From contig NZ_FSRT01000001.1 of NCBI RefSeq assembly GCF_900143015.1, forward strand, positions 620,001 to 684,000: a stretch of 64,000 bases of DNA, in the 5' to 3' direction. A model generated the notes under the pieces. It had not been told where the DNA came from. It made no database searches and saw nothing but the letters and a program-made list of their open reading frames with translations. Every line of letters begins with the position of its first letter. Within the stretch, counting starts at the first letter, position 1. Below are positions 1 to 64,000 of this stretch, piece by piece. This DNA is from Fibrobacter sp. UWB11. GTDB taxonomy: Bacteria; Fibrobacterota; Fibrobacteria; Fibrobacterales; Fibrobacteraceae. Both the position numbers and the translations under genes were made by a program.

Positions 1-11
1 AAATCAGAAAG

Positions 12-356
12 ATGCAGGATCCCGATGATTTAGATTTTTTTCTCGAAAATAGCCGTCGAGGTCGTCTTGGGCGCACCTATAGCGCGGGGTATCTTGATCC
101 CACCGTAAGTGAAGCGGATTATTTAAAGAAGGTCTTGTCCGTCAAACAATCTGTGGCGAATGGGACTGTGCCGTGGGACACTTGTCTGTTTGCTAGTAAC
201 GCTTTTCATAAAGATGTCCTAAATCGTGTAAAACAGAAGGACCCAACATTCAAAGGCGACAGAAATCAAGCGATGTTGTTGCTTTCTAACGAAGAATTGG
301 CGGAATGTGTTCATCGTTTTTATGCGAGTAAAGGACTCAAGGGTCGTAAACGGTAA
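12..356 (+). CDS. Hypothetical protein, possibly the 3' part of a longer gene
   Basis: An ORF of 114 residues that I do not recognise. It is hydrophilic, has no signal peptide or membrane segment, and ends in a basic tail (KGLKGRKR). The first ATG is at 12, but the frame is open to the window edge and there is no convincing ribosome-binding site before it, so the real start may lie outside the window and this could be a C-terminal fragment. About 227 nt without a gene separate it from the next CDS. It belongs to the same low-GC accessory stretch as the following genes; no function is inferred. Confidence 0.5.
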   Translation: MQDPDDLDFFLENSRRGRLGRTYSAGYLDPTVSEADYLKKVLSVKQSVANGTVPWDTCLFASNAFHKDVLNRVKQKDPTFKGDRNQAMLLLSNEELAECVHRFYASKGLKGRKR

Positions 357-540
357 TTATATTAAAAGAGGATGTTTGACAGGAACAGTATCTCGAAACC
401 TCGTCCTTCCAAGTTGGAATATTCCCTTTCCCTTTGCAATTTGGTTCAAAAACGCCAATTTCGCTACAAAATCAAGCTCTTTTGTAAACTTCCTGTACGT
501 TCAGTTTGCATTTAAGTTATTTTCAAATTGGACATATTAG

Positions 541-559
541 AGAGTTTTGCAGAAACTCT
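541..559 (+). promoter_or_regulatory. Hairpin in the leader of the 584 gene
   Basis: Perfect 7-bp inverted repeat AGAGTTT (541-547) and AAACTCT (553-559) with a 5-nt loop, about 25 nt before the start codon at 584 and just ahead of its GAGAGG ribosome-binding site. It has no T-tract, so it is not an obvious terminator; it could be an operator or a leader stem. Apart from this, 357-583 shows no gene. Confidence 0.4.
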
Positions 560-583
560 AAACACTCGTTATGAGAGGTTGTT

Positions 584-1378
584 ATGGCTAAAAGAAATCA
601 AGAAGCGAAAAAGCAGAAAACTATAAAATATGGAACAGAAAAAGCTAAAGAATATCTTGATACGATTGATTGTCTTCGAAAGAATAGGCCTCGAATTGAA
701 GAAAAAGAAAGACAATCAGACATTCTGTTTATAACAGGATGCACGAGCGATAAAGATGGTCGCGATGGTGAATTGCCTGCTTTTGAACGATATGTTGGAG
801 GTGCTTCTGTTGGAATACTCAAATTTTTTTCCAAATTCGTTGAAGAAAAAAAACGCCCTTTTGACCTATACGTTCTATCTGCGGGCTATGGGTTTATTCC
901 TGCCGAAGCTGATATTCAAAAATATGACATTTCGTTTAACAATGTTGATGCTAAATTGCGTAGCGAAATGGCTCAAAGCCGGCATTTGAACTTGAGTGCA
1001 GATTTTCGATCACTCCTTGAAAAAAAATACAAATTGATTATTTTGCGTTTGGGGCCTAAATACATTGATGCTCTTAATAAAGCCGTAAAAAATGATAATG
1101 TGAAATTTTACGAACTCCCTAACGAAACACATGTTTTTTACTTAAAACCCAAATCTACGGACCAGATTTTGTTTCAGGCGAAATCAACACAAACTCATTC
1201 CATTAAGCCATTAGAAATTTACGGCTCAGAAGTAAAAAAAATATCGGGTAGCAAACTCCTCAATGATGCTCAGGATTCATTATGGTGCAAATTCTTTGAT
1301 AAAAACCAATGCATGTCTACGGATGAAATTATCCAAAAAATCAACGATGCAAAAAACGTGGAGGATCTATTGAAATGA
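584..1378 (+). CDS. YaaA/DUF6884-like protein, candidate defence component
   Basis: A 264-residue soluble protein with a basic N-terminus. After an Ile-rich strand (ILFITGCTSDKDG, about residues 47-60) comes the segment YVLSAGYGFIPAEADIQKYD (about 98-117), which resembles the 'SA-YG--------YD' core of YaaA/DUF6884-type proteins. That family link is from memory and is tentative. The start ATG is preceded by GAGAGG. The stop codon overlaps the next start as ATGA (1375-1378), so it is translationally coupled to the GIY-YIG protein, and the two probably work together. I infer a nucleic-acid-related, possibly defence role from the partner and the island; the reaction is unknown. Confidence 0.6.
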   Translation: MAKRNQEAKKQKTIKYGTEKAKEYLDTIDCLRKNRPRIEEKERQSDILFITGCTSDKDGRDGELPAFERYVGGASVGILKFFSKFVEEKKRPFDLYVLSAGYGFIPAEADIQKYDISFNNVDAKLRSEMAQSRHLNLSADFRSLLEKKYKLIILRLGPKYIDALNKAVKNDNVKFYELPNETHVFYLKPKSTDQILFQAKSTQTHSIKPLEIYGSEVKKISGSKLLNDAQDSLWCKFFDKNQCMSTDEIIQKINDAKNVEDLLK

Positions 1379-2115
1379 ATACAGAAAAGAAAGACACCAA
1401 GGAGCTTTGCTTGAAAATTCATGAGTTTTTTAGTAAGCTTCCAAAATACAAAATGGCGGACATAAAAATCGCCCAGCAAAATAACAGGGGTATTATTGGT
1501 GGAGTTTACGTTATGTTCGAGGAGGGGGAAGACTATCATGGCTATTCACGGATTACCCGCATTGGGACCCATCAAGCGGATAAAAAAACTGCTCCGGACA
1601 TTCCTGATAAAAGCCAATCTGTATGGAAAAGAATGATGCAGCATTATGGCAATATGAAAAGTTTATTAGGAAGAAAGGATGGAAGCATCTTTAGAAAAAA
1701 CATAGGCATTGCTATGTTGCAAAAAAGTAGGGATTCATACATTGAAGCGTGGCTGTTTGATCGCACTTCTCGTGCCAATAGAGAAAAATATGATTCCGAC
1801 AAATCTAAAGTTCCTTACAATAAAGAAAAACAAGATAAAATTGAGGCGAAAGTAAGCGATTATATACGCAATAAAATCAGTTTTGTTGTTATTCCCATCA
1901 ATAATCGAAAAAAGAGACATGATTTTGAATATGGGTTGATTTCGGCGATTTGCCAAGCTTCTGATTTTTATCCTAGCAAAAATTGGCTTGGAAACTTTAA
2001 TGATAAGGAAAAGATAAAACAAAGTCATATGTGGGTCTCTGATGGAATAGATGATGAGCCTGTTACAGATGATGAATTTGAAGAAATTAAGCAATGCTGT
2101 AAATCCTTTAGGTAA
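1375..2115 (+). CDS. GIY-YIG-type nuclease domain protein
   Basis: 246 residues. The GIY-like strand is GGVYVMFEEG (residues 42-51). The YIG-like strand is RITRIGTH (59-66). The conserved Arg/His segment is VWKRMMQHYG (83-92), followed by GSIFRKNIGIAML, and a Glu in HDFEYGLISAI (about 182-192) could be the metal ligand. This arrangement fits a divergent GIY-YIG endonuclease rather than the UvrC or homing-enzyme types. The gene overlaps the upstream gene by ATGA, so the two should be made in a fixed ratio. DNA cleavage is inferred from the family; the target is unknown. The pair sits beside an AddAB-like machine, which suits a defence island. Confidence 0.6.
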   Translation: MNTEKKDTKELCLKIHEFFSKLPKYKMADIKIAQQNNRGIIGGVYVMFEEGEDYHGYSRITRIGTHQADKKTAPDIPDKSQSVWKRMMQHYGNMKSLLGRKDGSIFRKNIGIAMLQKSRDSYIEAWLFDRTSRANREKYDSDKSKVPYNKEKQDKIEAKVSDYIRNKISFVVIPINNRKKRHDFEYGLISAICQASDFYPSKNWLGNFNDKEKIKQSHMWVSDGIDDEPVTDDEFEEIKQCCKSFR

Positions 2116-2127
2116 AATATGAATTTT

Positions 2128-2164
2128 TAGCGACTGTATTTGTCGTATGTCTTTTATACATTTA
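2128..2164 (+). promoter_or_regulatory. Island operator/promoter A (21-bp dyad plus -10 element)
   Basis: A dyad at 2128-2148 (core GCGAC-N7-GTCGT) is followed 6 nt later by TATACATTTA (2155-2164). The same two-part arrangement recurs at 3350-3386 and 4181-4215. The dyad lies where the -35 box would be, so a bound protein could repress or activate. It controls the small-gene/phosphoesterase operon. Confidence 0.6.
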
Positions 2165-2190
2165 TCCGTAGAAACAAAAAGAGGTTTTCT

Positions 2191-2280
2191 ATGGTATGTT
2201 ATAGTGTTCCTAAAATTTCAGGGGATGAAATAATATGTTTGCCCGACATCGGTCAAATTCAATCAAGGGAATCTCTATGA
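2191..2280 (+). CDS. 29-aa leader ORF coupled to the next gene
   Basis: A short ORF (begins MVCYSVPKIS) lies downstream of operator A. It has an AGAGG ribosome-binding site 6 nt before its ATG. Its stop overlaps the next start as ATGA (2277-2280). The position between the promoter and a chain of overlapping genes suggests a translated leader or a very small protein. No family is recognisable, and the support is the ribosome-binding site and the coupling only. Confidence 0.45.
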   Translation: MVCYSVPKISGDEIICLPDIGQIQSRESL

Positions 2281-2483
2281 CACAAAAAGAACTAATTGAC
2301 AAGGTCCATGCCGAAATAACCGGCAAGGAGACATTTAAAGAAATAATCCATCGACTTACCGATGCTATTATGCAAGATGGCGAGAACAATCTGAAAGTAT
2401 TGTTTTTTCGTTTAGAACCAGCCTCATCGGCGTATGTTCACACGTATCCTGACGATATTTCGGACGGCCCTTGGAATGTTTAA
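2277..2483 (+). CDS. Small hypothetical protein (68 aa)
   Basis: Starts at the ATG in the ATGA overlap, giving MTQKELIDKVHAEITGKETF and so on. A start 42 nt upstream in the same frame would lie inside the leader ORF and has no ribosome-binding site, while AAGGGA precedes this one. The protein is mostly helical and mildly acidic, without membrane segments, and unrecognised. Its 3' end overlaps the next small ORF by 8 nt. It is second in the operon behind operator A. Confidence 0.55.
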   Translation: MTQKELIDKVHAEITGKETFKEIIHRLTDAIMQDGENNLKVLFFRLEPASSAYVHTYPDDISDGPWNV

Positions 2484-2613
2484 AAAGGGGCTGAAATGCA
2501 AGAAGATAAAAAAAGCCGAAAAAGCGTCCGGAGAGTTTGATAAAGATACGCTGTCCGCTGGAACCTGCTCTGAACAAGCCGAATGGGCGGGGATGACAGA
2601 TTATGGCTTGTGA
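2476..2613 (+). CDS. Small hypothetical protein (45 aa), lysine-rich N-terminus
   Basis: A short ORF with a basic N-terminal third (MFKKGLKCKKIKKAEKAS) and an acidic C-terminus ending AEWAGMTDYGL. It overlaps the preceding gene by 8 nt and the metallophosphoesterase start by 11 nt, the pattern expected of a coupled operon. It has no strong ribosome-binding site of its own. No family is recognised; it could be a peptide that couples translation into the phosphoesterase. Confidence 0.45.
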   Translation: MFKKGLKCKKIKKAEKASGEFDKDTLSAGTCSEQAEWAGMTDYGL

Positions 2614-3340
2614 GAAGTGCGCTGAACGACAATTATGGATTTGCGGGGATATTCACGGCGATTTGTCTGGGTTAGTTCGGAATGCTGTGAATTGCGGGAT
2701 GTCGCACGCCGATATCCTGGTTGTCGGTGATTTTGGTGCAGGTTTTGGCCGCCCGAAATCGATGGATGTCGCTTACGGCAAAGTGTGTACCACGCTAGAG
2801 AAAAATGACATTTGCATATACACGATTCGCGGCAATCATGATAATCCTGCGTTTTTTGATGGTTTGCATGATTTTGAATGGCTGCATTTTTTGTCGGACC
2901 ACCGCATAATTGAACTTTGCGGCAAGAGAATTTACCCTATCGGTGGGGCTGTTTCTGCCGACATAGATTTTGTTGATCCTCTAATCCGCAAATCACGGCG
3001 AATGATAAACGATACCCTAATCAGGATGGGCTCTTCTAAACGCATCTGGTGGCCTGATGAGGCTCCTGTGCCGATTGTTGAAAGTTTCTCCACTGCTGTA
3101 GATGTTGTTGCGTCGCACGAGGCTCCGCTTTCGTTTGCACCGCCCCTTGTGCGGGCCGATTATGTGCGAGATGTAACTTGGCAGAAGATTGTTGAGTCGC
3201 GCAAGTACTTGGATTATGTTTTGCAAACGGTCAAGCCGATCTTGTGGTTTTACGGGCATTATCATTGCTGTTATGAGGGAAATTATCAAAAAACACATTA
3301 TCGCTGCCTCGATATTGCTGAAATGACGCGGATTGTTTGA
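2603..3340 (+). CDS. Calcineurin-like metallophosphoesterase
   Basis: 245 residues carrying the complete metallophosphoesterase metal-site series in order: GDIHGD (about 15-20), GDFG (about 47-50), GNHDN (about 80-84), SHEAP (about 170-174) and GHYH (about 219-222). These supply the Asp, His and Asn ligands for two metals. The enzyme should hydrolyse a phosphomonoester or phosphodiester; the substrate cannot be read from sequence. It has no signal peptide, so it acts in the cytoplasm. It is the last and largest gene of the operon behind operator A, after three tiny overlapping ORFs. In this setting a nucleotide-signal or nucleic-acid end-processing role is possible, but that is inference. Confidence 0.8.
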   Translation: MACEKCAERQLWICGDIHGDLSGLVRNAVNCGMSHADILVVGDFGAGFGRPKSMDVAYGKVCTTLEKNDICIYTIRGNHDNPAFFDGLHDFEWLHFLSDHRIIELCGKRIYPIGGAVSADIDFVDPLIRKSRRMINDTLIRMGSSKRIWWPDEAPVPIVESFSTAVDVVASHEAPLSFAPPLVRADYVRDVTWQKIVESRKYLDYVLQTVKPILWFYGHYHCCYEGNYQKTHYRCLDIAEMTRIV

Positions 3341-3349
3341 AGTTGTAAC

Positions 3350-3386
3350 ATGCGTCAACATCTGTCGCATAGCGTGTATATATTTA
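3350..3386 (+). promoter_or_regulatory. Island operator/promoter B (best dyad copy)
   Basis: The dyad at 3350-3370 has perfect outer arms ATGCG and CGCAT, with seven of ten base pairs matched across 21 bp. TATATATTTA follows at 3377-3386, 6 nt away. It drives the 247-aa gene at 3413, which has an AAGGAG ribosome-binding site. Confidence 0.65.
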
Positions 3387-3412
3387 CGGATAACACTTAA
3401 CAAGGAGTCGCT

Positions 3413-4156
3413 ATGAATCGTAATATATACATGCTTGCAAGGCGTACGGACTGGAAGGTTCTTGAAAATTTTTACAAGGATCTCGGAGACGATGGCTTGA
3501 AAAAAGTCGAGAAAATGAAGCGATTTCGCGACGCTAAATACGACGAGAATGCCGATGAGCCTGGTTCCGCGCATGATATGCGTTATGCAGCTGTGAACTG
3601 GGAATTTCTAATCGATCGCTATGTAGTGCAGGGATTGAAATTTGTCTGGACAGATGAAAATCTTGACAAGTTGATTCGGCTCGATCAGCACATCCGCAAA
3701 CTAGAATATGAAATGTACCAAAAATTCATCGAGATCAAGCAGAATCTGGACGGCCTCATTGCGCAGGGATTTGATGTTTACAAAGATTACCAGGTTACAG
3801 GCGAAATCCGTTACGATGCGCTTTATATCGATGACGATGAACACAAACAGAAATACGACTGGATTTGCGAGTTGCTACAGGGTTATGCGGATATGCGTGC
3901 ACTCAATAGCTTCTCCTTTGGCGATGGGCAAGAACCAGAAGACCCGCGTAATAGCGAAAATTACATTTTCGAAGGAAAAAAGGGAAAATGTCAAAGAAGG
4001 AGTGAATGGCTAAATTACGATTATTTCGTAAAAAACGGAATGACTGCATTCCTTTATCACTTAATGGTTGATTTAAGTCATAGTCTCTATTCGTACAATG
4101 ACATCGTGAATATGGACCTGAGGTGTTTTTACATCAACTATGATATTTCTTTTTAG
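3413..4156 (+). CDS. Hypothetical protein of the WYL-associated island
   Basis: A 247-residue soluble, charged protein I do not recognise. It has helical N-terminal segments (VLENFYKDLGDD, KKVEKMKRFRD), a central helical stretch (IRKLEYEMYQKFIEIKQNLD, about 94-113) and an aromatic C-terminus. It has no signal peptide. The start is supported by AAGGAG five nt before the ATG and by operator B. It is a single-gene unit between the phosphoesterase operon and the WYL regulator. Sharing the operator suggests it is induced together with them. Function unknown. Confidence 0.6.
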   Translation: MNRNIYMLARRTDWKVLENFYKDLGDDGLKKVEKMKRFRDAKYDENADEPGSAHDMRYAAVNWEFLIDRYVVQGLKFVWTDENLDKLIRLDQHIRKLEYEMYQKFIEIKQNLDGLIAQGFDVYKDYQVTGEIRYDALYIDDDEHKQKYDWICELLQGYADMRALNSFSFGDGQEPEDPRNSENYIFEGKKGKCQRRSEWLNYDYFVKNGMTAFLYHLMVDLSHSLYSYNDIVNMDLRCFYINYDISF

Positions 4157-4180
4157 GAGTAAACGATAGGAATAAAAACT

Positions 4181-4215
4181 ATGCGACGCTATTTGTCATA
4201 TTTTATATATATTTA
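4181..4215 (+). promoter_or_regulatory. Island operator/promoter C, upstream of the WYL regulator
   Basis: The dyad at 4181-4201 (ATGCGAC left arm, GTCATAT right arm) is followed 4 nt later by TATATATTTA (4206-4215). It lies directly upstream of the WYL-domain gene, so autoregulation is likely. Comparing copies A, B and C gives the consensus ATGCGAC-N7-GTCGCAT. Confidence 0.65.
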
Positions 4216-4240
4216 ATGGAAAATAAATCCAGGAGAAAAT

Positions 4241-5251
4241 ATGGCAGATATGACTCGCGGCGAAAGGACGGTGCAACTCTTTGCGAAGGTGATTTCAAAC
4301 CCTGACAAGAAATTTACCGTTAGCGATTTGATGACTTCGTTTGAAATTCCCGAGGGCGAACGTCGCAATGTTCAGCGTGACATGAGGTTCCTTTCGGAAA
4401 TGGATGGCGGTCGCTATATTGCTGTTGAAACGGTGGGGCGCACGGCTTATTATACTTCGGCACTCCGCAATGCAGAAAGGCTCCTGTTCCCGAACTTCGA
4501 AAACACGATGCTGCATTTCGTATTTCTGAAACGAATTGCGAACATTTATCCGGCTACTAGCGAAATCATCTCGCAACTTCTGGAACGCATCGAAAAAAGT
4601 TTGCCGCATAGTGAACAGAAGTCGCTCCAGTTGCTTGGTGATGCTCTAAACACCAAAATTCTTTTTATGGGTGCTCCGCCGGATTTTGAAGAGGATTCCA
4701 GTGAAAAAATCCGGATTATTTTGCAGGCCGTTCACGAACATCGCAAAATCGATGTGACCTACAAAACGGAAGATGGTGAAAGACAATCGACCCGAATCCC
4801 GCTAATGATCATCATCTACGAAGATGACCTCTATGTGGGTTGCCAACGACAGGACGGCGATACCTATACGCTCAAGTTCCGCCGAATCAAGAATGTCAAG
4901 CTGTCAAAAGAACCATTTGTCGAAGACCCAAAGGTCCTTGACAAACTCCGCAAACAGGTGATGTCTGGGGTGGTGTTGATGGGGAGCCAGGAGCCGAAAC
5001 TTGAAGATATAGAGATTGAGTTCAAGAGCCGGACAATCCTTTATCTCGACGAAAATCCGTTTAACCGCTCCATGCGAATCGGCAAGCCGAAAAACGGAAA
5101 GGTTACGGTGAAACTGAAAGCCGAAATAAATAATCTCTTGTTCAACTGGATCGTTTCTTTTACGGATGCTGCTTGCGTTAAAAAGCCGGTCTCTTTACGT
5201 AATCGTCTCAGAAACTACGCTAAATTTTTAATGGAAAATTACGGGGAGTAA
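4241..5251 (+). CDS. WYL-domain transcriptional regulator
   Basis: 336 residues. The N-terminal winged helix-turn-helix lies at about 5-70 (RTVQLFAKVISNP, then KFTVSDLM and RNVQRDMRFL). The WYL domain lies at about 160-225 (HRKIDVTYKT, then RIPLMIIIYEDDLYVGCQ and LKFRRIKNV), and a WCX-like C-terminal region follows to about 330. WYL domains sense ligands, often nucleic acids or nucleotides, and WYL repressors of the BrxR/CapW type control phage-defence operons. The gene has AGGAG before its ATG and sits immediately upstream of the AddB-like/AddA-like pair, with which it is probably cotranscribed (54-nt gap, no clear promoter in it). The shared dyad at 2128, 3350 and 4181 is its most likely target. 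Confidence 0.85.
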   Translation: MADMTRGERTVQLFAKVISNPDKKFTVSDLMTSFEIPEGERRNVQRDMRFLSEMDGGRYIAVETVGRTAYYTSALRNAERLLFPNFENTMLHFVFLKRIANIYPATSEIISQLLERIEKSLPHSEQKSLQLLGDALNTKILFMGAPPDFEEDSSEKIRIILQAVHEHRKIDVTYKTEDGERQSTRIPLMIIIYEDDLYVGCQRQDGDTYTLKFRRIKNVKLSKEPFVEDPKVLDKLRKQVMSGVVLMGSQEPKLEDIEIEFKSRTILYLDENPFNRSMRIGKPKNGKVTVKLKAEINNLLFNWIVSFTDAACVKKPVSLRNRLRNYAKFLMENYGE

Positions 5252-5305
5252 TTTTTGCCGTTTTTGTAAAAAACACAGTATTTTATAACAAAAGGGGATT
5301 TCAAT

Positions 5306-7993
5306 ATGAATGTGTATTATAATCCAGCGTACAGTGGTTTTGTCTATACGGGATTGACGGATGGTCAGGTCTTTTTTAATTCAACAGTATGCAATACGAA
5401 TTCGCTTGTTGACTTGATTGCCCTTCATGCGGGTGTGGATTTCCCGGTGGCATCAAATATTGACCGTATCCTTGATTACTACAAGGCGATGTTGGAATAC
5501 AATAAAGTTAATCCAGGTAATCTTTTTGAAAAATCTTTTAAGGTTGATAGTTTTAATACGGCAAAGGAATGCTTAAAGTGGCGTGACGCGATGATACTTG
5601 CTGGGTGGCAACCTGGTAAAAATGATGTATCGGAGCGTATGAAGGTCTTTGCAGGGATCGAGAAGAACTTCCATTCCATTTCCAATGGCGAAAAATTGCT
5701 GCGTATAATAGAAACGGTTGAGAAAGGCTGCAATTTGCCTGAGAATTTGGAAATTATTACGCCGTTTGATTACGCTTGCTTTAAACCGGCTGAAGTTTAT
5801 CTTTTGGAGGCGTTGAAAAAGAGAATTGGTGATGATAAAGTTCATTCCAACAATAATCTCCCGCAGAATTCCAACAATCTCCGCAAAGTCGCCAATATCT
5901 TAGTTGAAAACAAGCCTGATGCAATATCGCTTGACGGCGACAAATCCTTGGAACTTCTTTGTTTTGCTGAAAAGAAAGAGGCTCTTCAATATCTAAGTCA
6001 GCTTAATGCGGATGATTATTCTGTTTGGATAAACAGGGATAACCGCGCTTTTGACAACTATTTGATTCAAGTTCAGAAGCCGACATGTGGCTCCAGCGAT
6101 AAAGGTGTCAGCCAAATTTCGGAATTGCCAATCATTGGACTTGCGCTTTTTACTAGACCTCTGAACTTGAACGCCATTATCAACTGGTTGACTGTTCCTA
6201 AGAGCCCTCTTAGCACAAAGTTTAGGAATGAACTTATTAATGCAATCGTTAGTAGCGGTGGATATTTCAATGATGCATGTCGTAAGTGCCTCCGCGAAGC
6301 TGAGGATAAAGATAAAGAACGGATTAAGTATTTCCTTCCAGATATTTCGAAACCAAAAGAAGCGATTAGTGACAATCCAATTAAAAAGTCGGTAATTCTC
6401 GATTATGTAAAACAGCTTTCTCAATGGATTAATGCTAATCTACACATGGAGATGAATGGTTTTGAAAAGAATCACTTGACGGGGGCTCAGTCGATATGTT
6501 CTGCAATGGCGCGAATATTGGAACTGATTGATGCCGATGAAGTTTCTTATGATGATTTGATTTTGAATTTTGATTCCATTTCGACAGAAATAGAATCTGA
6601 ACTTTCTGAAAGTAAGGTTGGTTGCCAGAATCTCATTTCTTCGAGTTCCAATATTGCCTCGCTTGCCGACTCTACGATTTGGTGCGATTTTTACAATTCT
6701 GATGAAATGGCTCTGTCATACGACTTCCTTTTGCCTCAAGAAAAAGAGGCTCTGAAGGAAAATGTGTGGACGAGTGAAAACGAGCAGAAATTTAATCGTT
6801 TGAATAAGTTGTTGCCATTCTTGCTTACCCAAAACAAGCTGACCTTGGTTACTGTGAAAAAGGATGGCACAAAGGATGTTGTTAAAGATCCGATTTTGAT
6901 TCGTCTTGAAAAGAATATGGACAAGGAATTGACAAAAGAATCGTTGTCATTAAAACAGACTTTGGGTATTTCAACGGAAGCGATTGAACAATTCAATAAT
7001 CGTCATCAGAATGAAGATGGAACGATTCGTTTTGAACGAAAAGATTTGGTATCGTTTCCTCAAACAGAAAGTTTTAGTTCCATTTCAACCTTGATTGACA
7101 ATCCGTTTGATTATGTTTTTAACAAAGTTATAAAATTGAGAAAGTTGGGAAGTGCTGCTATGTCAGCTGTGTTCACAACAAAGGGTACGGTTGCTCATGC
7201 TATTATTGCAAAATTATTTGACCCAGAAAAAGGAGGTTCTCCAGCTGCAATAAGGAATCGTATTGATTCTGATTTTGACAAGGTCTTTGATGAGACTGTT
7301 CTTGAATGTGGTGGAATTCTTTTGCAACCAGAAAATCTTTCCGAAAAAAATGTTTTTAAGAAAGATATGAATAGTTGCGTAATAAAGCTGTGCAATTTTA
7401 TTGAAAAAAATGGCCTGAGTGTTGTTGCATGCGAAAAAGAATATAAAGATGTTCTGCTTCCGGAATTTGAATCTCAAGAAATTCTTTTTGACGGCTTCAT
7501 AGACATGCTTTTGGAAGATCAATCTGGTAAAACGGTCATTTTTGACTTTAAGTATTCTCCCAAGAAGGACAAATACGAAAAATGGATAAAGAACAACAAG
7601 TCCATGCAACTTGCCCTCTATAAAGGCTTGGTGGAAAGGACTTCTGATAAAAATGTCAAGGCCAAAGCGTACGTACTTTTACCCGATATTAAAGTCATTA
7701 CTGCTGCTGATTTGATTGGAGCCTCTTTTAAAACGAATGTTGAACGAGAGGGAGATTTGCTTGAAGAAATGAGCAATTCCTATGAATACCGCAAAGTGCA
7801 AATCAAAAACGGCATTGTTGAAGATGGTGAAGGTCTGATTTTCCCTCAGGATGATGTTAAAATATCTTATGCGCTTGATATGGGGAAAAAAACTCTTGTC
7901 CCTTTGGATGCTGAAGAAAAACTCAAAAATAAAACTTGGGAAAAAACTCCTAACACTTACAGCGATTACGCATTTTTTAAGGCAGGTAAATAA
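5306..7993 (+). CDS. AddB-like PD-(D/E)XK nuclease subunit
   Basis: 895 residues, shorter than typical AddB (about 1,100-1,200). The C-terminal RecB-type nuclease is clear: GTVAHAIIAKLF (His in motif I), the metal-binding Asp in FDGFIDML (D729), then IFDFKYSP (D747 and K749) and a Q-x3-Y segment (MQLALYKGLV). SFSSISTLIDNPFDYVF matches the segment before the nuclease domain of AddB, but the iron-sulphur cysteines of classical AddB are not visible. The N-terminal two thirds would be the inactivated helicase-like part, and I see no Walker A there. Its stop TAA shares one base with the next start (7993). It probably forms a heterodimer with the AddA-like protein. GGGG precedes the start. Confidence 0.75.
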   Translation: MNVYYNPAYSGFVYTGLTDGQVFFNSTVCNTNSLVDLIALHAGVDFPVASNIDRILDYYKAMLEYNKVNPGNLFEKSFKVDSFNTAKECLKWRDAMILAGWQPGKNDVSERMKVFAGIEKNFHSISNGEKLLRIIETVEKGCNLPENLEIITPFDYACFKPAEVYLLEALKKRIGDDKVHSNNNLPQNSNNLRKVANILVENKPDAISLDGDKSLELLCFAEKKEALQYLSQLNADDYSVWINRDNRAFDNYLIQVQKPTCGSSDKGVSQISELPIIGLALFTRPLNLNAIINWLTVPKSPLSTKFRNELINAIVSSGGYFNDACRKCLREAEDKDKERIKYFLPDISKPKEAISDNPIKKSVILDYVKQLSQWINANLHMEMNGFEKNHLTGAQSICSAMARILELIDADEVSYDDLILNFDSISTEIESELSESKVGCQNLISSSSNIASLADSTIWCDFYNSDEMALSYDFLLPQEKEALKENVWTSENEQKFNRLNKLLPFLLTQNKLTLVTVKKDGTKDVVKDPILIRLEKNMDKELTKESLSLKQTLGISTEAIEQFNNRHQNEDGTIRFERKDLVSFPQTESFSSISTLIDNPFDYVFNKVIKLRKLGSAAMSAVFTTKGTVAHAIIAKLFDPEKGGSPAAIRNRIDSDFDKVFDETVLECGGILLQPENLSEKNVFKKDMNSCVIKLCNFIEKNGLSVVACEKEYKDVLLPEFESQEILFDGFIDMLLEDQSGKTVIFDFKYSPKKDKYEKWIKNNKSMQLALYKGLVERTSDKNVKAKAYVLLPDIKVITAADLIGASFKTNVEREGDLLEEMSNSYEYRKVQIKNGIVEDGEGLIFPQDDVKISYALDMGKKTLVPLDAEEKLKNKTWEKTPNTYSDYAFFKAGK

Positions 7994-10900
7994 TGAATCA
8001 CGTTACGTATATTAGTGCAGGTGCTGGTAGTGGAAAAACATACACTTTGACATCCATTCTTGCTGATTTAATTGTTAAGGAAAAGTCTACTCCTGATCAG
8101 TTTATCCTGACAACTTTTACCGAAGCCGCTGCAAGTGAATTTAGGGAAAAAGCTAAAGCTAAAATTTATGAGCATACTGAGTATGGCAAATATGCCGAAG
8201 CTGCGGAAAAACTTGATCAATCTATGATTGGAACAGTTGATAGTATCGCCAATAAGTTTGTGCAAAAATATTGGTATTTGCTTGGAGTTAGTCCTGATCA
8301 GAAACTGATTGATGATGACCAGAAAAAAATCTTCATAAGCCAAGTCTTACAATCGGTCACTTCTATTAAGGATGAATCCGGTAATTCGCCTGAAGAAGAT
8401 TTCTTTGTTGAATTCTGCAAAGAATTTAATATTGGTTATCCTTTTGGTAGTGACAAATTTGGGCTGAATTATGATTTCTGGAAAGATGATGTCCGTGAAA
8501 TTTTTGAAAAAGTTCAAAGCTTCAATATTTCTGATTTAAAAGAGAGCCGAGGAAAATCCATCGCTTACGCCACCGAAATTACTGGTGAAAAAGATTTGGT
8601 TGGTGTTGAAGAAGAAGTTTCAGAGCTTCTAAAAGAAATTGAAGATGTTGATAGAACTGTTACGAGGCCATCGAAAGATAGAACTGAAAAAATAAAGAAA
8701 TTCAAACATTTGCTTTCAAATGAACTAAAGCTTTGCGATTTAGCATGTTTTAAAACATTTATAGATAAATTACCGAAAGCTTTTAATAACTGTAATAAAA
8801 AGGATGAGGTTTCGGATTCCCTCGCTTATGTTTATTTATCAAAAAAAGTCCGTGATTTGGTTCTTAAGTACATTGATTTGATTTTTGACTATGTAGAAAA
8901 AGCTCAGGAAGAATTCAAAAAGTTTAAGGAAAAACGCCATCTTATCGACTTTGTTGATATGGAAACGCGATTCCTAGAGCTTTTAGAAAAGGAAGAAGTT
9001 CGGCAGGATATCCGTAACACCTACAAGTATGTATTCGTTGACGAGTTCCAGGATAGTAGCCCTCTTCAGGTCAAAATTTTTGACAAGCTTTCTGAAATAG
9101 TTGGGCGTGATGAATGTGACGATTTCGTTGTTACCATTGGATCTGACAAAGATGCCAATGAATTCCATATTCACAATAGCATTTGGGTTGGTGATTTTAA
9201 ACAGGCTATTTATGGATTCCGCGGAGCCGATACCGACTTGACAAAAGCTGTTGCTGACATTATCGCACAAAAGCAATCGTCATCGCCAAAGCAATTTAAA
9301 ATTCATACGTTAAAAAAGAGTTTCCGCTCTTTAGAAAATATCGTGAATTTCACGAATGAACTTTTTGTTCCCGCTTTTGAAGGAACTTTAAAGAAAGAAG
9401 AAGTTGAGCTTATAGCTCATCGTCCACAAGACAATGCGGTAAAAAGTCTCAAATGTTGGGAGATTGAAGGCAAAAATGCCGAAGATCAATCAAAAAATTT
9501 GGCTTTGCAAATTGCGAAACGTCTTAAAAATGGCGAAAAGCCCTCTGATTATGCAGTTTTGGCTCGAAGAGGGGCTCCGTTGGATAAGCTTTCCGATGCT
9601 TTGAAAGCGCTTAATATCCCTGTATGCAGAACTATTGAAATTGATGAAAATCGAGATGAACTTGCTTTGGTTTCTGCACTGATGAATCTTGTTGCGAATG
9701 ATTTTGATAATTATTCTAGAGCTGTTGTTGCTTTTTTGACTCAAAAGGGATTTGATGCAGGATGTATAATTGATGCAAAACTTGAGTTTGATAAGTCCTA
9801 TCAGGATAATAAGAACTGTCCTAAGTATTTGTCTGATAATCTGATTCTTGCAAAGTTTACGGAGCGTCGTGATTTCTACAAAACACTGACAATTCATAAT
9901 TTGGTGGAAAGCTTAATTGTTGATCTCGACTTGTATTCTGTTGGTCGTAGTTGGGAAAATGCTGTTGGTACTGACGAATGCTTTGCGGCTTTGATCGAAG
10001 CTTCGTACGATTACGAGGAACGCTGTTCCCAAATAGGCGTTTCGCCGACTATTAGTGGCTATATCGATTACTGCAAAAACAATGCAAAATCGGCTGGCTC
10101 CAAGGACGGTGTGGTTCTATCGACATTCCATCATTCAAAAGGGCTTGAATGGAAAAAGGTGATTCTCCTTGAACTTGATGAAGACGTTGAAGACGAAAAT
10201 AAAAGAATCAAGTATGATGTTTTGGGCGTCCAGAATTACCATGACGTTGCTCCATCTGAAAGTAGTCTTTATCCTCCGATGATTATCAATTTGATGCCGA
10301 ATTTGTTTACGGGTAATACGAAAGTTGCTGTAGACATGGCTGAAAAGATTAAGACGTCGAAGTTTTTCGAATCGTCTCGCCAGAGATTCTTCTCCGAAAC
10401 GATTCGCTTGCTTTATGTTGCAATCACTCGTGCTAAGGACGAATTGATTTTGACTTTAGACGAGAAAAATCCTTTGCAAGTATTCTCCTGCTTGAATTGC
10501 AAAGTTCTTGACGCTGCTAATTGCGAAAGTGGTAAAGATGTCAGCTTATTCGGCTTTAAAGACCAAGCGTTTGACGAAAAATTAAAATTCTTGTTTGAAA
10601 ACGATAAATTGTCCGAGGGTGATTCTTATCAGGTCGAAAAACCTGAAAAATTAGTTTTCAAGAAAAACGAAAAAATCGAAACAGCCAATCGCGACCAACA
10701 GCCGAGTAAGGTAAAACCATGTCGAAAGGTAACCGCGAACATCGTGTTTGATTCTAGTAGTCGTATTAAAGCGAATCCGGATGAAATGGACAAGTTTGGT
10801 ACGTGTATCCATAATATTTTCTGCGTGTTGGAAAAATCTCCGACCGTGGAAACGGTTGAACGAATTATCAAGAATCATCAGATGGAAACTGCGCTTCCGC

Positions 10901-11265
10901 AACCCGGTGATGTCCTAAACGCATGGCGAAATCTTGAAAAGTTCTTGGCTGATACATATGGTGCTAAGGTCGCAACTTATCATGAACTTCCGTTTAAGCA
11001 TATGCACGATGGCCAGATTTTCAATGGAGAGATGGACCTTGTGTGGGAAACGGATAAAGGCGTAGTTCTTGTGGACTTTAAGTCGTATCCTGGAAACAAA
11101 AATGATGTCGTTACCGAAAATAACAAACACTATGCGGGAATGTATGCAGGGCAGTTTGAATGCTATGAACGTGCGTTAAAGGCTGCTGGCAAGAATGTCC
11201 TTGCAAGGCTGGTTTATTACCATGTCCTTGGCGTGGTTGTGGAATTAAAATTAGATGAAGAATAA
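7993..11265 (+). CDS. AddA-like UvrD-family helicase-nuclease
   Basis: 1,090 residues with superfamily-1 helicase motifs in order: Walker A AGAGSGKT (9-16), TTFTEAAA (motif Ia), Walker B VDEFQDSSP (349-357), WVGDFKQAIYGFRGA (motif III), LKKSFRSLENI (motif IV), STFHHSKGLEWKKV (motif V) and RLLYVAITRAKDEL (motif VI). The C-terminal RecB-type nuclease has FGTCIHNIF, NGEMDLVW, VLVDFKSY (D1028, K1030) and a YAGQFECYERAL tail. The pair should be an ATP-driven, dual-nuclease DNA-end resection machine. It may be the chromosome's own AddAB or a defence-type version; the WYL regulator and neighbours favour the latter, but the window cannot decide. It overlaps the AddB-like gene by one base. Confidence 0.85.
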   Translation: MNHVTYISAGAGSGKTYTLTSILADLIVKEKSTPDQFILTTFTEAAASEFREKAKAKIYEHTEYGKYAEAAEKLDQSMIGTVDSIANKFVQKYWYLLGVSPDQKLIDDDQKKIFISQVLQSVTSIKDESGNSPEEDFFVEFCKEFNIGYPFGSDKFGLNYDFWKDDVREIFEKVQSFNISDLKESRGKSIAYATEITGEKDLVGVEEEVSELLKEIEDVDRTVTRPSKDRTEKIKKFKHLLSNELKLCDLACFKTFIDKLPKAFNNCNKKDEVSDSLAYVYLSKKVRDLVLKYIDLIFDYVEKAQEEFKKFKEKRHLIDFVDMETRFLELLEKEEVRQDIRNTYKYVFVDEFQDSSPLQVKIFDKLSEIVGRDECDDFVVTIGSDKDANEFHIHNSIWVGDFKQAIYGFRGADTDLTKAVADIIAQKQSSSPKQFKIHTLKKSFRSLENIVNFTNELFVPAFEGTLKKEEVELIAHRPQDNAVKSLKCWEIEGKNAEDQSKNLALQIAKRLKNGEKPSDYAVLARRGAPLDKLSDALKALNIPVCRTIEIDENRDELALVSALMNLVANDFDNYSRAVVAFLTQKGFDAGCIIDAKLEFDKSYQDNKNCPKYLSDNLILAKFTERRDFYKTLTIHNLVESLIVDLDLYSVGRSWENAVGTDECFAALIEASYDYEERCSQIGVSPTISGYIDYCKNNAKSAGSKDGVVLSTFHHSKGLEWKKVILLELDEDVEDENKRIKYDVLGVQNYHDVAPSESSLYPPMIINLMPNLFTGNTKVAVDMAEKIKTSKFFESSRQRFFSETIRLLYVAITRAKDELILTLDEKNPLQVFSCLNCKVLDAANCESGKDVSLFGFKDQAFDEKLKFLFENDKLSEGDSYQVEKPEKLVFKKNEKIETANRDQQPSKVKPCRKVTANIVFDSSSRIKANPDEMDKFGTCIHNIFCVLEKSPTVETVERIIKNHQMETALPQPGDVLNAWRNLEKFLADTYGAKVATYHELPFKHMHDGQIFNGEMDLVWETDKGVVLVDFKSYPGNKNDVVTENNKHYAGMYAGQFECYERALKAAGKNVLARLVYYHVLGVVVELKLDEE

Positions 11266-11356
11266 TCATGGAATCCGTAAGGTGCGCACGGGTAGCCTTG
11301 CAATATAGCCCGACTCGCATGTATGCGGGGAACGCCCAAAAGAAAAATATGAATAT

Positions 11357-11384
11357 AGCAGGCCGCGTGAACGACCTGCTTTTT
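11357..11384 (+). terminator. Rho-independent terminator after the AddA-like gene
   Basis: AGCAGG (11357-11362) pairs with CCTGCT (11375-11380), with further pairing inside, followed by TTTT. An almost identical hairpin is at 12695-12724. It lies 92 nt after the AddA-like stop and before the RNA promoter at 11423. Confidence 0.75.
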
Positions 11385-11422
11385 CTATTTATTCCGTTAA
11401 AATCTGCCAAAACTTCGGCCCC

Positions 11423-11451
11423 TTGCACGCAAAGTTTTGAAGTGGTATATT
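11423..11451 (+). promoter_or_regulatory. Sigma70-type promoter of the candidate RNA
   Basis: TTGCAC (11423-11428), a 17-nt spacer, then TATATT (11446-11451). This is the canonical spacing and predicts transcription from about 11458. No CDS follows directly; the sequence downstream is strongly structured. Confidence 0.65.
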
Positions 11452-11457
11452 CATGGT

Positions 11458-11676
11458 ATTGATAGCATTTCGTCCTGCTGACAGCGTATTCGATCCGGGC
11501 AGGTTGTTTCACTATCTGCTTGACGCCGACCTCCCTTTGTTTCGCTTGGCAGGCGAAAATATTCGAGGCAGCATACACCCTATGGGGAAACTGGCCCCCT
11601 GGCGATCAACGTAGAGCTCCGTCTGTCATAAGAAAAATATGGTAGACGTAAAGCCTTGTCGTTAAAGGTTTTGTTT
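11458..11676 (+). ncRNA. Candidate structured non-coding RNA
   Basis: About 220 nt between a canonical promoter and a weak terminator. Visible pairings: a closing stem TGACAG-CG with CG-T-CTGTCA (near 11479 and 11622); TTGA-C-GCC with GGC-GA-TCAA (near 11521 and 11602); a long hairpin in which CCTC pairs with GAGG around TTTCGC/GCGAAA; and GGGG/CCCC around AAACTGG. The end is an 8-bp stem AAAGCCTT / AAGGTTTT (11650-11672) followed by GTTT. It does not match what I know of tmRNA, RNase P RNA or SRP RNA. A 6S-like RNA is possible by length and by the long closed rod, but I cannot show it. No ORF with a ribosome-binding site is evident inside. Confidence 0.5.
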
Positions 11677-11719
11677 AACCATTCAAAAAGGACATCTCGC
11701 TCGGCGGGATGAATCAAAT

Positions 11720-12667
11720 ATGGATTGTTCTCAGCACTATAAAATGCTCAAGGATATGGAAAAGGATCCGAAGAATCTTGCCAAGTATCAAAAAATGTAC
11801 AAGTACGCTTATCTTTTAAGTGATGGCGTTTTCAAGATTGTATTCACGGAGGAAAAGTCGCATTCGCTTCTTATTTCGCTGTTGAATGCGATGCTTGACT
11901 TGCATGGTGGTGATGCCATCGGGGAAATTTCGCTGGAAATGCAGGAATTCCCGGGTATTTTCAATAAGAAAAATTGTATTGTCGATATCATTGGCACGAC
12001 CAATGCTGGCGAAAAGGTTCTTGTTGAAATTCAACAGCAAAAGGACAAGTTTTTCAAGGATCGCGTAGAATACTATGTATCTCGTGTTATTGAAAATCAG
12101 GTTCATAAGAGCGAAAAATTTGAATTGCCACATATCTATTTTCTTGGACTTCTGGATTTTGAACTTTTCCCAGAAGAAGAACATGAATACATCCATCATG
12201 TCGATGAAATGTGTCATGGCAAGAAGTTCTTCCCGAAGGTTCAGAAGGTTTTCGTGGAAATCGAAAAGTTTTTCAAACTTGAGAAGTTGGGATTTACCAA
12301 GGATGACGAGTCTGATGCCGCTCAGTGGCTACGTGCTATCAGGGTTGTTATCAAGGAAGAACCTGCTCCTGAAAAAATTATGCAGAATGAAACGTTTAGG
12401 CGGTTGCTTGAATCGGTGAAATTGATTAATTTTGCAGAGGAGCTTTTCAACTGCGAGGTAAAGAAAATGACGGATGTGATGGCTGAACGCGAAAACGCTT
12501 TTGCCGAAGGCAGGGCGGAAGGCTTTGCTGAAGGGGCTTCTACCGAGCGTACAAAAGCGGATAAGGAAAAACGCGAAATGGCGAAAAGTCTCAAGGAACA
12601 GAATGTAGATGTTTCTATAATCGCTAAATCGACAGGTTTTTCTGAAGAAGAAATTCTCAGTTTATAG
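11720..12667 (+). CDS. Rpn-family recombination-promoting nuclease / PD-(D/E)XK transposase-like protein
   Basis: 315 residues of the Rpn/PD-(D/E)XK family often annotated as 'putative transposase'. It starts KYAYLLSDGVFKIVFTEEKS, the usual N-terminal helix and 'D--FK--F' segment. The nuclease core is CIVDIIGTTNAGEKVLVEIQQQ (about 86-107), with Asp and Glu-x-Gln metal ligands, followed by DRVEYYVSRVI. The C-terminus has short AEG repeats (AEGRAEGFAEGASTE) and a charged helix. These proteins cleave DNA and occur in many divergent copies per genome. The ribosome-binding site is weak. A bidirectional terminator follows at 12695. Confidence 0.8.
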   Translation: MDCSQHYKMLKDMEKDPKNLAKYQKMYKYAYLLSDGVFKIVFTEEKSHSLLISLLNAMLDLHGGDAIGEISLEMQEFPGIFNKKNCIVDIIGTTNAGEKVLVEIQQQKDKFFKDRVEYYVSRVIENQVHKSEKFELPHIYFLGLLDFELFPEEEHEYIHHVDEMCHGKKFFPKVQKVFVEIEKFFKLEKLGFTKDDESDAAQWLRAIRVVIKEEPAPEKIMQNETFRRLLESVKLINFAEELFNCEVKKMTDVMAERENAFAEGRAEGFAEGASTERTKADKEKREMAKSLKEQNVDVSIIAKSTGFSEEEILSL

Positions 12668-12694
12668 CTATTACAGTCTTTAAGAATGCAAAAC

Positions 12695-12724
12695 AGCAGG
12701 CCGCATGAACGACCTGCTTTTTCT
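12695..12724 (+). terminator. Bidirectional terminator between rpn-like gene and alsT-like gene
   Basis: AGCAGG (12695-12700) and CCTGCT (12713-12718) with TTTTT on the plus side and GTTTTG on the minus side, between two convergent genes. Its 24-nt core differs by one base from the hairpin at 11357, so the two look like copies of one terminator flanking the RNA and rpn-like unit. Confidence 0.75.
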
Positions 12725-12736
12725 TGTATTGCTTTT

Positions 12737-14170
12737 TTACAGCTTTTGTCCTGGATTCCAGTAGTCGGTGGGTTGCTCGACGCCGCATTCTTTTGCGATG
12801 TAGATGGGTTCGAGGCCTTTCTTCTTTTGGTCGGTGTAGTTCTTGAGGGCCTTGATGGCGATTGGCGAGAGTATCAAGATGACGGGGATGTTCACGAGGA
12901 CCATGAGGCCTTGGCAAAGGTCTGCGCTGTCCCAGGCAAACGATGCGCTGGAGGTGGCGCCTAAGAAGACGATGGCGGTTGCGATGGTCTTGAATACGTT
13001 GCGGATTTTCTTGGTGGGGCGTCTGTTCAAGATGAAACGGAGGCAGCCTTCGGTGTAGTAGTAGTTTCCAATGAGCGTGGTGTAGCCAAAGAGGCACATG
13101 GAGAATGTGATGAAGATGGCGCCGTTGCTGCCGAGAACGGAGGCGAGAGACTTTTGTACGTAAATGATTCCCGAGATGTCCTTGCTGGGCTCGATGTTGG
13201 TCGAGAGGCACATGAGGGCTGTGGCGGAGCAGATGAGGAGCGTGTCGATGAATACGGAAAGCGATTGTACGAGGCCTTGCTTGACGGGGTGCGAGACGCT
13301 TGCGCTTGCGCTCGCGTTCGGGGCGGAACCCATACCTGCTTCGTTGGAGTAGAGGCCGCGCTTGATGCCGTACATGATGCAGCTTCCGGCGAAGCCGCCA
13401 AATCCAGCGTCAAACGAAAATGCGTTTTGGAAAATTGTGCCGAGCATGGCGGGAATGTTCGAGATGTTGTATATGACGATGCCGAAGGCGACGATGACGT
13501 AGATGGTTCCCATGAAAGGAACGAGGTAGCTTGTGATGGTGGAAATTTTCTTGGCGCCTTCCCAGATGCAAAATGCGAAGAGGGCGGCTAAAATAAATCC
13601 GACGATGAACGGTGTCGATGCTTTGTCGTAGAATTTGTATCCGGTAAGGGAGTCTTGAATGTTGTACGAAGCGAGCAGGTTGTAGCCCACGATGTAGGTG
13701 AGGAGCACAAAGCCTGAGAAGAGAACGCCTAGCCAGCGCTTACCAAGTGCGGTCTGGATGTAGTAGGAAGGTCCGCCGTAAGAGTGTCCTGTGACATCGT
13801 CATGACGCTTGTAAATCTGGGCGAGGGTGGATTCTACGAATGCAGATGCTGCGCCGAGGATGGCAATGACCCACATCCAGAAAATGGCGCCCGGGCCGCC
13901 GAGGCAAATGGCCGAAGATACGCCGACGATGTTTCCGGTGCCGACGCGGGAGGCGGTCGAGACCATCAATGCCGCAAATGACGAAATCCCGTGTTCATGC
14001 AGGGGCCTTTCGCGGGTGACACGGAATGTTTCGATCAGATAGCGGACTTGCGGAAATCCCAAGCGGACAGAAAGGAATACCCCGGCAACAATCAAAAAGA
14101 GCGGGACGATGTAGAAATCGTAAAGGGCGGTGTTTAGCGCCGAAACAATGGGATGTAAGGGATTAACCAT
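12737..14170 (-). CDS. Sodium:alanine symporter family protein (AgcS/AlsT)
   Basis: 477 residues, about ten or eleven hydrophobic segments, inner membrane. Signature stretches of the AGCS family are present: GISSFAALMVSTASRVGTGNIVGV (about 62-85), AFVESTLAQIYK, GGPSYYIQ and the loop GLYSNEAGMGSAPNASA. It should import alanine or glycine with Na+. AGGAG precedes the ATG. It is divergent from the aminotransferase at 14221 with only 50 nt between, which suits a shared role in amino-acid use. GC content is higher than in the island to the left. Confidence 0.9.
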   Translation of the reverse strand: MVNPLHPIVSALNTALYDFYIVPLFLIVAGVFLSVRLGFPQVRYLIETFRVTRERPLHEHGISSFAALMVSTASRVGTGNIVGVSSAICLGGPGAIFWMWVIAILGAASAFVESTLAQIYKRHDDVTGHSYGGPSYYIQTALGKRWLGVLFSGFVLLTYIVGYNLLASYNIQDSLTGYKFYDKASTPFIVGFILAALFAFCIWEGAKKISTITSYLVPFMGTIYVIVAFGIVIYNISNIPAMLGTIFQNAFSFDAGFGGFAGSCIMYGIKRGLYSNEAGMGSAPNASASASVSHPVKQGLVQSLSVFIDTLLICSATALMCLSTNIEPSKDISGIIYVQKSLASVLGSNGAIFITFSMCLFGYTTLIGNYYYTEGCLRFILNRRPTKKIRNVFKTIATAIVFLGATSSASFAWDSADLCQGLMVLVNIPVILILSPIAIKALKNYTDQKKKGLEPIYIAKECGVEQPTDYWNPGQKL

Positions 14171-14220
14171 AGAATTCTCCTATTGGATAAATAGTAGAAA
14201 ATTTTTTAAATTTCTCCGCC

Positions 14221-15429
14221 ATGCAACCGTTAAGTCAACGCACCGAAACTTTTACCGATTCCGTTATCCGTCGAATGACTCGCATCGCAAATGCGTGCGG
14301 GGCAATTAATTTGTCACAGGGATTCCCTGATTTTGACCCGCCAGAGACGCTCACGAAGCGTCTTTCGGAGGTGGCTTTGACGGGCCCGCACCAATATGCG
14401 ATTACTTTTGGCGCGCAGAATTTCCGTGAAGCGCTGAGCGAAAAGCAGTTCCATTTTAGCGGGTTGCGTTACGATCCGCAAAAAGAGATTGTGATTACTT
14501 GCGGCAGTACCGAAGCGATGATGGCTTCGATGATGTCGGTCTGCAATCCGGGCGATAAGGTGGTGTTGTTCTCGCCGTTTTACGAGAACTATTCTGCAGA
14601 TACGATTTTGTGCGGGGCGACTCCGGTTTATGTGCCGCTTTCGCCGGTGGATTTGAGCTTTGATGCGAATGTGCTTGAAAGTGCGATGGCGCAGCCGGGC
14701 GTGAAGGCGCTTGTGTTATGCAATCCGGCAAACCCGAGCGGTAAAGTCTTTACGCACGAAGAACTTTCAATTATCGCCTCGCTTGCCATTAAGTACGATT
14801 TGTATGTGATTACGGACGAAGTTTACGAGCATATCGTTTTTGCTCCGCATCGCCATACTTACATCGCAACGCTCCCGGGAATGTTCGAACGCACGATTGA
14901 ATGTAGCAGCTTGAGCAAGACATATTCGATTACGGGCTGGCGCTTGGGTTATGTGCTTGCTGCAGAACCCATCATGGAACGCATCAAGAAAGTTCACGAC
15001 TTTTTGACGGTGGGTGCGGCGGCTCCGCTGATGGAAGCTGCTGTGACAGCGCTCCGTTTTGACGACTCATACTATACGGGTTTGCAGGCGCATTACACGC
15101 ACATGAAGGATGTGTTTACGAATGGACTCCGCAATCTTGGTTTACGTTTTACCGAACCGCAAGGCGCTTACTTTGTACTCGTTGATGTTTCGGAATTCGG
15201 ATACGGTCGCCGCGAATCTTGTAGCGCTTCGAAATGCGCGGCCGGCACATTGCCCGATGAACAATTCTGCATCGATATGGCGCAGAAGGTGGGCGTCGCG
15301 GCTGTTCCGGGCTCAAGCTTCTTCCGCGAACCGGTGGACCATCTTGTGCGTCTGCATTTCGCGAAGAAAGACGAAACGCTCTACGAAGCACTCAATCGCT
15401 TGGAAAATTTGAAAAAGTTGAAACGATAG
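14221..15429 (+). CDS. Class I/II PLP-dependent aminotransferase
   Basis: 402 residues. The fold-type I landmarks are LSQGFPDFDPP (substrate-side loop), NPANPSGKV, the PLP-contacting Asp in YVITDEVYEHI, the Schiff-base Lys in SSLSKTYSITGWRLGY, and the C-terminal Arg in HLVRLHFAKKDE. The closest family type is the aspartate/kynurenine/methionine aminotransferase group, so the exact substrate is open. A TAAATT box lies 8 nt before the ATG with no ribosome-binding site, suggesting a leaderless or very short-leader mRNA. It is divergent from the alanine symporter. Confidence 0.85.
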   Translation: MQPLSQRTETFTDSVIRRMTRIANACGAINLSQGFPDFDPPETLTKRLSEVALTGPHQYAITFGAQNFREALSEKQFHFSGLRYDPQKEIVITCGSTEAMMASMMSVCNPGDKVVLFSPFYENYSADTILCGATPVYVPLSPVDLSFDANVLESAMAQPGVKALVLCNPANPSGKVFTHEELSIIASLAIKYDLYVITDEVYEHIVFAPHRHTYIATLPGMFERTIECSSLSKTYSITGWRLGYVLAAEPIMERIKKVHDFLTVGAAAPLMEAAVTALRFDDSYYTGLQAHYTHMKDVFTNGLRNLGLRFTEPQGAYFVLVDVSEFGYGRRESCSASKCAAGTLPDEQFCIDMAQKVGVAAVPGSSFFREPVDHLVRLHFAKKDETLYEALNRLENLKKLKR

Positions 15430-15590
15430 CTTGTGTGAATTAATTTGTAATTGAAAGGTGTGGCGGAATGCTGCTCCTTTTTTAGTTATAAAAAAATTGT
15501 ATCATCAGTAATGAAATAATGGTATTGGACAAAAGCCTTTATAGAATCTATCATTGTGCGTGCTAAAACAACACAATAATGGAGGATTCA

Positions 15591-16964
15591 ATGTATATCT
15601 TTAAAAACCGTACGAAACTTTCGACTATTATTTTAGCTTCTATCCTTTCACTTTCTGCATGTTCTGATGACGATTCAAATTCTGTCGCTCCTTCAACCTC
15701 TGAAGAACATGAACATCATGCTACGGAAGAACACTCCAGTGCCGCCGATGAACATTCCCATCACGCAACGGAATCTGGTGACCATAAATCTGAATCAAGT
15801 GGCTTGACACTTGGCGATGAAAATATTAAAGATGGCATCATCTTCTTGCAGGATACGACTATTAATGGCGTTTTGACGGTAAATGCTTCAACGCCTGGCG
15901 CAACCGTTCTGAAAAATGTCAAGGTTACGGGCAACTTGTTAATCAAGCGCTCTGGCCGTGTCGATTTTTCGGGCAGTGCCGATGTAGTTCATGTGGGTAG
16001 CAGTAATACGGATGTCTATGCTTTTGAAGACAACGCAAAAGTGAATGGTCATCATTTTATGGGCAAGAACAATACCTTCACGACCAAGAGATTTTCGGAT
16101 TACCAGAAAGTTGATTGGACCGAAAAGGCCGCGCATTTATCTACAGGAATCCACTTTGCTTATACGGTTACGGGTGATGAAAAGGGAGCTCCGGTTATCT
16201 TGATTCATGGCCTTGTCGATGGGCGTGTTTCCTGGTCGCAGGTGGCTCCACAGCTTGCCAAGAAGGGCTATCGTGTATATGTTCCTGAATTGCGAGGCAA
16301 CGGAAAGACGGACAAGCCAATTGAAGAATCGGCGTATTCAATCAAGGAATTGGCAAAGGATATCGCAGCTTTTATCGATAAGCTTGAATTGAACAAACCG
16401 CATATTGTTGGACATTCTTTTGGTTCATTTGTGGCGCAGGAATTGTCTATTTCGTATGCGGATAAAATCGGTTCCATCACATTGATTGGCTCGGCGGCCT
16501 CTGTGGATAAGAAAAATGCTACGATTGATTGGCTCTTGAACGGAACGGATGATAAATTATTCGATGGCGTTTATGCTTATGATTCAACGCAAAAGCTTCC
16601 TGATACATTCTATGAAAAGTGGGGCAATAGCACGAATCCGGATAAGGATTTCCAGACCGCACACTTGGAACATTTGCATCAAGTCCCTTATTATGCTTGG
16701 AAATTCCTTGTCAAAAACTTTGTAGCTGTTGACAATGCAAAGCGCCTTTCTTCGATTTCTTCGAATGTGCAAATTATTTGGGGCTCAAAAGACGCTATAT
16801 TCGATAAAAAGTCGCAGGAAACTTTGCAAAAGGGTCTCGATAAGGCAATAAGCATCGAATTTCATGAAATCAAGGACGCCGATCACAATACACATTTGGG
16901 TTCCAAAGCCGCTGTAGAAACGGTAACGGACTATATCGACAACTTTATCAAGGGCGTCAAGTAA
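15591..16964 (+). CDS. His-rich lipoprotein with alpha/beta-hydrolase domain
   Basis: 457 residues from the ATG that follows GGAGG; an in-frame ATG 12 nt earlier would include that ribosome-binding site. A lipoprotein signal ends at LSAC (Cys24). Residues about 40-65 are rich in His and Glu (nine His), a likely metal-binding spacer. A short beta-rich segment follows (about 75-170, Gly/Asn/Val repeats such as VKVTGNLLIK), then an alpha/beta hydrolase: HGLVDGR oxyanion loop, nucleophile in GHSFGS (Ser276), Asp in WGSKDAIFD and a His in DADHNTHLG. It is probably an envelope-anchored esterase-like enzyme. A TTGGAC-N18-TATCAT promoter lies near 15526. It is followed by a Met-rich outer-membrane protein. 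Confidence 0.8.
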   Translation: MYIFKNRTKLSTIILASILSLSACSDDDSNSVAPSTSEEHEHHATEEHSSAADEHSHHATESGDHKSESSGLTLGDENIKDGIIFLQDTTINGVLTVNASTPGATVLKNVKVTGNLLIKRSGRVDFSGSADVVHVGSSNTDVYAFEDNAKVNGHHFMGKNNTFTTKRFSDYQKVDWTEKAAHLSTGIHFAYTVTGDEKGAPVILIHGLVDGRVSWSQVAPQLAKKGYRVYVPELRGNGKTDKPIEESAYSIKELAKDIAAFIDKLELNKPHIVGHSFGSFVAQELSISYADKIGSITLIGSAASVDKKNATIDWLLNGTDDKLFDGVYAYDSTQKLPDTFYEKWGNSTNPDKDFQTAHLEHLHQVPYYAWKFLVKNFVAVDNAKRLSSISSNVQIIWGSKDAIFDKKSQETLQKGLDKAISIEFHEIKDADHNTHLGSKAAVETVTDYIDNFIKGVK

Positions 16965-16980
16965 TTATTAATTATGGGGA

Positions 16981-17004
16981 GGAGTATCTGTAAAAAGATA
17001 CTCC
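16981..17004 (+). terminator. Perfect 9-bp hairpin between hydrolase and outer-membrane protein genes
   Basis: GGAGTATCT (16981-16989), loop GTAAAA, AGATACTCC (16996-17004), then TTTGTGTT. It may be a partial terminator after the hydrolase gene, or an attenuator, because the 3' arm ends 8 nt before the next ATG at 17013 and that gene has no other ribosome-binding site. Confidence 0.6.
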
Positions 17005-17012
17005 TTTGTGTT

Positions 17013-18194
17013 ATGAATAAAATAATTTTATCATGCGTTTTATTGTTTGCGGGTGTCGCTTTTTCTGAAATTCGCCCGAAGTTGGACCTCTCTGGGATGG
17101 TGATGGTCCACGCTTATGCCGATTGGAATACGGATGAGCCTAAGGTTACGCACCGTTTTGAATCTATGCTAGATTTGGACTTTGACCTTCGTTTTAACGA
17201 TCGCTGGTCTGCATGGCTTGAACTCGAAGCGATGGGGATGGCGATGAACGGAATGGAGGATATGGAAGGAATGGACATGGGTGATGAATCGTCTATGGAT
17301 CCCGTAAATCCTGCTGTTGTCTTTAATGGCGCGTATATTCAATACACTCGTTCGGAACGCACTTTCTTTCGCGTTGGTGACTTGAAATTTTTTGAAGGTA
17401 TTTTCAAGAATTATTATGATTTCGGGGATCCGCGCGATGACGCTGCAGGCATTTCGCAAAAGACGATTCGCGGTTTAGAATTCCAGTGGAACGGATTGCA
17501 ATTTGATATAGGTTTTGGCACTGCGGGCAATGACCAAAGTTGCCATTACCATTTCATGTTTGGCGAGTACATGGGAATGGATTGTCTGGAAGGTTATACG
17601 TATGAAGTTCATGCGGCGTACGACTTAGAAATTGCAAATCAAGTTTTCCGTCCTTATTTTGATTACAAAAGCTATCAGCGTAAAGACTACAATGAACTTT
17701 ATGCAGGCTTGGATGTATCGCTATCTTTGGGAAACTTTGCTTTCCACGGGTTGTACGGATTTCATTCGGTATTCCTCGCAAGTAACGATGCTGTCTCGAA
17801 CCACGTCTTGCTTGTAGAACCGTCATTTGATATTTCGAGATTTTGCATAGTGGGCTCTTTGTTCTATGCGTTCATCGATGACCCTGTGCGCACAAGTCTA
17901 GAAATTACCTCGCGTCCGGAATACTTTTTTGCTTTCATTGAACCGAGTGTTGCCGTGAACGAGTTCTGGACCATCGGGCTTCCGCTGGAATTGCATACAA
18001 ATACATTAGATAAAAAGGACGACTTAGGCTCTGTACGCGTGGGTGGGCGATTCTACTTCAATGTGCCTGATTTCAAAATTGATATCATCTCGATGGTGCT
18101 TGTCGATATCCCGTATGGCGATGATTGGCCGTCCGAAGGGAATAAGAATGATCCTTCCTTTATTTTTGGTGTAGAAGCGATGTTTGATTTCTAG
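17013..18194 (+). CDS. Outer-membrane beta-barrel protein with Met-rich loop
   Basis: 393 residues from the ATG giving the signal peptide MNKIILSCVLLFAGVAFS; an upstream in-frame ATG lies inside the hairpin and is less likely. The rest alternates aromatic and polar residues, as in a beta-barrel, and ends in FDF, with the terminal aromatic expected for outer-membrane insertion. Near residues 70-95 a loop is rich in Met, Asp and Glu (MGMAMNGMEDMEGMDMGDES), a composition seen in copper-binding proteins. Together with the His-rich lipoprotein upstream this hints at metal handling, which is inference. A small secreted protein follows 8 nt later. Confidence 0.65.
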   Translation: MNKIILSCVLLFAGVAFSEIRPKLDLSGMVMVHAYADWNTDEPKVTHRFESMLDLDFDLRFNDRWSAWLELEAMGMAMNGMEDMEGMDMGDESSMDPVNPAVVFNGAYIQYTRSERTFFRVGDLKFFEGIFKNYYDFGDPRDDAAGISQKTIRGLEFQWNGLQFDIGFGTAGNDQSCHYHFMFGEYMGMDCLEGYTYEVHAAYDLEIANQVFRPYFDYKSYQRKDYNELYAGLDVSLSLGNFAFHGLYGFHSVFLASNDAVSNHVLLVEPSFDISRFCIVGSLFYAFIDDPVRTSLEITSRPEYFFAFIEPSVAVNEFWTIGLPLELHTNTLDKKDDLGSVRVGGRFYFNVPDFKIDIISMVLVDIPYGDDWPSEGNKNDPSFIFGVEAMFDF

Positions 18195-18202
18195 GAATTC
18201 AT

Positions 18203-18547
18203 ATGAAAAAGATTGTATTACTTTGTATTTTGCTGAGTTCCCTTGCGATGGCTCGTTTTGATTGCTGTGCCCGCAAACGCGCAACTGTCAAAAAAGAGGA
18301 AACGTCATTGACGTTTTCTGTGGGTGTAGTTCGCGCAGAAGATGAGTCCCTGCTGAAGAAGGCTTCATCTTCGCTTGCCAAGGAATCTATCACGTTACAG
18401 ATAAAAAAGTGGGATGCCAAAGAACACGCTAACGAGGCGCTTGCCAAGGGCTTTGTCGATGGCCTGTATATCGATAGCCTTTGGTTTAACTCGGATTCAG
18501 ATAAGAAAGAAGTTTTCTTGAGGCTGAAAAAAGAAATAGGAAAGTAA
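18203..18547 (+). CDS. Small secreted protein, operon partner of the barrel protein
   Basis: 114 residues with a signal peptide (MKKIVLLCILLSSLAMA), then FDCCARKR with two adjacent Cys, and a mixed charged mature part. It starts 8 nt after the barrel gene stop, so it is almost surely cotranscribed. No family is recognised. The vicinal Cys pair could bind metal or form a disulphide. Confidence 0.65.
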   Translation: MKKIVLLCILLSSLAMARFDCCARKRATVKKEETSLTFSVGVVRAEDESLLKKASSSLAKESITLQIKKWDAKEHANEALAKGFVDGLYIDSLWFNSDSDKKEVFLRLKKEIGK

Positions 18548-18592
18548 AATCGGCTGTCGCGCGGTCTTTGATTGTTCTATCTTTGCGTGGCT

Positions 18593-20008
18593 ATGGTTGA
18601 TGCTATTTTTAATAGGTTCTATAAACCTTCGAAATTCAAGAAGAACGGGGACGTGAAGGATGTGCTTGTGGTAGCACTTCCGATGCTTCTGTCCATGTCG
18701 TTTGATACGTTCATGACGTTCATCGATCGCTTGTTCCTCTCGAAACTTGGCCCCGCTGAAATGAATGCGGCGCTTGGGGCGGGGGCGGTGCAGCTTGCGC
18801 TCACGATGTTTTTTACGGGGGCGATTAGCTATACGACGGCAATGGTGGCGCAGCGCCTGGGCGGTAAAAAACGCTGGGATTGCGCCCGCGTGTTCATGCA
18901 GTCGGTGTACCTGTCGCTGATTTCAGTGCCGCTTTTGTACCTCACGATTCCGCTGGGGCATTTTGCGTTTGGACTGGAGCATTTGCCGGCGGACCAGCTT
19001 GAATACCAGAAGACGTATTTTAACATTTTGATGTTCGGTGGTGTAATCAACTTGTTGCGTAATGCCGCGCCGTGCTTCTTTAGCGGTATTGGCGAAACCA
19101 AGGTCGTGATGAAGGCTGCTTTCGTTGGCATGATTGTGAACGTGGCCTGCAACTTTGTATTGATTTATGGCTACGGTCCGATTCCTGCGATGGGCGTTGC
19201 GGGCGCTGCTTATGGCACGCTCATTGGCAATGTGGTTTCTACGGTGATTCTGTTTGCGAAGTTCTTTAGCAATAGTTGCCACCGCCGTTTCCGCACGCGT
19301 TTTGCGTTTGCGTTTAGCTGGCCATTGACCCGTGAACTTTTACAAAAGGGCATTCCGTCTGGCGTCGAGATGTTCTTGAACATGGCAGCGTTCCAGTCGT
19401 TGATTTTGATGTTCCATGCGCTTGGGCCTGAGGCGGCGACCGCGTCTTCGATCATGTTCAACTGGGACTTGGTGGCGTATGTGCCGCTGATGGGGTTGGA
19501 AGTTGCGTCGACGAGTTTGGTGGGGCGCTATGTGGGTGCCAAGAATGCCGCTGCGGCGACGCGTTCGACTTATTCTGGGCTTAAACTCGGCTGGGGCTAT
19601 TCCTTGGTGATGGGTATTTTCTTCATCTTCTTGCCGGGAGTGCTGACGGATATCTTTAAGCCGGATGTTGCCGAGGCTACGGAAAGTGCGCTTGCGATTT
19701 TTAATGCGGCTCGTCCGATGAGCATGTTCATGTTGCGAATAGCGACGTTCTACATCTTTGTTGAAGTCCTGCTTGTGATTTATGCAGGCGCGCTTCGCGG
19801 TGCAGGCGATACGGTTTGGGTGATGTTTGCGTGCGGTATCATGAACTGGTTCGTGGCGATTGCCTTGTACATCGTGGCTTACGTCTTCCATCTGCCGGCC
19901 CATTACGCTTGGATTGTCGTGGTTGCCGTTTATAGCACGGCTCCGGTGATTTTTTGGCGCCGTTGGAAGAGTGGCAAGTGGCGCAGACACGTGATGAACG
20001 CTAAGTAA
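18593..20008 (+). CDS. MATE-family multidrug/Na+ exporter
   Basis: 471 residues from the ATG giving MVDAIFNRFYKPSKF; an earlier in-frame codon would add seven residues. It has twelve predicted membrane segments in two similar halves. Family landmarks are VALPMLLSMSFDTFMTFIDRLFLSKLG in helix 1 and the GIPSGVEMFLN start of the second half (about residue 255). It should export cationic compounds using Na+ or H+. A TATCTT box lies 9 nt before the ATG without a ribosome-binding site. A terminator follows directly. Confidence 0.88.
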   Translation: MVDAIFNRFYKPSKFKKNGDVKDVLVVALPMLLSMSFDTFMTFIDRLFLSKLGPAEMNAALGAGAVQLALTMFFTGAISYTTAMVAQRLGGKKRWDCARVFMQSVYLSLISVPLLYLTIPLGHFAFGLEHLPADQLEYQKTYFNILMFGGVINLLRNAAPCFFSGIGETKVVMKAAFVGMIVNVACNFVLIYGYGPIPAMGVAGAAYGTLIGNVVSTVILFAKFFSNSCHRRFRTRFAFAFSWPLTRELLQKGIPSGVEMFLNMAAFQSLILMFHALGPEAATASSIMFNWDLVAYVPLMGLEVASTSLVGRYVGAKNAAAATRSTYSGLKLGWGYSLVMGIFFIFLPGVLTDIFKPDVAEATESALAIFNAARPMSMFMLRIATFYIFVEVLLVIYAGALRGAGDTVWVMFACGIMNWFVAIALYIVAYVFHLPAHYAWIVVVAVYSTAPVIFWRRWKSGKWRRHVMNAK

Positions 20009-20039
20009 AGCTCAAAAATCGTAGATTTGGGGCTTTTTT
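20007..20039 (+). terminator. Rho-independent terminator of the MATE gene
   Basis: AAAGCTC pairs with GGGCTTT (one G-U), with an inner AAATC/GATTT stem, followed by TTTTTT. It begins at the stop codon of the MATE gene. Confidence 0.8.
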
Positions 20040-20155
20040 ACAACTTTTAACTAGGCTTATCGAAGTGCTGTAGGTATATTTATAAGACCTGCGGCATTTT
20101 TGTTTTTGGTGTGGGCTATTTTTGCAGAGGTCGTGGGTGAGGATTGGAATTGGAT

Positions 20156-21568
20156 ATGAAAAAGAATCACGTCATTGCGAGTATCGTGGCGCTCGCCTCT
20201 ATCGCTTTTGCTGCCCCGCCGTCTAATTTTAGCGGTTGGGATCTCGTTTTTGAAGACAATTTTGATGGAACTTCTTTGGATAAAAAGAAGTGGAATCCGA
20301 CTTATAACTGGGGCCCTACGCACAACCACCGCGCCTATTGTGCCGAAGAAAACGTAATTGTATCCGATGGTACACTCAAGCTCAAGGGCGAAAAGAAGAA
20401 ACATCCTAAGGCTACGGGGGACCGCTCTAAGGCGAAGTTCAACAACAAAGAAATCCCTGTTGATTACACTTCGGGTGCGATTGACACGAAGGGTAAATTT
20501 GAGGTCAAGTACGGCTATATCGAAGGCCGTTTCAAGGCCCCTTGGCAAAAGGGAACTTGGCCTGCGTTCTGGACGTTGCAAGACGGCTGGCCTCCAGAAA
20601 TTGATATTCTTGAAATTCCTGCATCGCGCAAGCAGCACCATTACTACTTGCATTACACCGACCCGAGTTGGTACAACAGTCATGGTTCGGCGTGGGATCA
20701 CGAAGCCTCTTTTGGCGGACATAAGGATGACAATGTGGACCGCTCGGCGGACTTCCACACGTATGCTGTGGAATGGGATGAGTCCACGCTTAGCTTCTAT
20801 TTTGACGACAAAAAGTTTGCAAGTTACAATCGCCCGACCGAAATCAAGCAGCTTTCGGCTCAGTACATCATCGTGAATTTGGCGATTGGTGGCTGGGCAG
20901 GTGACGATATCGAAATTACGTCGGACAAACCTGCATATTTTGAAGCGGACTGGGTGCGTGTATGGCAGGCGAAACCCGCAAAGCCCGATACCGTGCGCAT
21001 CATGTCGATGAATTTTGGTACATGCATGACGAGGACTGCTGAAGATAAACTTGCTCTTGGCGACTGCAGTGGTGATAATGCGATTGCGACGATAACTCCG
21101 CTTTCTTCGACGACTTACCGCATCAATTTTGGCGATATCTCGCTAGATACGCCGAATGAGTCAACCGATGCGGGTGTGACGATGGGGCTATACAAGTGGA
21201 ACGGCGGCGGGCATCAAAAGGTGGTTATGGAAAAGCAATCCGGCTATGAGGGCTCCGTGGTGCGCATGAAAATGCAACACAGCAATATGTATCTGCGAGC
21301 AACGACGGATGGCGAACGCGTGGTGCAAAGTTGGGCTGATGACTGGGAATGGAACCAGATGTGGCGCTTGCTCAAGTCGGGTGATGAAATCCCGACGAAG
21401 GATCCTACGATTGGTTTGCGCGATGTCTCGCGAACACAAGCCCCTGCTTATGGCGCCAAAGTTTTCCGCAAGAATGGGATGCTTTACGTACAGTTCGGCG
21501 ACGGGCTGCGGGGCGATAATTCCCGCGAAACCCGCACCTACGATTTCAAAGGTCGTTTGCAAAAGTAA
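20156..21568 (+). CDS. Secreted GH16-family beta-glucanase with C-terminal trefoil-like and secretion modules
   Basis: 470 residues from the ATG after GGATTGG; the signal peptide is MKKNHVIASIVALASIAFA. The GH16 domain covers about 25-275: DLVFEDNFDG, the catalytic EIDILE (E148 nucleophile, D150, E153 acid/base), FHTYAVEWDE and FEADWVRVWQ. GH16 enzymes cut beta-1,3 or mixed-linked beta-1,3/1,4 glucans. Residues about 285-410 (CMTRTAEDK, MYLRATTDGERVV, QMWRLL) look like a ricin/trefoil carbohydrate-binding module. The end (GLRDVSRTQAP, VQFGDGLRGDNS, YDFKGRLQK) resembles the C-terminal modules of other secreted Fibrobacter enzymes. It is convergent with the next gene, 3 nt apart. Confidence 0.9.
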   Translation: MKKNHVIASIVALASIAFAAPPSNFSGWDLVFEDNFDGTSLDKKKWNPTYNWGPTHNHRAYCAEENVIVSDGTLKLKGEKKKHPKATGDRSKAKFNNKEIPVDYTSGAIDTKGKFEVKYGYIEGRFKAPWQKGTWPAFWTLQDGWPPEIDILEIPASRKQHHYYLHYTDPSWYNSHGSAWDHEASFGGHKDDNVDRSADFHTYAVEWDESTLSFYFDDKKFASYNRPTEIKQLSAQYIIVNLAIGGWAGDDIEITSDKPAYFEADWVRVWQAKPAKPDTVRIMSMNFGTCMTRTAEDKLALGDCSGDNAIATITPLSSTTYRINFGDISLDTPNESTDAGVTMGLYKWNGGGHQKVVMEKQSGYEGSVVRMKMQHSNMYLRATTDGERVVQSWADDWEWNQMWRLLKSGDEIPTKDPTIGLRDVSRTQAPAYGAKVFRKNGMLYVQFGDGLRGDNSRETRTYDFKGRLQK

Positions 21569-21571
21569 GAA

Positions 21572-22342
21572 CTATTCTTTTCTTTTGTATCCGCTGAGCC
21601 CGAGTAAAATCAGGGCCGGCGTATAGAAGTACCATACAAAGTTGTTGGCGACAGTCGCCACAATTTCTTGAACGCTGTGGTCATCGCCGGTTGCAAGTGA
21701 AATGCCCACGCAGGCGTCACAGCAGAAGAATAAAATCATGCCGCGCTTGATGTTTCTCGCGTTTTTGGCTGGGAAATAGCCCTTGCTCGGAACTTTGCAA
21801 GCAACAACTAGCGAGCAAATGAGGAATGCTGCGTAAGTTCCGATAATCGGGACTATCGGTCCTTCAAAAATGCGGAACAGGTGAAGTGCATTTAAAATGA
21901 ACAAAACCGCGAATGGAATGCAAAGAATCCATGGTGAGCTGTTGTCAGTATCGCTCGTGCGCGTGTGACGGTAAATGAACAACGCCTGCACGACCATGAA
22001 AAAGCAGATGCCGAGTAACGTGTAATCGCTGCGGTGCTCAAGAATAGGGGCGTAATTGTGCATGATTTTCAAACAAAAATCTGCACAAAGCGCCATTGCA
22101 AAACCAGCCTGCAAAAAGCTGCGGTCGCGCTTGCAAAGACAATTCTCGCCGATGAAAAATACGACAATCGTCATGATTGCGGTAACGGCGAACTTGGCTA
22201 TGTTCTGGTAGTTGCTGCTTTCGACGAGACATTGCTCGACGGCACCGCAGTTGTAAAATACAAGCCAATCCTTCACGAAGAAAGAAATCATGAGGATAGT
22301 AATGATAACTAAAAGTGATTTTATGAGTGTTTTCTTATTCAT
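21572..22342 (-). CDS. YhhN-like membrane protein
   Basis: 256 residues from the ATG giving MNKKTLIKSLL; a TTG three codons upstream lies within the promoter. It has seven or eight hydrophobic segments. AMALCADFCLKI, LLGICFFMVVQALFIYRH and MILFFCCDACVGISLA match the spacing of the YhhN/TMEM86 family, whose studied members hydrolyse lysoplasmalogen. That assignment is moderate. TATATT lies exactly 7 nt before the ATG, so the mRNA is probably leaderless. Confidence 0.65.
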   Translation of the reverse strand: MNKKTLIKSLLVIITILMISFFVKDWLVFYNCGAVEQCLVESSNYQNIAKFAVTAIMTIVVFFIGENCLCKRDRSFLQAGFAMALCADFCLKIMHNYAPILEHRSDYTLLGICFFMVVQALFIYRHTRTSDTDNSSPWILCIPFAVLFILNALHLFRIFEGPIVPIIGTYAAFLICSLVVACKVPSKGYFPAKNARNIKRGMILFFCCDACVGISLATGDDHSVQEIVATVANNFVWYFYTPALILLGLSGYKRKE

Positions 22343-22390
22343 GGGGTGCAATATAATTAATTTGTTTTTTTTAGTTCCGGTGATAAAATT

Positions 22391-22630
22391 TTATTTGAGT
22401 TCAACGAGCTCAAAACGATATTTTTGCTTGACGTCCGGATATTTTTCATGATCGACTTCGCTTAGAAACATGGACTTTTCGCGGAGCCAAACCGTATTGT
22501 CGCCATAAAGAGCGCGGTAAATGACGTATTCATCTTCGGTCTCTGAATGTTTGGCGATACCTTCGACGATATAGAAACGATTTTTGAAGTGCCTGTAAAC
22601 GGCGTGGATTTTGAGTTCTCTATTTTCCAT
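22391..22630 (-). CDS. DUF1653 family protein
   Basis: 79 residues with the full DUF1653 pattern: [20 protein letters not shown], then [25 protein letters not shown] and a closing RFELVEL. The family is small, cytoplasmic and SH3-like, and its function is not established. Minus strand, 48 nt downstream of the YhhN-like gene start in the same direction. Confidence 0.85.
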
Positions 22631-22769
22631 AAATTTTATCCCAAATAATCAAGATTGATTTTTTTTCACGTTCTTGCGACTTGTTACAATTCGTGAAAAT
22701 CTCTTTTACATCATGCGTAAATTTTTGAAATGCAAAAATTTATTTGTTTGGTAATTTACCTTATTTCGT

Positions 22770-22797
22770 GCGAATTCGCAAGAGCTTTTGTTATATT
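22770..22797 (+). promoter_or_regulatory. Promoter region of the RelA/SpoT-type gene with a perfect palindrome
   Basis: GCGAATTCGC (22770-22779), a perfect 10-bp palindrome, lies 12 nt before TATATT (22792-22797). The palindrome covers the -35 position and could be an operator. The leader to the ATG at 22838 is about 34 nt and holds GGGAG. Confidence 0.4.
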
Positions 22798-22837
22798 ACT
22801 TTTTGTAAGCCATTCTAAATTGGCTTCGGGAGTAAAA

Positions 22838-23824
22838 ATGATTTCTTTGAATGACTACTTGTTTTCTGGAAATACGGTGCTAAAAATTTTGCATCAATAT
22901 TCGAATGATCTCAGAAACAGCGCGAAGGAAACTCATAATAGTATCGACCTTGCTCATTCAAATTTTCTGATACAGATTATTGAACTTTTGGAGCATAACG
23001 ACTTCTTGACCTCGCAGTCTCAAAGAATAAAAGAGTTCTACAAGTACATGACGAGGGAGTATCCATTCCTTGCTTTTACGTTTAAAGGACGAATAAAGTC
23101 TTTAATCCGTGCCGAAGAAAAATTCAACGGATATATACTTGAATTTATCTATAATTACTACCAAAAGAACGGAACGTTCCCGTCTGAAGCCGAAATTAAA
23201 AGTAAGCTGAACTTCCGTGACTTGATTGCTTACCGTATTGTAATATCGATGCCCGCTTGCCATATCAAAAAGGGCGAGGACCGCACTGAAGTTGAACGGA
23301 AATATCTCTACGAAATCGCAAACGTCATGCCCGAGTTTTTGGAAGAACGTGGATTTACTCCGGAAATTTCTCGACATAAGGATGGCGGTCATTGCGATTT
23401 GCTAAAAGAAGCCGTTCAACCCTATTATCATGATTCGGTGGCGACTCCGCGAAGCTCCGGTTATCAATCGTTGCATATAACGATGTATGACAATCTTGCT
23501 CGTTGCTATACGGAAGTGCAACTTAGAACAAAGGATATGGATGACTTTGCAGAAATTGGTGAAGCAAACCACTTCGGTTACGAGAAAACGCAAGAAACAA
23601 GACGTTCCAAGCATGACCAAATCCCAAGTGGCGAATGTGTTTATTTTGACGAAGCGTACGAACGTTTGACAAAATTGCAGGAACTCGAACTTGCAAAACT
23701 TGATGTGAACATGTTCAAGGCTATCAACAACCAATTGATTAACGATGGTTGCGGACTTTTCAGAGGCAGACAGATTTTGCCGTTCGAACACTTGTCAAGA
23801 TTCCAAAACGACTTGATAGATTAG
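22838..23824 (+). CDS. RelA/SpoT-type (p)ppGpp synthetase, small alarmone synthetase-like
   Basis: 328 residues from the ATG after GGGAG; a longer frame upstream would run through the promoter. The N-terminal 110 residues are helical. The synthetase domain lies at about 115-275: FKGRIKSLIRAEEK, NFRDLIAYRIVIS (RD-x3-R), SSGYQSLHITMYD and YTEVQLRTKDMDDFAE (E-x-Q-x-RT). There is no HD hydrolase domain and no ACT/TGS part, so it is a stand-alone synthetase. It should pyrophosphorylate GTP/GDP, though toxic family members modify tRNA instead and sequence alone does not decide. A membrane protein gene follows 46 nt later. Confidence 0.8.
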   Translation: MISLNDYLFSGNTVLKILHQYSNDLRNSAKETHNSIDLAHSNFLIQIIELLEHNDFLTSQSQRIKEFYKYMTREYPFLAFTFKGRIKSLIRAEEKFNGYILEFIYNYYQKNGTFPSEAEIKSKLNFRDLIAYRIVISMPACHIKKGEDRTEVERKYLYEIANVMPEFLEERGFTPEISRHKDGGHCDLLKEAVQPYYHDSVATPRSSGYQSLHITMYDNLARCYTEVQLRTKDMDDFAEIGEANHFGYEKTQETRRSKHDQIPSGECVYFDEAYERLTKLQELELAKLDVNMFKAINNQLINDGCGLFRGRQILPFEHLSRFQNDLID

Positions 23825-23870
23825 AAACTTTTTGCGATATTTATGGATGCAAAAAGGAGAATGTCGGATT

Positions 23871-24578
23871 ATGGATACTCAGTTGTGGAAACAAGTGACA
23901 AATTGCTTGACGAAGAAAAAAGTTATTGTAGTTGTTATTGTCTTCGTGCTCTTTGTGGGCTTGTTTTTTGCAACTAAATCCGTTGTGAAAATGTTGCTGC
24001 CTTCTGATTCTCGTAAAACTCAGATTACGAGTGAATTTGTATCGAGTCAAATTAACGGGATTTCGGAACTTGCGACACTCCATCACCATTACCGAAAAGT
24101 TGCCAATTATCAGGATGCGAAAAAGCTCTTGGTCTATATGCCCGATTGGCGGATTAATAAGTCTATCAAGGAATTTTCTTTAATATATCAAGGCGATGTC
24201 AAGATGGGTTACGACTTGACAAACGTTAAAATTGAAGTAGACTCTGTGACAAGGACTATTTTTATCCATCTCCCAGAACCGAAAATTTTGAGCCATAGTA
24301 TTGACTTTGAAAGTATTCAAGTTCTATGGGAAAGACAAGGCTGGTTCAACGACATCAAGTTTGAAGACTTTAAGCAGTTCTTTATTTCAGAACAAAAGAA
24401 ATACGAAAAAGAAAACTATGATGAGTTGAAGCGTTTGGCGAGTGAACGCGCTCAAAAAATTATTCGCTTAAATCTTGGCTCGAATATCAAGTTGGTTGAA
24501 TCGCCTGAGAGTGACGAGAAATCGTTTATAGACAGATGGATTCGCCCCGAAGACGGATATCGGATAAAAATGCCGTAA
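23871..24578 (+). CDS. DUF4230 membrane-anchored protein
   Basis: 235 residues from the ATG giving MDTQLWKQV; AAGGAG lies 12 nt upstream. One N-terminal membrane segment (KKKVIVVVIVFVLFVGLFF, about 18-36) anchors a DUF4230-type domain (ISELATLHHHYRKVANYQDA, EFSLIYQGDVKMGYDL, IFIHLPEPKILSHSI). The domain probably faces the periplasm. Function is unknown. It follows the alarmone-synthetase gene closely and may share its transcript. Confidence 0.7.
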   Translation: MDTQLWKQVTNCLTKKKVIVVVIVFVLFVGLFFATKSVVKMLLPSDSRKTQITSEFVSSQINGISELATLHHHYRKVANYQDAKKLLVYMPDWRINKSIKEFSLIYQGDVKMGYDLTNVKIEVDSVTRTIFIHLPEPKILSHSIDFESIQVLWERQGWFNDIKFEDFKQFFISEQKKYEKENYDELKRLASERAQKIIRLNLGSNIKLVESPESDEKSFIDRWIRPEDGYRIKMP

Positions 24579-24605
24579 AGTTTTATTGCTCTTGTTGCCG
24601 CTAAA

Positions 24606-24664
24606 TTGACAATTCTTTTGATTTGTCAAATTTTGACATTTATAAAATGTATAATATTGTCAAA
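24606..24664 (+). promoter_or_regulatory. Promoter with two TTGACA/TGTCAA inverted repeats
   Basis: TTGACAA (24606-24612) with TTGTCAA (24623-24629), and TTTGACA (24632-24638) with TGTCAAA (24658-24664), flank a TATAAT (24650-24655). Four half-sites of one type around a consensus -10 look like a repressor-controlled promoter for the small membrane protein at 24677. Confidence 0.5.
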
Positions 24665-24676
24665 AAGGTGGTAAAA

Positions 24677-24847
24677 ATGGAACAATTACTTTTTGGCTTG
24701 TTGATGTTTATCTATTTGTATTTGATTTTTGAAGTATCCTGTTATGTGGCGTCTGGCTTATGGAATTTGATACTGAAAACGTTATTCAGGGGCAGGCGCT
24801 TTTTGAAACTGTATGCTACGGATATTTCGCACCGGGAATGTCTTTGA
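24677..24847 (+). CDS. Small membrane protein (56 aa)
   Basis: Starts at an ATG preceded by AAGGTGG. Residues about 3-30 (LLFGLLMFIYLYLIFEVSCYV) form one membrane segment followed by a basic region (LFRGRRFLK). It overlaps the convergent GNAT gene by 32 nt, which lowers confidence, but it has a consensus TATAAT promoter with paired operators. No family recognised. Confidence 0.45.
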   Translation: MEQLLFGLLMFIYLYLIFEVSCYVASGLWNLILKTLFRGRRFLKLYATDISHRECL

Positions 24848-25346
24848 GAATTTCTTTCCAAAAATCGCGGAATTCTTTGTCGGTGACGGTTCCACCTGCG
24901 GTGAGTAGACGGTAATGTTCGCCTTGCCAAACGTAATCGACGGGGACTGCTTCAAAGCCGTTGCGTTGGTAAAAGTTGCGGCGGCGGTTCCTGCGTTCGA
25001 GTTCCTCGGCATCTTTGGAATCTTCTTCGACTTCGATATCGACGACAATGCGAGAGTCCGGATGCTTTTCGCGGATGGCCTGCAAAATTTGAGAGCCGTA
25101 CCCGCGACAGCGTAGTTCTGGTTTTACTGCAAAATAGACGATGTTCGTGATATCCCCATGCGAAATGGAATTTGAAAACCCGCAGAAAGAATCTTCATCG
25201 AAAAATGCCCAAAATTCTCGCTTGATTTTGTCATCGAGCAAATGCTTTATTGGAATGCGTTCGTTCGCCGGGAACGCCGATTCGTACAGCGCCTTGATCT
25301 GCGGAAACCAGGGGGCATCTCTTGTGACATCGAAAAACTGGAGCAT
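24816..25346 (-). CDS. GNAT-family N-acetyltransferase
   Basis: 176 residues. The acetyl-CoA loop is seen as AVKPELRCRGYGSQILQAI (about 74-92), with the preceding strand ITNIVYF and the later NFYQRNGFE (Y/F-x-K/R-x-GF). It should transfer an acetyl group to a small molecule or protein; the substrate is unknown. TATTCT lies 8 nt before the ATG with no ribosome-binding site, suggesting a leaderless mRNA. Confidence 0.82.
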   Translation of the reverse strand: MLQFFDVTRDAPWFPQIKALYESAFPANERIPIKHLLDDKIKREFWAFFDEDSFCGFSNSISHGDITNIVYFAVKPELRCRGYGSQILQAIREKHPDSRIVVDIEVEEDSKDAEELERRNRRRNFYQRNGFEAVPVDYVWQGEHYRLLTAGGTVTDKEFRDFWKEILKDIPGAKYP

Positions 25347-25427
25347 TTGCAGAAAGAATAGGATAATGAGTCTTGTGTGTCAAGTTTGCAAATGTAATCC
25401 TGTGTCTTTTAGTATATATTTATTCTT

Positions 25428-26354
25428 ATGAAACTGTTTGAAAATGAATTTATTCCTTTTGTCACGGCATTTGCTTTTGCGATTGCTGGCTGTAGCGACT
25501 CGAAAAATTCCACGAAGGATTCTGCGGAAAGTAAGTCTGCGGTAAATCTTGAGACTCCTGCAAAAATGACGACGCCTTCTGCTGCGGTGAACACGCCTGA
25601 TGTCGAAGGAACCAAAACTATTACGCTTGCGAACGGTGCCTCGGTCACTTGGATTCAGGACAACGAGGGCAAAAAGCTGATGCCTCGTGAACTCTTCAGC
25701 GATACAAGCGACTCTCTTTACGAAAGTTTGAATATGCCTGCGGGTCTCCCTGCTTCAGTCAGCACGTTCTTGGTGAAGGTCGATGGCAAATACATCCTGT
25801 TTGACGCTGGTCTTGGTGCGTGGGGCGGACAGATGATGAAGCGTCTTGCTGCATTGAACGTGAATCCTGATTCCGTTGGGCTTGTCTATTTGACGCATTT
25901 CCATGCGGATCACATTGCGGGACTTGTGAAAAATGGCGATTCTGGGAAAATGGAGAAGGTCTTTAAGAATGCTGCTGTTTATGCGGGTAAGGTAGAATAT
26001 GATGCTTGGATGAACGATATCCCGAAAAATGATTTGCAAAAGAACATTATGGCGCTATACAAGGATAGTCTTCATTTGTTTGCGTTCGGCGATAGCCTGC
26101 CGCATGGAGTGCTTGCGATGGATGCCGTGGGACATACGCCGGGACACGCTGCTTTCCAAATTTCAAATTTACTTGTAATTGGCGACTTGATGCACGGTTA
26201 TGCTTTGCAAAAGAACCATCTCGAAATTAATTCCAATTACGATATGGATAAAGCTAAATCAGCCGAGAGCCGCAAACGCATTATGCAATACGCTCGCGAT
26301 AACAAGCTCCTGATGGCGGGTATGCACTTGCCGCCTCCCGGATTCGCGGAGTAG
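25428..26354 (+). CDS. Lipoprotein metallo-beta-lactamase-fold hydrolase
   Basis: 308 residues. A lipoprotein-type signal ends at AIAGC (Cys21), followed by a Ser/Thr/Lys linker to about 55. The MBL-fold metal site is complete: THFHADHIAG (H157, H159, D161, H162), GHTPGH and VIGDLMH, and a C-terminal His in AGMHLPPPG. It resembles lactonase/AHL-lactonase-like members. It probably acts on the periplasmic side. TATATT lies exactly 7 nt before the ATG, so the transcript should be leaderless; its first codons (MKLFEN) resemble the SDR gene at 27219. Confidence 0.85.
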   Translation: MKLFENEFIPFVTAFAFAIAGCSDSKNSTKDSAESKSAVNLETPAKMTTPSAAVNTPDVEGTKTITLANGASVTWIQDNEGKKLMPRELFSDTSDSLYESLNMPAGLPASVSTFLVKVDGKYILFDAGLGAWGGQMMKRLAALNVNPDSVGLVYLTHFHADHIAGLVKNGDSGKMEKVFKNAAVYAGKVEYDAWMNDIPKNDLQKNIMALYKDSLHLFAFGDSLPHGVLAMDAVGHTPGHAAFQISNLLVIGDLMHGYALQKNHLEINSNYDMDKAKSAESRKRIMQYARDNKLLMAGMHLPPPGFAE

Positions 26355-26375
26355 CTGCTTTTTACAGAAAGACGG

Positions 26376-26768
26376 TTACCAAAACAGGTTCTTGTAGCTT
26401 GTCCCGAGTGCGTTGGCGAGTCGGTGGGCCATCTTACGGCCTATCGGTTCTTTGCCTCTTTCCATTGCGGATACTTGTTGCTTTGTAATACCTGCTTTGT
26501 CTGCCAGTTGTTGTTGTGTATAGCCGAAGGTCGTTCGCAAAAGCTTTAAGCTTTCTGCTGGAGTCGTTTGGGCTTCCATTTCTTTGAACCAGTCGGAATC
26601 CATAATATTTATGGATTTTTCATTGTTGTCACTTTTGACTTCCTCTACATTTGGAAAAGCTGACTTTAAGAATATGACGAGATAGTCGGGGATATTTTTC
26701 CCTTCAAAAGTAAAGACAGTCCCGTTCTTTGCCTTACTAGTAAGGCGCATTTTCACGGCTTCCAACAT
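26376..26768 (-). CDS. XRE-type antitoxin
   Basis: 130 residues from the ATG preceded by GGAGG six nt upstream; an upstream in-frame codon at 26804 is unsupported. The helix-turn-helix is at the C-terminus (LRTTFGYTQQQLADKAGITKQQVSAMERG, about 78-106). It lies downstream of the RelE-like toxin in toxin-first (HigBA-like) order, and its first 32 nt overlap the toxin's last codons. The ribosome-binding site is therefore inside the toxin gene. It should neutralise the toxin and repress the promoter. Confidence 0.82.
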   Translation of the reverse strand: MLEAVKMRLTSKAKNGTVFTFEGKNIPDYLVIFLKSAFPNVEEVKSDNNEKSINIMDSDWFKEMEAQTTPAESLKLLRTTFGYTQQQLADKAGITKQQVSAMERGKEPIGRKMAHRLANALGTSYKNLFW

Positions 26769-27000
26769 AAGTGACCTCCAGTTCAATTCCTTTAATCGTT
26801 TCAATCCAACATGCCGCCCAATGGTATGATAGGTGGCAATGGTGCGTATTTGTGTTCACTAGTTTTTTGTAGTTCGGCCAGTTGGGTAAGACAGACCCTT
26901 TCTCATGTAAGTCTCTTACCAATTTGGCGAAGAGAACTTGCTCTTTTTGGGGCATAAGCCTTACTGCTTTTAGAATTTTTGGTTTTGTTATTACATTCAT
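26737..27000 (-). CDS. RelE/HigB-like toxin
   Basis: Up to 87 residues. The RelE-type core is visible: LMPQKEQVLFAKLVRDLHE, LPNWPNYKKL and the C-terminal strands ACWIETIKGIELEVTYVGSRENAPY, which match 'cytotoxic translational repressor' members of the RelE superfamily. It likely cleaves mRNA at the ribosome. The start is uncertain: homology favours ATG 27000, but a consensus promoter places its -10 directly against that codon; the next in-frame ATG at 26955 has TAAGG three nt upstream and would give 72 residues. Confidence 0.75.
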   Translation of the reverse strand: MNVITKPKILKAVRLMPQKEQVLFAKLVRDLHEKGSVLPNWPNYKKLVNTNTHHCHLSYHWAACWIETIKGIELEVTYVGSRENAPY

Positions 27001-27040
27001 AATATATGAAAAATCTTTCCTTGTGTCAAGAAATTTTCTT
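27001..27040 (-). promoter_or_regulatory. Toxin-antitoxin promoter and palindromic operator
   Basis: On the minus strand TTGACA, a 17-nt spacer and TATATT (27001-27006) form a consensus promoter. A 13-bp palindrome AAGAAATTTTCTT lies at 27028-27040, overlapping the upstream side of the -35. It is a natural target for the XRE antitoxin. Confidence 0.6.
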
Positions 27041-27123
27041 TACATCAATCTATGAAAAAGATGCCATGTAAAAACTTGGTGTCTTAATCTATAATCGAAA
27101 AATGTGAAAAAAGAAAATTCCCT

Positions 27124-27150
27124 AAATTTTGCAACCAACCGTTTGCAAAA
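27124..27150 (+). repeat. 27-nt TTTTGCAA palindrome, copy 1
   Basis: TTTTGCAA-N8-TTGCAAAA, shared in 22 of 27 positions with 57374-57400. It lies about 70 nt upstream of the -10 of the SDR gene. Confidence 0.5.
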
Positions 27151-27218
27151 GGCTTTATTTTGTCGCCAATGGTTGTCAGCGACTCAATTGAAAAGAACAG
27201 GAATGTATATTTATCCTT

Positions 27219-27929
27219 ATGAAATTGTTTGAAGATAAAGTGGTTGTGGTGACGGGTGGGGCGCATGGAATCGGCGCTTCCATCGTGAGTGAATTTGAAA
27301 AAGAGGGAGCGAAGGTCGCGTATATCGACATCCGCGAAAATCCTTGTTTTGTTGGGGATCTTTCAAAGAAAGAGACTTTGGAAAAGTTTGCGCAGTTCGT
27401 TATCGAAAAATACGGGAGCGTAGATGTGCTGGTGAATAACGCGCTTCCGTTGATGAAGGGAATAGACGAATGTAGCTATGAGGAATTTAGCTATGCGCTT
27501 GCTGTCGGCGTTACGGCTCCGTTCTACCTCGCAAAACTTTTTGCACCGCATTTTGCAAAGGGGGCGAGCATTATAAATATCTCATCGTCTCGCGACCGCA
27601 TGAGCCAACCGCAAACGGAAAGCTATACGGCGGCGAAGGGCGGGATTGCGGCCCTCACGCATGCGCTGGCCGTGAGTTTTGCGGGCCGTGTGCGAGTGAA
27701 CTCGATTTCTCCGGGTTGGATTGATACGGATTTCAAAGTCTACGGTGGACCTGATGCCACCCAACAGCCCGCAGGCCGTGTCGGTAACCCGTTCGACATT
27801 GCGAACATGGTGCTTTACCTCGCAAGCGACAAGGCCGGATTCATCACCGGCGAAAACATTTGCATTGACGGCGGCATGACTCGCCAAATGATTTACCACA
27901 ATGACTGCGGCTGGAAATTCGAAGGGTAA
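27219..27929 (+). CDS. Short-chain dehydrogenase/reductase (SDR)
   Basis: 236 residues of classical SDR type. The cofactor-binding motif is TGGAHGIG (12-19), with NNA at about 89-91, a catalytic Ser in INISSSRDR, YTAAK (Tyr and Lys) at about 146-150, and a C-terminal TGENICIDGGMT. The Asp after the second strand (YIDIR) favours NAD(H). The substrate is unknown. TATATT lies exactly 7 nt before the ATG, predicting a leaderless mRNA. Confidence 0.88.
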   Translation: MKLFEDKVVVVTGGAHGIGASIVSEFEKEGAKVAYIDIRENPCFVGDLSKKETLEKFAQFVIEKYGSVDVLVNNALPLMKGIDECSYEEFSYALAVGVTAPFYLAKLFAPHFAKGASIINISSSRDRMSQPQTESYTAAKGGIAALTHALAVSFAGRVRVNSISPGWIDTDFKVYGGPDATQQPAGRVGNPFDIANMVLYLASDKAGFITGENICIDGGMTRQMIYHNDCGWKFEG

Positions 27930-28007
27930 AGCCCCCTTTCAGGACAAGTGGGGTAGGAAAGGTTATATTTCAGTTGAATGACAGGCTGTCGAGGCGAAGG
28001 AGAATTT

Positions 28008-28983
28008 ATGCGAAACGTCATTGCGAGGAGCCGTAAGGCGACGTGGCAATCTTTAGTTGTTTTTTTTGTTGCCCTTGATACTAGCGTTTTCGGCATGTGG
28101 CAACGACAATAGCAGCAGTGACAAAGCGAAGTATTCGTCAAGCGTCGTGGAATCGTCTTCTTCTGAAGTGACGCCGCAGTCTAGTAGCAGCTCTGCTGAT
28201 GTGCAGTCTAGCTCTAGCGAAGCGGAGTCAAGTTCCAGTAGTAGCGAGGACAAGGTGAATTGTTCGGAACTTCTGGAAGGAGAATCGGGCTGGAACTGGA
28301 ATGTGCCGAAGGAGTGCCGCTTCAACCCTGATATTGATTACGGCACCATGACCGATAGCCGCGATGGCAAAACATACAAGACGGTGAAAATCGGTGACCA
28401 GACTTGGATGGCAGAGAACCTGAACTTTGACCCCGGTCAAGGAGGTTCGGGCGAGAATAAATATGATTGGTCTTGGTGCTACGGCGATGAACCGAAGAAT
28501 TGCGACGTAGCCGGTCGTCTTTATACCTGGGCTGCGGCAATCGACTCGGTGAAGTTGGTGAACGATGCGGACAACCCGCAGGACTGCGGCTATGGCAAGG
28601 AATGCGACCTCGCTTCAAGACCCGCGACCTTAGTTCAGGGTATTTGTGACAAGGGCTGGCACCTGCCGACTAAAGCCGAATGGAACGCCTTGTTCGCGGC
28701 GGTGGGAGATGAATCGACTGCGGGCAAGGTTCTCAAGTCGCAGACGGGTTGGTATAGCAATGGCAACGGGACGGACACCTTCGGTTTTTCCGCCTTGCCT
28801 GCTGGCAAGGAAGACGATGGCGACTTCAGCTACGACGGCAACTACGCGGTCTTCTGGAGTTCTACAGAGGACGATAGCTACGGCGCGTACTACGTGGCTT
28901 TGCTCTACGGCTACGACATTGCGTACCTGGACGACGGCTATAAGTACTACGGGTTCTCAGTTCGTTGCGTAAAGAACAATTAG
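28008..28983 (+). pseudogene. FISUMP-domain lipoprotein, frame broken in an 8-T run
   Basis: The main frame (from about 28057) encodes a lipobox (AFSAC), a Ser-rich linker (28100-28255) and one FISUMP domain (DSRDGKTYKTVKIGDQTWMA, WAAAID, GWHLPTKAEW, FWSSTE, YYGFSVRCVKN). That frame offers only a TTG start without a ribosome-binding site and a signal without basic residues. The ATG at 28008 has a perfect AAGGAG six nt upstream and encodes a basic N-region, but is one base out of frame. Removing one T from the T8 run (28060-28067) fuses the two into a normal lipoprotein signal. This could be phase variation, decay or an assembly error. FISUMP domains are secreted modules abundant in Fibrobacter; function unknown. 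Confidence 0.75.
28016..28053 (+). repeat. REP-like palindromic repeat inside a signal-peptide region
   Basis: GTCATTGCGAGGAGC, four bases, then GCGACGTGGCAATC: a widely distributed intergenic palindrome type. Here it falls inside the coding region that begins at 28008 and would supply the basic residues of the signal peptide. Confidence 0.55.
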
Positions 28984-28986
28984 CGA

Positions 28987-29232
28987 ATGAAACCCCTTGT
29001 CATTTACGTGCACGGGAAGGGCGGGAACGCTGACTACGTGCGTGAAAATCCGATTGAATGGCGCATCCCGACAAAGATTCTGTACGGCTCGAACGACAAC
29101 CTGTCCTCGCTCGAAACGATGCGCGAATTCGCCCAGAAAATCGGTGCTCCCTTGACCGTAATGGACGGCGGCGAACACTGGTTCCACACTGCCGAACAGA
29201 TGGCCTTTCTGGACAAGTGGATCCTAAAATAA
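28987..29232 (+). pseudogene. Internally deleted alpha/beta-hydrolase remnant
   Basis: 81 residues: an N-terminal MKPLVIYVHGKGGNA (first strand and oxyanion loop) is joined directly to DYVRENPIEWRIPTKILYGS and the C-terminal DGGEHWFHT of a small alpha/beta hydrolase. The central part with the nucleophile G-x-S-x-G is missing, so about two thirds of the usual 200-odd residues have been lost in frame. It starts 3 nt after the FISUMP stop. It cannot be catalytic by the normal mechanism. Confidence 0.7.
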
Positions 29233-29270
29233 AATCTATAGGACTGGCGGAATTATAGGGCTTGTTTGAC

Positions 29271-30674
29271 TTATGCGAACAAGTCCTTTATCGTGAAAAC
29301 CTTATAGTTGCTTTGGTTATGAATTTTTTTCTTGACACCGGAAGAAACTCCTTTTCTTGAGAAAATCCAGAAAAAATTGTTTTTGCGTTTGATACAGGGT
29401 GCTGATGCCTGCAAATTCGAAAGCTCTTTCTCGTCAAAAGGTTTTTCCGTGTATTTGCATTCGCAGATGATGGCGCTTTCTTGATTCATGGCGACAATGT
29501 CGATTTCCTCTTGTCGTTTTTCGATGGGGTTGTTGCCCCACCAACGACCGATTTCTTCTGCGAAAAATGGAAGTTCTCCATTAAAGGCTTTTTCCTTTAA
29601 GAATTGTGAACAAATTTGTTCAAAGCGATGGCCTATGTAAGTGTTCAGGTTGTCGGTCGAGAATTCCTTGCTGTAATAGATTGCGGGGGAGATTAGCCCG
29701 TTCAGCATATTCAGGTGCTTGTAGATAAACCTGAAATAAAAAGCGAAGTAGTTGTCTTCGATGGAGTAAAGCGTGTTCCTCGCCTTGTTTTTTTCGCCTG
29801 CGGGAGTTTCGGTCTTGATAAAGCCCAGGTTTTCAAGTACGTTTATATATTTGGCTATCTTGGCGCCGTCCTCTCCAATTTTTGTCTTTATTTCGTTGAG
29901 TGTCGAAGCTCCTGAATTGATAGCGAGCAAAATGCTCTTGTAAAAGAATGTCTCCTTGAGTTCCATGCGGAGCAGAGTATCGATTTCGTTGAACAGGTAC
30001 CCAGTGGTTGACAAGCAGTTTTTGATAATGTTTTCGCGGATGGAAAGTGAATCGTCAAAAAGGGAAAGATACAGGGGCATGCCGCCAAGGATGGAATAGA
30101 CGGTAAGCACTTCTTCGTTGCTGTATTTCGGAAAAAATGCTTTGGCTTCTTTGTAGGTGAATGGCTGCAGTTTAAGGTCCGCTGTCTTGCGACCGTATAG
30201 CGGCTTGGTGGAATTGTCAAATAACTCCTCGATAACGGAGACTTCTGAACCGCACAAAATCAAGAATATATTTTTATTCTTTAAAATGCGGTCAATGGCG
30301 TTTTGTAGCTCGGAATCGTACGCGGGATTTGAATTGTACAAATAGGTAAATTCGTCAATAATGATGTTTATGCGCCTTGATATTTCTGTACTTTCGATAA
30401 ATGAATAGACGCTTTTCCATGTTTCTAGCGAATCCAAAAAATCACCGGCTTTCAAGACGCGCTTCAGTTCAATGCAGAACCGTTTGACGTTGTCTTTTTC
30501 GCTCCCCTTGTCTGCTGTGAAAAAGACAGTATTTTGATTGTGGTGTGAGGCGAAATGTGCCAAAAGAAAACTCTTTCCGACTCGCCTGCGACCATGCATA
30601 ATGAGCATCTCAAATCTTTTTGAAGTATAGAGATCTTCTAGAAATTTTAATTCTTTCTTTCGTCCGATAAACAT
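29271..30674 (-). CDS. P-loop ATPase with C-terminal DUF234/nuclease-like domain
   Basis: 467 residues of the archaeal-type ATPase/DUF234 group. The N-terminus has FIGRKKELKFLEDLY, Walker A HGRRRVGKS (26-34), Walker B IIIDEFTYLY (about 105-114) and sensor LILCGSEVSV. A winged-helix region follows (about 270-320). The C-terminus carries a PD-(D/E)XK-like core (EEIDIVAMNQESAIICECKY, Asp and Glu-x-Lys). Members are common in mobile regions and their function is unproven. It has a consensus promoter and a palindrome at the transcription start. Confidence 0.82.
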   Translation of the reverse strand: MFIGRKKELKFLEDLYTSKRFEMLIMHGRRRVGKSFLLAHFASHHNQNTVFFTADKGSEKDNVKRFCIELKRVLKAGDFLDSLETWKSVYSFIESTEISRRINIIIDEFTYLYNSNPAYDSELQNAIDRILKNKNIFLILCGSEVSVIEELFDNSTKPLYGRKTADLKLQPFTYKEAKAFFPKYSNEEVLTVYSILGGMPLYLSLFDDSLSIRENIIKNCLSTTGYLFNEIDTLLRMELKETFFYKSILLAINSGASTLNEIKTKIGEDGAKIAKYINVLENLGFIKTETPAGEKNKARNTLYSIEDNYFAFYFRFIYKHLNMLNGLISPAIYYSKEFSTDNLNTYIGHRFEQICSQFLKEKAFNGELPFFAEEIGRWWGNNPIEKRQEEIDIVAMNQESAIICECKYTEKPFDEKELSNLQASAPCIKRKNNFFWIFSRKGVSSGVKKKIHNQSNYKVFTIKDLFA

Positions 30675-30691
30675 TGTGTTTACTCTAAAGT

Positions 30692-30736
30692 TATTTACTT
30701 GTTAGTAAATATAAACAATGGAGTGGGCGAAGTCAA
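30692..30736 (-). promoter_or_regulatory. Promoter and operator of the DUF234-type ATPase
   Basis: Minus strand: TTGACT (30731-30736), 17-nt spacer, TATATT (30708-30713). A perfect 8-bp inverted repeat TATTTACT-N4-AGTAAATA (30692-30711) overlaps the -10 and the expected start of transcription, where a repressor would block initiation. Confidence 0.6.
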
Positions 30737-30838
30737 TAGGAAAGGGTGGAATTTCGTTAAAAAGGCGTTTTTTTTGTCACTTTTTGGGGAAGAAAATAAA
30801 TTACATTTTCTTTAGATAAACTTTATTTGGGGGCTTTT

Positions 30839-31891
30839 ATGAAGAAGGTTCTTGTTGCGATGAGCTTGATGGCGATGTTCCTTTGCGGGTGCTCGCAGTC
30901 CAATGAAGATGAAGTGCGAAAAGCAAAACGCTTTGAGGCGTTAAAAGGACTGCCATTGGACACGGTCCTTACGCGTGCGTATAAATTCTACGAGCAGTTC
31001 GAGGCGACGGGTGATACGCTGCTGCGCGATTCCATGAACGATTACAGGGATCACTTTTTTGCGATATGGGAATTGTCTTCGGATTCTCTTTGCGGAACGG
31101 TTGCGCCGGATGATTCCTTGGCGGCGGAATTACGCGAAATCTATAATGTTGTATTGGAGTTTTATACTAAGCGTAAGTATAGTTATGTTCGTGATAGGGC
31201 AAAACGAGATTCTCTTCAGAAGAATGATAGTGCTCAGAAGAAGAATAAGCCGGTTGACATTATTGCTTTCATGAAAGCATGGAAAGAAAATCCGGACTCG
31301 ATGCGAGCCATTCGAGATAAACAAGATAGTATCCGGTTTGCGGCAATTATGGATGTTCCGCTTGAAGAGGCTATATCCGGCTTGCAAGAAGATTCTAGTA
31401 GCGTGCATAATGTTGATTATTTCGTCCAAACTATGTCGGTGCTTTATACTGACACGTCTGCTTCTGATATGAATGAACTGGATAAAATCGATCGGCACAG
31501 GATAAAGCGAAATACCTGGAAAGAAACGAAATCAGCTTGCTTGGGCAAAACGCCGATGGGTCAAAAGGTTCTTATTCTGAACAAGGAATATGAATCTCTA
31601 TTGAACAATTTTATGAAAGCGAATGTCCATGAGTCTCGCAGTGAGAGGTACACGATCTTGCCGGTAAAATATCCTTTCTGGCATCCGATGATTTCTGTTG
31701 TGCCGCATCATTCGGGCGATGATTTCCATTTTGAATCGTTCCCGGCCATGGGAGGAGCCTTATTCAACAAAAACCATGATATGGTGATATTGAGTGTAGA
31801 GGAGTCTTTCAATAGCGGGAGTTACTACTATTTGGCAAAGAAGAACGGGAAATGGAAATTGATAATGCATAAAGACGGCTGGGTCGCGTAA
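30839..31891 (+). CDS. Lipoprotein of unknown function
   Basis: 350 residues from the ATG after GGGGG. The signal MKKVLVAMSLMAMFLCGC ends in a lipobox (Cys18). The mature part is charged and helical (DEVRKAKRFEALKG, RDRAKRDSLQKNDSAQKK). A short repeat-like theme, 'DTVLTRAY' and 'VPLEEAISG' after 'LPL/DVPL', suggests two related halves. The C-terminus ends YYYLAKKNGKWKLIMHKDGW, like SnoaL/NTF2-type or DUF-style endings. No family assigned. A GC-rich structured stretch and a terminator follow. Confidence 0.65.
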   Translation: MKKVLVAMSLMAMFLCGCSQSNEDEVRKAKRFEALKGLPLDTVLTRAYKFYEQFEATGDTLLRDSMNDYRDHFFAIWELSSDSLCGTVAPDDSLAAELREIYNVVLEFYTKRKYSYVRDRAKRDSLQKNDSAQKKNKPVDIIAFMKAWKENPDSMRAIRDKQDSIRFAAIMDVPLEEAISGLQEDSSSVHNVDYFVQTMSVLYTDTSASDMNELDKIDRHRIKRNTWKETKSACLGKTPMGQKVLILNKEYESLLNNFMKANVHESRSERYTILPVKYPFWHPMISVVPHHSGDDFHFESFPAMGGALFNKNHDMVILSVEESFNSGSYYYLAKKNGKWKLIMHKDGWVA

Positions 31892-31902
31892 AGCCAGGCG
31901 TT

Positions 31903-32055
31903 GCGGGCTGGCGACTGAAGCCCGCAGAGGGGGTGGTGTAGGACTCGGCGAAAGCCTGGCCGCTAAGCGAACAATTCGCAGCCGAAGGCGAGGACCTGTT
32001 CGCGTGCGGAGCAGGCTGAGTCGGGGCCGAAAACAGGGGGATTTGTCCCCCTTTT
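31903..32055 (+). other. GC-rich, strongly structured intergenic element ending in a terminator
   Basis: About 150 nt of high GC in the 356-nt gap 31892-32247. Visible stems: GCGGGCT/AGCCCGC (31903-31909, 31919-31925); GACTC/GAGTC (31942-31946, 32018-32022), which encloses GCGAAC/GTTCGC (31967-31972, 31998-32003) and a GCC-GAA-GGC hairpin. It ends with the terminator AGGGGG-N6-CCCCCT plus T-tract (32035-32055). It may be a transcribed RNA or an intergenic repeat. A REP-like piece (ATTCTTCG ... TCAGAATGAC) follows at about 32073-32110. Confidence 0.5.
32035..32055 (+). terminator. Terminator after lipoprotein/structured element
   Basis: AGGGGG, loop ATTTGT, CCCCCT, then TTT. Strong GC stem with T-tract. 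Confidence 0.75.
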
Positions 32056-32149
32056 GTGTAATTTGTGACTGGATTCTTCGTTTCGTGCTTCGCACTTCAC
32101 TCAGAATGACGTTTTTGAGGCGATCATAACAATGTTTTTGCTTTTTTTC

Positions 32150-32184
32150 TAATAACTAATAACTAGTAACTAGTAACTAGTAAC
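32150..32184 (+). repeat. Five tandem 7-bp repeats (TARTAAC)
   Basis: TAATAAC twice, then TAGTAAC three times, followed by T6, just upstream of the ilvC promoter region. Related degenerate TAGTTATTAGT/TTAGTCATTGGT strings occur at 43345, 48042, 57400 and 57466. Confidence 0.7.
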
Positions 32185-32247
32185 TTTTTTCACTTTACTT
32201 TGCTATCTTTCCGTTCGGAACATTTTATTTAACAGAGGTTCAAAAAA

Positions 32248-33726
32248 ATGAATTATTTCAACTCAATCCCTATGCGTCGCCAACTCGAAGAAATTGGCCA
32301 CTGCCGTTTCATGGAACATTCTGAATTCAGCCGTGGTGTTGAAGCCCTCAAGGGTAAGAAGATTGTGTTCGTCGGTTGCGGTGCTCAGGGTCTCCATCAG
32401 GGTCTCGACCTTCGCGATAGCGGTTTGGATGTTTCCTACACGCTCCGCAAGGAAGCCATCGAACAGAAGCGCCAGTCCTGGAAGAACGCTACTGAAAACG
32501 GCTTCAAGGTCGGTACTTATGAAGAAATGATTCCGGATGCAGACCTCGTTTGCAACCTCACACCGGATAAGCAGCACCACAACGTGATCCCGGCTATCAT
32601 GAAGCTCATGAAGAAGGGCGCAGCTCTCTCTTACAGCCATGGCTTCAACATTGTCGAAGAAGGTCAGGAAATCCGCAAGGACATCACTGTGATCATGGTC
32701 GCTCCGAAGGGACCGGGTTCCGAAGTTCGTTCTGAATACCTCCGTGGTTTCGGCATGCCGTGCCTTATCGCTGTCCACCCGGAAAATGACCCTGAAGGCA
32801 AGGGCTGGGACTATGCTAAGGCTTACGCCGCTGGTCTCCATGCTGACCGTCCGGGCGTTCTCGAAAGCTCTTTCGTCGCCGAAGTGAAGTCTGACCTCAT
32901 GGGCGAACAGACCATCCTTTGCGGTATGCTCCAGACCGGTACGATCCTTTGCTACGACAAGATGGTGAAGGAATTCGGTATCGACAAGGCTTACGCTGTG
33001 AAGCTCCTCCAGTACGGCTGGGAAACGATTTCCGAAGCTCTCAAGCATGGTGGCATCACGAACATGATGGACCGTCTCTCCAACCCGGCTAAGATCCGCG
33101 CAACGGAACTTGCTGAAAAGATGAAGAAAATCATGAAGCCGCTTTACTGCGAACATCAGGACAACATCATCTCTGGTAAGTTCTCCAGCACGATGATGGT
33201 CGACTGGGAAGCTGGCGACAAGGACCTCCTCAAGTGGCGTGGCGAAACCGGCGAACTCGAATTCGAAAAGGTTGCCGCAACTGACAAGCAGATCACCGAA
33301 CAGGAATACTTCGACCGTGGCGTTCTCATGACCGCTATGATCAAGGCCGGTGTGGAACTCGCATTCGAAACCATGTGCTCCGTGGGCATCAAGCCGATGA
33401 GCGCTTACTACGAATCCCTCCACGAAACTCCGCTCATTGCAAACCTCATCGCTCGCAAGAAGCTGTTCGAAATGAACCGCGTCATCAGCGATACTGCAGA
33501 ATACGGCTGCTACCTGTTTGCTAACAAGTGCGTTCCTCTCCTCGCTGACTTCATGAAGAACGAAGTCAAGAAGGGCGACATTGGCGATATCTTCAACGAA
33601 GGCAATACCAACGCTGTCGATAACGAAGAACTCATCAAGGTGAACAAGAACATCCGTAACCATCCGGTTGAAGAAGTCGGTGCTTGGCTCCGCGAACGCA
33701 TGAGCGGCATGACGAAAGTTGTCTAA
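32248..33726 (+). CDS. ilvC: Ketol-acid reductoisomerase, class II (IlvC)
   Basis: 492 residues, the length of the long class II enzyme. The Rossmann motif is [14 protein letters not shown] (about 39-52) and [13 protein letters not shown] follows at about 151. The C-terminal knotted domain is duplicated ([12 protein letters not shown] with metal-ligating Asp and Glu; later [12 protein letters not shown]). It converts 2-acetolactate or acetohydroxybutyrate to dihydroxy acids with NADPH and Mg2+ for isoleucine and valine synthesis. It stands alone here with no other ilv gene beside it. Codon use is strongly biased (CTC, AAG, GGT), as in highly expressed genes. Confidence 0.97.
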
Positions 33727-33869
33727 TCGGCGCAATACGGCGTTGCTCGCCCCCTCACGTACGACATAGTACGCTACGGGGACTCGCGCCTTGTCTTGCT
33801 TGATTATACGACTTTCACGGATTTCCATACTCGCTTATACTTAGCGGGGACGGCGAATCCGCAGTTCAT

Positions 33870-33920
33870 CGTTTTGAACGTTTTAAAATCTCGTCAGGTA
33901 TTCCCTGGCGGGATTTTTTT
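33870..33920 (+). terminator. Terminator downstream of ilvC
   Basis: AAATC-TCG-TCAGG with CCTGG-CGG-GATTT around TATTC, then a run of eight T (near 33886-33920). It lies about 160 nt after ilvC; the gap also has an imperfect dyad around CGTAC/GTACG at 33758-33775. Confidence 0.7.
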
Positions 33921-33955
33921 TGTTATATTAAAGACAAGATAATAAGGAGGAAATG

Positions 33956-35668
33956 ATGAAATTATTCTCAATGTTTGGGGTTTTGGCACTTGCTGTTGGC
34001 TGTTTTGCCGCAGATCAGGGAACAAAGGATGATCCGCTCACCATCAGTTCTGTTCAGGAACTACTTCAGTTCCGCAATGCCGTTTTGGATAGCGGCATGT
34101 ACAAGGGTGTCAAGTTGGAAAATGGCGGCGAGGGCTTGCATTTCAAGCTGACTGCCGACTTGGACTTGAGCACGGTTTGCGGTCGCGATGTCGGTAACTG
34201 GAAGCCGATTGGTCCTTTCGAAGGTAGCTTCGATGGCGCTAACCACAAGATTTCGAACTTGTACATGGATGATTCGCTGGGTAGGGTCGGAAATCCGGGA
34301 TTTTTTGGACCTGTATTCAACAACGGCGACGACACGCTCTATTTCAACAATGTCGTTTTCGAGAATGTCTACATCCGCACGTCGGGAATTGTTGGAACGT
34401 TTGTTTCGCAGGTGGTGACGGGCAAGGCTGTGTTGCGGAACAATAAGGTCGATTTAAAATTCGAATCCACTAAAGATGAAACAGCTGACCTGCAGTTGGG
34501 CGGCTTGATGGGTAACACCGTGGGTGATTGGGTCGGTTTCTACGACAACACGGTAAAGGGTTCTATCAAAGTTTCGTCACTGAAACAGGTGTCGATTGGT
34601 GGCATTATTGGAATTCTTGTTGATCCGGGGGCACTCGAAAGAAATGTGAACGAGGCGAGTATTACTGTTGATGGAAATAGTTATACTCAGGTGGGTGGCC
34701 TTATTGGTCAGCTGATTGCTCCTTATACAATGAAGGATAACGTGAACAAGGGGGATATTTCGGTCAATGTCCCTGCGCAATACGCTTTTGTCGGTGGCCT
34801 TGTGGGCGTGAACCCGTCGCTGCCTTCCGAAAAGAATGTAGTCGGAAACGTCAATTACGGGAAGATTGAAGTCGCTGCATCGTATGCGGGGGTTGGTGGG
34901 CTTTATGGGTTGATTTCGGGCAATACCAATTCGGTGCTCGACAGTTGCATCAATAATGGTGATGTCATTTATCATGGTGTCGAAATCCAACAGAATGTTC
35001 AAGTGGGCGGTATTGCTGGCATTTGGGAAGTCAAGCAGGCGAGCCGGATGGAAAACAATGGCAAGATTGTGATTGAAAATGCCTTGAGTCCCAATGTTGG
35101 CGGTATCGTTGGTTATGTACGTCCGGGAGCAAAGAGCATGGATTTGTTCAAATCTGTAAATGCGGGTGACATTTCGGTAAATAACCAAACCGTAAACAAG
35201 GGCTGGGTCTCGGGCCTTGTCGGATTCACCGATGAGATTGAATATGTGAATTTGGATAGTTGCGTTAATAAAGGCAATATTGTATTCGAGGGTGCGATAG
35301 ATAGCACATCGCTCTTTGTAGTCGCCTTTGCTTCTGCTGCGCCTGGTACGAATATCAATTTCAAGACGAGCACAAACGACGGAACTGTCCCAGAAAATCT
35401 TGGTGGTCGTACGTCTCTGAAAGTGTTTGCCCGTGCGCCGAAAATGCATTTGCAGCGTTTAGGCTATGGTCGCGCAATCCTTGAAGTTCCTGATTTGGAA
35501 AGCACTGGTCGTGAACAGGTGGAATTGTTCTCTTACAATGGCAGACGCGTTCCGGTACAGCAGATGCAGTCGGGAAATCTTTTTTACCTCGAAGGCGTTC
35601 CCGCAGGGCGTTATGTTGTACGTGTCAAAACTTCTCGCGGTTTGCGTTCGTTGCGCGTTACGTTCTAA
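33956..35668 (+). CDS. Secreted GLUG-repeat protein with C-terminal sorting module
   Basis: 570 residues from the second of two adjacent ATGs, spaced best from AAGGAGG. The signal peptide is MKLFSMFGVLALAVGCFA. The body is a right-handed beta-helix-like array of GLUG-type repeats (LGGLMG, IGGIIGI, VGGLIG, VGGLVGV, VGGLYGL, VGGIAGI, VGGIVGY, VSGLVGF), each spaced about 40-50 residues with N-x-G-D/K/I turns. The last 85 residues (LFSYNGRRVPV, LEGVPAGRYVVRVKTSRG) match a Por/T9SS-like or Fibrobacter C-terminal module. It is probably a surface adhesin. TATATT lies upstream at about 33931. Confidence 0.8.
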   Translation: MKLFSMFGVLALAVGCFAADQGTKDDPLTISSVQELLQFRNAVLDSGMYKGVKLENGGEGLHFKLTADLDLSTVCGRDVGNWKPIGPFEGSFDGANHKISNLYMDDSLGRVGNPGFFGPVFNNGDDTLYFNNVVFENVYIRTSGIVGTFVSQVVTGKAVLRNNKVDLKFESTKDETADLQLGGLMGNTVGDWVGFYDNTVKGSIKVSSLKQVSIGGIIGILVDPGALERNVNEASITVDGNSYTQVGGLIGQLIAPYTMKDNVNKGDISVNVPAQYAFVGGLVGVNPSLPSEKNVVGNVNYGKIEVAASYAGVGGLYGLISGNTNSVLDSCINNGDVIYHGVEIQQNVQVGGIAGIWEVKQASRMENNGKIVIENALSPNVGGIVGYVRPGAKSMDLFKSVNAGDISVNNQTVNKGWVSGLVGFTDEIEYVNLDSCVNKGNIVFEGAIDSTSLFVVAFASAAPGTNINFKTSTNDGTVPENLGGRTSLKVFARAPKMHLQRLGYGRAILEVPDLESTGREQVELFSYNGRRVPVQQMQSGNLFYLEGVPAGRYVVRVKTSRGLRSLRVTF

Positions 35669-35705
35669 AAAACACTATCGTTGTCTATGAACAACGTAAA
35701 AATGA

Positions 35706-37035
35706 ATCAAGGTCATTAAAAGACTTCCGGCAACGGAGGTCGTTTCGCTCCCGTCCGATGCTGCTTATGGTGGCGGCGATAAAGCGGGCTCGGAGTTGAT
35801 TGCCGCGGCTTATAATGCGGGCGAAGGTCCGGGCATTTGGATTGTGGCCGATGGCGGCTACAGGCTTTATCACAATGGGGTGGCGCAACTGCGCTTGACT
35901 ATGCAAGCTTCTTGTTCCCGAAGGAACTTATGACTTTAGGCAATTCCGAAATGCTGTTACTGAAGCAAAAAGCAAAAGTCGCACTTGGTGCAAAACATCA
36001 TGTACCGAAAAGAACCGCGTGACGGGCAAGACCAATACGTTCTATCGCATTACATTCAAGGCGAACAGCTGCAGCGATTTGACGGAAGCGGGCGTGCAGA
36101 TTGTGCAAGAAAGAGAAAACCTGCAACAATGGGACAACTGGATTACCTCCAAGGCAAACAAGAGCCTGGTGGGCATGGACCGTGGTGCTAACCTTCGCGG
36201 GGCTGCCATCGCTGTGCGTAGCAACGAAGGTTCCGGAAACCATATCTACCGCAACCTTGCGATTTACGATGTGAACCCGCACTTGATTGAAGGCGGTGAT
36301 GGCCTTGAAACGGTCGGTACTGCTTCAAAGCATATTAACAAGTTCTGGGCAGATCATATCAGCTACAAGTGGATTAGCGATGGCATGGATATGGAATTTG
36401 TCGACAATGCGACAATCAGTTATCTCGATTTTGACGGCGCGAATGAATACAATTGCTGGGGCACGGACCCTTACATGGCGCTTGTCGAAGATGCTCACTT
36501 GACTTATGCGAACAACTATTGGCATAACACTTACGGACGCGTTCCCAAGGTGACGGGCGAAAATAACGGCTCGCAGGTGCATTTGTACAACCAGTATGTA
36601 GATTACAACCGATTCTTTGTAGCAGGGGCAAACGGCCATAGCGCTAGTGCCAAGGCTTATGTGCGCTACGAAAATAGCAACATCGATAATGGACAAGGTT
36701 ATCTCGCTGAATGGGGCGATAATGGCTATGTGTATTTTAGCGGTGTTTCGTTCGGAAATGCTACTAAGCAACAGCACCGCTACAACGGTGACGTGAAAAG
36801 CGGAATCCCGCAGGCCGAAACATTCAATCCGAGTTATTCTTTTGAAAAACGTACGGTTGCAAATCTCCCCAAAGAAATCCCGAGCCTTTCGGGTGTTGGT
36901 GGTCGCTATGGCAAAATGCCCGAATACGACCAGCGCTTTGGTCAAAGCAACAAGACGGCTAGCGTGAGTTTGTCATCTCCAGCGGCTGGAGTAAACGCCG
37001 CTATATCCAATAGCGATGATGCAATAGAAGTCTAG
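35706..37035 (+). pseudogene. Pectate lyase (PL1-like), 5'-truncated with two frameshifts
   Basis: The 3' part (35905-37035) encodes the lyase: VGMDRGANLRGAAI, HIYRNLAIYD, GDGLETVG, WADHISYKWISDGMDMEF, ATISYLDFDGAN, ANNYWHNTYGRVPKV. Upstream the protein continues in two other frames: ELIAAAYNAGEGPGIWIVAD up to about 35878, then GATALDYA (about 35882-35905), then KLLVPEGTYDFRQF. One lost base in the GGGG at about 35877 and one lost A in GCAAGCTT at about 35905 explain both breaks. No signal peptide or start is left. It is a remnant unless the two homopolymer changes are assembly errors. Confidence 0.78.
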
Positions 37036-38171
37036 ATGGAATCCATGCCTTCAAATACGATGTCATCGATTTGAAGGTATGTGCCGCTGTTTGCGAATAT
37101 GGTGAAAAATCCGATTTCGTTTGCGATTTCGTTAAAGCGGACTTGATAGCTTTCGCTTTTCAAAACTTCTTCACCGGGGCGGAAAACAATTTCGCGCCAT
37201 TCTTCGCTTGCTTTTGATTTCCACAAAGCCTTGCGGAACATGTTGTCGCCAATTTCTTTGTAGTGTTCCAGTGCTACGGAAAAATCTCCATCTCCGCGAA
37301 CCTTGATGCGGATTGCGCTGAGTTTTGAAATGTCGTAATAGCCTGTATCGCTACCGAGATGTGTGCCGACTAGAACAAAACCGGAGTCTGTATTGTTGTA
37401 GCGAATGGAAAGATATTTCCCGTTTTCGTTATCTTCAAGCGCTTCGCTAAAACCAGATGCAGAATCGGGGCGCGTGAATTGAGCGTCTCCGATGGTGGAG
37501 AAATACCACCCGTAGTTTGAATAAGTTTTTGCAATGTTGTTTAAGCTATCGCCATCGTCAAAGTCTTCGAATACGAACTCGCGTGTAACGCCTGGAACGC
37601 GGATAATCGTATCGGCTGAAGCTCCGTTTTCTAGTGCAACAGATGCAATGAGCGAATCGCCTGCAACGACGTCGAATAAGCCCGCAGGCACGTGGGTGAA
37701 TGTGTATTCGCCATTTTTGAGGAATGCTGCATAAGGGGTCGCATCTAGTGAAATCGCTTCGTAAAGCTTGGCGTAGTCCGTTTCTGCGGTACCGGTGCGT
37801 ATAGTAAGGCTTGCCGAAGGTAAAAGTGAAATTTCAGTTTTGCTTGTGTCTAATGGCGCCCATGCCATCAAAGACGAATCGTTACCGGCGATGCTTTCGA
37901 CAAATGTGTTGGCGGTGAGAGAACTATCAAATGTTTCTGCGAACGAATCGAAACGCGCAATGCCTGCGGTATCAGATTCCGCTGTTCCCAATACGGACAT
38001 GTTTTCTTTAGAGTAAAGTTTAACGCGAGCATTTGCAATGGGCGCGCGCGATGCATCTACGATTGTAAACGCGATCCCGTTTGTGGTTTCGCTTGTGGCT
38101 CCAGCTGTATTAGAGTCAGAACAAGCCCAGAAAAAGGCAACAGGGAAAATCGCGGTCAAAAAACGTTTCAT
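37032..38171 (-). CDS. Lipoprotein with C-terminal carbohydrate-binding-like domain
   Basis: 379 residues from the ATG giving MKRFLTAIFPVAFFWAC (lipobox Cys17); AAGGATTG precedes it, and an upstream in-frame start would overlap the TIGR02147 gene. Residues about 35-100 (IAFTIVDASRAPIANARVKLY, LGTAESDTAGIARFDS) look like a carboxypeptidase-regulatory Ig-like fold. Residues about 205-379 (FVFEDFDDGDSLNNIAKTYSN, WYFSTIGDA, EWREIVFRPGEEV, IGFFTIFANSGTYLQIDDIVFEG) look like a CBM11-like beta-sandwich. It begins 2 nt after the TIGR02147 stop, so the two form an operon. It converges with the pectate lyase remnant (4-nt overlap). Confidence 0.75.
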   Translation of the reverse strand: MKRFLTAIFPVAFFWACSDSNTAGATSETTNGIAFTIVDASRAPIANARVKLYSKENMSVLGTAESDTAGIARFDSFAETFDSSLTANTFVESIAGNDSSLMAWAPLDTSKTEISLLPSASLTIRTGTAETDYAKLYEAISLDATPYAAFLKNGEYTFTHVPAGLFDVVAGDSLIASVALENGASADTIIRVPGVTREFVFEDFDDGDSLNNIAKTYSNYGWYFSTIGDAQFTRPDSASGFSEALEDNENGKYLSIRYNNTDSGFVLVGTHLGSDTGYYDISKLSAIRIKVRGDGDFSVALEHYKEIGDNMFRKALWKSKASEEWREIVFRPGEEVLKSESYQVRFNEIANEIGFFTIFANSGTYLQIDDIVFEGMDSI

Positions 38172-38173
38172 CG

Positions 38174-39019
38174 TCAATCCTTTTTCTTCATCATGGGGAA
38201 CAATTGAAAATTTAATTGATAAACGCTGTCGCAAATGGGCGAGGGCATAGAATTTGCCTCGTTTACGATGGATTTTCGCGCTTCGGAGAGTATGTCCCGG
38301 ATTTTTTGGATTTGTGTGGAATCAAGTGCCATCGTGAGCGTGCTGATATCTCGCTCTTCTTTGGGAGTTTCTGCTATGGAACGGTGGGCGAGTTCGGCGA
38401 TACTCTTTTGGTATTCGCTGATGGAGGCACTAAGCCAATGTTCTTTCGTTTTGATGTGAGCTTCTGTCGGGACGACGCGTCCGTCTTTTCGAGTGCTTGC
38501 AAGGCCAAGTTGCAGTAAAGCCTCGACTGCGCTTTCGACTTGATTTGCCGAGAGCTTCGGGATGCATGAATCCCCAAGTGCGGCGGCATGTTCCGGGCCG
38601 CGGTAGTCGAATACGTCAAGAGCAGAACGGATCATGGGGTAGAACCACTGCTGGAAATAGCGGTAGCGGGCTTCGTCTAGTTCTCGGCAGGCCGCGGGGC
38701 GCATTTTTTGGAGCGTCTCAAAGTGTTTGCGTACTTGCTCGTCGTTTTTTGCTTTCCCGTAGGCTACCATTTCACGGAAGTATTCCGCCTTGCCTTCTTT
38801 ATAGCGAAAAAACTGTACGAATGATTCTATGCTTTTGCTTGAAATGTGTCGTTTGCCCTGCAAAATCTTGACCAGTAGACTTGCATCGATATCAACTGCG
38901 GATGCGAAAACTCTATAGCTAAAGGTGGGATCGAGGGATTTTTCCAATTCGTAAAAATCCTGCAAGAACTTGCGGTAATCGGAATATTCGTAAATGTTGA
39001 TTTTGTTTCTTGCAAACAT
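38174..39019 (-). CDS. TIGR02147 / DUF4423 family protein
   Basis: 281 residues. It has the family start NIYEYSDYRKFLQDFYEL, an HTH-like region FSYRVFASAVDIDASLLVKILQGKRHIS (about 33-60) and the DUF4423 C-terminal part (RYFQQWFYPMIRSAL, ISTLTMALDSTQIQKI, VYQLNFQLFPM). The family is an expanded paralogous set first named from Fibrobacter succinogenes and is often located next to lipoprotein genes. It probably is a DNA-binding regulator of the lipoprotein downstream, which is inference from the HTH-like part and the operon. Confidence 0.85.
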   Translation of the reverse strand: MFARNKINIYEYSDYRKFLQDFYELEKSLDPTFSYRVFASAVDIDASLLVKILQGKRHISSKSIESFVQFFRYKEGKAEYFREMVAYGKAKNDEQVRKHFETLQKMRPAACRELDEARYRYFQQWFYPMIRSALDVFDYRGPEHAAALGDSCIPKLSANQVESAVEALLQLGLASTRKDGRVVPTEAHIKTKEHWLSASISEYQKSIAELAHRSIAETPKEERDISTLTMALDSTQIQKIRDILSEARKSIVNEANSMPSPICDSVYQLNFQLFPMMKKKD

Positions 39020-39159
39020 GAACTACCTATAATCAAAGATACATTTCTTTCTAAAGAAATATTTTTATAGGTGTTCGAGTATCGAATTTTTTACAGCTCT
39101 GTTGACATTTTTGTCCACACGTAGGGTTATGCCAACAGGTCTCATTCTGCGTTCGAAAA

Positions 39160-40452
39160 TTATTTATGCACCATTTTCACTGTCTTTGAGGGATGTCCTT
39201 TCGATTCTGCGCGAATAATGTAGGTCCCCTTAGGAAATCTTTCGGGTACAGCAAAATTGTCAACAGCTCCCAGCTTGTTGCCGTTCATGTCGAATAATGT
39301 GAAATTTGTGTATTCACGTTCGAACTTTGGATTTTGGGCGATGGCTGTTGTGGAGTCTTGCGGATTCTTTTCGCCTTCTTTGGGCTTTCGTACCGTGAGT
39401 GCTTTTGCCATGAATTCGATAATGTAGGTGCCATCGCTTTCTTGTTTTAGGATTTTCCCGTCTTGCTCTACGATTGCTTTTTCGTCAACGGATTTGGTAT
39501 CGATTTTTACGCGGAGCGGAACGCTTTCAGGCATGTGTTCGTTCGGAATCTCCCATTGGACGGTGTAGCCATTTTCGGTTTCATTTTTCTCGGCTTTGTC
39601 GACGATGAAATGTGCTCGGTGGTAGGCTCCGATAGTGCCAAAAGGAGCTGTCCACAAATCGTTTTCAAGTGCATGCTTGAAAAGTTTCTTGATGTCTTCT
39701 GGGTTGATGGCGTAATCATCGCCTTTGTCATCGGTCACGCCATGGTTCAAAACGACTAGCCAAGAGCCTCCCTTTACAGAAACTTCCCATGGTTTTGCTC
39801 CTTCGAAGTTCCCGATAAATGCGGCCGTGTCAAGTGATGAGAGCAGTTCCTCGACGCTTGCACCGGAACGGGTCCATACCTTGGCTTGGATGCTCAACCA
39901 TTCGGGTTCTACATCCCATTCGTTTCTGCCGTGCCAGCCGCAATCGCGATTAATAAAGTGGCGCTTGTTTATGACAGATTTGATTTTGTCGTTGTTTTCG
40001 CAGAATGGCGTGGCTAGCGATGTGACGCGGACTTTCGCCCCATTTTCGGCCATGGTGCTTTCTATTTTATCCGCAAACTTGACAATTTCGTTTTCCAATT
40101 CGCTATTGTCGCTGATGCCGCTCAAGTGGGCGTGCGTATCGGTATGATTCCCGATTTCATGCCCTGCTTTTGCAAGGTTTGCAAAACCGGCTGCATTGTT
40201 CTGTATGCCGTTTCCCATGCTTGTAACGAAAAACGTGACATGGACGTCTTTCAATTCGTCAAGGATGGGGGTGAGGTTTTGCACCTGGTTTTCGAGTGCA
40301 TCATCGAATGTGAAACTCACGGCTCCGACATGACCGTTCCAAGGTACTGTTTCAATGGGTGCCGCAGCACCACAAAATCCTGCAAGGCTCATTGTTAAAC
40401 TCCATGCAGCAACAGCCGCTTTTACGGAAAAGACTGATTTTCGTGGCTTCAT
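39160..40452 (-). CDS. Secreted polysaccharide deacetylase (NodB/CE4-like)
   Basis: 430 residues with a signal peptide (about 1-30, ending CGAAA). The NodB-homology motifs are SFTFDDALE (Asp pair, about 46-54), NHTDTHAHLSG (metal-binding His, about 102-112) and a later VLNHGV. It should remove acetyl groups from a polysaccharide such as xylan, chitin-like glycan or peptidoglycan in the envelope or outside. Residues about 360-430 (LFDMNGNKLGAVDNF, RFPKGTYIIRAESKGH) form the C-terminal sorting-like module seen in other secreted proteins of the window. Confidence 0.83.
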   Translation of the reverse strand: MKPRKSVFSVKAAVAAWSLTMSLAGFCGAAAPIETVPWNGHVGAVSFTFDDALENQVQNLTPILDELKDVHVTFFVTSMGNGIQNNAAGFANLAKAGHEIGNHTDTHAHLSGISDNSELENEIVKFADKIESTMAENGAKVRVTSLATPFCENNDKIKSVINKRHFINRDCGWHGRNEWDVEPEWLSIQAKVWTRSGASVEELLSSLDTAAFIGNFEGAKPWEVSVKGGSWLVVLNHGVTDDKGDDYAINPEDIKKLFKHALENDLWTAPFGTIGAYHRAHFIVDKAEKNETENGYTVQWEIPNEHMPESVPLRVKIDTKSVDEKAIVEQDGKILKQESDGTYIIEFMAKALTVRKPKEGEKNPQDSTTAIAQNPKFEREYTNFTLFDMNGNKLGAVDNFAVPERFPKGTYIIRAESKGHPSKTVKMVHK

Positions 40453-40466
40453 ACAGCGAATTCAGA

Positions 40467-43079
40467 TTACGATTTTGCTTGTGCTTTACGGTCCTTTACG
40501 ACTACAAATGCGCCGAATGCGATAAGCAGTATGAGTGCAAATAAACTTACCTTGATGCAGGCATGGAATGGCTTACTGCGGTATTCCATGCGGACTTCAG
40601 ATTTGCCTTTCGGAATTTCAACAGCGCGGAGTGTACCGAAAGCCTTGTAGACTTTGGCTTCCTTTCCATTGACTGTTGCATTCCAGTAGGGGTGGTAGTT
40701 TCCTGCGACAACCATAAAGCCTGCACGGTCGCTTTCGACTTGGAAAACCTGCGTATCCATCTTGGGACTTGCAACGAGCTTTGCCTTGCCCTGAGCAACT
40801 CCGCCTTCACCTTTGTTTTGCGGTTCTTCGGAGAGAATGACTTTTTCGCGGTATTCAAATCCGTTCTTCAAAGCATCGATGGCTTTGGCATCTTCCATCG
40901 TGGCAGATTCGCCATAGATGTAGGCTTCGCCCATGGTGGTTGTAATCGGCATGTAGGTGGTGCCTCGCTGCGTGTCGAAGATAATCGCTCCGATGTTCAT
41001 GAGGTCGAGGAACGGATGTTGTGCCGTTGGATCGCCTACATTAATCAAGTAGTTGGCGTTGCCCTGTCCGCCACGGAATTCACGGTAGGTCGAAAGTTCG
41101 TTGTCGTGGAATCCGTCCGCATTGCGCATGTGGTATTGCGGGAAAATGTTTGCACCGAGCGCCTTGTTGCGCGAAAGCGAAAGCACGCGCGGTGTGTTGA
41201 GGGAATCGGTTTTATAAGGAGCCTTGATGGCTGCTACGACGCCGTTTTTCGGTTGCAAGTATTCGTTTGCGGCAACGTTCTGGATAAATGCGCCGTTGAT
41301 GGTCATGAGTTCGATGCCTGCAACGAGGGCGAGTATACCGACTTTCGCGGGAGTACTTCCTTTCCACTTGAACACGGCAATGCTTACTCCAATCACGATG
41401 AGAATCAAGATGAAACTCGGGATAATCTTGGAGGCTGTTGCGTTCATTACGATCTCGTTCAGCGGCTTGAAGTACGGGGCTGTAATCGGATCGTTCAAGA
41501 GCTTTTGACCGCTCATGAGGAACATGCCGATAATGGCAAACCCAATAACGACTGCGGCTTGAATGCCTCTCGAAGTTCCCGGGAGCTTCGCCTTGAATGC
41601 TTCCACAAAATTCTTGGCGTTGATGGCTTTACCCTGATCGTCGAGGCTCATCACGCCGAGGCATGCGGCTGCGTAGGCGAGGCAAACGACAAAACCGAAC
41701 GGGCTAATGAACGTGGTCCAGTTGAAACGAGCAATCACGACGAGCAAAAGTAAGACGACGAACATTGCGGTACCGTGCAAGAGTGCGCGGCGATTCTTGG
41801 CTGCATTTTCACCTTCGTCCGTAACTGCCTTAAGCACGGGGCCTGCCATCATCACGAGCAAGAGCGGGAGCCAGAAGAGTGCCATGCCCGGAGCGCGGAA
41901 GTTCTTGACGCCCGGCAAAATATTGTACCAGAGTTTGAAGAACGGAGAGTGATCGCCCATGCCATAGCTAAGAGCAACAACGGCGCCGAGTCCCCAAAAG
42001 CTAGCCCAGCGGCGTTTGCCGGGGAGGAACAAACAGAGGAATCCGAGGAACGTGAGAAGTGCGCCTGCATTGTTGTGGTCGAGCTTGAAGCTGTTGTGAC
42101 CCCAGTAGAACGGGCTACCTTGGCTACCGGAGGCGGCTATCTTGCGGTATTCGTCCATGGAAACGTTCACCAAAGAACTGCCCTTCAGGTCGCCGCTCTT
42201 TTCGTCCTGTTCGTAAACGTCAACACCGATAAATCCCGGAATGAGCATTTGTGCCATTTCTTCCTGATGGAAAGACCAGCTTACGGCGTGACCATAGTTC
42301 GTATGTTCGCCTTCGCCGCGAACGGATTGCGTTGTCGTGTAAAGGTAAGGCGGAATAATCTGGAAGCAACTGATGGCGAGCCCGAATGCTAGTGCCGCTG
42401 CCGCAAGTCCAATGCGCTTACCGCGGGTGGCAAGTGTATTGCAATGGAAGGCTGCTTCGTAAAGCGTATAGAGTCCTGCACCCCACAGGAACAAGTAAGT
42501 GAGTTGTAGGTGGCTTCCGAGAATCATCCATACAATGCTCAGCGCAAAGACGATGAGGTAGGGAAGGCTTCCGTCACGGACAATCTTTCTAACAGCGAGG
42601 AGTGCCAACGGAGCGATGGCAAAAACCATCATCTTTCCGTCGTGGCCGCCGTAAATGTAAGTGAAATATTCTGGGGAAAAAGCGTAGAGGAATCCGAGAA
42701 GTGAACCCCACCATTTATTGCCGGTCAAGTTCCAGGCAAGGAGCATTGCGCTCATGAAGGCGACCCAGATGGTCAATATGAACTTGAAACCTACGGCGCG
42801 GGCAGGGTCCATCAGGAACTGCGTCCACACAAGCGGGTGGTAAGCGTCGGCAAACAAAGCATCCATCGTCGGGATGCCACCCAAACGGCTGTCGTCCCAT
42901 TCCGTGAGAATCACGTTGAAGGTGCGCAAAATGCGGCTGCCAATGCCGTTCAGCTGGTCGCTGTTGAGCATGAGTTGGCTGGAATCGAATGCGAAATTAC
43001 GGAATACAATCAGCAAAATCGCGAAGAAAAGTGCGGACATTGCCACGAAAAATGCAGGCTTCTTATTGAGAATATTCAT
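40467..43079 (-). CDS. YfhO-like multi-spanning membrane protein (GT-C-like fold)
   Basis: 870 residues from ATG 43079 (MNILNKKPAFFVAM). About twelve hydrophobic segments occupy residues 10-530; a large soluble part follows (about 600-830) before a last membrane segment. The early loop has a WDDSRLGGIP segment, in the place where GT-C enzymes keep acidic residues, and the 'SPEYFTYIYGGHDGKMM' loop is typical of YfhO-like proteins, which help add sugars to envelope polymers. Function is inferred from fold only. TATATT lies exactly 7 nt before the ATG. Confidence 0.75.
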   Translation of the reverse strand: MNILNKKPAFFVAMSALFFAILLIVFRNFAFDSSQLMLNSDQLNGIGSRILRTFNVILTEWDDSRLGGIPTMDALFADAYHPLVWTQFLMDPARAVGFKFILTIWVAFMSAMLLAWNLTGNKWWGSLLGFLYAFSPEYFTYIYGGHDGKMMVFAIAPLALLAVRKIVRDGSLPYLIVFALSIVWMILGSHLQLTYLFLWGAGLYTLYEAAFHCNTLATRGKRIGLAAAALAFGLAISCFQIIPPYLYTTTQSVRGEGEHTNYGHAVSWSFHQEEMAQMLIPGFIGVDVYEQDEKSGDLKGSSLVNVSMDEYRKIAASGSQGSPFYWGHNSFKLDHNNAGALLTFLGFLCLFLPGKRRWASFWGLGAVVALSYGMGDHSPFFKLWYNILPGVKNFRAPGMALFWLPLLLVMMAGPVLKAVTDEGENAAKNRRALLHGTAMFVVLLLLVVIARFNWTTFISPFGFVVCLAYAAACLGVMSLDDQGKAINAKNFVEAFKAKLPGTSRGIQAAVVIGFAIIGMFLMSGQKLLNDPITAPYFKPLNEIVMNATASKIIPSFILILIVIGVSIAVFKWKGSTPAKVGILALVAGIELMTINGAFIQNVAANEYLQPKNGVVAAIKAPYKTDSLNTPRVLSLSRNKALGANIFPQYHMRNADGFHDNELSTYREFRGGQGNANYLINVGDPTAQHPFLDLMNIGAIIFDTQRGTTYMPITTTMGEAYIYGESATMEDAKAIDALKNGFEYREKVILSEEPQNKGEGGVAQGKAKLVASPKMDTQVFQVESDRAGFMVVAGNYHPYWNATVNGKEAKVYKAFGTLRAVEIPKGKSEVRMEYRSKPFHACIKVSLFALILLIAFGAFVVVKDRKAQAKS

Positions 43080-43170
43080 ATAAGGAAATATAAAAATACC
43101 GCAGCGGTTGCCCACTACGGTCTGTTAAATTGTTTGCCTTTGAACGAAATTACCGTTCGAACGTGGCTCG

Positions 43171-43281
43171 TTATTCGAGTGTGTTTTCGTCGGTCTTAGC
43201 GGTCTTGACGAGGCTGTAGATGCCGAATGCCGAAATAATGCAAACGGCGATGAATACGGTGTACTTGATCAGTTTTCCCAT
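43171..43281 (-). CDS. Small single-pass membrane protein (36 aa)
   Basis: A short ORF on the minus strand with AAGGAG seven nt before its ATG. It begins MGKLIKYTVFIAVCIISAF, one membrane helix, and ends with a charged tail KTAKTDENTLE. It lies 91 nt upstream of the large YfhO-like gene in the same direction. No family is recognised. The strong ribosome-binding site, the helix and the clean stop argue for a real gene. Confidence 0.6.
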   Translation of the reverse strand: MGKLIKYTVFIAVCIISAFGIYSLVKTAKTDENTLE

Positions 43282-43344
43282 AAGGTTTCTCCTTGGCTTT
43301 TTTTATAAAGATATTTGATTTTCCCGAAACGGTCAAGTGAATTT

Positions 43345-43376
43345 TTAGTTATTGGTCGTTAGTCATTGGTTCTTAG
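43345..43376 (+). repeat. Degenerate TTAGTYATTGGT intergenic repeat
   Basis: TTAGTTATTGGTCG then TTAGTCATTGGTTC: two to three imperfect units of the same type as at 48042 and 57400. Between a small membrane protein gene start and the ArsR-methyltransferase gene end. Confidence 0.55.
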
Positions 43377-43386
43377 ACTGAATGAC

Positions 43387-44352
43387 CTACTCCTTAGTAA
43401 TAATCATGCAAATCACGGGGAGCTTTTTATCGACTTCGTTTTCACTCGGGATGATTTCGCTTTCGATGACCTTGCAGTTGAGTTCTTTCACGAAAAATTC
43501 AAGCTGGCTGCGTTCAAATCCAAGCCAAATGTGTCCGTGCGTTGTGCGGAAAGATTCTTCCTTGTGCTGTGCGAGGTCCAAAAGTGCAAGTTTTCCACCT
43601 GGTTTCAAAATGCGGGTGGCTTCCTTGAGGGCAAGTCTCGGATCTGTCGCGTGATGCAACACCTGGCTCATAAGAACTAGGTCTGCGTAATTGTCGGGGA
43701 GCCCCGTCTGTGTCATGTCGGCGACTTTCGGCGTTACGTTCTCGATGCCTTTCTGCTGCAGAACTTGCTGGAGCCCGCTGATGATTTTGGGGTCATAGTC
43801 GAGGGCCGTCACGTTCTTGCAACGGCTGGCTAACATAAGCGAAAGGTCTCCGCCTTCGCCGCATCCGATGTCGACCGCGTTTTCAAACGGCACCATGAGT
43901 TTGCTGAACAGACTGATTTGTGCCTTGAGGCTTCCGCCGGCTTGGTCGAGCTTGTGAATTTGTCCCTTGGTCTTGTCGGTTCGTTCTTCGAGCGCTTGTG
44001 CGGCGCGGCATTTCAAAATGTCTTTATCTTGAAGTTCGTCGTACGCTTCGCGGATAATCTGCAAAAGGCGACCGCTCATGTAGAGTTCTTCGCTCAGGCG
44101 GTAATAAGCCTTGATGCCATCGCGGCGGTCTTTCACGAGCCCGCATTGCGAGAGCCTTGCCAAGTGGCGGCTTGCGTTACTTTGGTGAATATCTAAAATA
44201 TCCTTGATTTCGTTGACCGTAAATTCGGACTGGTCCAGCAAGAGCAAAATCTTGAGGCGCATTTCGTCGGAAATGGCTCCAAAAAGTTCCATGTTCGGGA
44301 TGATTGGTTCTCGGTTCTGGTTAAAATTCGAATTTATCACTTTGTCCGCCAA
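43387..44352 (-). CDS. ArsR-type HTH fused to a SAM-dependent methyltransferase
   Basis: Up to 321 residues. The N-terminal winged helix (about 20-95: LFGAISDEMRLKILLLLD, VNEIKDILDIHQSNASRHLARL, GLVKDRRDGIKAYYRL) is of ArsR type. The C-terminal class I methyltransferase (about 155-300) has AVDIGCGEGGDLSLML (motif I), ALDYDP (acidic end of strand 2), DLVLMSQVLHHATDP and LKPGGKLALLDL. Such fusions may sense SAM or related metabolites and regulate methyl-cycle genes, which is inference. The start is uncertain: TTG 44352, GTG 44340 and ATG 44292 are all possible; the last would trim the unconserved N-terminus. Confidence 0.82.
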   Translation of the reverse strand: MADKVINSNFNQNREPIIPNMELFGAISDEMRLKILLLLDQSEFTVNEIKDILDIHQSNASRHLARLSQCGLVKDRRDGIKAYYRLSEELYMSGRLLQIIREAYDELQDKDILKCRAAQALEERTDKTKGQIHKLDQAGGSLKAQISLFSKLMVPFENAVDIGCGEGGDLSLMLASRCKNVTALDYDPKIISGLQQVLQQKGIENVTPKVADMTQTGLPDNYADLVLMSQVLHHATDPRLALKEATRILKPGGKLALLDLAQHKEESFRTTHGHIWLGFERSQLEFFVKELNCKVIESEIIPSENEVDKKLPVICMIITKE

Positions 44353-44402
44353 ATGCTTTTTTATGTTTGTCGTTGTGAATATAAATTTTTAGATGGACTT
44401 TG

Positions 44403-45242
44403 ATGTTTAAAATGATGGTTAAATCCTTTTTTCGCGTGATTATTGCAGTGCTTTGCGCTAAAACGCTGGTGTTTTCTGCAGTTTTGCAAGAAATTGTAAA
44501 ACCAGAGCATCACTACGAAGTATCTGTGCGGCTCGATGTACCGCTTGTGCTTGGAATTACCTTGACTTCGGCGCTTGGCGTTTATCGTTATTATGGCATG
44601 GAACGTATTTCGTTAAACGATTTAAAACCGAAGTCGGAATTTTTGCCGTGGGATCGTCCGTTCGTGGGGCATTACAGCGACTGGGCGACTACCGTAAGCC
44701 ATTATTCGGGTGTGCTTGCTGTTGCACCGCTTGCGCTGGCAGGTTATTCTTGGTACAAAGGTGATGCTGATGGTCATGATTTTGGCGCTTTTACGCTCAT
44801 GTTTGTGGAAGCGTTTGCGTTACAGAATGCGATAAACCAGATTGTCCGCTCTTCGCAACTTTGGCCACGTCCTTACGTATATGCAAAGCGCGGGGAAGGC
44901 AGCAAAAAAGCGGAGTCTGCTCGCGGTGAAGCTTTTGGCTCGTTTTATTCGGGACACTCATCTGCAGCATTTACCGTTGCAATTTTTACAGGCGAGTGGT
45001 TCTCTGAAATTTACCCGAACTCCAAGTACAAAAGTCTCGTGTGGGCATCATCGTTGACGCTTGCTGGGGGTGTCGCTGCCTTGCGTGTTATGGCAGGCAA
45101 GCATTATCCTACAGATGTTGTAGTTGGAGCGCTTGTCGGGACTGGAGTGAGCTTGGGTGTGCTTAAATTGCATGAAATTTGTAAAAATAATATTTCATTC
45201 TGGGTGATTCCGGGCAATATTGGCGCTGTTTTTTATTTTTGA
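44403..45242 (+). CDS. PAP2-family phosphatase
   Basis: 279 residues with an N-terminal hydrophobic/signal segment and several membrane helices. The three PAP2 motifs are present in diverged form: RSSQLWPRPYVYAK (about 150-163), FYSGHSSAAF (about 180-189) and RVMAGKHYPTDVVVGA (about 222-237, with the catalytic His and Asp). It should dephosphorylate a lipid phosphate or pyrophosphate, such as undecaprenyl-PP or phosphatidate, at the outer face of the membrane. Confidence 0.85.
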   Translation: MFKMMVKSFFRVIIAVLCAKTLVFSAVLQEIVKPEHHYEVSVRLDVPLVLGITLTSALGVYRYYGMERISLNDLKPKSEFLPWDRPFVGHYSDWATTVSHYSGVLAVAPLALAGYSWYKGDADGHDFGAFTLMFVEAFALQNAINQIVRSSQLWPRPYVYAKRGEGSKKAESARGEAFGSFYSGHSSAAFTVAIFTGEWFSEIYPNSKYKSLVWASSLTLAGGVAALRVMAGKHYPTDVVVGALVGTGVSLGVLKLHEICKNNISFWVIPGNIGAVFYF

Positions 45243-45328
45243 CAATTTTTTATAGCATTTTTCTTGAAAATGCGTATATATATTGTGTAGGCTTACTCGG
45301 TAAGTCATTTTGTTAGATGAGGTTTTAG

Positions 45329-46339
45329 ATGTTGGATGAGGTTAGGCGTGTCTTGTGCGCCGTTGCTTTTTTGACCGTGTCTGTGGTCACCCAAAATTAC
45401 GCTACTGAATTTAAGGATTATAGGGATGGGCGCGTTTATCGTGCTATTCCATCTGGAAATTTAAACTGGTTCAAACAGAGCCTCAGGTATAACAAAACCT
45501 CGTTCTATACGGATGAAAACGGAATTCCGTTTTACCGCGATGACAGTTGGGTAGCCTCTTGCCCGGAAGGTACGCAGGTTCCCGATGAAATGGACTGGGA
45601 TCAATTGATTGAAGATCAGTTTTCCGGTGACGACAAGTTGGAAAATATGAAAAACTTTGTCGGTCATTCTTCGCTCGGCTTTTACAAGTTCGAAATGGAC
45701 GAAGTCGTGAATGTGAAAAAAGGTTTCGCGTATTTTGCAGTGCGCAATCAGGGCAATCGCGCAATTAGGCTAGAAACCAAGCGTGGTACGGTAAAAATTG
45801 TCGATCTTGAAAATTCCGATGCTGTGCAAGTGCGCTGCGTGTATCCTCGCGATTTCCTTTCGGAAATGGGAATATCTAAAAGGGATATGATTTTTACGGA
45901 TAGACGAGACAATAAAAAATATGTGGTCGGTGTCCGTGGCGGAAAAATCTGGATGATGAAAAACCTTGCTTTTAGCGTAACTTCCGAAAAGCAATGCTAT
46001 GTAGAAGATAAGTCTTTCTGTGAAAAGTTCGGGCGCTATTACACCTACGAAGATGCTCTCAAGGCTTGCCCTTCGGGCTGGCACTTGCCAGACGATGCGG
46101 AATGGCGTGACTTCCAGAAAGACCGCAAGACGCTGGACTGGGATAACTTAGGGCAGGGCGGTTGCCAGGACTGGGACAATTATTGCGACGGAATGAATTC
46201 CGGACATTATTGGTCTCGCACGTCCATACAAGAAAATACGGCCCGTTCATGGGAGTTCAACCGAGCTGACCACGATATTGATCGAACAGACGCAAGTGTT
46301 CATAAGGGACTATATGTCCGTTGCGTTGCTGATATTTAA
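45329..46339 (+). CDS. Secreted protein with two FISUMP-type domains
   Basis: 336 residues with a signal peptide (about 1-25: VLCAVAFLTVSVVTQNYA). A degenerate first repeat (FKDYRDGRVYRAIPSGNLNWF) is followed by a complete second FISUMP domain from about residue 190: TDRRDNKKYVVGVRGGKIWM, YYTYEDALKACPSGWHLPDDAEW, YWSRTS and GLYVRCVADI. FISUMP modules are a Fibrobacter expansion, secreted or surface-located, function unknown. TATATATATT lies at about 45274, with a leader of about 45 nt. Confidence 0.82.
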   Translation: MLDEVRRVLCAVAFLTVSVVTQNYATEFKDYRDGRVYRAIPSGNLNWFKQSLRYNKTSFYTDENGIPFYRDDSWVASCPEGTQVPDEMDWDQLIEDQFSGDDKLENMKNFVGHSSLGFYKFEMDEVVNVKKGFAYFAVRNQGNRAIRLETKRGTVKIVDLENSDAVQVRCVYPRDFLSEMGISKRDMIFTDRRDNKKYVVGVRGGKIWMMKNLAFSVTSEKQCYVEDKSFCEKFGRYYTYEDALKACPSGWHLPDDAEWRDFQKDRKTLDWDNLGQGGCQDWDNYCDGMNSGHYWSRTSIQENTARSWEFNRADHDIDRTDASVHKGLYVRCVADI

Positions 46340-46362
46340 AAATTAATTTGTTTTAAATATAG

Positions 46363-46605
46363 CTATAGTTCGTCGTCACTTTCGGACACGTCTTCGAAGT
46401 GACTTCCATATTCGTCAAAATTGATTTCTTCGGCGATATCATCGTTGTCGGAGTCGTTTTCAAGACCAAAACCGAGGCGTGCGCAAATGCGGTCAAGAAG
46501 GATGAGATCCACATCTTCGGTGTCGCCGCCTTCACGTTCATAAGCTTCGATGATAAGCTCTTGTTCGTCCGGTTTGTATTTGTCGACAACTTCAGTGATT
46601 TTCAT
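46363..46605 (-). CDS. Small acidic protein (80 aa)
   Basis: Starts at ATG 46605 (MKITEVVDKYKPDEQELII); AAAGGAG lies 9 nt upstream and an earlier in-frame codon would include it. The second half is extremely acidic (ENDSDNDDIAEE, ending ESDDEL). No family known to me. It is likely cytoplasmic. It is divergent from the TPR gene at 46714. Confidence 0.65.
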   Translation of the reverse strand: MKITEVVDKYKPDEQELIIEAYEREGGDTEDVDLILLDRICARLGFGLENDSDNDDIAEEINFDEYGSHFEDVSESDDEL

Positions 46606-46713
46606 TTTATTTTCTCCTTTGCGGATGGTTTTAGAGAAAAATATCCGCATTCTCTGCTTGTAATATCGCCTATATAAGTTACATTGTCAATGGGTTTTAC
46701 TATTTTTTTTGCT

Positions 46714-48042
46714 ATGAACAAGAAATTGTCTTTTATTGCACTTGCGTTTTTGTTGGGTATGTCTCAATCTTGGGCTGTTGACCCCCGTATAGAACAGGGC
46801 GCCCGTTTTGAGGCTAAGGGCCAGTACGATAAGGCTCTTGGCGAATATCGTGCCATGTTGGCTGAAAATAAGAAGAATACCGAAGCTTACATGGCTGCCG
46901 GCAAAGTCCGCATGAAGATGAAGGACTATAAGGGTGCTGTGGCTAATTTCCGCCTCGCTTATGGTTACGATCCGAGTTTGACAGAGGCTTATGAAGGTGC
47001 TGCCAAGGCTTACGAAGCTATGGGCCAGCAGGCAAAGGCCGATGCGGAACGCGCAAAGATGAAGGGTGGCAAGGCTGCTGCAAAGACCGAAACGGCTAAG
47101 ACTGAAACAAGTGCGCCGAAGGCTGAAGTGGCTAAGGCTGAGCCCGCAAAGACCCAGGCACCTGCAAAGGCAACCCAGCCTGCACAACAAGCTGCTCCTG
47201 CAAAGACGGAAACTCCGAAAGCTGCTCAACCTGCTCAAGTTTCCGCTACCGAAGACCCGTTTGAAAAAGGCAAGGCTTTGCTTGCTGAAGGCCGTTATGC
47301 GGAAGCCGCTCCACTTTGGAGAACTGTGCTTTCGAAGAAGCCCGGCGATGCCGGTGCATACTTCTATGCCGGCCTAACTCGTTATGAGATGGGAGAATAC
47401 GACAAGGCCGAGTTCAACTTGAAGAAGGGACTTTCGTACAAGGAACGTGGTAACGATGCTAATTACTATTTGGCAAAGATTAACCAGAAAAGCAAGCATC
47501 TCGATTTAGAAAAGAAGTATTTGTCTGCTTATCTGAAAAAAGCCGCTCCGGATGCAAAGTTCCGCAAGGCTGCCGAAGACCGCATGGCCGAAATCAATGC
47601 TGTTGCTAATGCCGCAGCCGAAGAAAAGGCCATGAAGGAAGCCGAGGCTAAGGCTCTGAAAGAAGCTAAAAAGACAGGGAACGACAAGGCGAGGTCCGTT
47701 GAAACAGCTGTGAGCTCGCAGAATAATGAAGTGGCTCCGACGGCGACGAACTCCATTGCCAATGCCAATGCGCTTTATGCGGATGGCTACAATGAAGCGG
47801 CTCTCCAAATGTATAAGGCCTTGCTCGAAAACGAAATCACTCCGGATGAACGTTATTTCGCAATGCTCCAGATGGGCAATATCTATCGCGAAATGCGCGA
47901 TTTCCACAGCGCTGTAACGCGCTATCGTGATGTTGTTCGTGAATTCCCGGATTCCGACTGGGCAACCGAAGCCGAACGCGCTCTGGAAGATGCTGTATGG
48001 CTTGAAAAGCATGCAAGTGAACTTCCGCGCAACAAACGATAA
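46714..48042 (+). CDS. Periplasmic tetratricopeptide-repeat protein
   Basis: 442 residues from the ATG giving the signal peptide MNKKLSFIALAFLLGMSQSWA. TPR units lie at about 25-110 (ARFEAKGQYDKALGEYRAML, AYMAAGKVRMKMKDYKGAVANF, AYEGAAKAYEAMGQQAKA), then an Ala/Lys/Pro/Thr-rich linker (about 115-185), further TPRs at 190-280, a coiled, Ala/Glu-rich helix (about 290-330) and a last TPR pair (about 355-430, YNEAALQMYKALL, FHSAVTRYRDVVREFPDSDW). It resembles YbgF/CpoB-type envelope scaffolds but is not assigned. TATTTT lies exactly 7 nt before the ATG. Confidence 0.8.
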   Translation: MNKKLSFIALAFLLGMSQSWAVDPRIEQGARFEAKGQYDKALGEYRAMLAENKKNTEAYMAAGKVRMKMKDYKGAVANFRLAYGYDPSLTEAYEGAAKAYEAMGQQAKADAERAKMKGGKAAAKTETAKTETSAPKAEVAKAEPAKTQAPAKATQPAQQAAPAKTETPKAAQPAQVSATEDPFEKGKALLAEGRYAEAAPLWRTVLSKKPGDAGAYFYAGLTRYEMGEYDKAEFNLKKGLSYKERGNDANYYLAKINQKSKHLDLEKKYLSAYLKKAAPDAKFRKAAEDRMAEINAVANAAAEEKAMKEAEAKALKEAKKTGNDKARSVETAVSSQNNEVAPTATNSIANANALYADGYNEAALQMYKALLENEITPDERYFAMLQMGNIYREMRDFHSAVTRYRDVVREFPDSDWATEAERALEDAVWLEKHASELPRNKR

Positions 48043-48078
48043 TTGGCCATTAGTCAATGGTCTTTAGTTATTAGTTAC
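48042..48078 (+). repeat. Degenerate ATTAGTCAATGGT intergenic repeat
   Basis: Imperfect units ATTGGCC / ATTAGTCAATGGT / TTTAGTTATTAGTTA after the TPR gene stop, of the same family as at 43345 and 57400. Confidence 0.5.
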
Positions 48079-48101
48079 AACTGAAAGATTTCGTATAAAA
48101 T

Positions 48102-48190
48102 TATGCCGGGCTCGTCCCGGCATTAATTTTTAAGATGTCATGCCCGCTCAGGTCCCTGAGCTTGTCGAAGGGCGGGCATCTCTTTTTTTG
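48102..48190 (+). terminator. Double bidirectional terminator region
   Basis: Two hairpins lie between convergent genes. The first is ATGCCGGG-N4-CCCGGCAT with T-rich flanks on both sides (48102-48131). The second is ATGCCCGCtc ... GGGCGGGCAT with CTTTTTTT (about 48140-48188); its inside contains GTCCCTGAGCTTGTCGAAGGGC, a widespread intergenic palindrome type. Confidence 0.7.
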
Positions 48191-48195
48191 AGGAT

Positions 48196-49728
48196 TTATC
48201 CTTTCACAAGCTTTCGGTCGCTTTTGACTTTAGCAAGGAACTTCTTGTAGATTTTGTTGTAAATCTCGTGATTCTCGGGATTCGGCGTGTAGGTGTTCGT
48301 AATCTCGATGTAGTTGTGAATGTCTTCGAATTTCATTTGCCCAAGGCCGATTGCGGCAACGGCTGCAGCGCCAAGTGCGCCCACGTACTGCGGATGCTTG
48401 ACCGTTTCAATGGTATGGCCTGTAATGTCTGCAAGAATCTGGTTCATGATGTTGATTCTTGCAAGCCCGCCTGCAAAGCGAATCGTGTCAGAAATCTTGC
48501 ACTTCTTGGCCTGGCATTCAAGAAGCCAGCGGAAGTGGAAACAAATTCCTTCAATTACGGCACGGAGCAAATCTCCACGGCTTGTTTCAAGATCAATGCC
48601 CGAAAGCGAACTGCGGATTTCTCCATCTTCGAATGGTGTTTTGCAACCGTTCATGAACGGAGTGAACAAAAGTCCTCGTGCCCCAGGTTTTGCTTTTGTG
48701 ACAAGCGAAGCACATTCTTCATAGCTGTATTCGGAATTGTCTAGTTTGCCGATTAATTCTCGTGCCCAAGCAAAGCACCTGCCTGCAGTTTCGAGTTCAC
48801 CGTACAAATATTTTTGAGCGGGATTAGGACCTTTGACTGCAATCATCATGATGTCGGCAAACTGGATGATATGGTCGACCACGGTGCAGACTGAACCGGA
48901 AGTGCCGCAGTAAATACCGGTGAGGTTACTGTGAGTGTTTCCGCAGCCAATGGCGACCATGGCAACGTCTCCGCCACCAGCGATAACAGGCGTTCCTTTT
49001 TCCAAACCCATTTGTTCGGCAGCTTCTTCTGTAATCTGTCCGACGATGTCTGTGCTTTGCACGATTTCGGGCAAGTGATTTTCGTTGATTCCGTAAGCTT
49101 TGGCCATGGTGTGGCTCCACCCGGAATGCCCTTTGCGGCAATCATTGAGTGCAGCACAGAATGCGGAGTCTTCGGTGCGTACAAAACGGCCCGTGGTCTT
49201 GAACAAAAGATAATCGCCGACATCTAGGAACTTGTCTATTTTGGCGAAGTTTTCGGGCTCGTTGTTTTGCACCCACTTGTATTTCCAGATAGGGCTGTAT
49301 GCTCCGACCGGAACCATGCTCGTGTGTCGCATGGCCTTGATGAGTTTCCAAATATTGAGCCCGTGGATCTTTAGGCCGTTGTTGAAATATTCTTTGAATT
49401 CTTGATCGGCGCGCCTATCAAGGAATGTCATGGGCGGGCGAACAGAATTTCCTTTTCCGTCTACTAGAACAGTTCCGTTCAATTGGGAGCAAAAGCTGAT
49501 GCCCTTGATTTGGTCGCTTGTAACACTGTAATTTTTGAGAAGTTCTTTTGTGCTGCGGCAGATGGAATCCCACCATTGCTCTGTGCTTTGCTCCACACCT
49601 TTGCCACCCAAGGTGGTTGTCGTATGGGTCGTCGTGACCGTTGCACCGACGAATTCAATTGTATTGTTGATTTTTGTAAGTGCTGCTTTTATAAAGGAAT
49701 TGCCAATATCGTATGTTACTAGGTACAT
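48196..49728 (-). CDS. FGGY-family carbohydrate kinase, xylulokinase-like
   Basis: 510 residues from ATG 49728 (MYLVTYDIGNSFIKAAL); AAAGGATG precedes it. The first phosphate loop is TYDIGNSFIKAA. Further landmarks are GISFCSQLNGTVLVD, a DVGDYLLFKTTG segment, the second phosphate region GIYCGTSGSVCTVV, GLLFTPFMNGCKTPFED and the signature IRFAGGLARINIMNQILADITG near 440-461. The enzyme phosphorylates a sugar; xylulose is the most likely substrate, matching a fibre-degrading organism, but no isomerase or transporter lies beside it. Confidence 0.85.
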   Translation of the reverse strand: MYLVTYDIGNSFIKAALTKINNTIEFVGATVTTTHTTTTLGGKGVEQSTEQWWDSICRSTKELLKNYSVTSDQIKGISFCSQLNGTVLVDGKGNSVRPPMTFLDRRADQEFKEYFNNGLKIHGLNIWKLIKAMRHTSMVPVGAYSPIWKYKWVQNNEPENFAKIDKFLDVGDYLLFKTTGRFVRTEDSAFCAALNDCRKGHSGWSHTMAKAYGINENHLPEIVQSTDIVGQITEEAAEQMGLEKGTPVIAGGGDVAMVAIGCGNTHSNLTGIYCGTSGSVCTVVDHIIQFADIMMIAVKGPNPAQKYLYGELETAGRCFAWARELIGKLDNSEYSYEECASLVTKAKPGARGLLFTPFMNGCKTPFEDGEIRSSLSGIDLETSRGDLLRAVIEGICFHFRWLLECQAKKCKISDTIRFAGGLARINIMNQILADITGHTIETVKHPQYVGALGAAAVAAIGLGQMKFEDIHNYIEITNTYTPNPENHEIYNKIYKKFLAKVKSDRKLVKG

Positions 49729-49771
49729 TTCTTCATCCTTTAAAAACAGTCCAACCTTGTCAAGAAAACTA

Positions 49772-49800
49772 TAAAAAAATACAGGCCTTGTCACCTGTAT
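49772..49800 (-). terminator. Rho-independent terminator of rlmI
   Basis: Minus strand ATACAGG-N8-CCTGTAT followed by TTTTTTT. A second hairpin, GGATGTTCT-N8-AGAACATCC (49823-49848), faces the plus strand with CTTTTT after it. Confidence 0.75.
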
Positions 49801-49861
49801 ATAATCATTATGTAAGATTTTTGGATGTTCTAGTGGAACAGAACATCCCTTTTTGTGTTTT

Positions 49862-51064
49862 TTACACGACTTGAACGAGTAATCCCTTGAGATATTGCCC
49901 TTCGGGGAAGGCTGTATTCACGGGATGGTCGGCTGGTTGACCAAATCGTTCGATAATTTGCACGCGGCGGTGAGCGTCGGCTGCAGCATCGGCGATAATC
50001 TTTTGGAACAGGTCCATTTCCATGAGGCCTGAACAGCTGAATGTTGCAAGCATACCTCCTTCGGCAAGGAGCTTTAACGCAAGCATGTTGATGTCTTTAT
50101 AACCGCGGGCGCCTTTTTGCAAATTGTCTTTGCTTTCGACAAACTTAGGCGGGTCAAGTACGATAAAGTCAAACGTTTCGGCCTTGTCGCGGCATTTGCG
50201 CAGGTACTGGAATACGTCGGCTTCGACATGTGTTGCGTGTGCTGTACTTAATTTGTTCCTCATGATGCCTTCCTTGGCGAGCTTGAGCGCGTCCTTGGAA
50301 ACATCGACTTGATAAACTTTTTCGCACCCGCCACGAAGTGCGTAGAGACCGAAACCGCCAGTGTAGCAGAAGCAGTTGAGTACTTTTTTACCGGCCGTGA
50401 GTTCTCCTACGCGGCGTCTTGCATCGCGCTGGTCGAGGTAATAACCCGTCTTGTGACCGTTCTTCACATCGATGGGGAACAAAATGCCGTTTTCGTTGAT
50501 GATAACCGGTTCATCGGGAACTTCACCAAAGACCGTGCCCGTGCGTAACGGCAATCCTTCTTTTTTGCGGACTTCGGAATCGCAGCGTTCGTAGATGCCG
50601 CGGCAGCCCGTCTTTTCGGCGAGCAGTTCGTAAATGATTTTGCGATTGACTTCGGCACCTGCTGCGAGAATTTCGACAGAGTAAATGTCGGCATATTTGT
50701 CTATGATGCAACCAGGAATGCCGTCATTTTCAGCGTTTACGAGGCGGAATGCGTTTTCCTTATCGGCAATGTCAAAACCGCGGCTCTTGCGGGCAGCGAT
50801 AGCTCGGTCAAGGAGGTCGCTAAAGAACTCTCGATCGATTTTTGTATTCTTGCCTTCGTTCCCGAACGTCCAAAAACGTCCGCGGATCTGGGATTTTGGG
50901 GAGTATGCCGCGAGGCCTAGAAAATCACTGCGGTAGCTGTAAACTTCGACAACGTCACCAAGTTCAGGGTCCCCGACAACTTCGTCGATGGCGCCGCTAA
51001 AAATCCAGGGGTGGTAACGGAGGGCGGATTTATCACGCCCGGCTTTTAATGTAATCGCTTTCAT
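49862..51064 (-). CDS. rlmI: 23S rRNA m5C methyltransferase RlmI-type
   Basis: 400 residues from the ATG giving MKAITLKAGRDKSALRYHPWIFSGAI, the PUA-domain start; the upstream extension is not conserved in character. The SAM-dependent part has TGYYLDQRDARR, VLNCFCYTGGFGLYAL (motif I), the catalytic motif FIVLDPPKFVESK and ATFSCSGLMEM with the second Cys typical of the m5C fold. It should methylate 23S rRNA at the position corresponding to C1962 of E. coli. The naming is by family; SAM-dependent relatives of unknown target exist. Confidence 0.87.
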   Translation of the reverse strand: MKAITLKAGRDKSALRYHPWIFSGAIDEVVGDPELGDVVEVYSYRSDFLGLAAYSPKSQIRGRFWTFGNEGKNTKIDREFFSDLLDRAIAARKSRGFDIADKENAFRLVNAENDGIPGCIIDKYADIYSVEILAAGAEVNRKIIYELLAEKTGCRGIYERCDSEVRKKEGLPLRTGTVFGEVPDEPVIINENGILFPIDVKNGHKTGYYLDQRDARRRVGELTAGKKVLNCFCYTGGFGLYALRGGCEKVYQVDVSKDALKLAKEGIMRNKLSTAHATHVEADVFQYLRKCRDKAETFDFIVLDPPKFVESKDNLQKGARGYKDINMLALKLLAEGGMLATFSCSGLMEMDLFQKIIADAAADAHRRVQIIERFGQPADHPVNTAFPEGQYLKGLLVQVV

Positions 51065-51220
51065 GGGTAAAAATCTAGAAATTTTTGTTATATTTCTTTT
51101 AGTCCCGTGTTTTTCGAGTTTGTCAAAACATGTGATGGGGAACAATTTCTTGTTTTTTTTCTAGGGGGAAAAGTGATTTTAAATTTCATTTATGAAATTT
51201 TAATTACTAGATTGAAAAAC

Positions 51221-52765
51221 ATGGTAAGTTCGTTTCGAACCGATTTTTTGCAAGCGGGACTATTTGGTGTAGCCCTCGTTTTTGCGTTATCTCTGATTGC
51301 TTGTGATAAAGATGATCCTTCGAAAAAAAATGCAAATAAGGATTTGCCCCTAAAACATGAATTTAGTGCTGTAGTGCTTGATGTAACAGGTGATGCAAGG
51401 ATAAAGGTTGATGGGGAAGCATCCAACTTGAGCTTGGGACAGAACATCTACGAAAAAACGCAACTGACGTCTGGAGTCGCTTCTTCAGTCGTGCTTTCGG
51501 TAGCCGATGGTTCGGCTTTAAAGATTGATGGAAAATCGGATGTCCAATTTGATGTTGCTATTGAGTCTTTAAAACGTTCTTTATCGGTTTCGCTCCTTCA
51601 TGGTAGATTGCTGTTCGATGTACAAAAGCAAGCGGTCAAAGATGAGTTTGTTTTTCGGACTGAAAAGGTTTCGGCAATTGCTCGTGGTGCAGCAGGCTTT
51701 ATTGAATATACCGACGGCCTGAATGTTTCCTCGCTCAAGGAAGGTTCCGTTGATGTTTCTGTGAATGGTGATTCTTTACAGCCTGTCAAGAACGGACAAA
51801 CTATGATTTCCAATGTGAATGGTGTTAAAACTCTTTCGTTGGCTAGTTCGGGAACGCTCATTTTGGCGCGTGCTATAGATTCGATAGCGACTGAGGCCGC
51901 TTCAGAACTAGGAATTCGTGCTTCCAAATTGAATCTTGATAAACTGGAAACTTTGCTGCTTGCTTTTGATGAATCTTTTAACAAGAAGGCCGATAGTCTT
52001 ATAAAGAAGACCCAGGTCGAATTTAAGCCGAAGGTCCTGAATGAATATATTGGAAAACCGAGTGTTACGCTAGAAGCTTTGTATGTGCCAGGAGGCTTGA
52101 TCTCGGTGCAGGGACTTGTAGATACTATTTCTGAAAGTGGGCTGTACAAGCGGACTATTGAATGGGAAGACTCTACGGCTTTTGGTCCGAAGCGTTTTAT
52201 TGTAAATTGTGGCAATGGCGAGGTGGAATACATCTGCCATACGTGGAATATGAATTTTGTTTCGGCTAAAATGGCTGAGGTTTTGACGAAGGCCGATGAA
52301 CGTAAGGCCAACGTTGTAAAGGATTCCGCTCAACAACCTAAAATTCTAAAGCCGACCATTGTTATAGAAGGCTCGGGACGTGAACGAATTCATGTGTTGC
52401 CCGAAGAACGCGATATTCCGGCAACACTCCGTTTTAGCGTGGCTGGCTTGATGGGTGCTGATTTAAAACAAATTAAGAAGATTGTTGTCAAGCGTAAAGG
52501 CGTTGTGATTAAAACGTTTAGCGGTGATGAACTGACGACAAATTCTTTTAAGTTGCCGCTTCGATTGAAACAGAATAGAGTTGCTCATATTGAAATCTCC
52601 GTGTATTTTGTGAATGGCAAGCGCATCAAAGTCCGAAAAGTTTACGAAACGTATTGCTATTTTGAAAATTACGAAGGTGGCAAAAAGAGCAATCGAATCA
52701 ACGATATGACGGCAGAAGAAGAGTACAAAAACGTGGTATCAAAGCACTTGCTCAAGGATGAATAG
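51221..52765 (+). CDS. FecR-domain lipoprotein
   Basis: 514 residues from the ATG giving MVSSFRTDFLQAGL; the lipoprotein signal ends at LSLIAC. The FecR-like domain (about 45-180) shows LTSGVASSVVLSVADGSALKIDGKSD, LLHGRLLFDVQ, FVFRTEKVSAIARGAAGFIEY and LKEGSVDVSVNG. The C-terminal 150 residues contain an Ig-like portion. Such proteins bind or stabilise envelope polymers or act in sigma/anti-sigma pathways; no sigma factor is adjacent here. The start is not backed by a clear ribosome-binding site. An AGCTTTTT/AAAAAGCT palindrome follows the stop. Confidence 0.75.
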   Translation: MVSSFRTDFLQAGLFGVALVFALSLIACDKDDPSKKNANKDLPLKHEFSAVVLDVTGDARIKVDGEASNLSLGQNIYEKTQLTSGVASSVVLSVADGSALKIDGKSDVQFDVAIESLKRSLSVSLLHGRLLFDVQKQAVKDEFVFRTEKVSAIARGAAGFIEYTDGLNVSSLKEGSVDVSVNGDSLQPVKNGQTMISNVNGVKTLSLASSGTLILARAIDSIATEAASELGIRASKLNLDKLETLLLAFDESFNKKADSLIKKTQVEFKPKVLNEYIGKPSVTLEALYVPGGLISVQGLVDTISESGLYKRTIEWEDSTAFGPKRFIVNCGNGEVEYICHTWNMNFVSAKMAEVLTKADERKANVVKDSAQQPKILKPTIVIEGSGRERIHVLPEERDIPATLRFSVAGLMGADLKQIKKIVVKRKGVVIKTFSGDELTTNSFKLPLRLKQNRVAHIEISVYFVNGKRIKVRKVYETYCYFENYEGGKKSNRINDMTAEEEYKNVVSKHLLKDE

Positions 52766-52792
52766 CTTTTTTAAAAAGCTAAATTTGCGTCC

Positions 52793-53212
52793 ATGTTTGA
52801 ATCGCTCTTTGACAAGTACCCGTTTTTCAGAAAAGTCCCAGCCATCCTCTGCATGGCGATAATCTTCAAAATTTCATCGATGACATCTTATGAACTCGAA
52901 GATTTCCCGCATGTGTGGGATAAACTGGCGCATACGTGCGAATATGCGACTTTGGCGGGTTGCTTTTGCATGTGGTGGGCACGTGGCCAGTGGTCTTTGA
53001 AACCGTGGCTCAAGGTGCTAATCGTGATGGCTATTGCGCTTGCTTACGGTTGCACGGACGAATATCACCAGAGTTTTGTGGAAGGGCGCGATTGCAGCGG
53101 TTATGATTTGATCGCCGATGCTCTTGGCGGCATGATTGGCGGCTCGGTGTACGTGTTGGTTGTGTGGATTCTCAATCGCTATGACCCGTTGCCGTCAACA
53201 GTGAATGAATAG
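52793..53212 (+). CDS. VanZ-family membrane protein
   Basis: 139 residues, three or four membrane helices. The family pattern is complete: DKLAHTCEYATLAGCF, then CTDEYHQSFVEGRDCSGYDLIADALGG (DE-x-HQ ... R ... D-x2-AD-x2-G). The members' role is uncertain, apart from glycopeptide (teicoplanin) resistance in VanZ itself. TAAATT lies exactly 7 nt before the ATG with no ribosome-binding site, so the mRNA is likely leaderless. Confidence 0.85.
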   Translation: MFESLFDKYPFFRKVPAILCMAIIFKISSMTSYELEDFPHVWDKLAHTCEYATLAGCFCMWWARGQWSLKPWLKVLIVMAIALAYGCTDEYHQSFVEGRDCSGYDLIADALGGMIGGSVYVLVVWILNRYDPLPSTVNE

Positions 53213-53230
53213 CTGTCTTTGCTATGATGT

Positions 53231-53842
53231 CTAGGCTTGTTTGCAAACCGCAATAACGATAGAAGTTATAATAAACACGACAATTGCAATACCTATTGCA
53301 ATTCTTTCCTTTTTACGGTACATTTTTACATCGTAGTCGGGGACATGTGTATTGACTATTTTTGCGCAAATAAATCCCTGTGCGGTGGCGTATCCGATGC
53401 ATACTAAAAGTGGGATAAGCCCTTTGACGGATTGAGATATTTGAGGATGTTTGCTGGCAATATTTGCAATAGTGTTGGCGAATGGAAGGGTGAGGAAAAA
53501 TAAAGCAAGATTGGCAACAAATATTTTGAAAAAGAAACTTAATGAAGATTTAGTCTCGCGCAAAACTTTATGATGAAGCAATGTTTGGATAATAGCTACA
53601 TAAATATAACCGAATGCAGCTAGTCCAAAGATGAATGAACTCCACATGAATAAACCGGCCGGTTTGCGGTCATCTTCGACGCTGTTTTCTTGCGGGGCGG
53701 AAACGATGCTTGCTTCGTGCGTTTTTGTACTGTCATGATGTGGATTGTTTTTAAAGTTCGGATGCTCTTCGTTAGGAGCATCGCACCAAAGGCAACATGG
53801 CATGTCGTCTTCGTATTCCTTTCCGCATTTTTTGCAAATCAT
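53231..53842 (-). CDS. Zinc-ribbon membrane protein
   Basis: 203 residues. A four-Cys zinc ribbon opens the protein (CKKCGKEY, then CCLWC, residues 3-20), followed by a His/Asp/Glu-rich linker and four membrane segments from about residue 65 (FMWSSFIFGLAAFGYIYVAI, FFKIFVANLALFFLTLPFA, GLIPLLVCIGYATAQGFICA, IAIGIAIVVFIITSIVIAV). AAGGAA precedes the ATG. No function is assigned. Confidence 0.72.
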   Translation of the reverse strand: MICKKCGKEYEDDMPCCLWCDAPNEEHPNFKNNPHHDSTKTHEASIVSAPQENSVEDDRKPAGLFMWSSFIFGLAAFGYIYVAIIQTLLHHKVLRETKSSLSFFFKIFVANLALFFLTLPFANTIANIASKHPQISQSVKGLIPLLVCIGYATAQGFICAKIVNTHVPDYDVKMYRKKERIAIGIAIVVFIITSIVIAVCKQA

Positions 53843-53875
53843 TGAGCGTTCCTTGAAATTTTTGCGTATAAAATA

Positions 53876-54811
53876 TTAAAATTTCCCAAGCAATATAATT
53901 TCGCGTTTTAGTTGGATGCCGAATTTTTGGGCAACGGCATTTTGTACGTATTCGCTAAGCGTCTTGATGTCTGCTGCGGTTGCTCCGCCTACGTTTACGA
54001 TGAAATTTGCATGGACGCGGCTTACTTCGGCGCCGCCTATGCGGTAGCCTTTTAAGCCAGCTTGTTCGATGTAGTAACCTGGTGCGATTTGTGTTGGCGT
54101 TTCGGCGGCGCCGGCATCGAGACGCTTGAAGGTGCTGCCTGCATTGGGCATGGAAAGCGGTTGCGAATTGCGGCGCTTTGTCATGCATTCTTGCATTTCG
54201 TTTTCGATATCCTTGACTGTTTTGCCGAGTTCTATGGCAGGCGTGAGCTGGAATGTGGCAGAAAGGATTGTTTCGGCGCTTTCTGCAGAAGTTACGGATG
54301 CCGCGAGTTCTTGAAAAATGCTGTGGCGGTAGGCAAATTTGCAATCTGCTGCGGCTCGCGTGTGCAAATTGCCGGCAGAATTGATGCTTTCGACTTCAAC
54401 GCAAGTTTGCGAAACATCTTGTCCATAAGCGCCTGCGTTCATAAAAATCGCACCGCCGAGGCTCCCGGGGATGCCTGCGAGTTTGTGGATGCCGGCAAGC
54501 CCTTCGTTAATGGTATAGCGGGCGAGGCGAGCAAGTGGCGTGGCGCCTTTGACGCAAATTTTCCCGTTGCCGAGATTCGTGATTTCCGAGAAAAACTTAC
54601 CGAGCTGGATGATGACGCCGTTGTAACCGCGGTCTGAAACGAGCAAGTTTGTGCCTTTGCCGAGTATGTAGCTCGGGAGCGTGTGCTCATTTGCAAATGC
54701 GATTGCTTCTTTGATATCGTCAACAGATTCTGTTTTGATAAAATATTTTGCGGGACCGCCTACTTTAAAGGACGTGTGCTCGCACATCGGTACATTTTCA
54801 AGAATAATCAT
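53876..54811 (-). CDS. murB: UDP-N-acetylenolpyruvoylglucosamine reductase (MurB)
   Basis: 311 residues from the ATG giving MIILENVPMCEHTSFKVGGPA, the conserved beginning of MurB. FAD-binding elements are LGKGTNLLVSDRGYNGVII and LAGIPGSLGGAIFMNAGAYG; the catalytic region has YRHSIF, NAGSTFKR (Ser acid) and a C-terminal EV-less tail typical of the shorter type IIb. It reduces UDP-GlcNAc enolpyruvate to UDP-MurNAc with NADPH in peptidoglycan synthesis. Unusually it is not in a mur/fts cluster. TATATT lies 6 nt before the ATG, shared with the divergent primase promoter. Confidence 0.93.
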   Translation of the reverse strand: MIILENVPMCEHTSFKVGGPAKYFIKTESVDDIKEAIAFANEHTLPSYILGKGTNLLVSDRGYNGVIIQLGKFFSEITNLGNGKICVKGATPLARLARYTINEGLAGIHKLAGIPGSLGGAIFMNAGAYGQDVSQTCVEVESINSAGNLHTRAAADCKFAYRHSIFQELAASVTSAESAETILSATFQLTPAIELGKTVKDIENEMQECMTKRRNSQPLSMPNAGSTFKRLDAGAAETPTQIAPGYYIEQAGLKGYRIGGAEVSRVHANFIVNVGGATAADIKTLSEYVQNAVAQKFGIQLKREIILLGKF

Positions 54812-54838
54812 GACGAAAATATATATATTCTTTGTGCA
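54812..54838. promoter_or_regulatory. 27-nt divergent, apparently leaderless promoter pair
   Basis: The only sequence between the murB and primase start codons is AT-rich with AATATATATATT at its centre, which reads as a -10 on both strands (6 nt to murB, 9 nt to the primase ATG). No ribosome-binding site fits on either side. Confidence 0.6.
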
Positions 54839-55996
54839 ATGACAGAAGAGGAACTCAAACAATTTAAGGCGGCGCTCTCGATTACTGCAGTAGCGACTGC
54901 GCTAGGTGTGCCTGTGGTGCGTGGTCGTTGCCGTTGCTTTTTTCCGACTCGTCATTCACACGGCGATAGAACGCCTTCTGTTTCGTTCTCGGAAGAACGT
55001 GGAACTTTCCGATGCTGGGTCTGCGATGATGTCCGTGGCGATGTGATTTCGCTTGTCCAGATTGTCAAGAATTGTTCCTTTTTAGAAGCTTTGAACTGGC
55101 TCAAGGAAACGTATGGATTCTTGGTGCCTGGGGCAAAATCTCCGGTGCAAAATTATGCGGCTGCACCGAATATTTCGCCCGCAGTTGCTTCGGCGCAGGT
55201 TCATACGACAGCGCAAAACGCCTCGTTTGTGGCAAAAGTGGCGGTGCGCGAAGCGGCTCTTGAATATACCTCACCAGAGCCTGCAAAAGAACTTGTCTCA
55301 GAAGATGAACGCAAGAAGATTATTCTTTCGTTCCTTAAAATGTTGAGCCCGGTCGATAAGACTCCGGCTGCATCATACCTTGCTCGGCGCCGCATTTACA
55401 AGCCTATTTGGGACAAAATGCTTTTGCGTACGATAATGGATTATGGCGCACTCAACAACAAGCTCAAGGAAACTTACGATTTGGAAGTCCTCAAGTACGT
55501 GGGACTTTTTAGTGAAAAAGGTAACTTGAGGTATTACAAGCATCCGCTGTTTTTCCCGTATCTCGACGCCAAACGCCGTTCGTTTTATTTTCAGGCGCGA
55601 GCCATCGATAGCACGGTTGTTCCGAAGGAACTGAACTTGCGCGGAACGGTTCCGTTCCCCTACAACGTTTCGGCTCTTGATGGAAGGCCTGGGTGGGTTT
55701 ACCTTTGCGAAGGCGTGGTCGATACGCTTACGTTTTTGGGTCAACGCATTGCTGCCATTGGAATTCCTGGAGTGCGTTCGTTCAAGACGGAATGGCTTCC
55801 GCTCTTTAAAAATAAGAGTGTTGTACTTTGTTTGGACAAGGATGAGGCGGGCCGTAGTGGCACGGAGTATTTGCAGACGGTTTTTGCAAACGCGAACATC
55901 CGCACGGTTGTGCTTGGCGATGGTGTCGATCAGTTCGGTAAATTGTCAATGAAAGAAGGCGAAGACATCAACGATTGGTTTGGTGGGAAGAAGTGA
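54839..55996 (+). CDS. DnaG-like primase with CHC2-type zinc finger and Toprim domain
   Basis: 385 residues from ATG 54839 (MTEEELKQFKAALS). The N-terminal zinc-binding region is unusual: C-F-F-P-T-R-H-S-H-G-D-R-T-P-S then FRCWVCDD, so a Cys and His pair is followed by C-x2-C (residues about 34-68). A linker rich in Ala/Val leads to the primase core and the Toprim domain (VYLCEGVVDTLTFLG at about 285-299, with catalytic Glu; VVLCLDKDEAGRSG at about 325-338, with D-x-D). It lacks the C-terminal helicase-interacting part of DnaG (about 600 aa). It could be a mobile-element primase or a second cellular primase. Confidence 0.8.
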   Translation: MTEEELKQFKAALSITAVATALGVPVVRGRCRCFFPTRHSHGDRTPSVSFSEERGTFRCWVCDDVRGDVISLVQIVKNCSFLEALNWLKETYGFLVPGAKSPVQNYAAAPNISPAVASAQVHTTAQNASFVAKVAVREAALEYTSPEPAKELVSEDERKKIILSFLKMLSPVDKTPAASYLARRRIYKPIWDKMLLRTIMDYGALNNKLKETYDLEVLKYVGLFSEKGNLRYYKHPLFFPYLDAKRRSFYFQARAIDSTVVPKELNLRGTVPFPYNVSALDGRPGWVYLCEGVVDTLTFLGQRIAAIGIPGVRSFKTEWLPLFKNKSVVLCLDKDEAGRSGTEYLQTVFANANIRTVVLGDGVDQFGKLSMKEGEDINDWFGGKK

Positions 55997-56008
55997 TGAG
56001 CCTTCGGC

Positions 56009-57328
56009 TCATATCCCTAGCACTCTTGTTATTTCCTCCTCATCTGTAATTCCTTCTGCAACAAGTTTTTGCGCATATTCTTGCATGGTGCCGTCGGCGT
56101 AGGTGTTATTGGGTAAGAGTAATTCACAGACAACGGTTCTGCCTTTGTAATGATGGGTGGACTTGCAAGACTCGTTTTTGTCTAGCTTTCTTACGAGGCG
56201 TTGTGCGAAAACTCCGAGCAAGGTTTCGTTTAAAATACTTTGAGAAATGCCGAGATCAATTAAGCGAGATGTTGCGGATTTGGCGCTGTTCGTGTGCAAC
56301 GTGCTCAAGACGAAATGCCCTGTTTGTGCGGCTCGAATTGCAATTTGTGCAGTTTCTGCATCGCGAATTTCTCCAACGAGAATCACGTCTGGGTCTTGGC
56401 GCAAAATGGAACGCAATGCGACCGCAAACGTGAATCCGCATTTCTCGTTTACGGGAACTTGATTGGCTCCGCGGAGTTCGTATTCTACCGGATCTTCGAT
56501 GGTCGTGACGTTGATTTTTTGCTGGATGATTTCGCGGAGTCCTGCATAAAGCGTTGTTGTTTTGCCGCTCCCGGTGGGGCCTGTTACAAGGAATACCCCT
56601 TGCGGTGCGCTGAAAATGCATCGGAGTGCTTGGAGCGTTTTTTCGCTAAACTCGAGACTAGCGAGCGTTTGTGCGGAATCATTTGCGGGGAGCAGTCGCA
56701 AAACGCATTTTTCGCCATTGCTAATCGGGATTGTACTTAAGCGCACGTTCACTTTCTCGTGAAAATCCTCAAATGCAAAACTCCCGTCGTGCGGCAAACG
56801 GCGCTCTGTGATATCGACATTTGCCATGACCTTGAGGCGTATCAATACAGGCTCAGCGAGCCATTGCGGAAATGTGCGGTATTCAGTTAAAAGTCCGTCA
56901 ATGCGGAAACGTACGCGGAGAGCATCAGCCATCGGTTCAAGGTGAATGTCGGTTGCTTTTTTCTGCAATGCCTTGACGATAAGGCTATCGACGAGATTTA
57001 TAATGGGCGCTGATTCCCAGGATGTGTTGCGCGATGCATCAAGTTGCTTGATGTCTTTGAACAAATCTTCATCATCGATAGATTCTGCGTGGCTGTGCAT
57101 TAGCCGAATTTCGGCAGGGGAATGTTCTTCGGGAATGATTTGTTGCTGCGTGATAAAACGGATTTTTTCAAGTAAAAGTTCGTCGCTTGCATTTGGAACT
57201 GCGACTTTCAGGGGCGCGGCGCTTTTTTCATCGCTTTCCATGACACATTCTCCGCAGCACTCGGCTTCCGCCATTACTGCAATCCCGTTTTTCTGGCACC
57301 ATTTTTTGGATAAAATTTTTGTATTCAT
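56009..57328 (-). CDS. GspE/PilB-family secretion ATPase
   Basis: 439 residues from ATG 57328 (MNTKILSKKW). Core motifs: ATDIHLEPM, VRFRIDGLL, Walker A TGPTGSGKTTTLYAGL, Asp box TTIEDPVEYELRG, Walker B DPDVILVGEIRDAETA and His box TGHFVLSTLHTNSA. The tetracysteine zinc motif of GspE/PilB is missing: where two CxxC pairs are expected there is only ESCKSTHHYKGRTVVCELL. The N-terminal domain is also short. No other type II or pilus gene lies in the window, so it is an orphan. TATTTT lies 6 nt before the ATG. Confidence 0.85.
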   Translation of the reverse strand: MNTKILSKKWCQKNGIAVMAEAECCGECVMESDEKSAAPLKVAVPNASDELLLEKIRFITQQQIIPEEHSPAEIRLMHSHAESIDDEDLFKDIKQLDASRNTSWESAPIINLVDSLIVKALQKKATDIHLEPMADALRVRFRIDGLLTEYRTFPQWLAEPVLIRLKVMANVDITERRLPHDGSFAFEDFHEKVNVRLSTIPISNGEKCVLRLLPANDSAQTLASLEFSEKTLQALRCIFSAPQGVFLVTGPTGSGKTTTLYAGLREIIQQKINVTTIEDPVEYELRGANQVPVNEKCGFTFAVALRSILRQDPDVILVGEIRDAETAQIAIRAAQTGHFVLSTLHTNSAKSATSRLIDLGISQSILNETLLGVFAQRLVRKLDKNESCKSTHHYKGRTVVCELLLPNNTYADGTMQEYAQKLVAEGITDEEEITRVLGI

Positions 57329-57373
57329 CCCCGTAAAATACAATCAAAAAATTCAAAAAATCACTTTCATGCA

Positions 57374-57400
57374 AATTTTGCAACCTATGGTTTGCAAAGT
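57374..57400 (+). repeat. 27-nt TTTTGCAA palindrome, copy 2
   Basis: Shares 22 of 27 positions with 27124-27150, including AAATTTTGCAACC and GTTTGCAAA. It lies about 35 nt upstream of the GspE -10. Confidence 0.5.
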
Positions 57401-57505
57401 AGTCAATGGTCGATGGTCATTAGTTGTTTGTTAAAGTTTGGCGGCGAAGCCGCGATTATAAAAAACAATGGCTAAATACTATTGACTAATAGCCAATGGC
57501 TATAA
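57400..57505 (+). repeat. Degenerate AATGGTCATTAGT repeats
   Basis: Two clusters, 57400-57430 (AGTCAATGGTCGATGGTCATTAGT) and 57466-57502 (AATGGCTAAATACTATTGACTAATAGCCAATGGCT), of the same family as at 43345 and 48042; the latter contains a TGGCTA/TAGCCA inverted repeat. Confidence 0.5.
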
Positions 57506-57511
57506 ATGCAA

Positions 57512-57538
57512 AAAAGTCCCCCGGGTGGGGGACTTTGC
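57512..57538 (-). terminator. Terminator of the efflux operon
   Basis: AAAGTCCCCC and GGGGGACTTT around a short loop. On the minus strand the stem is followed by TTTTTTGC, so it ends the TolC-adaptor-RND transcript. Confidence 0.8.
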
Positions 57539-57560
57539 GGAGTTGTCTAATGAAACTCGA

Positions 57561-60500
57561 TTAAGCCTTGCTCATTTTTGCCTTGACCTTGCTAGCGCCT
57601 TTCTTGGCCTTGCTAAAGAGGGCGTTCGGGAGCCAGAAGAATGTCGGCACAAGGAACATGGTAAGCACGGCTGACACGATCAAGCCACCCACAGAGGCGA
57701 TACCCATCGGCTGCGTCATGGCGGCGACGTTACCACCGAGTGCGAATGCGAGCGGGAGCTGTGCAATCACGGAGGCAAGCGTTGCAAGCATAATCGGCTG
57801 GAACTTGGCTTTTGCGGCCGTAAGCACTGCCGAGCGGCGGCCCATGCTTCCACTACGCAACAGGCGGTTTGCTTCGTCCAGCAAAAGAATGGCGTTGTTC
57901 ACCACCACACCAATCAACATAACGATAGCCATGAGGGCAATCATGGAGAGCGCCTTGCCGGTAAAGATAAGGGCGAGGAGCACACCGATAGCACCCATCG
58001 GGATGGTCGTCATGATAATGAACGGCTGGGCAAAGCTTTCGAGGAGTGCGATGAGCAAGATATAGGTAAGGATAATTGCCATCACGATTGCCGTCATGAA
58101 TTCCTTCTGCATGTCGTTCTGCATGTCGGCGTTACCACCGAAGCTGAACGAGATTCCTTCTGGGAGTTCGTCCTTCATGCTGTTTGTAAGTTCCGTGAGT
58201 TTGCCCATGATTTCACCGGTCGTGTGGCCAGGGAGCAAGTTCATCGAAACGTCTACACGTCTCATCTTGCGCTTACGGTCAATACGCGTCGGACCAGCAC
58301 CATCTTCGATGTGGAAGAGTTCACTTGCACTCACGTAACCTTTAGGAGTCTTGACTGGCAGGTCTTCGATGTCGGCATGGCTCTGTCTATCCTTTTCCAT
58401 CAAGCGTACGTAAACGTCGTATTCTTCACCGTCTTCGGTGTACTGGCCTGCTTCGAAACCGTTCACTGCGATGTAGTTGTAGTTTGCGATGGTTTCTAGC
58501 GTTACACCGTAGTCGGCAAGTGCTGCACGATTCGGAATCAAGCGGATTTCCGGCTTACCAGCTTCGTAACTTGTCTTGATATCCACGATACCGTCAATCT
58601 TTTCCTTGACGCGGTCAAGGACGATTTGAGAAGCCTTAATCACGGAGTCTGCATGGAGACCGCTCACTTCGAGCACCACGTCACCGGCGGAGTTGTTCTG
58701 CATTTCAGAGGCGGAGGTGGATTTCACGGAAATGTAGGCGTCAGGAATGTTGGCGAGGTACGGGCGGATGGAGTCGACGATTTCGTCGGTGCTGCGGTGT
58801 CTGCCCTTCCAGTCTTTCATTTTCTTCTTTTCCCAGTCCTTCAAGAGCCTTACACGCATGGTAGCCTGGTTTACGGTCGTAAAGCCGTTGGAACCACCCA
58901 CGTTCATGCTGTAGTGAACAATTTCAGGAATATCCTTGACGCGGGATTCGATAATATGAGCCACGCTGTCGGTCGTTTCGATATTCGTACCTACGGGCAT
59001 TTCGAGCTTGATGCTCATCATGCCTTGGTCCTGTCTCGGGGTAAGTTCAACTGTCAAGTACTGCGTAGCCATAAGGTACACGATAGCACATGTTCCTATA
59101 AGAGCCAAAACCTGGACAATCACGCCTGGAATAGAAAGGCAGAATCCAAGCATCTTCAAGTAGACAAAACGAACACCGTTCAAGGCCTTGGGGAAAAGTC
59201 CCAACAAACTTCCGATAAAGCCCGGCTTTTCTTCGATGATGTTTCCGTTTTCGTCTTTCTTTTTACCCTTGAACAAGTAGGCGGCCATAAGCGGTGTAAG
59301 CGTAAATGTCACGAGGAGCGACACGAATGTTGCAAACACCATGGTCATACCGAATGTTCTAAAGAAGATACCTACGATGGACTTCATGAATGCGATAGGC
59401 ACGAACACGCAGACGTTGGTGAGCGTCGAAGCCATGATGGCAATCATGATTTCAGAAGTGCCCTTGTAGGCGGCTTCCTTCGGGTCAAGGCCTTGGTTCA
59501 ACTTGCTGTTGATGTTTTCAAGCACGACGATGGAGTTCGTCACCAGCAGACCCACGGAACTCGATAGAGCCATGAGGGACATCATGTTGATACCAAAACC
59601 TGCAAAGTACATGAGCGTGAAAGCGCCAATCACAGAAATCGGCATCGTGAGGGCTGCGATAATCATCGTAGAGAACTTGCCGAGGAACAAGAGCAAGAGG
59701 GCGGCGGTAAGCACGATGGCGATAATGATGTTTTGAATAACGTTATCGATAGATTCGTTCACAGCTTCGGACTTGTCGTAAATGAGCGTGAGCTTGAAGC
59801 CTTCCGGGAGAGTCTTGTTGACTTCTTCCAAACGCTTGAGCACGCCTCTGGAAACTTCCACGACGTTTGCGTCGGAGCGCTTCTTGATATCGAGTGCGAC
59901 TGAGTTGATGCCGTTAAAGCGGGAAGTCGATGTAATTGTTTCGATGGTATCTTTCACGACGGCAATTTCAGAGAGCTTGACGACTCCCTTTTCCGTCGGA
60001 ATTTCCATGTTGCGCATTTCATCGAGGTTCTTGAACTTACCTGCGGTACGCACAGACGTGTTCTTGTGCTTGCCGATAACTTCACCAATCGGGAGGTTAA
60101 CGTTGGACATGCCGTAAAGGCCCATCATGGTGCCGATATCGACACCACGGTCCATCATCTTTTCCTTGTCGACTTCGATGGCGATCTGGCGGGTTGTACC
60201 ACCGAAGATATCGACGCTTGCGACACCGGAAACAGAGGTGAAGAGCGGTTCAATTTCGTCTTCGACTTTCTGGCGGAGTTCCGTAGAGTTCAGAGGGCCG
60301 GTAAACGAAATTGCCATGATGGCGGCTCCGTTAATATCGACCTTTGAAATAATCGGAGCCTGCACGGCATCCGGGAAGTCCGCAGAGGCGAGGTCCACCT
60401 TGGAACGCACGTCATTTGCGGCAACGTCCACGTTCACGCCCATGTTGAACATGGCGACGATAATGCCGTAGTTTTCCAAGCAGATGGACTGCACGTAGTC

Positions 60501-60725
60501 GATACCGTCCACGAGTTCCACTTGTTCTTCAATCGGCTTGATAATTGTGGTTTCGATTTCTTCAGGGTTTGCGCCCTTGTAAATGATGGTGGCCGTAACC
60601 ACGGGGACTTCGAATTTCGGCATCAAGTCCACCACCATCATAGAATAGGTATAAAGACCGAACACCACCACGGTCAAGATGACCATGAGCATGGTGATTG
60701 GTTTGTAAATACTGGCTTTAATCAT
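57561..60725 (-). CDS. RND efflux permease (HAE1-like) lacking the usual proton-relay residues
   Basis: 1,054 residues, the full RND length: helix 1 (12-33), a porter domain, helices 2-6 (about 330-500), a second porter domain and helices 8-12 (about 870-1035). In helix 4, where AcrB has D407-D408 (LVDDAIVVVEN), this protein reads LVTNSIVVLEN (T396, N397). In helix 10, where AcrB has K940 (AKNAIL), it reads VNNAIL (N943). So the classical proton-relay triad is absent. It should still form a trimer and export lipophilic compounds with the adaptor and TolC genes upstream, but the coupling ion may differ. Confidence 0.9.
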   Translation of the reverse strand: MIKASIYKPITMLMVILTVVVFGLYTYSMMVVDLMPKFEVPVVTATIIYKGANPEEIETTIIKPIEEQVELVDGIDYVQSICLENYGIIVAMFNMGVNVDVAANDVRSKVDLASADFPDAVQAPIISKVDINGAAIMAISFTGPLNSTELRQKVEDEIEPLFTSVSGVASVDIFGGTTRQIAIEVDKEKMMDRGVDIGTMMGLYGMSNVNLPIGEVIGKHKNTSVRTAGKFKNLDEMRNMEIPTEKGVVKLSEIAVVKDTIETITSTSRFNGINSVALDIKKRSDANVVEVSRGVLKRLEEVNKTLPEGFKLTLIYDKSEAVNESIDNVIQNIIIAIVLTAALLLLFLGKFSTMIIAALTMPISVIGAFTLMYFAGFGINMMSLMALSSSVGLLVTNSIVVLENINSKLNQGLDPKEAAYKGTSEIMIAIMASTLTNVCVFVPIAFMKSIVGIFFRTFGMTMVFATFVSLLVTFTLTPLMAAYLFKGKKKDENGNIIEEKPGFIGSLLGLFPKALNGVRFVYLKMLGFCLSIPGVIVQVLALIGTCAIVYLMATQYLTVELTPRQDQGMMSIKLEMPVGTNIETTDSVAHIIESRVKDIPEIVHYSMNVGGSNGFTTVNQATMRVRLLKDWEKKKMKDWKGRHRSTDEIVDSIRPYLANIPDAYISVKSTSASEMQNNSAGDVVLEVSGLHADSVIKASQIVLDRVKEKIDGIVDIKTSYEAGKPEIRLIPNRAALADYGVTLETIANYNYIAVNGFEAGQYTEDGEEYDVYVRLMEKDRQSHADIEDLPVKTPKGYVSASELFHIEDGAGPTRIDRKRKMRRVDVSMNLLPGHTTGEIMGKLTELTNSMKDELPEGISFSFGGNADMQNDMQKEFMTAIVMAIILTYILLIALLESFAQPFIIMTTIPMGAIGVLLALIFTGKALSMIALMAIVMLIGVVVNNAILLLDEANRLLRSGSMGRRSAVLTAAKAKFQPIMLATLASVIAQLPLAFALGGNVAAMTQPMGIASVGGLIVSAVLTMFLVPTFFWLPNALFSKAKKGASKVKAKMSKA

Positions 60726-60745
60726 TGACTATACTCCAGTGTCGA

Positions 60746-61795
60746 TTATTCGACGATCAGCACCTTGTCGCCGTCGTTCATGCGGTTCTGGCCTTCGACC
60801 ATCACGACATCGCCTTCGCTAAGGCCATCCTTAATCTGGATGTCTGTTTTGGTCTGCACACCGAGTTGCACAATTTTGCGCTTGGCCTTGCCTTCGTTAT
60901 CGACAATCCAGACCGAGTTCACGCCATTGCTATAGACAATGGCTTCGACAGGGACGGTAACGCCTGTAACTTCACGGGCGTCAATCTTTGTGGTGAGGTA
61001 CATGCCCGGGAGGAGCTTTTGACCCTTGTTCTTGAATGTGACTTCAACCGGGAAGAAACGTGTTGCCGGGTCTGCGGCGAGCGGAATGAGGCTCACTTCG
61101 CCCTGGAGCTTTTCGCCGTTGAGTTCGATTGTTGCCTTGGCGCCCTTCTTGAAGAATCCGATTTCGGAACTTGTGACGTTGAGCTTGAGGATTACTTTGT
61201 CGAGGTTTGCGATGGTGAACATGGCACCACCGACACCCGGAACTTCACCGACCTTGAACTTGACTTCGGTAATGGTGCCGGAGGACGGAGCGAGCACGAG
61301 CGTTGCACGGCGTGCGGTTTCCATCTTCATCTTGGCAACGTTAATTTCGGTTTCGAGCTTGTCTACGTCTTGCTGAGAAACGCCACCCTTGGCCTGTACT
61401 TCTTTCAAGCGGGTGAGGGTCTTTTCTTGCATTTCAATGCCTGCTTTAGCTTCTTGGTAGCCTGTGTTGTCGCCTGTAAAGACGAATTCAGCAAGGACTT
61501 GGTCTTTCTTGACCTTGGAACCGACGCGGACATTGACTTTGGAAATCGGGTCGCTGAGTTTTGCGGTTGCTTTTGTCTGCTGGCTACCTTCGATGGTGCC
61601 GCTAAAGGCGCGGACGTCGGTAAGCTTGACAACGCCTGCCTTCACAACGCGAGCGGGCTTGCCATTGACTTTCTGGATTTCTTCAATAGTTGTCGGCTTT
61701 TCAGCGGTCTTGTCAGCTTTCTTGGCGTCGCCGCATCCAGCGAGGAGGAGCGACATGGCAGAAATAGTAATGAGTGTTTTTGTAATGGTCTTCAT
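60746..61795 (-). CDS. RND periplasmic adaptor (membrane-fusion) lipoprotein
   Basis: 349 residues with a lipoprotein signal ending LLLAGC (Cys21). Lipoyl/barrel-sandwich halves flank a helical hairpin: VNVRVGSKVKKDQVLAEF (about 89-106), a hairpin with KEVQAKGGVSQQDVDKLE, and LVLAPSSGTITEVKFKVGEV. Beta-barrel and membrane-proximal domains follow (LPGMYLTTKIDA, IQIKDGLSEGDVVMVEGQNRM). It links the inner-membrane pump to TolC. It lies 20 nt upstream of the RND gene and 20 nt downstream of the TolC gene in one operon. Confidence 0.9.
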   Translation of the reverse strand: MKTITKTLITISAMSLLLAGCGDAKKADKTAEKPTTIEEIQKVNGKPARVVKAGVVKLTDVRAFSGTIEGSQQTKATAKLSDPISKVNVRVGSKVKKDQVLAEFVFTGDNTGYQEAKAGIEMQEKTLTRLKEVQAKGGVSQQDVDKLETEINVAKMKMETARRATLVLAPSSGTITEVKFKVGEVPGVGGAMFTIANLDKVILKLNVTSSEIGFFKKGAKATIELNGEKLQGEVSLIPLAADPATRFFPVEVTFKNKGQKLLPGMYLTTKIDAREVTGVTVPVEAIVYSNGVNSVWIVDNEGKAKRKIVQLGVQTKTDIQIKDGLSEGDVVMVEGQNRMNDGDKVLIVE

Positions 61796-61815
61796 GATTG
61801 TCTTCCTCTTAAATC

Positions 61816-63231
61816 TTAGTATTCACCAGTGGCCTTGAGCAATGCGTTGTAGGCATTGTTCCAGTCAAGAACAGCCTTCATGTAGCCAAGCTTGGCCAAG
61901 CGAAGCTTCTGGCTTACGTCAAGAAGGTTGATTTGTGTTTCCGCACCGATTTGGTAGGCTGCTTCGGAGATTTCGTATCCGCGATTTGCCAAGTCTACCT
62001 GGCGTTTTGAAATTTCGATTTGATTCTGTGCGTCTTCCAAGTTGTTGACGCACGCCTCTATTTGCAGGCGGAATCCGCGTTCTGCAGTTTCTTTCATGAG
62101 TTGTGTGCTGCGAAGTTCTGATTTTGCTTGAACTACGGCTTCCTTGGTCTGCATGCCGTTGAAAAGGTTCATCGACAAATTTAAAGAAACGTACTTGTTG
62201 AGTTTGTCCCACTTCGGGGCATCCCATTCGGTAATCTTGTTCTGGTTATTGGCGTATTTGAGACCTCCGAGCAAGGCGATTGTCGGCTTGTAGCCGCCTT
62301 CTTCGATTTCGATATTCTTTTCTCTCATTTTTTCGGTGGCTTCGAGCATCGCCAATTCCCTACGGCGCTTTTTCACGTTTGCCATAGCTGTATCCGGGTA
62401 AGGGAGGTTTGCTTCGGGCATGCGAAGTTCACCGACGAACTGCACTTCGGAATCCCAATCCAGTCCCATCTTGTTGAGAAGAGCGTTCTTGGCGAGGATA
62501 CGCAATTTCTTTGTCTTTTCGAGATTGGAACGCTGGCTTTCCAACTCAAGTTGTGCGCGAATCACATCGATTTCTTTACCAGATCCGCTTTGGAATTTCT
62601 GCGTGGCGATATTCAGATTTTCTTCAGTCTGCTTGATGCCTTCTTCTGTGATGGCGATATTTGAATCCAGGAGGATCAAACTGTTGAAAAGGCTATCAAC
62701 GGCGTAGCGGATGCTAGACTTCTTGTCTTCGAGATTGACTTCTTCCATGTGCTTGTAGGCCTTGGCGATATCGATGGCGGTACCGACCTTGCCTGCAGCG
62801 TAGAGAATCTGGGTTACAGTGAGGCCCACGCTGGACTGCCAACGGTAACCTTGAGATTTCATGCCGTAAATAAGCCCGTCCATGCCTGGACCAATAACGT
62901 TTTGGTCAAAAGCGTTTGCTTTGGGGTAGCCAGCATCGTCTTTTTTGCTAGCCATGTCTTTTGCGGCATCCGTAAAAACGGATGCTTTTTTTACATCGTC
63001 CAGTCCAAAAATACGGGTGACATTGGCGCTAAGGTCAATAGAGGGGTATGCGTTACCGTAGCCAGCATCAACTTGAGAAGATGCCTTGATGAGGTCTTCT
63101 TCAGCAGTTTTGACTTCCGGAGAGTTTTCAATGGCGGTCTGGACCGCTTCATCTCGGGTGTAGGTTTTTGCCGAGGCTGGTACAATCAGCCCTAGTGCGA
63201 GGGCAGAAAGGACTAAAAATTTCCTTGACAT
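61816..63231 (-). CDS. TolC-family outer-membrane efflux channel
   Basis: 471 residues with a signal peptide (MSRKFLVLSALALGLIVPASA). Two outer-membrane-efflux repeats form the coiled-coil tunnel: DEAVQTAIENSPEVKTAEEDL at the start and ESQRSNLEKTKKLRILAKNALL mid-protein, with a second copy ending SEAAYQIGAETQINLLDVSQKLRLAKLGYMKAVLDW. It is the first gene of the operon with CAGGAG before the ATG and TATATT about 15 nt upstream. Confidence 0.9.
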   Translation of the reverse strand: MSRKFLVLSALALGLIVPASAKTYTRDEAVQTAIENSPEVKTAEEDLIKASSQVDAGYGNAYPSIDLSANVTRIFGLDDVKKASVFTDAAKDMASKKDDAGYPKANAFDQNVIGPGMDGLIYGMKSQGYRWQSSVGLTVTQILYAAGKVGTAIDIAKAYKHMEEVNLEDKKSSIRYAVDSLFNSLILLDSNIAITEEGIKQTEENLNIATQKFQSGSGKEIDVIRAQLELESQRSNLEKTKKLRILAKNALLNKMGLDWDSEVQFVGELRMPEANLPYPDTAMANVKKRRRELAMLEATEKMREKNIEIEEGGYKPTIALLGGLKYANNQNKITEWDAPKWDKLNKYVSLNLSMNLFNGMQTKEAVVQAKSELRSTQLMKETAERGFRLQIEACVNNLEDAQNQIEISKRQVDLANRGYEISEAAYQIGAETQINLLDVSQKLRLAKLGYMKAVLDWNNAYNALLKATGEY

Positions 63232-63268
63232 TCGTTCTCCTGAATATAATTAACGGGCCAAATGTAAA

Positions 63269-63304
63269 AAAAAAGCGCCCTATTTATAAGGGTGCTTTTT
63301 TTTG
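63269..63304 (-). terminator. Bidirectional terminator between ybaB and tolC-like genes
   Basis: AAAAAAAGCGCCCT and AGGGTGCTTTTTTTT around ATTTATA; strong stem with A-tract and T-tract on either side. It ends the ybaB transcript ahead of the efflux operon. Confidence 0.8.
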
Positions 63305-63316
63305 AATTTGATGAAG

Positions 63317-63352
63317 CGCAAATTTTGGGGATGAAATGCAGCAAAATTTGCG
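63317..63352. repeat. Perfect 11-bp inverted repeat (CGCAAATTTTG)
   Basis: CGCAAATTTTG (63317-63327) and CAAAATTTGCG (63342-63352), loop of 14 nt, immediately after the ybaB stop and before the T-tract terminator. It may be an RNA stem in the ybaB 3' end. Confidence 0.55.
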
Positions 63353-63366
63353 AAATTTGATGAAAA

Positions 63367-63675
63367 TTACATCAAACCGGGGATTTTCATGCCACCAGTG
63401 ATGTCGGAAATGCTAGACTGGGTGGCGTCATCTTTCTTCTTGACGGCGGAGTTGACTGCAGCCATGATGAGGTCTTCGAGAGCTTCGACATCGTCTTTAT
63501 CGACTGCGTCCGGATTGATTTTCACCATCGTGAGCACGCCTTTCCCGTTCATGGCGACCTTCACCATTCCGCCTCCGGCTTCGGCATCAAAGCTCTGTGC
63601 CTTGAGGTCGTTTTGGGCCTTAAGCATCTTGCTCTGCATTTTCTGAAGGTCCTTAAGCATTTTGCTCATATCCAT
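63367..63675 (-). CDS. ybaB: YbaB/EbfC nucleoid-associated protein
   Basis: 102 residues: helical start (MDMSKMLKDLQKMQSKMLKAQ), GGGMVKVAMNGKGVLTMVKINPDAV and DDVEALEDLIMAAVNSAVKK, the complete YbaB pattern. It is a dimeric DNA-binding protein, usually downstream of dnaX and upstream of recR; here the partial gene upstream is 207 nt away and was not recognised. AGGA precedes the ATG. Confidence 0.92.
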   Translation of the reverse strand: MDMSKMLKDLQKMQSKMLKAQNDLKAQSFDAEAGGGMVKVAMNGKGVLTMVKINPDAVDKDDVEALEDLIMAAVNSAVKKKDDATQSSISDITGGMKIPGLM

Positions 63676-63816
63676 GAATATATCCTCGCTTTTTGAGTGT
63701 ATTAAAGGTTGTTTTTGTGCTCCAGAGGAAACACTAAAGTCGTTTATCGTTCGTAATTATAGAATTTTTTGCAACGATGAGGTATGGGGGGTAGAATGTG
63801 TTTAGTATACAGTGGC

Positions 63817-63860
63817 AAATGAAAAATGAAGAATTAAAAATTAACTACCATTTTTCATTT
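63817..63860. repeat. Perfect 12-bp AT-rich inverted repeat
   Basis: AAATGAAAAATG (63817-63828) and CATTTTTCATTT (63849-63860), followed by another TTAATTTTTTCATTCTTAATT. It lies in the 207-nt gap between ybaB and the edge gene; nothing else is seen there. Confidence 0.6.
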
Positions 63861-63882
63861 TTAATTTTTTCATTCTTAATTT

Positions 63883-64000
63883 CTACGCGTCGCAATCCTC
63901 GTCATCGCATTGTGCAACCAAGGCAGCTTTCTTGATTTTCTTGGTAAAGACGAGTTCGGCGGCAAACATTTGCTTGAGCCTTGCTAGCCCCGGTTCCTTT
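63883..64000 (-). CDS. 3' end of an unidentified gene (partial at window edge)
   Basis: The last 38 codons of a minus-strand gene whose start lies beyond the window. The frame reads FAAELVFTKKIKKAALVAQC and ends DDEDCDA before TAG. The basic stretch then Cys/Asp-rich tail is not enough to name it. DnaX would be the usual neighbour of ybaB, but this tail does not identify it. Confidence 0.5.
   Translation of the reverse strand, partial: KEPGLARLKQMFAAELVFTKKIKKAALVAQCDDEDCDA

What the first reader, a model, noticed from the sequence alone, without database searches (positions are those of the whole stretch)
11423..11676. Candidate new structured RNA with its own promoter between two copies of one terminator
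TTGCAC-N17-TATATT is followed by about 220 nt with nested stems (closing TGACAG/CTGTCA, TTGA-GCC/GGC-TCAA, TTTCGC/GCGAAA within CCTC/GAGG, GGGG/CCCC) and a terminal AAAGCCTT/AAGGTTTT. It does not look like tmRNA, RNase P or SRP RNA. A 6S-type RNA or an unknown class is possible.
Basis: partly seen in the sequence, partly recalled or inferred. Interest (0 to 1): 0.65.

Follow-up and report, generated by a model that had tools for sequence, protein, structure and literature searches.

The report
Shared RNA leader of bacterial toxin genes
In Fibrobacter and close relatives, one previously uncatalogued structured RNA sits at the front of messages for at least nine unrelated kinds of toxin-like, nuclease and defence genes, which suggests that a single RNA-based control is reused across a whole toxin and defence arsenal.

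Summary
The structured RNA is real, but it is not a free-standing RNA. Bases 11446 to about 11719 form the 5' leader of the Rpn-family PD-(D/E)XK nuclease gene 11720-12667. The genome is a Fibrobacter. A covariance model of the core finds 98 copies in 45 of 80 congeneric genomes, and copies in only two other genera of the same family. It matches nothing in Rfam. Across 83 copies 97.9% of helix cells pair (85.9% in shuffles), and 14 of 21 pairs show compensatory change. Core length is spread over all three reading frames, so it is not a conserved ORF. A TATATT -10 box lies at fixed distances in 71 of 82 copies. In 82 of 83 copies a gene starts immediately 3' on the same strand, and these genes belong to at least nine unrelated families (Rpn/PDDEXK_2, Transposase_31, YhcG, ORF6N, HigBA, Ntox50 and others). 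Near-identical leaders precede different families, so specific toxin-antitoxin pairing is unlikely. I read it as a cis-regulatory, riboswitch-like leader acting mainly on translation: the invariant GUAGAG strand can close the core or pair 3' with GGUGUUCURC. Signal and switch are inferred. The window copy lost 71 nt, including that 3' strand. The 6S and terminator readings are not supported.

The parts
11423..11451 (+). Promoter of the leader: TTGCAC-N17-TATATT
   Evidence: Sequence; TATATT at fixed distance in 71 of 82 copies against 46 of 384 control windows, 56 with TTG at -35 spacing
11474..11503 (+). 5' hairpin CCUGCU/GGCAGG; variable in relatives, from CCCC/GGGG to versions with an insert of about 85 nt
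   Evidence: Fold, alignments
11515..11615 (+). Conserved core: P1 (11515-11527 with 11601-11615), P2 (CCTC 11530-11533 with GAGG 11565-11568, inner TTTCGC 11540-11545 with GCGAAA 11553-11558), P3 (GGGG 11584-11587 with CCCC 11596-11599)
   Evidence: RNAalifold and covariation; covariance model R1, 98 places in 45 of 80 genus genomes
11611..11616 (+). Proposed switching strand GUAGAG: closes P1, and in intact relatives can pair with a downstream GGUGUUCURC
   Evidence: Lower P1 pairs invariant in 83 copies; alternative stem in 38 copies by energy; consensus stem in A4
11620..11648 (+). Domain-2 hairpin H1 (CGTCTGTCAT/ATGGTAGACG)
   Evidence: Compensatory changes in A4
11650..11672 (+).
   Evidence: Alignment A4; no conserved U-run after it in relatives
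11671..11672 (+). Site of a 71-nt deletion relative to L084, L087 and L095; removes the 3' partner of GUAGAG and the 5' part of the RBS region
   Evidence: blastn of loci; sequence comparison
11693..11711 (+). Hairpin CATCTCGC/GCGGGATG just upstream of the start codon
   Evidence: RBS-stem test
11720..12667 (+). Gene served by the leader: 315-aa Rpn-family PD-(D/E)XK nuclease (PDDEXK_2, PF12784; TIGR01784)
   Evidence: ORF, Pfam E 4e-33, NCBIfam E 2e-24

Best explanation
The element is the 5' untranslated leader of the downstream toxin-like gene and acts in cis. Transcription starts just after TATATT (inferred from the conserved -10 box). A 5' hairpin and a compact three-helix core (P1-P2-P3) fold first. 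In the long-leader copies, the 3' strand of P1 (GUAGAG) can either close the core or pair with a downstream GGUGUUCURC strand. The outcome changes access to the translation start, either directly (in two Ntox50 copies the downstream strand ends one base before the ATG) or through a separate hairpin that holds the ribosome-binding site. The core would be the sensor, stabilised by a ligand, protein or ion, so that toxin, nuclease or defence genes are translated only under some condition. Shown: structure, covariation, promoter conservation, strict 5' position, shared use by unrelated gene families, and the alternative pairing as predicted energetics. Inferred: transcription, translational control, direction of the switch and the signal. 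In the window copy the switching partner is deleted, so its switch is probably changed or lost.
For: Covariance model: 98 places in 45 of 80 genomes. Covariation over 83 copies: 97.9% of cells paired against 85.9% shuffled, 170 against 43.5 cells with double change, 0 of 500 shuffles as high. Gene families: 82 of 83 copies are immediately 5' of a gene on the same strand, from at least nine unrelated families. Promoter conservation. No conserved terminator between core and gene; core to ATG is only 23-31 nt in the small TA-like copies. RBS-overlapping stem beats 90% of shuffles in 35 of 53 copies. Alternative GUAGAG pairing is predicted in 38 long-leader copies and is more stable than P1 by about 10 kcal/mol on average. 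Family swapping: 31 label changes on the RNA tree, with 12 the least possible among the labelled families. Rpn proteins are reported toxins acting against phage (PMC10327210, abstract).
Against: No transcript data. Single-sequence minimum-energy folds of the whole window leader do not show P1, and the folding z-score is ordinary. GUAGAG is invariant, so its alternative pairing cannot be supported by covariation on that side. Small TA-type copies lack domain 2, so the switch proposed for long leaders cannot be the only mechanism. The HigBA copies carry a second promoter-like sequence between core and gene. Eighteen of 53 tested leaders show no clear RBS stem.
Confidence: 0.62

Rival explanations
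1. A trans-acting or antitoxin RNA next to its toxin gene (type III toxin-antitoxin or AbiF-like): the RNA binds and neutralises the encoded protein.
For: RNA upstream of a toxin-like gene is the layout of ToxIN and AbiF; RCd22 upstream of abiF acts this way, in cis and in trans (PMC12373285). Here the genes are toxin-like.
Against: One RNA core serves at least nine unrelated protein families, and near-identical cores precede different families (L090/L090b identical; L066/L069). No conserved terminator, and no repeated motif as in type III antitoxins.
Confidence: 0.12
2. A DNA recombination site (attC-like folded strand) or other mobility module that captures toxin genes; the conserved fold acts in DNA.
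For: Dispersed, unevenly distributed copies with frequent change of the gene behind them; one clear gain of a leader-plus-gene unit in G020 against G067 and G041.
Against: A -10 box at a fixed distance, fixed orientation and start-codon proximity and RBS stems point to RNA. In the one occupied/empty comparison the boundaries lie upstream of the promoter and downstream of the gene, not inside the fold. No terminal inverted repeats or target duplications seen there.
Confidence: 0.1
3. A self-cleaving ribozyme that processes the leader.
For: About 85-120 nt, several helices, conserved junction letters (CAG, ACCCU, GUAGAG) and association with mobile genes; not excluded by any test here.
Against: No match to any known ribozyme family in Rfam; the RBS stems suggest control instead.
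Confidence: 0.07
4. A conserved small protein-coding gene rather than an RNA.
For: The window copy has a 53-codon open frame through the core (ATG 11453 to TAG 11612, read).
Against: Core spacing is spread over all three frames (30/25/22) and 35 of 77 copies have a stop in the equivalent frame; changes follow base pairs.
Confidence: 0.02

Closest known systems
Riboswitches and orphan cis-regulatory leader RNAs
   Same: Structured, covarying sensor-like core in a 5' leader, followed by a variable expression platform with a possible shared switching strand and RBS hairpins
   Different: No Rfam match; clients are toxin, nuclease and defence genes of many families rather than one metabolic pathway; signal unknown
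abiF RNA motif (RF03085) and type III toxin-antitoxin RNAs
   Same: Structured RNA with its own promoter directly upstream of a toxin or abortive-infection gene (PMC12373285)
   Different: Those pair one RNA with one protein family and act by binding it; here one RNA serves at least nine families, with no repeats and no terminator
6S RNA (RF00013)
   Same: Similar length and a promoter of its own
   Different: No match in this genome; copy number varies; it leads into a gene
Rpn recombination-promoting nucleases (TIGR01784, PDDEXK_2)
   Same: The gene served in the window and the most frequent client family; reported as toxins acting against phage with an intragenic antitoxin (PMC10327210)
   Different: An RNA leader in front of them was not found in the literature searched here; only one of eight PDDEXK_2 genes in this genome has one

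Membership tests
6S RNA (RF00013) | Match to the family covariance model | tested here: not met
   No match in own genome while 5 of 14 control genomes match; none in the window
6S RNA (RF00013) | Binds RNA polymerase | not testable with these tools
   Needs biochemistry
Cis-regulatory leader RNA (riboswitch-like) | Conserved structure with compensatory changes | tested here: met
   14 of 21 pairs with double change, 0 of 500 shuffles as high
Cis-regulatory leader RNA (riboswitch-like) | Located 5' of and on the same strand as the gene, downstream of a promoter | tested here: met
   82 of 83 copies; TATATT in 71 of 82
Cis-regulatory leader RNA (riboswitch-like) | Expression platform with mutually exclusive structures | tested here: inconclusive
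   Alternative GUAGAG pairing in 38 copies by energy; invariant strand gives no covariation; absent in short-leader copies
Riboswitch | Binds a small-molecule ligand | not testable with these tools
   Needs binding assays
Any Rfam 15 family | Match at gathering score | tested here: not met
   None in the window or in seven other loci with copies
Type III toxin-antitoxin / abiF RNA | RNA specific to one toxin family | tested here: not met
   At least nine client families; 31 label changes on the RNA tree
Type III toxin-antitoxin / abiF RNA | Repeated RNA motifs followed by a terminator before the toxin gene | tested here: not met
   Single core; no conserved U-run between core and gene in the copies read
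Type III toxin-antitoxin / abiF RNA | RNA neutralises the toxin by binding it | not testable with these tools
   Needs co-expression and pull-down
Integron attC site | Recombination boundary within the folded site | tested here: inconclusive
   One empty/occupied comparison, boundaries outside the fold
Protein-coding gene | Conserved reading frame | tested here: not met
   Frame spread 30/25/22, stops in 35 of 77

The most novel reading that the evidence does not exclude
A single sensor RNA, restricted to Fibrobacteraceae, that detects one signal (for example a nucleotide or a consequence of phage infection) and switches on a whole interchangeable set of toxin and anti-phage genes: a riboswitch-type regulon for defence, with genes exchanged behind a common leader.
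Probability: 0.25. Interest if true: 0.9.

Novelty: new variant of a known kind. Interest (0 to 1): 0.68.

Why it matters
Known structured leaders usually go with one pathway, and known RNAs beside toxin genes usually go with one protein family. Here one RNA core is shared by at least nine unrelated toxin-like, nuclease and candidate defence families and is swapped between them. If it is a sensor, it offers an RNA-level common control of toxins and defence genes, and a handle on what Rpn, YhcG and ORF6N proteins respond to. It also gives a new RNA class with a ready covariance model, in a phylum where few regulatory RNAs are described.

Tried and rejected
6S RNA: RF00013 not found. Rfam at relaxed threshold in the window and seven loci: nothing credible, only a sub-threshold IRES_Bip hit outside the element. 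Conserved ORF: rejected on frame spread. Spread beyond Fibrobacteraceae: the DNA pattern hit 77 stretches of genome contigs and 14 viral contigs, but the covariance model confirmed none of the non-Fibrobacter or viral ones that were tested. Plasmid and phage collections: no match. Closing stem TGACAG/CTGTCA: not conserved. Second terminator: not a copy of the first, and no terminator or promoter passed the generic scan. A lower-threshold search for hidden leaders in front of the other PDDEXK_2 genes of this genome found none. Literature: nothing on this RNA in the searches made.

Full report
What was checked. The finding claims a promoter followed by about 220 nt of nested stems between two terminators. 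The promoter elements are where stated: TTGCAC 11423-11428, 17-nt spacer, TATATT 11446-11451. The energy of the single sequence is not unusual (z -0.78) and no Rfam family matches, at the gathering score or at E up to 10. The evidence therefore had to come from relatives.

Relatives. A DNA search of 41 genomes found 21 matches in 12 genomes, two of them in the window's own genome. Fifteen copies were aligned; RNAalifold gave 21 pairs, 10 of them with changes on both sides. The covariance model R1 built from this found 98 places in 45 of 80 genomes of the genus, and in the whole phylum only three genera, all of the window's family. Named contigs carrying copies are Fibrobacter, including F. succinogenes assemblies. 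The non-Fibrobacter and viral contigs that matched a loose DNA pattern and were tested were not confirmed by the model, and there is no match in phage or plasmid records.

Structure. On 83 copies 97.9% of cells form a standard pair against 85.9% in shuffles; 14 of 21 pairs have compensatory changes; 170 cells changed on both sides against 43.5; no shuffle of 500 was as high, and sliding the partners destroys the signal. A3 is fitted to the model, so the independent MAFFT alignment A2 matters as a check; it agrees. Helices: P1 UCUGCUUGACGCC with GGCGAUCAACGUAGA; P2 with an inner hairpin; P3 GGGG/CCCC. The lower four pairs CUGC/GUAG of P1, including a G-U wobble, are invariant in all 83 copies. 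A variable 5' hairpin precedes the core, from a short CCCC/GGGG form to a form with an insert of about 85 nt.

Not a reading frame. The spacing between the conserved ends of the core is spread over the three frames (30, 25, 22) and 35 of 77 copies have a stop in the frame that is open in the window.

Where the copies lie. For 82 of the 83 copies a gene of a toxin-like, nuclease or defence-type family begins immediately downstream on the same strand. Families with a profile match: PDDEXK_2 (several subfamilies), Transposase_31, YhcG/DUF1016, ORF6N, Gp49-like HigB with a HTH partner, Ntox50, calcineurin-like phosphoesterase, SLFN_AlbA. YhcG and ORF6N proteins match PADLOC candidate systems PDC-S02 and PDC-S05. 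Two further groups, a SITHNFV-type small protein followed by a GNAT-like protein and a PIN-like protein, are named by eye only; profile libraries gave no match over cut-off. One copy (L052) has no such gene. In this genome only one of eight PDDEXK_2 genes has the leader, so the leader is not simply part of that gene family.

Promoter and leader nature. TATATT lies within 260 nt upstream in 71 of 82 copies against 46 of 384 control windows, at three distances that follow the length of the 5' hairpin, and 56 have TTG at -35 spacing. No conserved U-run follows the core. In the GNAT-type copies the ATG is only 23-25 nt from the core.

Leaders change genes. On the RNA tree the client family changes 31 times (least possible 12 for the families counted), though labels are still clustered. 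L090 and L090b, 1.45 kb apart, have identical cores and different genes. Comparison of G020 with G067 and G041 shows that a whole unit, promoter plus leader plus gene, was gained behind an older one; the boundaries lie outside the fold. The tree rests on 119 columns, so its deep forks are weak.

How it may work. Long leaders have a second domain closed by GUAGAGCACC with GGUGUUCURC, with two inner hairpins that covary. The strand GUAGAG is therefore shared with P1. Forced folding of 38 long leaders makes the second pairing more stable than P1 by about 10 kcal/mol on average, as expected if something must stabilise the core to win; tertiary contacts are not modelled. In the Ntox50 leaders L065 and L068 the downstream strand ends one base before the ATG. 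In 35 of 53 tested leaders a stem near the ribosome-binding site is stronger than in at least 90% of shuffles, with two alternative versions, CUCCUGUUU/AAACAGGAG and UUCCGUUUG/CAAACGGAA. This is why I prefer translational control in cis. The signal, and whether the default is off, are not known.

The window copy. Relative to L084, L087 and L095 it lacks 71 nt after position 11671, as do L088 and L097. The lost part includes the downstream partner strand. The copy keeps the core and a short hairpin at the RBS (11693-11711), so its switch is probably altered. Single-sequence folding of the whole window leader does not show P1, which is a reminder that the model rests on comparison.

Comparison with known systems. 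AbiF and type III toxin-antitoxin RNAs resemble it in layout (PMC12373285) but pair one RNA with one protein family. Rpn proteins are reported as anti-phage toxins with intragenic antitoxins (PMC10327210, abstract seen). No paper on this RNA was found in the searches made; most subscription papers are not in that library, so an earlier description cannot be excluded.

Verdict. A real, uncatalogued structured RNA; a cis-acting leader shared by toxin-like and defence genes in Fibrobacteraceae; mechanism probable but unproved.

Noticed in passing
window 584-2112: Two adjacent ORFs: a DUF6884-like protein (just under cut-off, matches PDC-M57A) and a strong PADLOC PDC-M57B match, a candidate two-gene defence system.
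   Followed up: partly
window 4241-11265: WYL-domain regulator, a PDDEXK_1 nuclease and a UvrD/GajB-like helicase with a C-terminal PDDEXK_1 part, directly upstream of the leader; homology of related loci starts only about 200 bp upstream of the leader core, so this block is specific to this genome or newly inserted.
   Followed up: partly
L068, L090, L073, L055 and others, about 20-120 nt upstream of the core: The loop of the 5' hairpin holds a nearly identical insert of about 85 nt (GACGCC..GGCGTC, GTTTCAAGCAAGCTTGAAAC) in many copies in front of different genes: a swappable module of its own.
   Followed up: no
L100, L112, L115, L120, L128, 0-31 nt after the core: HigBA copies have a promoter-like sequence (TTGACR-N17-TATATT) with a palindrome between core and ATG, probably the operon's own operator; that mRNA may be leaderless.
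   Followed up: no
L126 and L121 (second copy): ORF6N copies in which the leader core is joined directly into the coding sequence, without the usual start region.
   Followed up: no
L090 (G020) against L075 (G067) and L073 (G041): Occupied and empty site of a leader-plus-PDDEXK_2 unit inserted behind a leader-plus-Transposase_31 unit; no inverted repeats or target duplication seen.
   Followed up: partly
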